From IMG/VR virus record IMGVR_UViG_3300048064_000058, positions 1 to 24,455 of that record: 24,455 nt of DNA; one strand, 5' to 3'. The notes beneath the pieces were generated by a model. It worked only from the letters and a program-made list of their open reading frames with translations, was not told the origin of the DNA and ran no database searches. How positions within the stretch are numbered: the first letter of the stretch is position 1; each line of letters begins with the position of its first letter. The translations under genes were made by a program, and so were the position numbers. Shown piece after piece: positions 1 through 24,455 of this stretch. Source of the DNA: a virus.

Positions 1-1330
1 TGGGCTTGACACAAGTAATAGCAGTGCTATGAGGGATACCAAGACGGTCAGCCCACTCAGCGTTAGTAGAAACAGCCACATTTTTAAGATGCTCCAATGT
101 TTCGGACAACCCTTTGTTCTCCAAGGTCATCAGCTTATTGTCCATTATTCCTGTTAGTGATACACCTAGCAATCTTTCCGCTGCTGTATTGGTGTTCCAC
201 ACTTTTCGCAAGTATGGAAAGTTTGTGTAGGTGGACTGTATTGTTCCAAGTATAGTTGCAATGCGGGTTTTTCTTGCAAGGTCTTCCAGACTGTCGTTAG
301 CACGTATGACAACTTCCGTAAGATTACAGAACTGATTTGGCCTAAGTATGATTTCCGAACATGGATTGGTTCCGAACTCATAGCAAGACTCTCTACGGCC
401 ATTCTTTGCAGCTTGTTTAACTGATGCTTCTCTGTTGAAGATACCTCGTTCACCACTACCACTCTCCATTAGGGCTGTCCACTCACGCATGAATGCCATG
501 CTGTCTGGTTTTTCTGTATAAGATACTGAGTTATTAGCTAATGCTCTGTGTGCTGCATTCTCCCACCAGTTACCTGACTTGGCATGGCGCATACGATCAT
601 CAGATAGATTAGATAAACTAATCATAGCACTACGGCGTACACCACCGACCACTACTACCTCACCAATCTTACACATAAGATCGTGACACTCTAGGCTGGA
701 CAGCTTACGTCCTTGTGACTGTTTGAATGTAGTGATAGCAAAGTTAAACAGATCAATCAATGGTGCTGGGCCTGATGCCCTACCACCAAATGTCTTTAGT
801 CTTGCACCTGCTGGCCTGACTTTAGATACGTCCCACTTGGGAATTTCGCCAGCCCATAGGAGTGCCAAAACTTGTCTCAGCCCTTTAGCCCATCCTTCCT
901 TGCTGTCCTTGATGACGACACACGTTTCGCTTTGGAAAAGAGTAGGAACATCAGGGAGTTTAGTAATGAACTGACGCTCAACACTGAAACCAACCCCCGT
1001 CCCGCAAAGGAGGATGAACATAGCCTCATCAAAAGACTTAGGATCATCTACGGGTAGGTAGCTACAGTTATACATACAGGTATTGTCACGATCTGCAGCC
1101 TTACCTGCTGTCATCATTGACCTCATACTAGGCATGACCTCAAGGCTAAGGATAGCCTCACGTACTTCCTGTAGATCAACAGGCTTGAGCCAAGTCTTTG
1201 CAATGTTTTGTAGGTATCGTTCTACTGTTTCTCCCCATGTCTCACGGCGTCCTTCATCCTCTAACCATCGTGCATAGCGGCTAGTAGCAATGAAAGTCTG
1301 ATAGTCAGTAGGCAAATAGTTATTATTCAT
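1..1330 (-). CDS. nrdJ: Adenosylcobalamin-dependent class II ribonucleotide reductase (partial, N-terminal part)
   Basis: The enzyme reduces ribonucleotides to deoxyribonucleotides using coenzyme B12, supplying dNTPs for phage replication. The first 443 residues are here; the rest lies beyond the left edge (the Lactobacillus monomeric enzyme is about 740 aa). Visible motifs are NTCMYNCSYLP near residues 83-93, which holds one of the redox cysteines (C85 or C89), FILLCGTGVGFSVER (105-119), and NPCSEIILRPNQFCNL (322-337). In the last motif C324, E326 and C335 match the radical cysteine, catalytic glutamate and second redox cysteine of the Lactobacillus leichmannii enzyme (C408, E410, C419). ERLLGVSLTGIMD (385-397) is also typical of the family. 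The ATG follows GAGGA and overlaps the stop of the upstream 53-aa gene, so translation is probably coupled. Subfamily assignment (monomeric triphosphate reductase type) is by motif resemblance. Confidence 0.93.
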   Translation of the reverse strand, partial: MNNNYLPTDYQTFIATSRYARWLEDEGRRETWGETVERYLQNIAKTWLKPVDLQEVREAILSLEVMPSMRSMMTAGKAADRDNTCMYNCSYLPVDDPKSFDEAMFILLCGTGVGFSVERQFITKLPDVPTLFQSETCVVIKDSKEGWAKGLRQVLALLWAGEIPKWDVSKVRPAGARLKTFGGRASGPAPLIDLFNFAITTFKQSQGRKLSSLECHDLMCKIGEVVVVGGVRRSAMISLSNLSDDRMRHAKSGNWWENAAHRALANNSVSYTEKPDSMAFMREWTALMESGSGERGIFNREASVKQAAKNGRRESCYEFGTNPCSEIILRPNQFCNLTEVVIRANDSLEDLARKTRIATILGTIQSTYTNFPYLRKVWNTNTAAERLLGVSLTGIMDNKLMTLENKGLSETLEHLKNVAVSTNAEWADRLGIPHSTAITCVKP

Positions 1331-1484
1331 CAGTTGTTATCCTCATCTTGGTTATACTTATACCATCTATATCATATATGTATGCATAGATAGCTTCATT
1401 TAATTCCTCTTGAACACTACCATCTACTGGCATAGGGTAGTCCTCTTCATCTATTTCAAGACTTATTAATACCCTAGCTTTCAT
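1323..1484 (-). CDS. Small acidic conserved phage protein (53 aa)
   Basis: This short ORF begins MKARVLISLEIDEEDYPMPV and is rich in Asp, Glu and aromatic residues. Its start overlaps the end of the DUF3310 gene, and its stop overlaps the RNR start (GATGAATAA), so the three genes form a coupled chain. Similar small acidic ORFs sit near nucleotide-metabolism genes in marine phages, from memory. I assign no function. A role linked to the RNR is possible only on grounds of position. Confidence 0.7.
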   Translation of the reverse strand: MKARVLISLEIDEEDYPMPVDGSVQEELNEAIYAYIYDIDGISITKMRITTDE

Positions 1485-1725
1485 TTTCTAACTCATGTAT
1501 TAATCGGTCAATGTACCACCTTGCTTTACGCAAGTCCTCTACACCGTTCTTGTAAGGCCAACGCCATATGTACTTGAAGGCATTCTGCCAACAGTAGGCA
1601 TGGTGTGGCTCTACATATGATCCCTCTGACATTGCCTTCATTGCATCAATGCACTCAATCCCCCCCGAATTGTACTGTGGGGGATGATTGACTACATCTG
1701 CTGGTAACTCTTTCCATTTAGCCAT
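1474..1725 (-). CDS. DUF3310 family protein (83 aa)
   Basis: The motif set VNHPPQYNSGGIECIDAM (residues 11-28) followed by AFKYIWRWPYKNGVEDLRKA and WYIDRLIHEL is the signature of DUF3310, a small protein common in phages. It is sometimes annotated as nucleotide-kinase-like, but its biochemical role is not established. Length is normal for the family. It overlaps the preceding gene by one base (TAATG) and sits among nucleotide and recombination genes. Confidence 0.85.
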   Translation of the reverse strand: MAKWKELPADVVNHPPQYNSGGIECIDAMKAMSEGSYVEPHHAYCWQNAFKYIWRWPYKNGVEDLRKARWYIDRLIHELENES

Positions 1726-2060
1726 TAGGCATTACCTCTTGTCTTAGATGTTAGCGTTAGCACATTACCGTCTGCTGTATAACTAGGTCTTTCATCAGGT
1801 TCATCGCTTAACCTATTAAGAACATAGCTATGTAGTGCATCCCTTACGTATTCATCTTCCTCTATTACAGGTATAACAGAACATAGCATACTACACAAGT
1901 GAGATAGATAAGCAAAGTCCTCTTCACCCAAAGGGTTATTCTCAGATGATACCAGAGATACCTGTACGTCACCATCCCATGCACCATTCTCATGGTAAGG
2001 AGTAATGCGTATTATAAAGTCTTCATCCCTCATATCATTTACTATATCTTTTATATTCAT
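1725..2060 (-). CDS. Hypothetical acidic protein (111 aa)
   Basis: No family is recognised. The protein is acidic (many Asp and Glu residues) and has no obvious membrane segment. A central stretch, EEDFAYLSHLCSMLCSVIPV, could be an amphipathic helix. It starts right after the endonuclease I stop and overlaps the DUF3310 start by one base, so it is very likely translated as part of the operon. Confidence 0.65.
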   Translation of the reverse strand: MNIKDIVNDMRDEDFIIRITPYHENGAWDGDVQVSLVSSENNPLGEEDFAYLSHLCSMLCSVIPVIEEDEYVRDALHSYVLNRLSDEPDERPSYTADGNVLTLTSKTRGNA

Positions 2061-2513
2061 TTACTTCCTCACTACTTTGGGATGTGGGTAGGCAACAAAC
2101 TTAGTGCCTAATGCCTTACCCTTTTCTTTTAACCATGACTCAGGTACAATCCTATCATAACATTCAAAGCCGTACCTGTCGCACCATATTTCATAAGTAC
2201 TCTTAGCACCCTTACGTAGCTTACGTCTACCGTTTTCAAACACAAAACGTATATCCAGTTTAGGGTGTTGCTTTTTTATCGCAAGATGCTTTCGCCTATC
2301 GTCTGTAGTAAACATACCCTTAGTCTCAATGATGATACCATTAGGTAGTATAAAGTCTGGTGTATAGGTACGGTATGTCAAGTCTTCCCATTCAATCTTC
2401 ATTGATTCATACTCGGCAAGTACACCTTGCTCTTTTAAATAGGTAGCTAGTTTAACTTCTAGTCCACTCCTGTACCCGTACTTTCTAGCTGCACGAAAGC
2501 TCTTGCCATTCAT
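2061..2513 (-). CDS. T7-like endonuclease I (Holliday junction resolvase)
   Basis: The enzyme resolves branched DNA (Holliday junctions, packaging or replication intermediates) and in T7 also helps break down host DNA. With the ATG at 2513 as start the protein is 150 aa, close to the 149 aa of T7 gp3. All five catalytic residues are visible: E19 (YRSGLE), E34, D53 (YTPDF), E63 and K65 (IIETKG), matching T7 E20, E35, D55, E65 and K67. The later motif LRKGAKSTYEIWC is also typical. The frame is open to a TTG at 2552, but the ATG overlaps the upstream stop as TGATG and gives the family length, so I prefer it. Confidence 0.93.
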   Translation of the reverse strand: MNGKSFRAARKYGYRSGLEVKLATYLKEQGVLAEYESMKIEWEDLTYRTYTPDFILPNGIIIETKGMFTTDDRRKHLAIKKQHPKLDIRFVFENGRRKLRKGAKSTYEIWCDRYGFECYDRIVPESWLKEKGKALGTKFVAYPHPKVVRK

Positions 2514-2740
2514 CACCGCCAGAAAAGGTGTCGGCTTGGCTGTACAGTCCAAGGATTATGTGTCAGGTTTAGCTTGGTCAACTCTTCCTGCACTACCTTA
2601 TCCATTTCATTACGTGCATTAATAGCTTCACGTAAAGCACCGTACTTCTTTTTCTTTAGGTCTGCCTTGGCTTGGCTAAGGTCATCTTCCATAGTGGCAA
2701 TGGCCTCTTCCATATCTTTGATTTCTTCTTCATTGAACAT
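2513..2740 (-). CDS. Small coiled-coil protein (75 aa)
   Basis: The start ATG at 2740 lies after AGGAG and overlaps the stop of the exonuclease gene (TAATG). The first 55 residues are a strongly charged heptad-like helix (EEEIKDMEEAIATMEDDL, then KADLKKKKYGALREAI), so a coiled coil is likely. The tail is less charged. Its place between a RecE-like exonuclease and endonuclease I suggests a recombination or DNA-processing accessory role, but no family is recognised. Confidence 0.7.
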   Translation of the reverse strand: MFNEEEIKDMEEAIATMEDDLSQAKADLKKKKYGALREAINARNEMDKVVQEELTKLNLTHNPWTVQPSRHLFWR

Positions 2741-3528
2741 TAAAAGTCTCCTACCTTTAGGGTTGAGTAATCTCCCCAACCAGTACCATATTCACCCGAC
2801 TTGTTAGCCTCCGCTATAAGGGCGAGTGTTTCCTTAACCTGCTTAGTTGATTCTATAACTAACTCAGGTGACATGACATGCAGGTGTGCCATATAGGGCG
2901 CAGTCTTTTCAATAGCTATAAAGCTAAACTCTTTAGCCTTTATGCCAGCCAGTTTACAAGTAAGCAAATAGAAAGCAGCTTGTATATGATAAGCGTACTT
3001 ACCAACTTGTTCTGCAAAACCTTTTGGCGAAGCATCAATAGTAGTTTTAATGTCAACGATCTGTCCTGTCTCTGGTATGTATAGGTCTGGTCTAGTCTTA
3101 ATGTTAAGACCACTCACAGGATCAACTGTAAACACACTGCTTTCTGTTACTCTTTCCTTGTGTGTCAGTAAGGCATTGCACACTGGATTGTCAAGTGCTG
3201 ACTGACACATCTTGTTATGTACATGATACTCAACCTCTGTCAGTACAACCTCGTCACCTTTCTTGTTAGCATACAGGTCTTTGTACAGCTTAGAGGTACG
3301 TGTCTTTGGGCCTTTGGTAACAAGGTCACGCTCTGGCTCAAGTAACGTAGCATGTACGGCACTGCCCAACGCAAACGCTGGACTGTCACCTAATGGTTTC
3401 TGTGCCATGTAGTGTGCAAGCGATTGCTTACACACCGTTTTAATGGCAGATGAAGAGTAGCCTACCTGTTTGTGGTAGTCCTCATTTGACATGTCATAGA
3501 CAATGCCTTGTGGTGGCATATCAAACAT
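2740..3528 (-). CDS. RecE/exonuclease VIII-like PD-(D/E)XK nuclease
   Basis: This is a likely 5'-3' double-strand exonuclease that makes 3' single-stranded ends for recombination or degrades DNA. The 262-aa protein carries the family landmarks in order: YHKQVGYSSSAIK (18-30), FALGSAVHATLLEP (52-65, with H59), TRPDLYI (D148), IVDIKTT (D159, K161) and the YHIQAAFY motif (180-187). D148, D159 and K161 form the PD-(D/E)XK site. It overlaps the SSB-candidate start by one base, and the two probably act together, as in RecE/RecT- or Exo/SSB-type pairs. Confidence 0.85.
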   Translation of the reverse strand: MFDMPPQGIVYDMSNEDYHKQVGYSSSAIKTVCKQSLAHYMAQKPLGDSPAFALGSAVHATLLEPERDLVTKGPKTRTSKLYKDLYANKKGDEVVLTEVEYHVHNKMCQSALDNPVCNALLTHKERVTESSVFTVDPVSGLNIKTRPDLYIPETGQIVDIKTTIDASPKGFAEQVGKYAYHIQAAFYLLTCKLAGIKAKEFSFIAIEKTAPYMAHLHVMSPELVIESTKQVKETLALIAEANKSGEYGTGWGDYSTLKVGDF

Positions 3529-4421
3529 TATGCAAACGCATCTTCATCAATGTCTACCAAGTCCTCTACAATGGCATCTGGTATTTCCTCATTGTCATGC
3601 TGCATTTTGTCTCCCCATTCCCCAAGGATATACTGATTGTAGTTAGCAATCCATGCAATGAAGTCAGCAAAGGTAGCCTGTGTATCATTGTCCATGTCCA
3701 GTGTAGACATGAGGTCTAAGTCTGCGGTAGGCAGATAGAAACAACTACCATTGGGTAGGTCACGCTTCTCTGTAGCACAGTCAATGTAATGCTGTGGTGG
3801 AAGGCGTTGCATCTTACCCAACTTAGTAAAGACATTACCAATAATCTTAAAGGCATCACGGTTCTCAACCTCATAGATGAATGGTGTACTAGGTGCTTCA
3901 ACAGGATTACCCTGTGCATCTGTACTGTTCACCATGTCCACAGTACCAAAGAGTACACGCACACGTTTGATAGAACGGATCAACTCTTTCATGCTGTCAG
4001 GCAGACTGTTGAAGTCTTCAATCCAACCAGAAGGTTTACCACAGTTGAAGCCACCGTCATTGTCCTTCATATCTGAGTTTAGGTTGTCACCCATAACAGT
4101 CTTGACATAACGATTAGGTGTAGTGTCACTGCCCATGACAAACTTTTTGTACATGAAACGCTGTAGGAATGGGCGAATCTTTACCTTCTCTGCAAAGTAT
4201 GTAGGCCCATCAGGTATCTCTAGCTTGTATGTACCACCCTCCACTACCTCTACATTTACCTGCTTGCCTTTAACCTCTGCCTGTCCCATGACAGGTGTGT
4301 GGTTGATACGCAGACGGGCAAGCGCACTGGTTTTCTTTTCTCCTGCTGTGTCACCCATGCCCATAGCCTTAGCCATAGCTGCGTAGTTGTTTGTATCAAT
4401 CGTTGTTACTTGATTTGTCAT
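3528..4421 (-). CDS. Putative single-stranded DNA-binding / recombination protein with acidic tail
   Basis: The 297-aa protein has a mixed, probably beta-rich core and a strongly acidic C-terminus (residues 278-297, ending VDIDEDAFA). It resembles the acidic tails of SSB proteins such as T7 gp2.5. It is encoded directly between DNA polymerase and a RecE-like exonuclease, where HMO-2011-type and T7-like phages place ssDNA-binding functions. No OB-fold motif can be proved by eye, so the role is an inference. The start has a strong AAGGAG site, and a near-consensus promoter lies just upstream (4457-4485), consistent with high expression. Confidence 0.5.
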   Translation of the reverse strand: MTNQVTTIDTNNYAAMAKAMGMGDTAGEKKTSALARLRINHTPVMGQAEVKGKQVNVEVVEGGTYKLEIPDGPTYFAEKVKIRPFLQRFMYKKFVMGSDTTPNRYVKTVMGDNLNSDMKDNDGGFNCGKPSGWIEDFNSLPDSMKELIRSIKRVRVLFGTVDMVNSTDAQGNPVEAPSTPFIYEVENRDAFKIIGNVFTKLGKMQRLPPQHYIDCATEKRDLPNGSCFYLPTADLDLMSTLDMDNDTQATFADFIAWIANYNQYILGEWGDKMQHDNEEIPDAIVEDLVDIDEDAFA

Positions 4422-4456
4422 GTGTATGTTCTCCTTAACACTGAGCGAATTTTGTA

Positions 4457-4485
4457 GTTATATCATGCTACGTCTTTGGTGTCAA
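4457..4485 (-). promoter_or_regulatory. Near-consensus sigma70-type promoter before the SSB candidate
   Basis: On the minus strand TTGACA (4485-4480) and TATAAC (4462-4457) are separated by exactly 17 bases. The site lies across the 3' end of the polymerase gene and reads toward the SSB candidate, about 36 bases from its start codon. The same hexamer pair and spacing recur at 14754-14782. Confidence 0.7.
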
Positions 4486-6502
4486 GCCAATTCGGGCCAA
4501 TCTTTGCCTCTAATAATAGAGGAATGTTGAAGTCTATATTCCATTTCTTATTGACAATGGATATCAGCCTGTCGTTTGTTCTGTCTATGATCTTGAGTAC
4601 CTTGTCTGTTTCATCAGGGTGTATGTCAAGTACCACACTGTCATGTACGGTGTTGACTATACAACTCTGCATCTTGTTTGCCTCCAACATCTTGTCTATG
4701 TATATCAGACATATAGGTACAATGTCAGCCGTTGCAAAGGATTGCACCGGATAATTTTTTATCTGTGTGAAATATGTCACACCTCCATGTTTGTTACGGG
4801 TAGCATCAGGGAAAGCAAATGCCCTGCCTGATGGTGTGGTAATGCAGCCAGTAGCCAGTACCTCGTCGGCTAGTCTCTTGTGCCATGCAGCAATACCTTT
4901 GTACTTGTCCATGAACTTTGTGTAGTATGCAGCCTCTGCTGGTGTACGTCCATACCCAGTAGCACCGAACAGTGGAGCAAAGGTATGTTCCTTGGCAGCT
5001 TGCCTAGCTGTAGGTTGACCAGCATCTGTGATGGTCTTGGCAGTGTAGGCATGTACATCAAAGCCAGTGATAACCTCGTCAATGGCAACCATGTCTTGAG
5101 ACAGAAATGCAGCGACACGAAACTCTAGCTGTGCAAAGTCAGCTTCCATAATCTGTCCACCATCCCATCGTGATACAAACACACGCTTGACAGGGAATGT
5201 ACCGCCACGTGGCATGTTCTGCATGTTAGGGTCAGCACCTGATAGTCTGCCTGTACCTGTCCTGTGCTGCAGTAGACGGGCATGTAGCTTACCGTCTGCC
5301 TTGGTGTGGGTAGCAATACCACCAATGAAGCTGGCAATGTATACCTCAATGGCATTCAGACGCTTCATGTTCTGTAGAAACTTGACTGCCTCTGGCATCT
5401 GCTTGGCTCTAGCCACACCCTCAAGGTATGTCAGGCTGTCCTTGCCTGTACTGAAACCATTGGCACTGATGAACTTGGCAGTCGGTGCAGTGAATTGTAG
5501 GCCAGCTAACTGGTTAGTATCCACAAAAGTATACCCACAACCATCACACCCGACACACCTGTTGGGTCTTGCAAAAGGAGTTCCATCTTTCTTTACCTTC
5601 CTGATTTGCCCACTACCGTAGCAGGACTTGCATTGTTTTGCCTTCTGTTTGTACAACTTGGTTGAGTGCTTGGTAACGGTAGACTTGAACTTAGCATCTA
5701 CCATACGTCCCTCAAACAATGTAGGCCACACCTTTTTGTCATCAGGCTTACGACCATACACAACCCATGCAAGTTGCTCTGGACTGTTAAGGTTCACAGG
5801 TCTGTCACCCATCAACTCATGTGTATGTGCCTCAAGACTACGCACTAACTCGTCACGTTCATCCTCGTACTCTTTACGTACTGCCTCTAGTGCATCTGTA
5901 TCAACCTTGAAGCCACGCTGATAAATCTTAGCAAGGTGTATAGCAAGTTGGTTAGTCAGATCAACACTGTCCTGCAGGGTAGTACCATCTAGCTTGGCAG
6001 TGATTGTATTGTACAACTGCTGTGTAGCATGTAGGTCATGGGACAAATACTCTGTCAACTCAGCCAAGGGTATGTCACGTGTGGTGTAGCCCTTCTTGAA
6101 ATACTCTTTGAGTGTATCCTGCTTCTGTGTGTCTAATGCGTAACGCTCTGCACATGCATCAAGGGATAGGGGTTGCTTCTGCCCACGCTGTAAGATATAC
6201 TCACCAAGCATGGTGTCAAACACCTTACCATCATATGTAAAGCCTGACTCCCATAACCACAGCAAGTCATGTACAGCATTGTGTGCAACCAGTACAGTAG
6301 TCTTGTCAAGCATTGACTGCACACATTGGTGATCAAATTGTGTACCCTGCTTTTCTGAATGGTCAAAGGTAAAGATGTGTTCGTTACCTGATTGATCCAG
6401 TGTACCTACCTGTGTCAATGAATTGTCTTTCTCAAATGGATCAAGGTGCAGCTTGCCATCACGTGTTGTCGTTGTATTCTCTACGTCTAGTGTCAGTATC
6501 AT
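4463..6502 (-). CDS. Family A DNA polymerase with 3'-5' exonuclease domain and DnaJ-like zinc finger
   Basis: This is the replicative polymerase (679 aa). The N-terminal 3'-5' exonuclease shows Exo I D6/E8, Exo II N75/D79 (HNAVHDLLW) and Exo III Y152/D156. Between exonuclease and palm, residues 291-323 contain CKSCYGSG and CVGCDGCG, two CxxCxGxG motifs like the DnaJ zinc-binding domain; this insertion is the hallmark of HMO-2011-type phages. The polymerase domain has TGRLSGADPNMQNMP (417-431), motif A with D455 and E460, motif B R500-K504-F508-F512-G513, and motif C HDS (H620, D621). The residue equivalent to E. coli Pol I F762 is Phe, and the one equivalent to Y766 is Phe instead of Tyr. It lies 15 bases downstream of thyX. 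Confidence 0.96.
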   Translation of the reverse strand: MILTLDVENTTTTRDGKLHLDPFEKDNSLTQVGTLDQSGNEHIFTFDHSEKQGTQFDHQCVQSMLDKTTVLVAHNAVHDLLWLWESGFTYDGKVFDTMLGEYILQRGQKQPLSLDACAERYALDTQKQDTLKEYFKKGYTTRDIPLAELTEYLSHDLHATQQLYNTITAKLDGTTLQDSVDLTNQLAIHLAKIYQRGFKVDTDALEAVRKEYEDERDELVRSLEAHTHELMGDRPVNLNSPEQLAWVVYGRKPDDKKVWPTLFEGRMVDAKFKSTVTKHSTKLYKQKAKQCKSCYGSGQIRKVKKDGTPFARPNRCVGCDGCGYTFVDTNQLAGLQFTAPTAKFISANGFSTGKDSLTYLEGVARAKQMPEAVKFLQNMKRLNAIEVYIASFIGGIATHTKADGKLHARLLQHRTGTGRLSGADPNMQNMPRGGTFPVKRVFVSRWDGGQIMEADFAQLEFRVAAFLSQDMVAIDEVITGFDVHAYTAKTITDAGQPTARQAAKEHTFAPLFGATGYGRTPAEAAYYTKFMDKYKGIAAWHKRLADEVLATGCITTPSGRAFAFPDATRNKHGGVTYFTQIKNYPVQSFATADIVPICLIYIDKMLEANKMQSCIVNTVHDSVVLDIHPDETDKVLKIIDRTNDRLISIVNKKWNIDFNIPLLLEAKIGPNWLDTKDVA

Positions 6503-6517
6503 GTGTCGGGTATCCTA

Positions 6518-7192
6518 TCAAACGGTCAATGCTCCCCATGCTATAGGAAACAGGTCTTTCATACAAGCAGATATTTCATTTGCTACTATTCTTGTTTCAA
6601 ACTGTGTATCTTCTTTACATCTTAGTATACACATGTCAGAGAAGGCGTCAAGACTACCTGACCAATACCATTCAGTCATGGTGCTTTGTGGCAACACCAT
6701 ACGTGCTTGCTCTGGACAGATGCCTTGAACCAACATCTTTTTATAGTCACCTAGTGCCTTGTCTGATACCTCTTTGACATAGATGTTAGGGAAGTATTGA
6801 GACTGACTTTTACCTCCACTACCCTGCTTTTTATCTGCACTCTTGTCTCTCCATTCATCAGGCTCATAGAACTCAGGCTCATCATCTACATACCTACGAC
6901 TAATCTCATTCCATCGTAGGAACTTATGCTTGACCAGTTGCCTAGCTACAAAGATAGGAGCCTTGACATGGAAGCTGGAAAAGGCATGACCAAATGGTGA
7001 CATGTGTTTATGCTTGGCTAGGTACTTAATTAGTCTCTTGTCTGTATCATGTAGTATGGGTGTCATATGCTCACCCTCTACACCTGATGTACCTAGTGCC
7101 TCACTCTTCTTACCAAAGGATACACGTGCTGCATTGACTACACTCAGGTCACTACCCATGTGGTCTATGTATGTTACTTCAATCTGTGACAT
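6518..7192 (-). CDS. thyX: Flavin-dependent thymidylate synthase ThyX
   Basis: The enzyme makes dTMP from dUMP with FAD and methylenetetrahydrofolate, feeding the polymerase encoded next to it. The 224-aa length is normal. The signature RHRx7S appears as KHKFLRWNEIS (88-98), so both arginines are lysine; the following SRRY is intact. The substrate-binding part is recognisable as EQARMVLPQSTMTEWYWSGS (161-180), with a further Arg at 191. The start ATG follows GGAG, and two TATAAT copies lie directly upstream. The variant signature is seen in sequence; whether it alters activity is unknown. Confidence 0.92.
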   Translation of the reverse strand: MSQIEVTYIDHMGSDLSVVNAARVSFGKKSEALGTSGVEGEHMTPILHDTDKRLIKYLAKHKHMSPFGHAFSSFHVKAPIFVARQLVKHKFLRWNEISRRYVDDEPEFYEPDEWRDKSADKKQGSGGKSQSQYFPNIYVKEVSDKALGDYKKMLVQGICPEQARMVLPQSTMTEWYWSGSLDAFSDMCILRCKEDTQFETRIVANEISACMKDLFPIAWGALTV

Positions 7193-7207
7193 TCTTTATC
7201 CACTCCA

Positions 7208-7232
7208 ATTATATCCGATTATATCCGATTAT
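7208..7232. repeat. Tandem decamer repeat forming two TATAAT boxes before thyX
   Basis: ATTATATCCG occurs twice head to tail (7208-7217 and 7218-7227), followed by a partial third copy. On the minus strand this gives two perfect TATAAT hexamers 10 bases apart, just upstream of the thyX ribosome binding site. No good -35 box is visible at 16-18 bases, so promoter activity is only a suggestion. Confidence 0.5.
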
Positions 7233-7248
7233 CTTTCTTAGTCATAAT

Positions 7249-7566
7249 TTAATCATGCTCTCCGTTGTTACGTCTACCATTGTACCCATCAAGACGCATG
7301 GCAAAATCAGATAACGTCTTTGGGTTCCTGTTAGCAGTATCAAACGTACCGACAGTCACAGCTATTGCAGCCAGTAGTAACACATGAGCTATCGCTGTCA
7401 ACCCAAACACAAGATAGCTGCCCAAGAAAATACTAAACACAATACACCACATCCATGCAAGTATCTGCAAGATTAAGTGTCGGGCATTGTTGTCAGGTAT
7501 ATTCTTTAGGGGGCTTCTGTCCGAGTCCATGATTAGTGTCCACGTGTCGTATATGTGCTGTCTCAT
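7249..7566 (-). CDS. Two-helix membrane protein (105 aa)
   Basis: Residues about 31-52 and 54-74 form two adjacent hydrophobic segments, with a soluble N-terminus (about 30 aa) and a polar, Asn/Arg-rich C-terminus. This suggests an inner-membrane hairpin protein. The start has a good AGGA site. It lies between the phosphate transporter homologue and thyX. No family is recognised; it could assist the transporter or serve an unrelated membrane role such as superinfection exclusion. Confidence 0.7.
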   Translation of the reverse strand: MRQHIYDTWTLIMDSDRSPLKNIPDNNARHLILQILAWMWCIVFSIFLGSYLVFGLTAIAHVLLLAAIAVTVGTFDTANRNPKTLSDFAMRLDGYNGRRNNGEHD

Positions 7567-7581
7567 TTTCCTGTCCTTTTC

Positions 7582-7627
7582 TTTACGCTATGGCGTAAAA
7601 GTTAAATAGTTACGTTGCAGCGTAACT
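7582..7627. terminator. Pair of adjacent hairpins between transporter and membrane protein genes
   Basis: TTTACGC/GCGTAAA (7582-7588 and 7593-7599, loop TATG) and AGTTACG/CGTAACT (7608-7614 and 7621-7627, loop TTGCAG) are perfect 7-bp stems. Read on the minus strand, the second is followed by ATTTAACTTTT, so a weak intrinsic terminator or an RNA processing site is plausible. The stems are not GC-rich, so termination is uncertain. Confidence 0.45.
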
Positions 7628-7662
7628 TGTGAGTAATAAACTACAGACTTATTCCTCATCAT

Positions 7663-8112
7663 TCACCCTACTCTCCCAACATACTTAGCTATGTGATTTA
7701 CAAATGGCAATAGACTTATCGCCATCAAAAGATTAACGCCAGTGTGTATCATGGCTATGCGTAGTGTGTCACCCCTTGGCATACCGTCAGACACTAGCAG
7801 CCCTGCCAACCAGATAGTCCCTGTTGTACCTATGTTAGCCCCTAATACAGCAGCCACAGCAGCAGGTAAGGGTAGTACACCTGATGCAACCAAAGCAATG
7901 ATTGCTGTAGTACTAAGGCTACTACTCTGCCATGCCAGTGTCATAGCGATTGACCCAAAGAACATATAGATTGGGTTGCCCAAGAACCAAGTCAAGTGGT
8001 CTATGTTACCCATAGATTTCATACCACCACTAAACATCTTAAGGCCAATGTAAAATACCACAAGTCCAATGGCTGTATATACATAGTTATTCACGGTGCT
8101 GTACCTTTCCAT
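7663..8112 (-). CDS. Half-length Na+/phosphate cotransporter (NptA/PNaS family)
   Basis: This membrane protein (149 aa) carries the two hallmark motifs of Na+/Pi cotransporters, QSSSLSTTA (62-70) and GANIGTTGT (91-99), with hydrophobic segments near 12-32, 47-60, 68-90 and 116-136. Family members normally contain two such repeats; only one is present here, so it would need to dimerise or act with a host protein. It would move phosphate with sodium across the inner membrane, a plausible auxiliary metabolic gene for phosphate-poor seawater. Its start overlaps the upstream gene by 22 bases. A GTG six codons in, preceded by GGAAAGG, is an alternative start. Confidence 0.85.
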   Translation of the reverse strand: MERYSTVNNYVYTAIGLVVFYIGLKMFSGGMKSMGNIDHLTWFLGNPIYMFFGSIAMTLAWQSSSLSTTAIIALVASGVLPLPAAVAAVLGANIGTTGTIWLAGLLVSDGMPRGDTLRIAMIHTGVNLLMAISLLPFVNHIAKYVGRVG

Positions 8113-8264
8113 AACCTTAATTGTGCAGACAGTCTTTCTACATCTTCTAGTAAATGTACGTTACGTGTACGTAATGTCTTAGCTTGTGCTTCCCAATACT
8201 TTGCGTCACGTTTTACCGCCTCATACTTTTCACATAACTCTCTGTGTGTGTCTCTATTTATCAT
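8091..8264 (-). CDS. Small coiled-coil protein (57 aa)
   Basis: The ORF starts at an ATG overlapping the helicase stop (ATGA at 8264-8261). It encodes MINRDTHRELCEKYEAV followed by a long charged helix with heptad character up to LSAQLRLW. No family is recognised. Overlaps on both sides imply coupled translation. The frame extends further upstream inside the helicase gene, but the overlap start is the more natural choice. Confidence 0.65.
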   Translation of the reverse strand: MINRDTHRELCEKYEAVKRDAKYWEAQAKTLRTRNVHLLEDVERLSAQLRLWKGTAP

Positions 8265-9484
8265 GCCTCGTACCTCGCTGTCTTGTAGTTCAGATTGGTA
8301 TGTACAATACCATGCCAACCAGACAGTTTGTTCTTGACAACATTGAGGTGACGCATGGTGTCCTCTTCGTCCTGTCCCTCAACAGGTGGATTCTTTGCAA
8401 TCAACAGCATTAGGTCTGCCTCTGCAGCCTTACCTGTACGACTACCTTCCATCATGGATTGGTTGAGTACCACCTTGTTCTCTGCATCAGCAGATAGCTG
8501 AGACATGTAGAAGATAGCGCAGCCATGTTGCTTTGCAATCTGTCTAGCATAGATAGCGTTAGCCTTTAGTGCTTCATCAGGGCGAGAGTAGCCAGAAGTC
8601 TTGGCGAACTTGTCACCCATGTCAAGCACCACAATGTCAGGCTTGTATGTCTTACAGACACTCTCAACCCATGACATGTCACGATCAGTAGCGTCCTTGA
8701 ACTTGACGTTATCCCTGATCTTATCGTATGCAGCCATTGCCTTTGACTTGTTGGCTACAACCTCTTTGGCTTCCATGTTAGAGGCGGCAGTGATGTAGCG
8801 GTGTGCTACACGGTGATAGCCTTCCTCGTTACATAACACAATGCACTTAGCACCCTGCCATGCAAAGCCATTCTCACCAGCAATCAGGCTGGCATGGAAT
8901 GAAGTCTTGCCAGTGTTGGGCCTAGCACCAATCTCAATCAAGTGACCAGCATTAACACCCTCAACCTTACGGGTAAGTGTAGGGATGTTGAATGTCCACT
9001 GGCTCTCAAGACTGTTGAGTGCAAGGATATGATCAATGCTTGTGTCTTCCCATTCAATGTTTAGCTTGGGCGTGAAGTCATCACCATATTGCTCAAGCAT
9101 ATTACGTAGTGGCTCAAGGGTATCCTTTGTACCATTGACATAATCAAAGCCAAGGTTAGCAATGTCCTCACCAATCACCTGTTGGAACAGCTTGGATAGC
9201 ACCTCTTGTGCAATGTCCTCACCCATAGGCTGTTCTCGCTTTACTGTAGCGAACAGCGCACTATAGGCAGTCTTCTGTGCTGTTGTCAGGGTAGCATTGT
9301 TGGACATAAACAACGCCTCAATCTCGTCAGGTGTAACGGTACGCTCATAACGGTGCATTGCACTGTCAATGGCCTTCTTAATCTTGCGTACATCAGGGCT
9401 GAACAATCGTTCTGGACAACGAGAGCCACGATGACTGTCATAAAACTCTTTGTTCATCAGGCTGCGTATTAGTGCTAGTTCCAT
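8261..9484 (-). CDS. DnaB-type replicative DNA helicase
   Basis: This is the probable ring helicase that unwinds the replication fork (407 aa). The N-terminal 150 residues are helical and not strongly conserved. The RecA-like core has Walker A GARPNTGKTS (186-195), a catalytic Glu in LCNEEG (E220), Walker B IVVLDMGD (284-291), a sensor SQL (328-330) and a C-terminal KNKLSGWHG motif (385-393) typical of DnaB and T7 gp4. Primase is a separate gene seven bases upstream, so the T7 gp4 arrangement is split in two. Confidence 0.92.
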   Translation of the reverse strand: MELALIRSLMNKEFYDSHRGSRCPERLFSPDVRKIKKAIDSAMHRYERTVTPDEIEALFMSNNATLTTAQKTAYSALFATVKREQPMGEDIAQEVLSKLFQQVIGEDIANLGFDYVNGTKDTLEPLRNMLEQYGDDFTPKLNIEWEDTSIDHILALNSLESQWTFNIPTLTRKVEGVNAGHLIEIGARPNTGKTSFHASLIAGENGFAWQGAKCIVLCNEEGYHRVAHRYITAASNMEAKEVVANKSKAMAAYDKIRDNVKFKDATDRDMSWVESVCKTYKPDIVVLDMGDKFAKTSGYSRPDEALKANAIYARQIAKQHGCAIFYMSQLSADAENKVVLNQSMMEGSRTGKAAEADLMLLIAKNPPVEGQDEEDTMRHLNVVKNKLSGWHGIVHTNLNYKTARYEA

Positions 9485-9491
9485 GTGGGGT

Positions 9492-10298
9492 CTATCCTTG
9501 TGTTAGGGTTATCAGATTACTTATATCGTCAGGGTTACTATACTTTAAATCGTCTGTCAACTTTAAAACACGTACATCTGAACAGTACGTGCGTAATTCT
9601 TTAGCGAACTTGAGTGACTTGGGTAAAGCATCGGGGTCAAGTGCTACTATTATGGTAGAGAACTGCGACAAGTACCGCTTGTGTCCCTCTGATAATGATG
9701 TACCCAACACAGCCACCCCGACATATACATCATCATCTTTGGCATCCAGCTTTAGATCGTTGTTCACTGTCGCACCTACAACTGCAGCACTCACGCTGTC
9801 CTCTACCACTACAGCGACATTACCACATCCACAATGGTATGGCAAGTCACTATTACCATATCTTTTCCATTTAGGTATTCTTTTTCCCAGTGATCTACCT
9901 GATCCATCAACTATACAACCTCTGTCATCTAGCACAGGAAAGACTATACGGTGATCCTTTACGTCATACAATACAATAACATCTTCAGATGATAGGCCAT
10001 ACTGTTTAAGAAAATCCCAACACTCAGGCCCATCATTAACTAGGTAGTCAGGCTTTACAAATGGGGAAGGGTCTAGCTCGTCAGTCATATAACCAAGTGC
10101 CTTACGAACATCACCAACAGATAGTGCCACATTTGTACCGCCGCTGACAGTACAACTAGCCTTGTAACAATTCCAAACAATCTTACCCATAGTATTAGTA
10201 ATAGTAAATGTATTCTTAGCATGACACACTGGACATGCCATACGTTTACTGTCACCAACACTTAGCTGTAAGTCATTTATAATTTCTATTATGTTCAT
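9492..10298 (-). CDS. DNA primase (zinc finger plus TOPRIM)
   Basis: The protein makes RNA primers for the helicase and polymerase. The N-terminal zinc-binding part has C22, C25, C44 and C49 (ACPVC and CYKASC), as in T7-type primases. The TOPRIM part shows VVVEDS (E166) and VALDPDA (D221, D223), with conserved segments RIVFPV and DGSGRSLGKR between. The protein is 268 aa from the ATG at 10298, which overlaps the integrase stop as ATGA; a TTG two codons upstream is less likely. Confidence 0.9.
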   Translation of the reverse strand: MNIIEIINDLQLSVGDSKRMACPVCHAKNTFTITNTMGKIVWNCYKASCTVSGGTNVALSVGDVRKALGYMTDELDPSPFVKPDYLVNDGPECWDFLKQYGLSSEDVIVLYDVKDHRIVFPVLDDRGCIVDGSGRSLGKRIPKWKRYGNSDLPYHCGCGNVAVVVEDSVSAAVVGATVNNDLKLDAKDDDVYVGVAVLGTSLSEGHKRYLSQFSTIIVALDPDALPKSLKFAKELRTYCSDVRVLKLTDDLKYSNPDDISNLITLTQG

Positions 10299-11419
10299 AG
10301 CCAATCACTTTCAATGTTCTTCGTTACACTCAATTCTACATGAGCATTACGTGCTGTCAAGGCTTTATTAGCAGAGGCGAATGTATTTTTTATGTATGGT
10401 TTCACAGATGCAACATGTGTGTGACCAGTAACAGCCATCAACTGTGGCAATGGTACACCTGCCTCAACCATTTGTGTTACCCCTGTCCTACGTAAGTCCA
10501 TAAGGCGTAGGCTTTCTGGTAACTCAGCCTCTCGCATTACCCTACGTCCTACTTTAGATAGTCTTTCCATGCCATAGGGTTTGAACGTACCACCTACAGG
10601 TGTAGGGTGGGGTGCAACATAAGGCTGAAAGCCGTAGTCCTCATGCTGTTCCTTGAGCATTACATGTAACTGATCATCAATGGGTAGGAACACCTCTGCC
10701 CTACGCTTAGACTGTTCAAGGTACATGCGCTGCCTGTCTAAGTCAAGGGCATCCCACGTAAGCATACGCATGTCACCTAGTCTTTGACACCACTGATAGG
10801 CCATAGCCACGATCATGCCCACGTTACGGTACTTGTACTTACTGAAGGCGGTGTCCATAAAGTTAGTCACATCAGCATGTTCCCATACTACCTTACGTTG
10901 TGGTGTAGCCTTACGCTTAATGTTGGTGAAAGGATTAGTGTTAATCTGTTCCATTTCAATGGCGTAGTTAAAGACACGGCTGGCACAGGTAGCACCATGA
11001 TTGGCAAAGCTAATGCCTTGCTCAACCCACTGTTCATACAAATGCTTTGCAACCTTAGAGGTAACATCACCATGCCTCATGTGACCTATGGCATTGTCCA
11101 GTAGACCAATGAAGTACCTGTAATGTACCTTAGTTGTATTACGTAACGCCTTGAAATCATTAGAGGCAAAGTAATACTGTGACAAATTTGCAACAGTGCT
11201 GCTTGGCTTAACATTGAATATCAATGCCTGTTCTTCACGGTACTTGTCAACTAAGTCATTCAACTCTTTGGCGAGTACCTTAACCTGTTTAAGATCAGTA
11301 CCCCATTCCTTGCGGCTCACCACCCCAGCATCAACAAGAGACTGAGGTGGGTTGAAGCGATAAGACACTACACCCTTGGGTTGTTTACGTGGCTGTACAT
11401 ATCGTGGCAACTTAGTCAT
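10295..11419 (-). CDS. int: Tyrosine recombinase / phage integrase
   Basis: This site-specific recombinase (374 aa) would integrate the phage into the host chromosome. An N-terminal arm-binding and core-binding part is followed by the catalytic domain: R213 (QRLGDMRML), K238 (QSKRR), box II DLRRTGVT with R310, TGH with H333, and the nucleophile Y342 (KPYIKN). The first position of the HxxR box is Met (M307); related alphaproteobacterial phage integrases often lack this His too. It is embedded in the replication operon, overlapping primase by four bases and abutting the DUF932 gene. No attachment site is visible next to it. Confidence 0.9.
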   Translation of the reverse strand: MTKLPRYVQPRKQPKGVVSYRFNPPQSLVDAGVVSRKEWGTDLKQVKVLAKELNDLVDKYREEQALIFNVKPSSTVANLSQYYFASNDFKALRNTTKVHYRYFIGLLDNAIGHMRHGDVTSKVAKHLYEQWVEQGISFANHGATCASRVFNYAIEMEQINTNPFTNIKRKATPQRKVVWEHADVTNFMDTAFSKYKYRNVGMIVAMAYQWCQRLGDMRMLTWDALDLDRQRMYLEQSKRRAEVFLPIDDQLHVMLKEQHEDYGFQPYVAPHPTPVGGTFKPYGMERLSKVGRRVMREAELPESLRLMDLRRTGVTQMVEAGVPLPQLMAVTGHTHVASVKPYIKNTFASANKALTARNAHVELSVTKNIESDWL

Positions 11420-12252
11420 TATGCAGCTTCCAATGTGATGAACTTAGGATCACTGACCCACTTGCTCACCTCTTGCTCACGTGACCACATGCTGACTGCC
11501 TGTGTATCATTGCCAGTATTCTTGAGGCTGAACCCATTACGTTCATCAGCATAGCTGGCATAGTTGGTGAAGGCAGAGTACAAAGAGAACTTGTTATGCC
11601 CACGTACACTGGCCTCATGGCTATACAACTGAAACATTTTCTCTGCTTTACGCTTAGATGAAATCATATCATCAAGCAAAGACTTAACATCTACATATTT
11701 AGTTGAGGTGTTAGCCCACACCTGCATCTTTGCAGCGTTGTCATAGAAACTAGCCCTTGCACGTGCCAACTCATAGATGAAACCCTCAAGGGTAAAGTTG
11801 GCTGTGTTCTTCTTACGGATTTTGTCATAGTCACCACTGATCATTCCGTTTTTACAGAAGTAATCAATAGCACCAAAGTAAGATTGATTGCTGCATGATC
11901 CATCAATGCCATGCAGACTAATGATACGATTGCCAATGCTAGTCTCATGCTTGTCTGTAGTTATGGTACTACGCATGTTGGGTAAGGTAACATCAAGCAT
12001 TGCCCATGCCCCACCTCTAGCAGTATGCCATGTAAAGTCTGCATCTGCTAACTCATTAGGTGACATTTCCTCTGTCACTGTGTCCCATACACCTCGGAAG
12101 AAATCACCGTGGCTGGCACACTGAAAGCCTTGACCAACAATACCCATGTACTTGCCAGTGTCTGCATTAAGCACATACTTTTTGTCGTGCATTTTTGTGT
12201 CCTCAAACGCTACTGCGAAGTCAAGGTTCTCTGGAATAAAATCTAAAGCCAT
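11419..12252 (-). CDS. DUF932 family protein (phage/plasmid-like)
   Basis: The 277-aa protein resembles the DUF932 family found on phages and plasmids: GQGFQCASHGDFFRGV, a central region with NRIISLHGIDGSCSN, and FYDNAAKMQVWANT. Its molecular role is not established; members occur near recombination and replication genes. The ATG at 12252 has an AAGGA site seven bases upstream, so I prefer it over the longer frame beginning at 12303. A candidate promoter lies directly before it. Confidence 0.8.
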   Translation of the reverse strand: MALDFIPENLDFAVAFEDTKMHDKKYVLNADTGKYMGIVGQGFQCASHGDFFRGVWDTVTEEMSPNELADADFTWHTARGGAWAMLDVTLPNMRSTITTDKHETSIGNRIISLHGIDGSCSNQSYFGAIDYFCKNGMISGDYDKIRKKNTANFTLEGFIYELARARASFYDNAAKMQVWANTSTKYVDVKSLLDDMISSKRKAEKMFQLYSHEASVRGHNKFSLYSAFTNYASYADERNGFSLKNTGNDTQAVSMWSREQEVSKWVSDPKFITLEAA

Positions 12253-12298
12253 TGTCTGTTCCTTATGTTGTGGGCAACTATGCCCTTGTTGTATAGCT

Positions 12299-12327
12299 AT
12301 CATAACCTATACTAGTAAAGATAGCAA
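12299..12327 (-). promoter_or_regulatory. Candidate sigma70-type promoter before the DUF932 gene
   Basis: On the minus strand TTGCTA (12327-12322) and TATGAT (12304-12299) are 17 bases apart, in the only gap between the SleB-like gene and DUF932. The -10 box matches consensus at 5 of 6 positions and the -35 box at 4 of 6. Confidence 0.45.
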
Positions 12328-12330
12328 GTG

Positions 12331-12738
12331 TTATCTGTTCAGCCCATCTATTTCTCTAAAGAAATAATGAGAGCCAAAGTCTCCTTGGTATAGCATCTTG
12401 TCAGCCCAATAGGGCTTGACATAGTACGCATGATAGTGGGTTGATCCACCAGTAAAGTCAGGGACTTCGCCACGTAGTACATCTGCCGCCACCATCTGAG
12501 CATATGCCCAAGCATATTCATCATCAGGCTTGTCAGCTTTACCATCACAGTACCAACTGAATTGGCAGACGTTGTTATCATTACGTTGTGTGACTACTTC
12601 GCATACCTCATTAGGCCAGCGGCTATCCTGTACCCTGTTGAGTACAACATGAGCCACGGCATACTGTCCAGACATGTTGTCACTACGTGCCTCAAAGTAT
12701 ACGTTCAATGCAATGCAGGACAGGGCAGTAAGTACCAT
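12331..12738 (-). CDS. SleB-like cell wall hydrolase
   Basis: The 135-aa protein matches the Hydrolase_2/SleB family of peptidoglycan lytic enzymes: CIALNVYFEARSDN (8-21) with the likely catalytic Glu16, then GQYAVAHVVLNRV (24-36), WPNEVCEVV, CQFSWYCDG and GGSTHYHAYYVKPYWA. No clear signal peptide is present, so release would depend on holin or a virion. It is in the early leftward arm, far from the late-arm endolysin, so the phage has two distinct wall-degrading enzymes. The start overlaps the upstream stop by one base and has a GAGGGG site. Confidence 0.87.
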   Translation of the reverse strand: MVLTALSCIALNVYFEARSDNMSGQYAVAHVVLNRVQDSRWPNEVCEVVTQRNDNNVCQFSWYCDGKADKPDDEYAWAYAQMVAADVLRGEVPDFTGGSTHYHAYYVKPYWADKMLYQGDFGSHYFFREIDGLNR

Positions 12739-12932
12739 TACAGCATCCCCTCTAGTATCTGGTGTAATTGTGAGCCATCCACATAGCCACGTGGATCACC
12801 TATCAGGTTGCCCTTGTCATCAAGCACACCTACCTCAATAGAGCCTCTGTCTCTGTCACCCATCATGCCTACACCTTGTGTGATAGACAGTCTCATGCCA
12901 CTAGGCATTTGAATTATCATATTGTTAGGCAT
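12738..12932 (-). CDS. Hypothetical small protein (64 aa)
   Basis: The ORF starts MPNNMIIQMPSGMRLSIT after an AAGGA site and contains a beta-like stretch (GSIEVGVLDDKGNLIG) before a short helix at the C-terminus. No family is recognised. It overlaps the SleB-like gene by one base. Confidence 0.6.
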   Translation of the reverse strand: MPNNMIIQMPSGMRLSITQGVGMMGDRDRGSIEVGVLDDKGNLIGDPRGYVDGSQLHQILEGML

Positions 12933-12937
12933 AGAAC

Positions 12938-13141
12938 TTAATCCTTTTTGTTGGCGTCAGTTATTATTTCTTTGCGTCCCTGTGTACCTATGCTGGCGTC
13001 CAGTATGGTGATGCAGGACTGAAGCATAGCACATGCAAGCATCATGGTTTCTTCACGATCATCGCACATCATTATCTGCCTGTCAATAGGCTGCATCAGA
13101 CGGGCCATGCGCTTGCGTATCTGTGTCATGTTCCAGTTCAT
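12938..13141 (-). CDS. Hypothetical small protein (67 aa)
   Basis: The protein is helical and methionine-rich (MNWNMTQIRKRMARLMQPID), with a hydrophobic helix MLACAMLQSCITILDASI. No family is recognised. Its first 59 bases overlap the upstream gene in another frame. A downstream ATG at 13129 is an alternative start; neither has a strong ribosome binding site. Confidence 0.5.
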   Translation of the reverse strand: MNWNMTQIRKRMARLMQPIDRQIMMCDDREETMMLACAMLQSCITILDASIGTQGRKEIITDANKKD

Positions 13142-13268
13142 CCTGTTCTAAAAACCATGTGTCTGTGGCATACTCAATAGCTAATACACCACCACACATA
13201 CCAGTGTATGTACCCTTTACCTGTCGTTTAGGTTTGACAGTCAGGGCAAAGTCATCATCTGTATTCAT
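13083..13268 (-). CDS. Hypothetical small protein (61 aa)
   Basis: The product begins MNTDDDFALTVKPKRQVKG and contains GTYTGMCGGVLAIEYATDTW, a likely beta-rich fold, then an acidic tail. The ATG follows GAGGTAATGCA and overlaps the previous stop as ATGA, which supports it. The tail overlaps the next gene by 59 bases. Confidence 0.6.
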   Translation of the reverse strand: MNTDDDFALTVKPKRQVKGTYTGMCGGVLAIEYATDTWFLEQDELEHDTDTQAHGPSDAAY

Positions 13269-13504
13269 TGCATTACCTCTGGTATTGGGTAGGCATACTT
13301 GATACCCTCAAATGCTGAAGGCACATACTCAGTACAGTCTACCAGATTTATTACAGATGCAGGTTGTTTAACCTGTACAAGTAACATGGCTGTGTTGATA
13401 GCTGTTACTGCACTTGATACAGATGGAAAGGTATCATCTAGTCTGACTAGCTTGTACTCACCATCTATGTCAAGCGTAACAGTATATGCCTTCAAATAAC
13501 TCAT
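13265..13504 (-). CDS. Hypothetical protein (79 aa)
   Basis: The protein starts MSYLKAYTVTLDIDGEYKLV, a beta-strand pair, followed by a Ser/Ala-rich helix SVSSAVTAINTAMLLVQVK and a second beta pair. No family is recognised. Four-base ATGA overlaps on both sides indicate coupled translation. Confidence 0.65.
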   Translation of the reverse strand: MSYLKAYTVTLDIDGEYKLVRLDDTFPSVSSAVTAINTAMLLVQVKQPASVINLVDCTEYVPSAFEGIKYAYPIPEVMQ

Positions 13505-13764
13505 AGGCTTGCATTCTCTGGATCAACAACAGCCATAAAGCTGTGACGCATTTGCCAGTAGGCACGGTCTAGTTCCTTGATGTCAGATAGCCACAGGTCT
13601 TGACACTCAGATAAAGTATCCTGTGCTGCAGACAAAGCCTTGAACGCATGTCTAATTGCTACCTGTTGATCTTCCTGCAAAGCATTGAAGGCATCAAGGT
13701 TTGCTTGGTGACGATCCTTACGTAATTGTTCCCATTCCTCTGGTGTTTTCGGTGTATCTGTCAT
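13501..13764 (-). CDS. Hypothetical helical protein (87 aa)
   Basis: The sequence is almost wholly helical and charged (PEEWEQLRKDRHQANLDAFN, then QQVAIRHAFKALSAAQDTL). It is a likely small helical-bundle or coiled-coil protein. The start has GGAG nine bases upstream. No family is recognised. Confidence 0.65.
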   Translation of the reverse strand: MTDTPKTPEEWEQLRKDRHQANLDAFNALQEDQQVAIRHAFKALSAAQDTLSECQDLWLSDIKELDRAYWQMRHSFMAVVDPENASL

Positions 13765-13767
13765 AAT

Positions 13768-13923
13768 TTATTTCTCCATTTGTTCTGCTAATGCCTTACG
13801 AAAGTCATTGCCACGACTACGCTTGGCCTTGTTACCCTTCTTAGGTAGCACCACCTGTGGTGGCTTACGCTGTTGAAGCATAGCCTTTGCCACAGGATTA
13901 ATGATACCTACCTTACGTTTCAT
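13768..13923 (-). CDS. Small basic conserved phage protein (51 aa)
   Basis: The ORF begins MKRKVGIINPVAKAMLQQ and continues with PPQVVLPKKGNKAKRSR, rich in Lys and Arg. Similar short proteins with a 'NPVAK' start and basic 'KKG' middle occur in many marine phages, from memory, with no known function. Nucleic-acid binding is a guess from charge. It overlaps the upstream stop by one base. Confidence 0.65.
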   Translation of the reverse strand: MKRKVGIINPVAKAMLQQRKPPQVVLPKKGNKAKRSRGNDFRKALAEQMEK

Positions 13924-14234
13924 TATGCTGCCTCAAGCATTGCAAAGGGTACGTTGTAGATAGAGCCACGCATACGCACCTGTGCTTTCTTCTGGTTGAT
14001 CTTCTCAACGATACCAGCAGTACGCTTGGTATTTCCCGTAATGTACGTCTGTACTACCCAAACGTCCTGACCTACCTTGAGGCTAATCCTACCCTTGAGG
14101 GTCTTTAGCTCATGAGCCAAGTCAATAATATCATTGAGGTCAGCAGTGTCTAGTGTAAGCATTGCTTGTTTGATATCAGTCAATTCACTGGTGTTAAGGG
14201 TCATTAGTGCCAGTTTAATTTCTGCTACAGTCAT
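13923..14234 (-). CDS. Hypothetical protein with possible C-terminal SH3/KOW-like domain (103 aa)
   Basis: The N-terminal half is two similar helical repeats (LALMTLNTSELTDIKQ and AMLTLDTADLNDIID). The C-terminal half, LKVGQDVWVV to QVRMRGSIYNVPF, reads like a small beta barrel of the SH3/KOW type, which often binds nucleic acid or protein. The start has a good AAAGGA site. Function is unknown. Confidence 0.65.
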   Translation of the reverse strand: MTVAEIKLALMTLNTSELTDIKQAMLTLDTADLNDIIDLAHELKTLKGRISLKVGQDVWVVQTYITGNTKRTAGIVEKINQKKAQVRMRGSIYNVPFAMLEAA

Positions 14235-14250
14235 TGGTCTGTCCTTTGTA

Positions 14251-14364
14251 TTAAGTTAAGTAATGTGTTGCGGTGTAGATTATTGCTAGTGCAGTGACAG
14301 TGTTTATCACTACCATTACAGAGTAGCCTACGGTCATTAGCTTGTCAATCATTAGTTGTTTCAT
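14251..14364 (-). CDS. Small single-helix membrane protein (37 aa)
   Basis: The ORF reads MKQLMIDKLMTVGYSVM then VVINTVTALAIIYTATHYL, with a hydrophobic segment over about residues 12-35. Its start overlaps the end of the upstream gene by 20 bases. It could be a small inner-membrane peptide; no family is recognised and its length makes it uncertain. Confidence 0.45.
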   Translation of the reverse strand: MKQLMIDKLMTVGYSVMVVINTVTALAIIYTATHYLT

Positions 14365-14542
14365 TTTTTATTTCTTTCAGTATGGCGTCAGTCTTTTCAC
14401 CCATAACCATTGTATAGCCTAGTGAAGTGTGGCCTGTGCCTAGCATATGTTCTGCCAGTACACATAAGTCACTTGTTGATAGCTTGCACATTATGTTTGC
14501 CAGTTCACCTTGCAAGTCCCATCTGTCTATTATAATAGTCAT
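14345..14542 (-). CDS. Hypothetical small protein (65 aa)
   Basis: The product starts MTIIIDRWDLQGELANIMCK, with a helix around TSDLCVLAEHML and a charged tail (ILKEIKNETTND). The start overlaps the previous stop as TAATG. No family is recognised. Confidence 0.55.
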   Translation of the reverse strand: MTIIIDRWDLQGELANIMCKLSTSDLCVLAEHMLGTGHTSLGYTMVMGEKTDAILKEIKNETTND

Positions 14543-14718
14543 TACAGTTTGTCCCTATAGTTTAGGCATACATCATAGCCCAAGTTTTTTATCTCTTGTA
14601 TTGTCTCAAAGGTTAAGGTCTTTGTACCTGCAATATTTGCAAATGCTTTTGCCTTGTCACATGCGGGGTACACCATTGTGTTTCCGTACACTGATCTTTC
14701 GTTTACGTATATGTTCAT
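14542..14718 (-). CDS. Hypothetical small protein (58 aa), first gene after a strong promoter
   Basis: The ORF begins MNIYVNERSVYGNTMVYPA, with a helix CDKAKAFANIAGTKTLTFE and an ending LGYDVCLNYRDKL, resembling a compact alpha/beta fold. It is the first gene after the consensus promoter at 14754-14782. Its start overlaps the stop of a 5-codon ORF (14732-14715) as ATGA. No family is recognised. Confidence 0.55.
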   Translation of the reverse strand: MNIYVNERSVYGNTMVYPACDKAKAFANIAGTKTLTFETIQEIKNLGYDVCLNYRDKL

Positions 14719-14732
14719 ACCAATTCATCCAT
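14715..14732 (-). other. Five-codon upstream ORF (possible leader peptide)
   Basis: ATG GAT GAA TTG GTA TGA encodes MDELV and ends in an ATGA overlap with the next start codon. It lies about 15 bases after the expected transcription start of the promoter at 14754-14782. Its ribosome binding site is weak, so this may be chance. Confidence 0.25.
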
Positions 14733-14751
14733 GTTAAGTTAGATTATATCA

Positions 14752-14797
14752 AAGTTATATAAGTACCATAGGGAGGTGTCAAGTACTTATATAACTT
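14752..14797. promoter_or_regulatory. Promoter flanked by a 15-bp perfect inverted repeat (putative operator)
   Basis: AAGTTATATAAGTAC (14752-14766) and its exact reverse complement (14783-14797) flank 16 bases. On the minus strand TTGACA (14782-14777) and TATAAC (14759-14754) are 17 bases apart, so the -10 box lies in one arm and the -35 box lies in the spacer. Each arm has a TTATATAA core, and the cores are 32 bp apart, close to three helical turns. This is the arrangement expected for a repressor acting on two sites around a promoter. It reads leftward into the 58-aa gene. Confidence 0.7.
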
Positions 14798-14813
14798 GGG
14801 ATAACCTTTCTGT

Positions 14814-14981
14814 CTATTTAAACTCAGGCAGCTTAATTGTGTTGCCATTCTGCAACACTTTTACATGTAGTCCAGACTGTACAGCAATCTTTGCATCATA
14901 CATAACTTGTCTGTAGGACTTGGTTTGATACTGGTGCAGTATCTTGCCCACACCAGTATAGAATGTACAGTGATAAATCAT
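14814..14981 (-). CDS. Hypothetical small protein (55 aa)
   Basis: The ORF reads MIYHCTFYTGVGKILHQYQ, followed by VMYDAKIAVQSGLHVKVLQN and GNTIKLPEFK. The ending resembles a beta hairpin. Its start overlaps the stop of the upstream gene as TAATG. No family is recognised. Confidence 0.55.
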   Translation of the reverse strand: MIYHCTFYTGVGKILHQYQTKSYRQVMYDAKIAVQSGLHVKVLQNGNTIKLPEFK

Positions 14982-15340
14982 TACCCTGCCAATGCTTGCG
15001 GGTTAATCGCCATCAGTTCTTTGTACAGCTTGATAGCTGCATCATACTGCTGCAGGTACTCTTTCTTTAAGCGTCCCTCAGTAGTACGTCCTACAGCCTT
15101 GACACTGATAATGCCATTGGCTTTGAGTATTTGCACACGATAGGCAATACGATTTGGGTATTCGTTCAAGTCTTTTGCCATTTGACGCTGGCTTTTGGTC
15201 ATGTAATTAGCAAGGATGTAGTCATCAACTACTGCGTAGTTGTAAGTGAACGGTGTCGCACGTGACATGTGGAAAGTATGGTTTGCATACAACTGTGGGT
15301 TAGATGTGGCAACAACTGGCTTTGTGTTTACATTAGTCAT
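14981..15340 (-). CDS. Putative winged-helix DNA-binding protein (119 aa)
   Basis: After a polar N-terminus of about 35 residues, the segment VDDYILANYMTKSQRQMAKD followed by LNEYPNRIAYRVQILKANGI resembles a helix-turn-helix with a following wing (ISVKAVGRT). A role as an early transcription regulator fits, because promoters with dyad symmetry lie on both sides. The ATG at 15340 follows AAAAGGAA; the frame is open to 15358, but that start lacks a site. The assignment is by pattern only. Confidence 0.55.
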   Translation of the reverse strand: MTNVNTKPVVATSNPQLYANHTFHMSRATPFTYNYAVVDDYILANYMTKSQRQMAKDLNEYPNRIAYRVQILKANGIISVKAVGRTTEGRLKKEYLQQYDAAIKLYKELMAINPQALAG

Positions 15341-15370
15341 GGGGTAGTTCCTTTTCAAGTTGGGTTAAGT
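15341..15370 (-). promoter_or_regulatory. Repeated leader motif upstream of a start codon
   Basis: On the minus strand this leader carries AACTTAACC, AACT, GAAAAGGA and CTA in order before the ATG at 15340. The same elements in the same order precede the ATG at 16866 (see 16867-16899). Such a shared leader may be a common translation enhancer or protein-binding site. Confidence 0.4.
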
Positions 15371-15395
15371 TGAGATAGTTGGTAGTATAATAAGC

Positions 15396-15424
15396 AGCAT
15401 ATAGCCGCCTATCAGTACTGTCAA
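15396..15424 (-). promoter_or_regulatory. Candidate sigma70-type promoter before the winged-helix gene
   Basis: On the minus strand TTGACA (15424-15419) and TATGCT (15401-15396) are 17 bases apart, in the short gap before the 119-aa gene. The -35 box is perfect; the -10 box matches 4 of 6. Confidence 0.5.
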
Positions 15425-15427
15425 CTA

Positions 15428-16012
15428 TTATTTTACACCGTGTAGCCTACGCCATGTCACCCATGTTGCAGCTTGCATCTGGTATGCAGTAAGTCCCACA
15501 CGTTCACCAGCGTCTGCATAGGCTTGCTGTATTTCTAGGCGTAGTTTTTTGCCAATGTTTGGCACTTCCTGCATAGTCCTACGGTCTGCATTGGCAATGC
15601 ACCAAGCGTGACCGTCAACTACACAAACATTCTTGCCCATGATGCAGTAGAAAAAGTCTGTTATCTTTGGGCCTTTGAGTATAAACGCCACATCATCATT
15701 ATCATGGGGCATAGACTGCAGAATAGACCAAGCCTTATCACGCATTGTTTTGTAAGTACAAGGCTTGCAACTTTCCACATAGCCGCCCAGTACAAAGGTA
15801 TCTAGCATATTATCTGCATCAACTAGATTACGTGACCAGTTATTAGTTGGTGACAATGCTGCAATGACACCCACAACAACATGCAATGGCAGTTCGTACT
15901 TATCTGCCATATCTTGTGCAGCTTGCTTTGCGTCTGCATACCATGTTTTGCCATGCGATACCTCAGAGTTGAGGCTTTGCATATAACATGCAAGGATATT
16001 GTCAGTATACAT
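15428..16012 (-). CDS. HhH-GPD-like protein (DNA glycosylase-fold candidate), 194 aa
   Basis: The protein has an N-terminal helical part and VVVGVIAALSPTNNWSRNLV (45-64), which resembles phage proteins with a helix-hairpin-helix glycosylase-like fold. The segment GPKITDFFYCIMG then CVVDGHAWCIA (about 113-139) parallels the HhH loop and the catalytic VDTHV region of EndoIII-type glycosylases. LTAYQMQAATWVTWRR follows. No iron-sulphur cysteine cluster is seen. It may repair, edit or recognise modified bases, or may have lost catalysis. The start has an AAAGG site and follows the 602-bp gene-free stretch. Confidence 0.5.
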   Translation of the reverse strand: MYTDNILACYMQSLNSEVSHGKTWYADAKQAAQDMADKYELPLHVVVGVIAALSPTNNWSRNLVDADNMLDTFVLGGYVESCKPCTYKTMRDKAWSILQSMPHDNDDVAFILKGPKITDFFYCIMGKNVCVVDGHAWCIANADRRTMQEVPNIGKKLRLEIQQAYADAGERVGLTAYQMQAATWVTWRRLHGVK

Positions 16013-16448
16013 ATTGAAACCTTTCAGTTTGTGTTGTCTTTATAGATAATCACAAGCCATGCCACATGTCAAGCATGGTCTAGGTTGGCCTAGAATTGCA
16101 CAGCTTGCGATTACTCAAAAGACAATTAACCAGCACTATAGACGGACTGATTCAAGTCACCGTTCACAAGCCCTGTTTTTCATGGGACATTTTGCGCTGC
16201 ATCCCTTGCTCAAAGGTACACGTACCTATCGGGTGTTTAGTCGCTACACGGTTGCTTAATCCGTCCATTTGCTAGACATGCTTGCATCCACAAGCCAGAG
16301 CCTTTTAGTTGTGCTAGGCATCTTTACCCTAGTCAATGTTCTTACTTTTCATTTAACGTGTGGTGTGGGCTATTATCACCGTGTTGCCCGTTTCTTGTAT
16401 TCAGTCTAGTCTTAGTCGTTTAACTTAGTCAAGTCTTTATTTTATTTT

Positions 16449-16482
16449 GTTCTAATTGGCTCTACTTTGTCTCAATTAGAAC
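16449..16482. repeat. Hairpin with 10-bp perfect stem
   Basis: GTTCTAATTG (16449-16458) is the exact reverse complement of CAATTAGAAC (16473-16482), with a 14-base loop. It is directly followed by the next hairpin at 16483. No U-tract follows on either strand, so it is not a standard terminator. Confidence 0.75.
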
Positions 16483-16505
16483 GTATGGACTAGCTTGCAC
16501 CATAC
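16483..16505. repeat. Hairpin with 6-bp stem adjoining the previous one
   Basis: GTATGG (16483-16488) pairs with CCATAC (16500-16505) across an 11-base loop. It starts on the base after the preceding hairpin, which would allow coaxial stacking in an RNA. Confidence 0.6.
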
Positions 16506-16514
16506 CAGCTTTGA

Positions 16515-16573
16515 AAAGTCAAGATAAAATCATTATGGGCGTACCGCATCTTGTTTTATCTTTGTTTGACTTT
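16515..16573. repeat. Long bulged hairpin (8 + 7 bp)
   Basis: AAAGTCAA (16515-16522) pairs with TTGACTTT (16566-16573). The adjoining GATAAAA (16523-16529) pairs with TTTTATC (16554-16560), and the five bases TTTGT bulge on the right side. The 24-base apical part contains a small GCG/CGC stem. Confidence 0.7.
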
Positions 16574-16576
16574 CTA

Positions 16577-16615
16577 ACATTACACCATCTTGATAATGGT
16601 GCAATCTAAGAATGT
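16577..16615. repeat. Nested hairpin, last of the tandem series
   Basis: CACCAT (16583-16588) pairs with ATGGTG (16596-16601), and ACATT (16577-16581) pairs with AATGT (16611-16615) outside it. It abuts the stop codon of the 83-aa gene and overlaps a candidate promoter (16590-16618). Confidence 0.55.
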
Positions 16616-16618
16616 CAA
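16590..16618 (-). promoter_or_regulatory. Candidate promoter reading into the structured stretch
   Basis: On the minus strand TTGACA (16618-16613) and TATCAA (16595-16590) are 17 bases apart. The -35 box overlaps the stop codon of the 83-aa gene. If active, it would transcribe the hairpin-rich stretch as an independent RNA. Confidence 0.4.
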
Positions 16619-16866
16619 GCGTTTTTATATTGTCCCGCATCATATTTTGCCATGATGAAATTTTCAAGATACTTTGCTTTGTTTGCCTGAGTTGAAAACA
16701 ATGTTTCATCTTGTAACATTTCAATATCAATATCATCTAGTTGACATAGGCCATTGATGTTTCTTGATTGATCAGTAAATGTTACCACATCATCAATCAA
16801 TGAAATAACTATTTCTTGATTGCCATTGTAAACTCTACCCGTTTTAACTGTTGTTTTGATTTGCAT
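16615..16866 (-). CDS. Hypothetical early protein (83 aa)
   Basis: From the ATG at 16866 (AAAAGGA site), the product MQIKTTVKTGRVYNGNQEIV looks like a beta-rich N-terminus. An acidic helical middle follows (QLDDIDIEMLQDE), and the tail ends in YLENFIMAKYDAGQYKNA. No family is recognised. It is among the first leftward genes after the control region, where phages often encode small host-takeover proteins, but this is only position. Confidence 0.6.
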   Translation of the reverse strand: MQIKTTVKTGRVYNGNQEIVISLIDDVVTFTDQSRNINGLCQLDDIDIEMLQDETLFSTQANKAKYLENFIMAKYDAGQYKNA

Positions 16867-16899
16867 TGGTTTAGTCCTTTTCAGTTTGGTTAAGTTTGG
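16867..16899 (-). promoter_or_regulatory. Second copy of the repeated leader motif
   Basis: On the minus strand the leader shows AACTTAACC, AACT, GAAAAGGA and CTAAACCA before the ATG at 16866. The order and spacing match the leader at 15341-15370. The copies differ only by small insertions. Confidence 0.4.
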
Positions 16900-16908
16900 T
16901 CTTAATAA

Positions 16909-16928
16909 GTAAGCAAGTAAATGCTTAC
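16909..16928. terminator. Hairpin between the two first leftward genes
   Basis: GTAAGCA (16909-16915) and TGCTTAC (16922-16928) form a perfect 7-bp stem with a 6-base loop, followed on the minus strand by TTATT. It could be a weak terminator or an mRNA processing or stability site. Confidence 0.4.
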
Positions 16929-16937
16929 CAGTTAAAA

Positions 16938-17180
16938 TCAATCAATCAACGCTAATCTGTTTAGTTCATTCTGTAAATGTGTAGGGATTATATCCCAATA
17001 ATCTGATACATTGTTAGATGTTGCACCCTCAAAGCCATAACCATCATAGTCTGTTTTTTTAGGATATTGAGAAACAATTTCATTCCAAAGAAAACAATAT
17101 AGTTCGCCACCATATTTTACACCGTCCCATGTTTCGGCGATGGTATCTGCTGATGTGTATGTGAAAACTTTATTAAACAT
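16938..17180 (-). CDS. Hypothetical early protein (80 aa), first gene of the leftward arm
   Basis: The ATG at 17180 follows AAAGGA by eight bases. The frame is open to 17339, but that part reads as random hydrophobic sequence and includes the promoter, so I reject the longer form. The product (MFNKVFTYTSADTIAETWDG, then YGGELYCFLWNEI) is acidic and aromatic, with no family recognised. As the first gene after the promoter it is a candidate early host-takeover factor. Confidence 0.6.
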   Translation of the reverse strand: MFNKVFTYTSADTIAETWDGVKYGGELYCFLWNEIVSQYPKKTDYDGYGFEGATSNNVSDYWDIIPTHLQNELNRLALID

Positions 17181-17216
17181 TGATTTAATCCTTTGTGTCT
17201 GTGTTTCTGTTTGTGG

Positions 17217-17263
17217 CCCTAATTGTATCCAGATAATTGACTTTGTAAACACCCTAATTGTAT
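17217..17263 (-). promoter_or_regulatory. Tandem leftward promoter elements with a 12-bp direct repeat
   Basis: CCCTAATTGTAT occurs at 17217-17228 and 17252-17263. On the minus strand each contains the -10-like TACAAT. The proximal copy has TTTACA (17249-17244) 16 bases upstream, giving a good sigma70-type promoter (5 of 6 in both boxes) for the 80-aa gene. The distal copy has only a weak -35 match. Confidence 0.6.
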
Positions 17264-17381
17264 AAATAATAAAATGTAATGTTATCAATGGGTTGAAAGG
17301 CAGTGAATACATCTTAAAAGTGTATTGTTTGGAAAGCACTATCTTTTACCTACTCAAATAACGCAACTATATGGCGATATG

Positions 17382-17457
17382 TTAGGGGTGATTCGGCAAC
17401 CTGTAGGGGGTATTACAATGCATTAAGGTTGTTTAATTAGGGGTGATTCGGCAACCT
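17382..17457. repeat. Two 21-bp direct repeats (17382-17402 and 17437-17457)
   Basis: The identical copies start TTAGGGGTGATTCGG and end CAACCT; they are 55 bases apart from start to start. Between them TAAGGTTG (17424-17431) is the reverse complement of the end of the second copy extended by TA (CAACCTTA, 17452-17459). Its AGGTTG part also complements CAACCT of the first copy. They are probably protein-binding sites of a regulator. Confidence 0.8.
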
Positions 17458-17531
17458 TAGATAGTCATAATAGATGCATATGCATATAATATGACATGCA
17501 GCTTGCACATATGGCAATGTAAAGTAGGGGT

Positions 17532-17547
17532 ATTGTCTGCAGACAAT
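17532..17547. promoter_or_regulatory. 16-bp perfect palindrome (putative operator)
   Basis: ATTGTCTGCAGACAAT is identical to its own reverse complement. A perfect 16-bp palindrome in a phage control region suggests binding of a dimeric regulator; none can be named. Confidence 0.55.
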
Positions 17548-17608
17548 GTGCATCGGCTCAACATCGCTTCACACATTCTAATATTTGAATGTTTGCTTTC
17601 ACATATCG

Positions 17609-17684
17609 CACCATAACTGTTTTCATAACACTTGCCGCTATCCCATATCGCCCATGATAACAGGCATATGCGGCAATGATGGTG
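17609..17684. repeat. Nested inverted repeat in the control region
   Basis: CACCAT (17609-17614) with ATGGTG (17679-17684) encloses TTGCCGC (17632-17638) with GCGGCAA (17670-17676). These enclose ATATCGCC (17645-17652) opposite GGCATAT (17663-17669), with one bulged base. The nested arms could form a cruciform or bind a protein at an origin or operator. Confidence 0.6.
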
Positions 17685-17945
17685 TGGCAAAAAAGATGTG
17701 TGGAAAAACCGAGGGAGATAATGCACGGGTACCTTCTTCACAGGCGATCACACGGGCGGGGCAAGGGCCACTGGGGGTGGCGTAGTATATGTGCATACAC
17801 AAATACACAGATCAAGTTTTTCAAACTGGTAACCACAAGGTGTATATACGTACCATGATACCCCATAGCTGCATATATAGTGACATATTTGTCACACATT
17901 ACCCCAAACCTTACACTAAAATGCTACTACATGTACGATTAGGGG

Positions 17946-17973
17946 TTGACATGTTTTACTGGATGTGTAAAAC
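17946..17973 (+). promoter_or_regulatory. Candidate rightward promoter with overlapping hairpin
   Basis: TTGACA (17946-17951) is followed after 16 bases by TAAAAC (17968-17973). GTTTTAC (17953-17959) and GTAAAAC (17967-17973) form a 7-bp dyad across the spacer and -10 box. It would read into the late arm about 160 bases downstream. Confidence 0.35.
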
Positions 17974-18059
17974 TATCATAGTAGACAGTAGACACTCACT
18001 TACAGTGATTCATTTGTAGATGAATAATAATTAAAACCTATTAATCACGTAAATGCAGA

Positions 18060-18103
18060 CACTTTAAATGTACAAACTAAAATCCTATCACTTTAAATGT
18101 ACA
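18060..18103. repeat. 15-bp direct repeat just upstream of the late arm
   Basis: CACTTTAAATGTACA occurs at 18060-18074 and 18089-18103, 29 bases apart from start to start, and ends 34 bases before the first late gene. The position suits an activator or late-promoter recognition site. No usual -35/-10 pair is visible here. Confidence 0.6.
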
Positions 18104-18136
18104 TAAATAACAATAATATGTAGAAAGTACTTGACA

Positions 18137-18373
18137 ATGAGTAAGAAATCTGTAAAACTATACACAGACAATGTATTAGAAGAGTTTTATAACCACCTTC
18201 TTGACGGTAATTTAGACCAACTGCACATACCACATAGTGATGTATTTTATGTAAAGGCTGCAGTTGATGCTCACTACGGTAAATCATTTACATTAAAGCA
18301 CGTAGAAGAAGCAATGAGGCTGGAAGGTTGGACTGAGAAGTCATACAGTGATCCTAACTATGGAAAATCCTAA
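18137..18373 (+). CDS. Hypothetical protein, first gene of the rightward arm (78 aa)
   Basis: The ATG at 18137 gives MSKKSVKLYTDNVLEEFYNH. The protein is mainly helical and charged, with a middle that contains DVFYVKAAVDAHYGKSF and ends in WTEKSYSDPNYGKS. A winged-helix-like layout is conceivable (VLEEFYNHLL, then VKHVEEAMRLEG-type helices), but no family is recognised. It overlaps the next start by one base (TAATG). Confidence 0.6.
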   Translation: MSKKSVKLYTDNVLEEFYNHLLDGNLDQLHIPHSDVFYVKAAVDAHYGKSFTLKHVEEAMRLEGWTEKSYSDPNYGKS

Positions 18374-18651
18374 TGAGTATTACATATAGAGGGGAAACCT
18401 TTGCAGGTTATAACAAGCCGAAGCGTACCCCTGATCACCCAACGAAAAGTCATGCCGTACTTGCAAAAGAGGGTAGTAAAATTAAGCTCATCAGGTTTGG
18501 TGAACAGGGAGCGAAGACCGCAGGTAAACCAAAAGCTGGTGAAACAAGTAAAATGAAAAAGAAACGTGCATCATTTAAAGCTCGTCATGGAAAGAACATA
18601 GCCAAGGGCAAAATGAGTGCCGCATACTGGGCTAATAAAGTAAAATGGTAA
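18373..18651 (+). CDS. DUF6321-like conserved phage protein (92 aa)
   Basis: The motifs FAGYNKPKRTPDHPTKSH (10-27), AVLAKEGSKIKLIRFGEQG and SFKARHGKNIAKGKMSAAYW identify a small basic protein common in marine phages, cyanophages and pelagiphages, which I recall as DUF6321. Function is unknown; the lysine-rich content suggests nucleic-acid contact or a virion component. It sits at the head of the late arm among other basic proteins. Confidence 0.8.
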   Translation: MSITYRGETFAGYNKPKRTPDHPTKSHAVLAKEGSKIKLIRFGEQGAKTAGKPKAGETSKMKKKRASFKARHGKNIAKGKMSAAYWANKVKW

Positions 18652-18663
18652 GGAATTAAACCA

Positions 18664-19359
18664 ATGGGAGTACCCTTAATAGCAGCAGCAGCAGGTGTTG
18701 TAGCAAGATTTATTGCAAAACGTGGTCTAGCAGCCGCAACTAAAAAGTTTACAAAGAAAGCTGTAAACGAAGGCAAAAAACATATGAAGGATTTAAAAGA
18801 TGGTCCAACTTCAGGCCAAAAGAAAATTGATCCTGCTACTAGAGCGCAGCGTGTGTACCGTAGTGGGCAGCGTAGGGCTGCTGCAGGAGCTACAGTGGTT
18901 GCAAGTGCTACACCTGCAATATCTATAGTTAAACTACGTAGTGATTTAAAGAAAGCTAAGACTGCAGAACAGCGAGCTAAGTTACAAACACGTATTGAAA
19001 AAGAAATTGCAAAGGTTAAAGCTGCAGAACAAAAAGCTAAAGACAAAGGCGACACTAAATCTCGTACAGAAAACACAAACACTCGCCGTGGTAATAATGA
19101 AAAAGTACCACAGGGAACACGTGTACCTACATCTAAACCGGGTGTAAAAACATCACTACGACCTAAAGCCCGTCCTAAAAATCTTAAAGATGGTGGTATG
19201 CCAATGGTAATGAAGAATGGTAAAAAAGTACCTGCCTTTGCTGCTGACGGTGTTGGCAAAATGATGAAGGGTGGTATGGCTAAAAAGAAACCTACCGCTA
19301 AGAAAAAAGCTACTGCATATATGTACGGTGGCATGGCTAAGAAAAAAACTAAGAAGTAA
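18664..19359 (+). CDS. Large lysine/alanine-rich basic protein with GGMAKKK motifs (231 aa)
   Basis: The protein is highly basic and helical, with an N-terminal Ala/Val stretch (PLIAAAAGVVARFIAKRG) that could be a membrane-active or amphipathic helix. A coiled-coil-like middle follows (RSDLKKAKTAEQRAKLQTRI), then a proline/lysine region, and a C-terminus with repeated MKGGMAKKK and MYGGMAKKK. Such composition suggests DNA condensation or an internal virion protein, but no family is recognised. The start has AAGGA, and the stop overlaps the next start. Confidence 0.7.
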   Translation: MGVPLIAAAAGVVARFIAKRGLAAATKKFTKKAVNEGKKHMKDLKDGPTSGQKKIDPATRAQRVYRSGQRRAAAGATVVASATPAISIVKLRSDLKKAKTAEQRAKLQTRIEKEIAKVKAAEQKAKDKGDTKSRTENTNTRRGNNEKVPQGTRVPTSKPGVKTSLRPKARPKNLKDGGMPMVMKNGKKVPAFAADGVGKMMKGGMAKKKPTAKKKATAYMYGGMAKKKTKK

Positions 19360-19601
19360 TGGTTACTAAATCTAAATACTCTATGACAGCTACTGAAAGA
19401 ATGGATCAGGCTAAAGTAAGTGATGGTGAAATGACCTCATCTGAATTTGCTAATAAGCATGGCTATACTCCTGACGTAACTACTAAAAGAGCCACTAGAC
19501 AACGCAAGAAAGATATGGAGAAGGCAGTAGCAATGATGAAAGCTAAAGCCTCTCCTACTCACTTAACAGGTCCAGCTACTCAAAGTGGCACACCTAAGTA
19601 A
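19359..19601 (+). CDS. Hypothetical basic protein (80 aa)
   Basis: The product (MVTKSKYSMTATERMDQAKV, SEFANKHGYTPDVTTKRATR, then QRKKDMEKAVAMMKAKAS) is helical and basic. The 'EFANKHGY' part resembles a helix-turn-helix start, but this is weak. It overlaps the preceding gene by one base (TAATG). Confidence 0.6.
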   Translation: MVTKSKYSMTATERMDQAKVSDGEMTSSEFANKHGYTPDVTTKRATRQRKKDMEKAVAMMKAKASPTHLTGPATQSGTPK

Positions 19602-19666
19602 TTCAACCCTTTCCGTTGTGTTGATCGTGCATAGCGGGAATGCATTAATAGCTGTAGTTATTTAAA

Positions 19667-19723
19667 CTTGAACATGGTATAACTATCTTATGGTTAAACA
19701 TAAGGAGACATACCATGTTCAAG
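19667..19723 (+). promoter_or_regulatory. 14-bp perfect stem sequestering RBS and start codon of the DUF1127 gene
   Basis: CTTGAACATGGTAT (19667-19680) is the exact reverse complement of ATACCATGTTCAAG (19710-19723). The right arm includes the ATG at 19715. Within the 29-base loop CTTATG (19687-19692) pairs with CATAAG (19699-19704), covering part of the AAGGAG site (19702-19707). Folded mRNA would therefore hide both the ribosome binding site and the start codon. This is a candidate cis-regulatory RNA (thermosensor, autoregulatory site or antisense target), or a palindromic operator at the DNA level. Confidence 0.75.
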
Positions 19724-19855
19724 AATATTATTAAAACAATACAACAAGCACAAGAACGTAGAGTAGCATACTGGCAATTACAACATATGTCAGATAAAGC
19801 TCTTAGAGACATAGGAGTAACAAGAGGTGAAATCAGGCAAAAAGTCTACCGTTAA
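19715..19855 (+). CDS. DUF1127 small protein (YjiS-like), 46 aa
   Basis: The protein MFKNIIKTIQQAQERRVAYW is followed by QLQHMSDKALRDIGVTRGEI, the DUF1127 core (L..MSD..L.DIG..R..I). DUF1127 proteins are typical of Alphaproteobacteria; one from Rhodobacter sphaeroides, CcaF1, is an RNA-binding protein affecting sRNA maturation and RNA turnover. A phage copy could interfere with host RNA metabolism, which is inference. It has a strong AAGGAG site placed inside a hairpin (19667-19723), and its end overlaps the next gene. Confidence 0.85.
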   Translation: MFKNIIKTIQQAQERRVAYWQLQHMSDKALRDIGVTRGEIRQKVYR

Positions 19856-20009
19856 TGCGGCAGGTAATTATACTAAGCCTAGTATGCGTAAGCGTATTTT
19901 TAATTCCGTTAAAGCTGGCAGCAAAGGTGGAAGCCCCGGCCAGTGGTCGGCCCGTAAAGCACAGCTTGTTGCCTCTCGTTACAAGAAAGCTGGGGGAGGA
20001 TACAAGTAA
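19827..20009 (+). CDS. Small basic conserved phage protein (60 aa)
   Basis: Starting at GTG 19827, inside the end of the DUF1127 gene, it encodes STVNAAGNYTKPSMRKRIFN followed by GSKGGSPGQWSARKAQLVAS and ends in GGGYK. Versions of this NYTKP...GGxPGQWSARKAQ protein are widespread in marine phages, function unknown. It is Lys/Arg/Gly-rich. AGGAG lies about nine bases before the GTG. The overlap of 29 bases with DUF1127 suggests coupling. Confidence 0.78.
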   Translation: MKSGKKSTVNAAGNYTKPSMRKRIFNSVKAGSKGGSPGQWSARKAQLVASRYKKAGGGYK

Positions 20010-20164
20010 TGAAGGTAGATGCACCCAAAGGCTATCATTGGATGAAGCAAAAAGACGGTAAATTTAAACTAATGAAACATAGTGGTAAGTTTGTATCCCA
20101 TAAAGGAGCAAGTCTTACCGCTAATTTTCCTGTGCAGAAAAAACATACAGATGCCAAAAAGTAA
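20009..20164 (+). CDS. Small basic conserved phage protein (51 aa)
   Basis: The ORF reads MKVDAPKGYHWMKQKDGKFK, then LMKHSGKFVSHKGASLTA and ends FPVQKKHTDAKK. The 'GYHWMK..DGKFKLMK' pattern recurs in marine phages, from memory; function is unknown. It overlaps its neighbours on both sides (TAATG at the start, 14 bases at the end). Confidence 0.7.
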   Translation: MKVDAPKGYHWMKQKDGKFKLMKHSGKFVSHKGASLTANFPVQKKHTDAKK

Positions 20165-20414
20165 AGCTCAAAGTCAACAGAGCCTTGACAGGTGGACTAA
20201 GCAGGATTGGAGAACTAAGAGTGGCAAGCCCTCTACACAGGGGTCTAAGGCTACTGGCGAAAGATACCTTCCTGCTAAAGCTATTAAATCTCTTAGTGAT
20301 TCTGAGTATGCTGCTACAACACGTGCCAAACGAAGAGGCAAGGCTGCGGGTAAGCAGTTTGTGGCTCAACCTAAGAAAGTTGCAAAAAAAGTAAAAGCAT
20401 ATAGGGGGAAATAA
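20151..20414 (+). CDS. DUF5872-like conserved phage protein (87 aa)
   Basis: The ATG at 20151 gives MPKSKAQSQQSLDRWTKQDW followed by RTKSGKPSTQGSKATGERYL, then PAKAIKSLSDSEYAATTRAK. This matches a small basic family I recall as DUF5872, seen in phages and some marine bacteria, with unknown function. The frame is open from 20082, but this ATG fits the family start and overlaps the preceding stop. Confidence 0.78.
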   Translation: MPKSKAQSQQSLDRWTKQDWRTKSGKPSTQGSKATGERYLPAKAIKSLSDSEYAATTRAKRRGKAAGKQFVAQPKKVAKKVKAYRGK

Positions 20415-20415
20415 T

Positions 20416-20622
20416 ATGCCAGAGATTGTTATGGAACGTATACTTAAATGGCAAATCATGCCACGTATTATGATGCTTGCTGTCACTGTACTAACATACC
20501 AAACGGTACATTGGTTTATGACATTGCCTGACCCATCAGTACAACAATCAGGATTAGTATCTATTTGTATGGGCGCACTCACAGGTTGTTTTGCGGTATG
20601 GCTAGGAAACGAGAAACATTAA
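20416..20622 (+). CDS. Two-helix membrane protein, holin-like (68 aa)
   Basis: Two hydrophobic segments, about residues 13-36 and 44-63, are joined by LPDPSVQQS. The tail is short and charged. This short hairpin layout and the place in a lysis region fit a holin or related membrane protein common in marine phages. A strong GGGGGA site precedes the ATG. It is distinct from the second holin candidate at 20912. Confidence 0.65.
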   Translation: MPEIVMERILKWQIMPRIMMLAVTVLTYQTVHWFMTLPDPSVQQSGLVSICMGALTGCFAVWLGNEKH

Positions 20623-20624
20623 TT

Positions 20625-20915
20625 ATGGGCAATAAAAAATCATATGAAATAAATAGTGCTGAATATGACGGTAAAGAACAAACTGTTATAGATTTTAAAG
20701 ATGGAAAAAGAATACGTTTAGATCAAGTAGAAAAACTTTTAAAGGAAAATAAATCTGCCCCAGAACCGACATTGGGAAAAGAAACTTCAAAAACTATTAT
20801 GAGGTATCTTAAAAATAATAATCCAACAAAGGCAGAATTTTTAAAACATTTTTCTTCTATAGCACTTAATAAAGGTGGTTTAATAGATTATCGTAAAACA
20901 GGATTGTTTAAATGA
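20625..20915 (+). CDS. Hypothetical protein (96 aa)
   Basis: The ATG at 20625 gives MGNKKSYEINSAEYDGKEQT. It is a soluble, lysine-rich protein with a beta-rich N-terminus and a helical C-terminus (TIMRYLKNNNPTKAEFLKHF). No family is recognised. It overlaps the next gene by four bases (ATGA). The longer frame from 20565 lies inside the upstream gene and is not preferred. Its base composition looks more AT-rich than its neighbours. Confidence 0.6.
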   Translation: MGNKKSYEINSAEYDGKEQTVIDFKDGKRIRLDQVEKLLKENKSAPEPTLGKETSKTIMRYLKNNNPTKAEFLKHFSSIALNKGGLIDYRKTGLFK

Positions 20916-21265
20916 TTGGTCAACTTATAGGTAGCCTCACAGGATTAGCTACCAGTATCATAGATGGTAAGACACAGATCAAATTAACTGAGGCTGAGAT
21001 AAAAAAGAAACAGCTTACAGGTGAGATTGATTGGGACATTGAAGCTATAAAGGCTACAGAAAACTCATGGAAAGATGAGTGGATTACTTTACTATTCTCA
21101 ATCCCACTGATCCTAGCCTTTTGTGGCGATTGGGGTAATCAAATAGTAGCGCAAGGTTTTACTTCTTTAGAAGCTATGCCTCAGTGGTATCAGATTGCAT
21201 TAGGTGGTATTGTAAGTGCCAGTATAGGAATGCGTTCAGTGAGTAAGTTCTTTGGAAAGAAGTAA
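20912..21265 (+). CDS. Holin of the three-helix GTA type (117 aa)
   Basis: The sequence NSWKDEWITLLFSIPLILAF (51-70) followed by WYQIALGGIVSASIGMRSVS (92-111) is typical of the GTA_holin_3TM family (gene-transfer-agent release holins), with a third amphipathic helix at the N-terminus. It would make membrane lesions that let the endolysin through. It lies 466 bases before the M15 endolysin. Length is usual for the family. Confidence 0.78.
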   Translation: MIGQLIGSLTGLATSIIDGKTQIKLTEAEIKKKQLTGEIDWDIEAIKATENSWKDEWITLLFSIPLILAFCGDWGNQIVAQGFTSLEAMPQWYQIALGGIVSASIGMRSVSKFFGKK

Positions 21266-21267
21266 CA

Positions 21268-21624
21268 ATGACAAATTTAGTAACAGTATCTAATATTATA
21301 AAAAGTAAAGGCAAAGATTACGCAATTAATAAATATGGCAAACGTATTGTTAATCAAGCTGAGTCTATGAAGCCTTTTTGGAATAAAGACAACAAAGCGG
21401 AATTAACTAGACGAATTAAAAAAACAGAGTCTTTGCACGGTAAAAAAGGAAGTAAGCCTTCTGTAACAGGGCAAAAGTTATTAAATGATATGAAGACTAA
21501 CTATAAAGCTAGATTTGGTTCTGTGTCTAGCGTAGGCGGGGGCCGTGCTGCAGCAGCTTTAGATTCAGGTAGGGGTGGCTTAGCTAAAACTTTGAAAACT
21601 AAAAAGTTGATACCTAATGCATAA
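21268..21624 (+). CDS. Hypothetical basic protein (118 aa)
   Basis: The protein is basic and helical: MTNLVTVSNIIKSKGKDYAI, then RRIKKTESLHGKKGSKPSVT, with a C-terminal Gly/Ala-rich stretch (SSVGGGRAAAALDSGRGGLA). No family is recognised. It lies between holin and endolysin genes, but nothing in the sequence ties it to lysis. Confidence 0.6.
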   Translation: MTNLVTVSNIIKSKGKDYAINKYGKRIVNQAESMKPFWNKDNKAELTRRIKKTESLHGKKGSKPSVTGQKLLNDMKTNYKARFGSVSSVGGGRAAAALDSGRGGLAKTLKTKKLIPNA

Positions 21625-21742
21625 CGTAATACCTATTCCTCAACTATCTGAGTTGGATAAGCAGTTTATTGTATTAGAAAAACAACAAGAGTTAATACGA
21701 GAGCAAACAAAACTCATAGCGGAGAAACAAAATGGGATTTAA
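21617..21742 (+). CDS. Short coiled-coil ORF before the endolysin (41 aa)
   Basis: The ORF reads MHNVIPIPQLSELDKQFIVL, then EKQQELIREQTKLIAEK, a strong heptad helix. It overlaps the preceding gene by eight bases and the endolysin start by 11. There is no membrane segment, so it is not a classic spanin. It may be a small partner protein or a translational coupler. Confidence 0.55.
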   Translation: MHNVIPIPQLSELDKQFIVLEKQQELIREQTKLIAEKQNGI

Positions 21743-22184
21743 ACTATCATCACGTAGTATTGGTCGGCTTAAAGGTGTCAATCCAGATTTAGTAACTGTA
21801 GTTAATGCAGCTATTGACATGACTAAGGTAGACTTTGGTGTGACATGCGGTATGCGTACAGTAGCCGAGCAGGAAGCCTTGGTAGCTAAGGGCGCATCAC
21901 AAACCATGAAAAGTAAACACCTAGAGGGCCGTGCAGTTGATTTGGTAGCCTATGTTGGCCCAAACATTACATGGGCTTTAAATATGTATGATGACTTAGC
22001 TGATGCTATGGCTGACGCTGCACGTATTCATGGTGTACCTATTAAGTGGGGCGCAGCTTGGAGTGTAGGTAACATTGCTGAGTGGGACGGTTCTATGGAG
22101 GACGCTATGAATAGCTATGTAGACCTGCGTAGATCACAAGGCCGTAGACCATTTATTGATGCACCACATTTTGAAATGATGTAA
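21732..22184 (+). CDS. Endolysin, M15 family L-alanyl-D-glutamate/D-Ala peptidase
   Basis: This is a peptidoglycan peptidase (150 aa) that should cut the wall peptides once a holin opens the membrane. The zinc site is visible: SKHLEGRAVDLVAY (61-74) with ligands H63 and D70, and DAPHFEM (144-149ff) with H146 as third ligand. GMRTVAEQEALVAKG is the usual preceding motif. No signal peptide is present, fitting a holin-dependent enzyme. A GGAG site lies upstream inside the 41-aa ORF. Confidence 0.93.
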   Translation: MGFKLSSRSIGRLKGVNPDLVTVVNAAIDMTKVDFGVTCGMRTVAEQEALVAKGASQTMKSKHLEGRAVDLVAYVGPNITWALNMYDDLADAMADAARIHGVPIKWGAAWSVGNIAEWDGSMEDAMNSYVDLRRSQGRRPFIDAPHFEMM

Positions 22185-22186
22185 AG

Positions 22187-22378
22187 GTGTATACCTTTGT
22201 ACTAATAGTTTATCTTGGCATAGACAGAGAACGTATAGAGGACACAATGGTATTTAATACGATTGAACACTGTAACTATTATGCAAATCAAATAACTAAA
22301 CGATATAGTACACACGGCATAGCACCAGAAGATAGAGCTATAGCTTATTGCTTACCAAAATATAAGGAACTAAAATAA
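22187..22378 (+). CDS. Hypothetical small protein (63 aa, GTG start)
   Basis: From GTG 22187 the protein begins MYTFVLIVYLGIDRERIEDT; the first 11 residues are hydrophobic. It has two cysteines (HCNYYANQITKRY and AIAYCLPKYKELK) that could form a disulphide, so export or membrane association is possible. It overlaps the terminase small subunit by one base. No family is recognised. Confidence 0.55.
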   Translation: MYTFVLIVYLGIDRERIEDTMVFNTIEHCNYYANQITKRYSTHGIAPEDRAIAYCLPKYKELK

Positions 22379-22752
22379 TGGCACGTACACTTACAGAAAA
22401 ACAACAAGCATTTCTTAATGTACTGTTTGACGGTGCAGGTGGTGATGTAGTACTTGCTAAGAAACTAGCGGGGTATTCAGATACCTACAGCACTAGTGAT
22501 TTAATTAGAGGCATAAAGGAAGAAGTACTTGAAGCAACTCAAATGTATATGGCAAGGAATGCTCCAAAGGCTGCAATGGCTATTGTTGGTGGTTTATATG
22601 ACCCCACGGAACTGGGCATTAAAGATAAAGTTGCTTCTGCAAAGGAACTACTGGATCGCACTGGATTGGTTAAAACAGAAAAGATGCAAGTAGAGGCAAA
22701 GGGTGGCGTTATGTTAATGCCAGCTAAAAACATAGAAGAAGATGATGACTAG
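22378..22752 (+). CDS. terS: Terminase small subunit (putative)
   Basis: The 124-aa protein begins LTEKQQAFLNVLFDGAGGDV, followed by KKLAGYSDTYSTSDLIRG, the helix-turn-helix-like start seen in small terminases. The middle (MYMARNAPKAAMAIVGGLYD and KVASAKELLDRTGL) is the usual oligomerisation helix region, and the tail is acidic. It would recognise phage DNA and regulate the large subunit, encoded 273 bases downstream after one intervening gene. Assignment rests on motif layout and position. Confidence 0.85.
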   Translation: MARTLTEKQQAFLNVLFDGAGGDVVLAKKLAGYSDTYSTSDLIRGIKEEVLEATQMYMARNAPKAAMAIVGGLYDPTELGIKDKVASAKELLDRTGLVKTEKMQVEAKGGVMLMPAKNIEEDDD

Positions 22753-23167
22753 GCCACTAGGCAAATGGAAATTACCACAGCCCACTGATGTAAAAGTTGA
22801 TAATGAATGGGTTGACATTCCCCGAATTTCACGTACAATACCTTTTGGGTATATAGTTGATCCTGAAGATGATAGGATACTAAAACCTATACCCGATGAA
22901 CTTAATAAGTTAGTACTTGCTAAAAAGTATTTAAAGCAATACTCGTATAGAGAAGTTGCTAATTGGTTAAGCGCACACACAGGTAGAAGTATCTCCCATG
23001 TAGGGTTAATGAAACGGGTAAAGAATGAGCGAAGCAGAAAACAACAAGCTACAAGCCTACGCAGATGGGCTGAATATGCGAAAACGGCAATCGCCAAAGC
23101 GGAAGCCATTGAAGAAAAAAGGCTTGACAGCAAAAAAGACAACGAAGAAAGAGCTACCCCAGCCTAA
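22742..23167 (+). CDS. Hypothetical protein between small and large terminase (141 aa)
   Basis: The N-terminal half is polar (KWKLPQPTDVKVDNEWVDIP). A central segment, KKYLKQYSYREVANWLSAHT, then GRSISHVGLMKRVKNER, reads like a recombinase-type helix-turn-helix, so DNA binding is likely. The C-terminus is a long charged helix. The start overlaps the small terminase stop by 11 bases. The last 143 bases overlap the large terminase start in another frame. A role in packaging initiation is inferred from location. Confidence 0.65.
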   Translation: MMTRPLGKWKLPQPTDVKVDNEWVDIPRISRTIPFGYIVDPEDDRILKPIPDELNKLVLAKKYLKQYSYREVANWLSAHTGRSISHVGLMKRVKNERSRKQQATSLRRWAEYAKTAIAKAEAIEEKRLDSKKDNEERATPA

Positions 23168-24455
23168 CATAATTGAACATGACTATATCAAGGAGGTTGA
23201 GGAAACCCACAATGTTATCTTTAAGCCGAATGAGGGACCGCAGACTAACTTTCTTGCCGCAGGTGAAAGAGAAGTCCTGTACGGAGGCAGTGCTGGTGGG
23301 GGTAAGTCTTACGCTATGCTTGCTGATCCTCTTAGGTACATGGGTAATTCCAGCTTTAGCGGCCTACTACTACGCCACACAACAGAAGAACTAAGAGAAC
23401 TTATTAGTAAATCGCAGGAAATGTACCCTAAGATTTGGCCCGGTATTAAGTGGTCAGAACGTAAGATGCAATGGACTGCACCATCAGGGGCTACTCTGTG
23501 GATGAGTTATTTAGATAAGGATCAGGATGTTACTAAGTATCAAGGATTGGCCTTTAGCTGGATCGGTTTTGATGAACTTACCCAATGGGCTACACCTTTT
23601 GCTTGGAATTATATGAGGTCACGTTTAAGATCAGCAGACCCTGAGTTACCTCTTTGTATGAGAGCAACTACAAACCCCGGCGGCAGAGGCCATCACTGGG
23701 TTAAGAAAATGTTTATAGACCCCTCACCTGCAGGTAAGTCATTTATAGCTACAGACATTGAAACAGGTGAGCCATTAAAGTATCCTGCAGGACATGCCAA
23801 AGCAGGTAGACCATTATTTAAACGCAGGTTTATTCCTGCAAGACTAAAAGACAATCCGTACTTGTCGCAACAGGGTGACTATGAAGCAATGCTTTTGTCA
23901 CTACCAGAGCAACAACGTAGGCAATTACTAGACGGTGATTGGGACATTAAAGAAGGTGCAGCCTTCACTGAGTTTAATAGACACGATCATGTCATTGAGC
24001 CTTTTGAAATTCCTAATAACTGGGTTAAGTTTAGAGCTTGCGATTACGGTTACGGAAGTTACACAGGAGTCTTATGGTTTGCGGTTAGTCCTGATGAGCA
24101 GTTGGTAGTGTACAGAGAGTTGTATGTATCTAAAGTTCTTGCGGTAGACTTAGCAGACATGGTACTTGAGGCAGAGGCTGGTGATGGTAATATACGGTAT
24201 GGCGTACTTGACTCGTCACTGTGGCATAAACGTGGTGACACTGGCCCTAGCCTAGCAGAACAAATGATTATGAGGGGCTGTCGCTGGCGTCCTTCTGATA
24301 GAAGTAAAGGCTCACGTGTAGCTGGAAAGAACGAAATACACAGGCGTTTACAGGTAGATGAGTTTACAGAGGAAGCACGTATGGTATTCTTTAATACCTG
24401 TACTGAAACTATTTCACAATTACCTGCTATACCACTGGATAAAAAGAATCCAGAA
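23025..24455 (+). CDS. terL: Terminase large subunit (partial at right edge)
   Basis: This ATPase-nuclease packages DNA into proheads. The 477 residues present show Walker A YGGSAGGGKS (86-95), an adenine-binding region before it, Walker B IGFDEL with D183 and E184, motif III-like ATTNPGG, and the nuclease start RACDYGYG (D340), followed by GVLDSSLW. The C-terminus lies beyond the right edge. The ATG at 23025 is the first in frame and overlaps the preceding gene by 143 bases. A later in-frame ATG at 23076 would still overlap. The first 50 residues are very basic (KRKPLKKKGLTAKKTTKK). Confidence 0.95.
   Translation, partial: MSEAENNKLQAYADGLNMRKRQSPKRKPLKKKGLTAKKTTKKELPQPNIIEHDYIKEVEETHNVIFKPNEGPQTNFLAAGEREVLYGGSAGGGKSYAMLADPLRYMGNSSFSGLLLRHTTEELRELISKSQEMYPKIWPGIKWSERKMQWTAPSGATLWMSYLDKDQDVTKYQGLAFSWIGFDELTQWATPFAWNYMRSRLRSADPELPLCMRATTNPGGRGHHWVKKMFIDPSPAGKSFIATDIETGEPLKYPAGHAKAGRPLFKRRFIPARLKDNPYLSQQGDYEAMLLSLPEQQRRQLLDGDWDIKEGAAFTEFNRHDHVIEPFEIPNNWVKFRACDYGYGSYTGVLWFAVSPDEQLVVYRELYVSKVLAVDLADMVLEAEAGDGNIRYGVLDSSLWHKRGDTGPSLAEQMIMRGCRWRPSDRSKGSRVAGKNEIHRRLQVDEFTEEARMVFFNTCTETISQLPAIPLDKKNPE

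Follow-up and report, generated by a model that had tools for sequence, protein, structure and literature searches.

The DUF1127 locus

The DNA analysed here (the window, 24,455 bases in full) is a virus record that represents a contig of an HMO-2011-type marine phage. DNA matches connected it to the CRP phages and to HMO-2011, and the roseophages of the CRP series are its closest named relatives. Phages of this type rank among the most abundant marine viruses and are recognised by a DNA polymerase with an inserted partial DnaJ zinc domain together with a common gene neighbourhood (PMC9038755). Indeed, the DNA polymerase encoded by the open reading frame at 4463–6502 carried DnaJ-like zinc repeats of the CxxCxGxG type, in keeping with membership in this group. 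A putative tyrosine integrase, recognised by inspection at 10295–11419 on the minus strand, adjoins the replication genes and suggests a temperate phage; integration has been shown for the related phage CRP-3 (PMC9038755).

An earlier note on this DNA had assigned the short gene at 19715 to the DUF1127 family. The profile search agreed: its product matched Pfam PF06568 with 39.9 bits (curated cut-off 23.3), and it shared 62–66% identity with the proteins of roseophages CRP-738, CRP-235 and CRP-3. Within this protein family, Rhodobacter CcaF1 binds RNA, while other members bind PhoR (PMC12501420). The genes upstream of the hairpin described below (before 19602) are co-oriented with the DUF1127 gene, and no intrinsic terminator was called on the plus strand from these genes to the hairpin. 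An endolysin gene lies downstream in this DNA; in the CRP phages, the genes that follow include those for lysis, terminase and structural proteins. The next open reading frame (19827–20009) begins within the 3′ end of the DUF1127 gene, and its translation may be coupled to that of DUF1127 because of the 29-nt overlap. The features of the leader are as follows.

19629–19644, plus strand: conserved upstream motif GCATAGCGGGAATGCA (family consensus GCATAACGGGgTTGCA), from the anchored leaders
19640–19668, plus strand: possible promoter P1, with a -35-like ATGCAT (19640–19645), 17 nt and a -10-like TAAACT (19663–19668)
19667–19680, plus strand: left arm of the outer stem, CTTGAACATGGTAT, exact reverse complement of the right arm, from the RNA fold
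19675–19683, plus strand: putative promoter P2, extended -10 TGGTATAAC inside the left arm, from its fixed spacing; predicted start A19690
19687–19692, plus strand: left arm of the inner stem, CTTATG, from the RNA fold
19699–19704, plus strand: right arm of the inner stem, CATAAG, overlapping the Shine-Dalgarno sequence, from the RNA fold
19702–19707, plus strand: Shine-Dalgarno sequence AAGGAG, 7 nt 5′ of the ATG, from the sequence
19710–19723, plus strand: right arm of the outer stem, ATACCATGTTCAAG, holding the start codon and codon 2, from the RNA fold
19715–19855, plus strand: DUF1127 gene, 46 amino acids (PF06568, E 3.5e-10)

A hairpin over the ribosome binding site

As the earlier note had described, the outer arms form a perfect 14-bp stem with 29 nt in between, the start codon (19715–19717) is contained in the right arm, and the nested inner stem covers part of the Shine-Dalgarno sequence. 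The RNA folding that the note had called for gave –30.8 kcal/mol for positions 19640–19760, compared to –14.5 kcal/mol for dinucleotide shuffles (z –6.0; none of 200 shuffles was as good). When all gene starts were subjected to a common test (–70 to +15), the DUF1127 leader displayed the lowest z of the 47 window genes (–7.8). The pairing of its ribosome binding site (RBS) to upstream RNA (0.86) was likewise the maximum of the window, where the median was 0.31. The action of the hairpin on the RBS and start codon, as read by the earlier note, is supported. The DUF1127 leader was also the most extreme fold in each of the three other phages tested, namely CRP-1 (z –4.5, 58 genes), CRP-207 (–5.6, 61 genes) and CRP-235 (–6.7, 56 genes).

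Recurrence in related phages

Annotated phages and three viral-contig scans provided 255 sequences including the window, and in 253 of these the leader was long enough. These leaders were grouped into 77 clusters (at most 8 edits); four cobavirus and Sinorhizobium loci were set aside and 74 non-redundant leaders, representing HMO-2011-type relatives, were tested further. Their mean fold z was –3.4, and 72% of them fell below –2. Since RBS-locking stems recur in relatives with different arms, chance is excluded as an explanation for the stem, which the note had already judged very unlikely to be accidental. Conversely, the 34 bacterial DUF1127 leaders, whose start codons were only roughly assigned, showed a mean z of –0.6, with 15% below –2. 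The feature was therefore absent from the host loci in which the note had proposed to look for it, and a derivation of the hairpin from host DUF1127 leaders was rejected on these roughly assigned starts. The lack of the hairpin in alphaproteobacterial host leaders indicates that it belongs to the phage genes rather than to the protein family as a whole. A scan of genome contigs returned only five distant bacterial relatives and no related prophage.

The DUF1127 genes of SIO1-like cobaviruses and of a Sinorhizobium phage were kept outside the statistics, as their contexts differ. In three cobaviruses (L010, L011 and L015) a DUF1127-like open reading frame, left unannotated in the SIO1 record, lies directly 5′ of the ribonucleotide reductase gene and does not carry this leader. 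In the unrelated Sinorhizobium phage phiM7 (L014, 1431–1515), a stem was predicted over the Shine-Dalgarno sequence AAAAGG of the DUF1127 gene, which may be an independent case.

Covariation of the arms

The note had further suggested that the arms should be checked for covariation in related phages. We paired the left region of each leader with its own RBS region and with permuted partners. The mean duplex energy was –13.7 kcal/mol for own partners and –9.8 to –9.9 kcal/mol for permuted ones (z –11.3), and none of 20,000 permutations was as low. The difference persisted with 15 strict representatives (z –6.3). The own partner was seldom the single best one (median rank 10–12), as arms are common to relatives. 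An alignment of the window clade (A5, 24 sequences) had 86.5% of its cells paired, compared to 34–47% in slid versions, and left-arm pairs were preserved at several positions through compensatory or wobble changes. For instance, codon 2 (TTT or TTC) covaried with A or G in the left arm, yielding 15 AU pairs, 7 GC pairs and 2 unpaired cases. The part of the outer arm that lies 5′ of both predicted starts remained paired as well. Of five covariation measures applied to the clade, one did not clearly exceed shuffles and a second fell below them. As pairs with changes on both sides were not clearly above shuffles (68/500) in this clade, we regard the swap test as the stronger evidence. For whole leaders, the sense RNA was more stable than the antisense RNA beyond shuffles (p 2e-6), while the G–U strand asymmetry of the arms alone (1.45 versus 1.10 kcal/mol with swapped partners) was barely higher and was not relied upon.

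Putative promoter elements and an upstream motif

The leader contains two elements that the earlier note had missed, an upstream motif and a putative promoter in the left arm. A motif of the type GCATARCGGG(N)WTGC, with the near-invariant core T-A-R-C-G-G-G...T-G-C, was found in 71 of 72 non-redundant leaders. In the window and in CRP-1 it occurs a single time (up to 3 mismatches), 5′ of DUF1127. In CRP-207 and CRP-235 it has diverged and matches a looser pattern only. The copy at 19629–19644 is likely to be a regulator site or a -35 region. In the window (19610–19640) and in L024, L025 and L070 the motif could also pair with the sequence directly 5′ of it (for example TGCAATCCC/GGGGTTGCA).

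The ATG is found 77 to 110 nt from the motif, depending on the leader. A TAWAAC or TATAAT hexamer, by contrast, is found 47–50 nt past the motif start in all 71 anchored leaders; in 51% of the leaders it is preceded by TG in the extended -10 position. Because a recognisable -35 is absent at P2, its activity is inferred from the -10 element, the TG extension and the spacing. TATAAC may plausibly serve as a -10 in these phages, as suggested by its occurrence elsewhere at 17 nt from a perfect TTGACA: TTGACA-N17 with TGATATAAC precedes the window gene starting at 4421 (minus strand) and is found at the matching position of CRP-1. The perfect TTGACA-N17-TATAAC with TGA extension lies at 4457–4485 (minus strand) in the window and at 8458–8486 (plus strand) in L256, directly 5′ of CRP-1 gp20.

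A second candidate promoter, P1, is present in about 30 of the 71 leaders as a TTGC-type -35 (TTGCAA-like), N17 and TATAAC, with the -10 at offset 33; it is weak in the window. Its spacing from the upstream motif is fixed in the anchored alignment, and wherever both are present the -10-like elements of P1 and P2 lie a fixed 14–15 nt apart.

RBS accessibility as a function of the RNA 5′ end

For each leader, we varied the position at which the RNA starts and computed the energy that opening of the RBS would require in each case. The mean over 71 leaders was 12.5 kcal/mol for a long RNA, 10.2 kcal/mol for RNA from P1 and 3.8 kcal/mol for RNA from the predicted P2 start. Counted from the first base of TAWAAC, the energy reached its floor at about +12; half of the drop had already occurred at or before +12 in 71 of 71 leaders. 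After shuffling of the flanks the drop was 1.0 instead of the observed 8.7 (p 3e-13). In the window, the opening energy was 22.0 kcal/mol until the 5′ end passed 19666, 10.2 kcal/mol at 19676 and 4.5 kcal/mol at 19690. In the positive control, gene e of phage T4, the energy began at 16.4 and had dropped to 4.1 at +12 of its TATAAATA.

The left arm lies 5′ of the start that the -10 element of P2 would give. In CRP-738, CRP-235 and L088 the whole left arm is even 5′ of the -10 element (half-drop at –17 to –20), and these leaders showed no promoter whose RNA could contain the left arm. Since the left arm precedes the -10 element, only read-through RNA can fold in these three cases. In 40 leaders with a long P2 5′UTR, a small stem-loop follows 1–11 nt past the predicted P2 start (mean –7.0 versus –2.3 for shuffles), as would be expected of a true 5′ end.

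A proposed read-through silencer

We consider it probable that the leader works as a read-through silencer in the manner of T4 gene e and I-TevI, with a sigma70-like promoter placed in the stem. RNA begun in the co-oriented upstream genes would carry both arms, fold and hide the RBS, so that DUF1127 would not be made. RNA from P2 would begin near A19690 without the left arm, and its RBS would be open for translation. If read-through RNA is blocked and P2 RNA is open, DUF1127 output would follow its own promoter only and not regional transcription, and the motif at 19629–19644 would be the likely control site of this promoter. As lysis, packaging and structural genes come after DUF1127, we guess that the gene uses its own promoter late and is silenced on read-through RNA early in infection, as in T4, though the opposite order is possible. 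The hairpin and the finding that it is conserved and covaries, together with the -10 element at its fixed spacing, the geometry and the agreement with T4 gene e, are computed results; we infer the use of the -10 element, read-through, the translation block and the infection stage at which the promoter is used. A literature search for published roseophage transcriptomes gave none that were usable. The earlier note had held that a transcription start inside the loop, leaving the left arm out of the mRNA, would speak against its proposal. Such a start is close to the anatomy predicted for the own promoter, yet this does not render the hairpin meaningless, as it most likely acts on read-through RNA.

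Several observations count against the silencer: the absence of a recognisable -35 at P2, the barely raised strand asymmetry of the arms alone, and the two covariation measures of the window clade that did not clearly exceed shuffles. In addition, RNA from P1, in the roughly 30 of 71 leaders that have a good promoter of this kind 14–15 nt upstream, would retain most of the hairpin and be silenced too, which the simple model does not explain. A choice between the P1 and P2 starts under one motif could be the actual switch, with only the P2 mRNA being translatable; we regard this extension as rather unlikely. If it were true, a regulator would toggle DUF1127 while leaving transcription of the downstream lysis, packaging and structural genes unchanged, and would provide a late control point that keeps a host-directed RNA-binding or PhoR-binding protein off until then.

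Alternative explanations

The presence of a good P1 in these leaders, with its predicted start just before the left arm, also agrees with a riboregulator served by a single promoter, in which the P1 mRNA begins with the left arm and a trans factor (DUF1127, an sRNA or a helper protein) opens the hairpin. RNA binding by Rhodobacter DUF1127 proteins (PMC12501420) fits this idea. However, the window clade and the TATGCC/TATTCC class have at most a weak P1, P1 RNA of CRP-738, CRP-235 and L088 would not contain the left arm (fraction before T1, 1.00), TAWAAC is conserved even where it is unpaired, and the arms are wholly different among phages and share no common protein-binding core. We thus consider this explanation rather unlikely. 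Likewise, the autoregulation by the DUF1127 protein that the earlier note had envisaged found no support: the arms are replaced entirely from phage to phage although the protein family remains the same, and nothing specific points to DUF1127 binding. The arrangement of P1 and TAWAAC allows yet another reading, namely that TAWAAC is a pause element of the lambda pR′ type, sigma-dependent and located at about +3 of P1, in an antitermination-type late promoter, the hairpin being a separate layer. A unique promoter before lysis, packaging and structural genes, as proposed here, resembles pR′ of phage lambda; the fixed 14–15 nt between the -10-like elements, where both exist, is compatible as well. 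Against this, TAWAAC or TATAAT is equally conserved in leaders without P1, including a perfect TGNTATAAT in CRP-738, CRP-235 and L088, and we judge the pause element improbable.

A DNA-level operator, i.e. a protein-binding dyad around the promoter with incidental RNA folding, would account for the overlap of the repeat with the -10-like elements and for the unusual folds of antisense leaders (mean z –2.8). It would not account for a right arm that always falls on the Shine-Dalgarno sequence and/or start codon, for arm sequences that change completely yet co-vary, or for the excess stability of sense over antisense leaders beyond shuffles, and thus appears very unlikely. The temperature or salt sensor proposed by the earlier note agrees with an RBS locked in a stem. 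The predicted opening energy of the window leader, 22 kcal/mol at 37 °C and 26.6 kcal/mol at 20 °C, nonetheless indicates a hairpin whose stability is much too high for it to open at the temperatures of the sea. An RNA thermometer melting in the physiological range was rejected on the 37 °C value, and an Rfam search of the leader found no family at the curated threshold, its sub-threshold microRNA-like hairpin matches being chance; a sensor of this kind is extremely unlikely.

Relation to known systems

In T4 genes e, soc, 49, I-TevI and segB and in mobE of phage Aeh1, a hairpin hides the RBS and a late promoter lies in its left arm; for gene e, the early long RNA is blocked and the late RNA is free (PMC3014915, PMC2988022). 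As in gene e, the Shine-Dalgarno sequence and/or AUG of DUF1127 is hidden by a helix in the long RNA, as judged by z and opening energy, the -10 element lies within the left arm or next to it, and the gene is located 3′ of co-oriented genes. The opening-energy curves are nearly identical, and a -10 element with the geometry for RNA without the left arm was present in 71 of 71 leaders, its start being predicted only. Unlike gene e, the leader belongs to an unrelated phage group and gene family, has an additional upstream motif and often the second promoter P1, and varies widely in its arms among HMO-2011-type relatives while keeping the geometry. The T4 late promoter (TATAAATA, read by the gp55 sigma factor) was not found; the element here is the sigma70-like TATAAC, TAAAAC or TATAAT.

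In Escherichia coli pyrC, a start-site shift of a few nt with nucleotide pools decides whether a Shine-Dalgarno-hiding hairpin forms. The choice of nearby starts would be decisive here as well, but these would be 14–15 nt apart or in upstream genes. The transposase genes of IS10 and IS50 are protected from read-through, and share with the proposed silencer that the RBS is blocked by folding only in RNA begun outside. There, the element's inverted repeats are used and the arrangement serves transposons, to whose proteins DUF1127 is unrelated. The leader of a Sinorhizobium meliloti DUF1127 gene also keeps its gene off, albeit by a uORF and transcription attenuation, presumably Rho-dependent, and has no RBS-locking promoter hairpin (PMC12218461).

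The class of mechanism is thus already known, mainly from phage T4. The novelty lies in the phage group and gene family concerned, in the sigma70-like element, in a tandem promoter accompanied by an upstream motif, and in how widely the arrangement is conserved. When full texts were searched for this combination, a review of T4 mobile elements and a Salmonella prophage paper came up. Our findings would extend a textbook T4 mechanism to unrelated, globally important phages, for which about 70 divergent natural versions are strong evolutionary evidence. We found nothing published on the timing of gene expression in HMO-2011-type phages; the leader offers a switch that can be tested, along with a candidate regulator site apparently present once per genome. 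It also suggests that production of a DUF1127 protein, whose class is known to touch host RNA turnover and phosphate sensing, needs strict timing in infection.

A further dyad was observed elsewhere in the window. At 14752–14797, a 15-bp perfect dyad (AAGTTATATAAGTAC/GTACTTATATAACTT) surrounds a minus-strand consensus TTGACA-N17-TATAAC upstream of a small open reading frame starting at 14718 (minus strand). This looks like an operator-controlled promoter.
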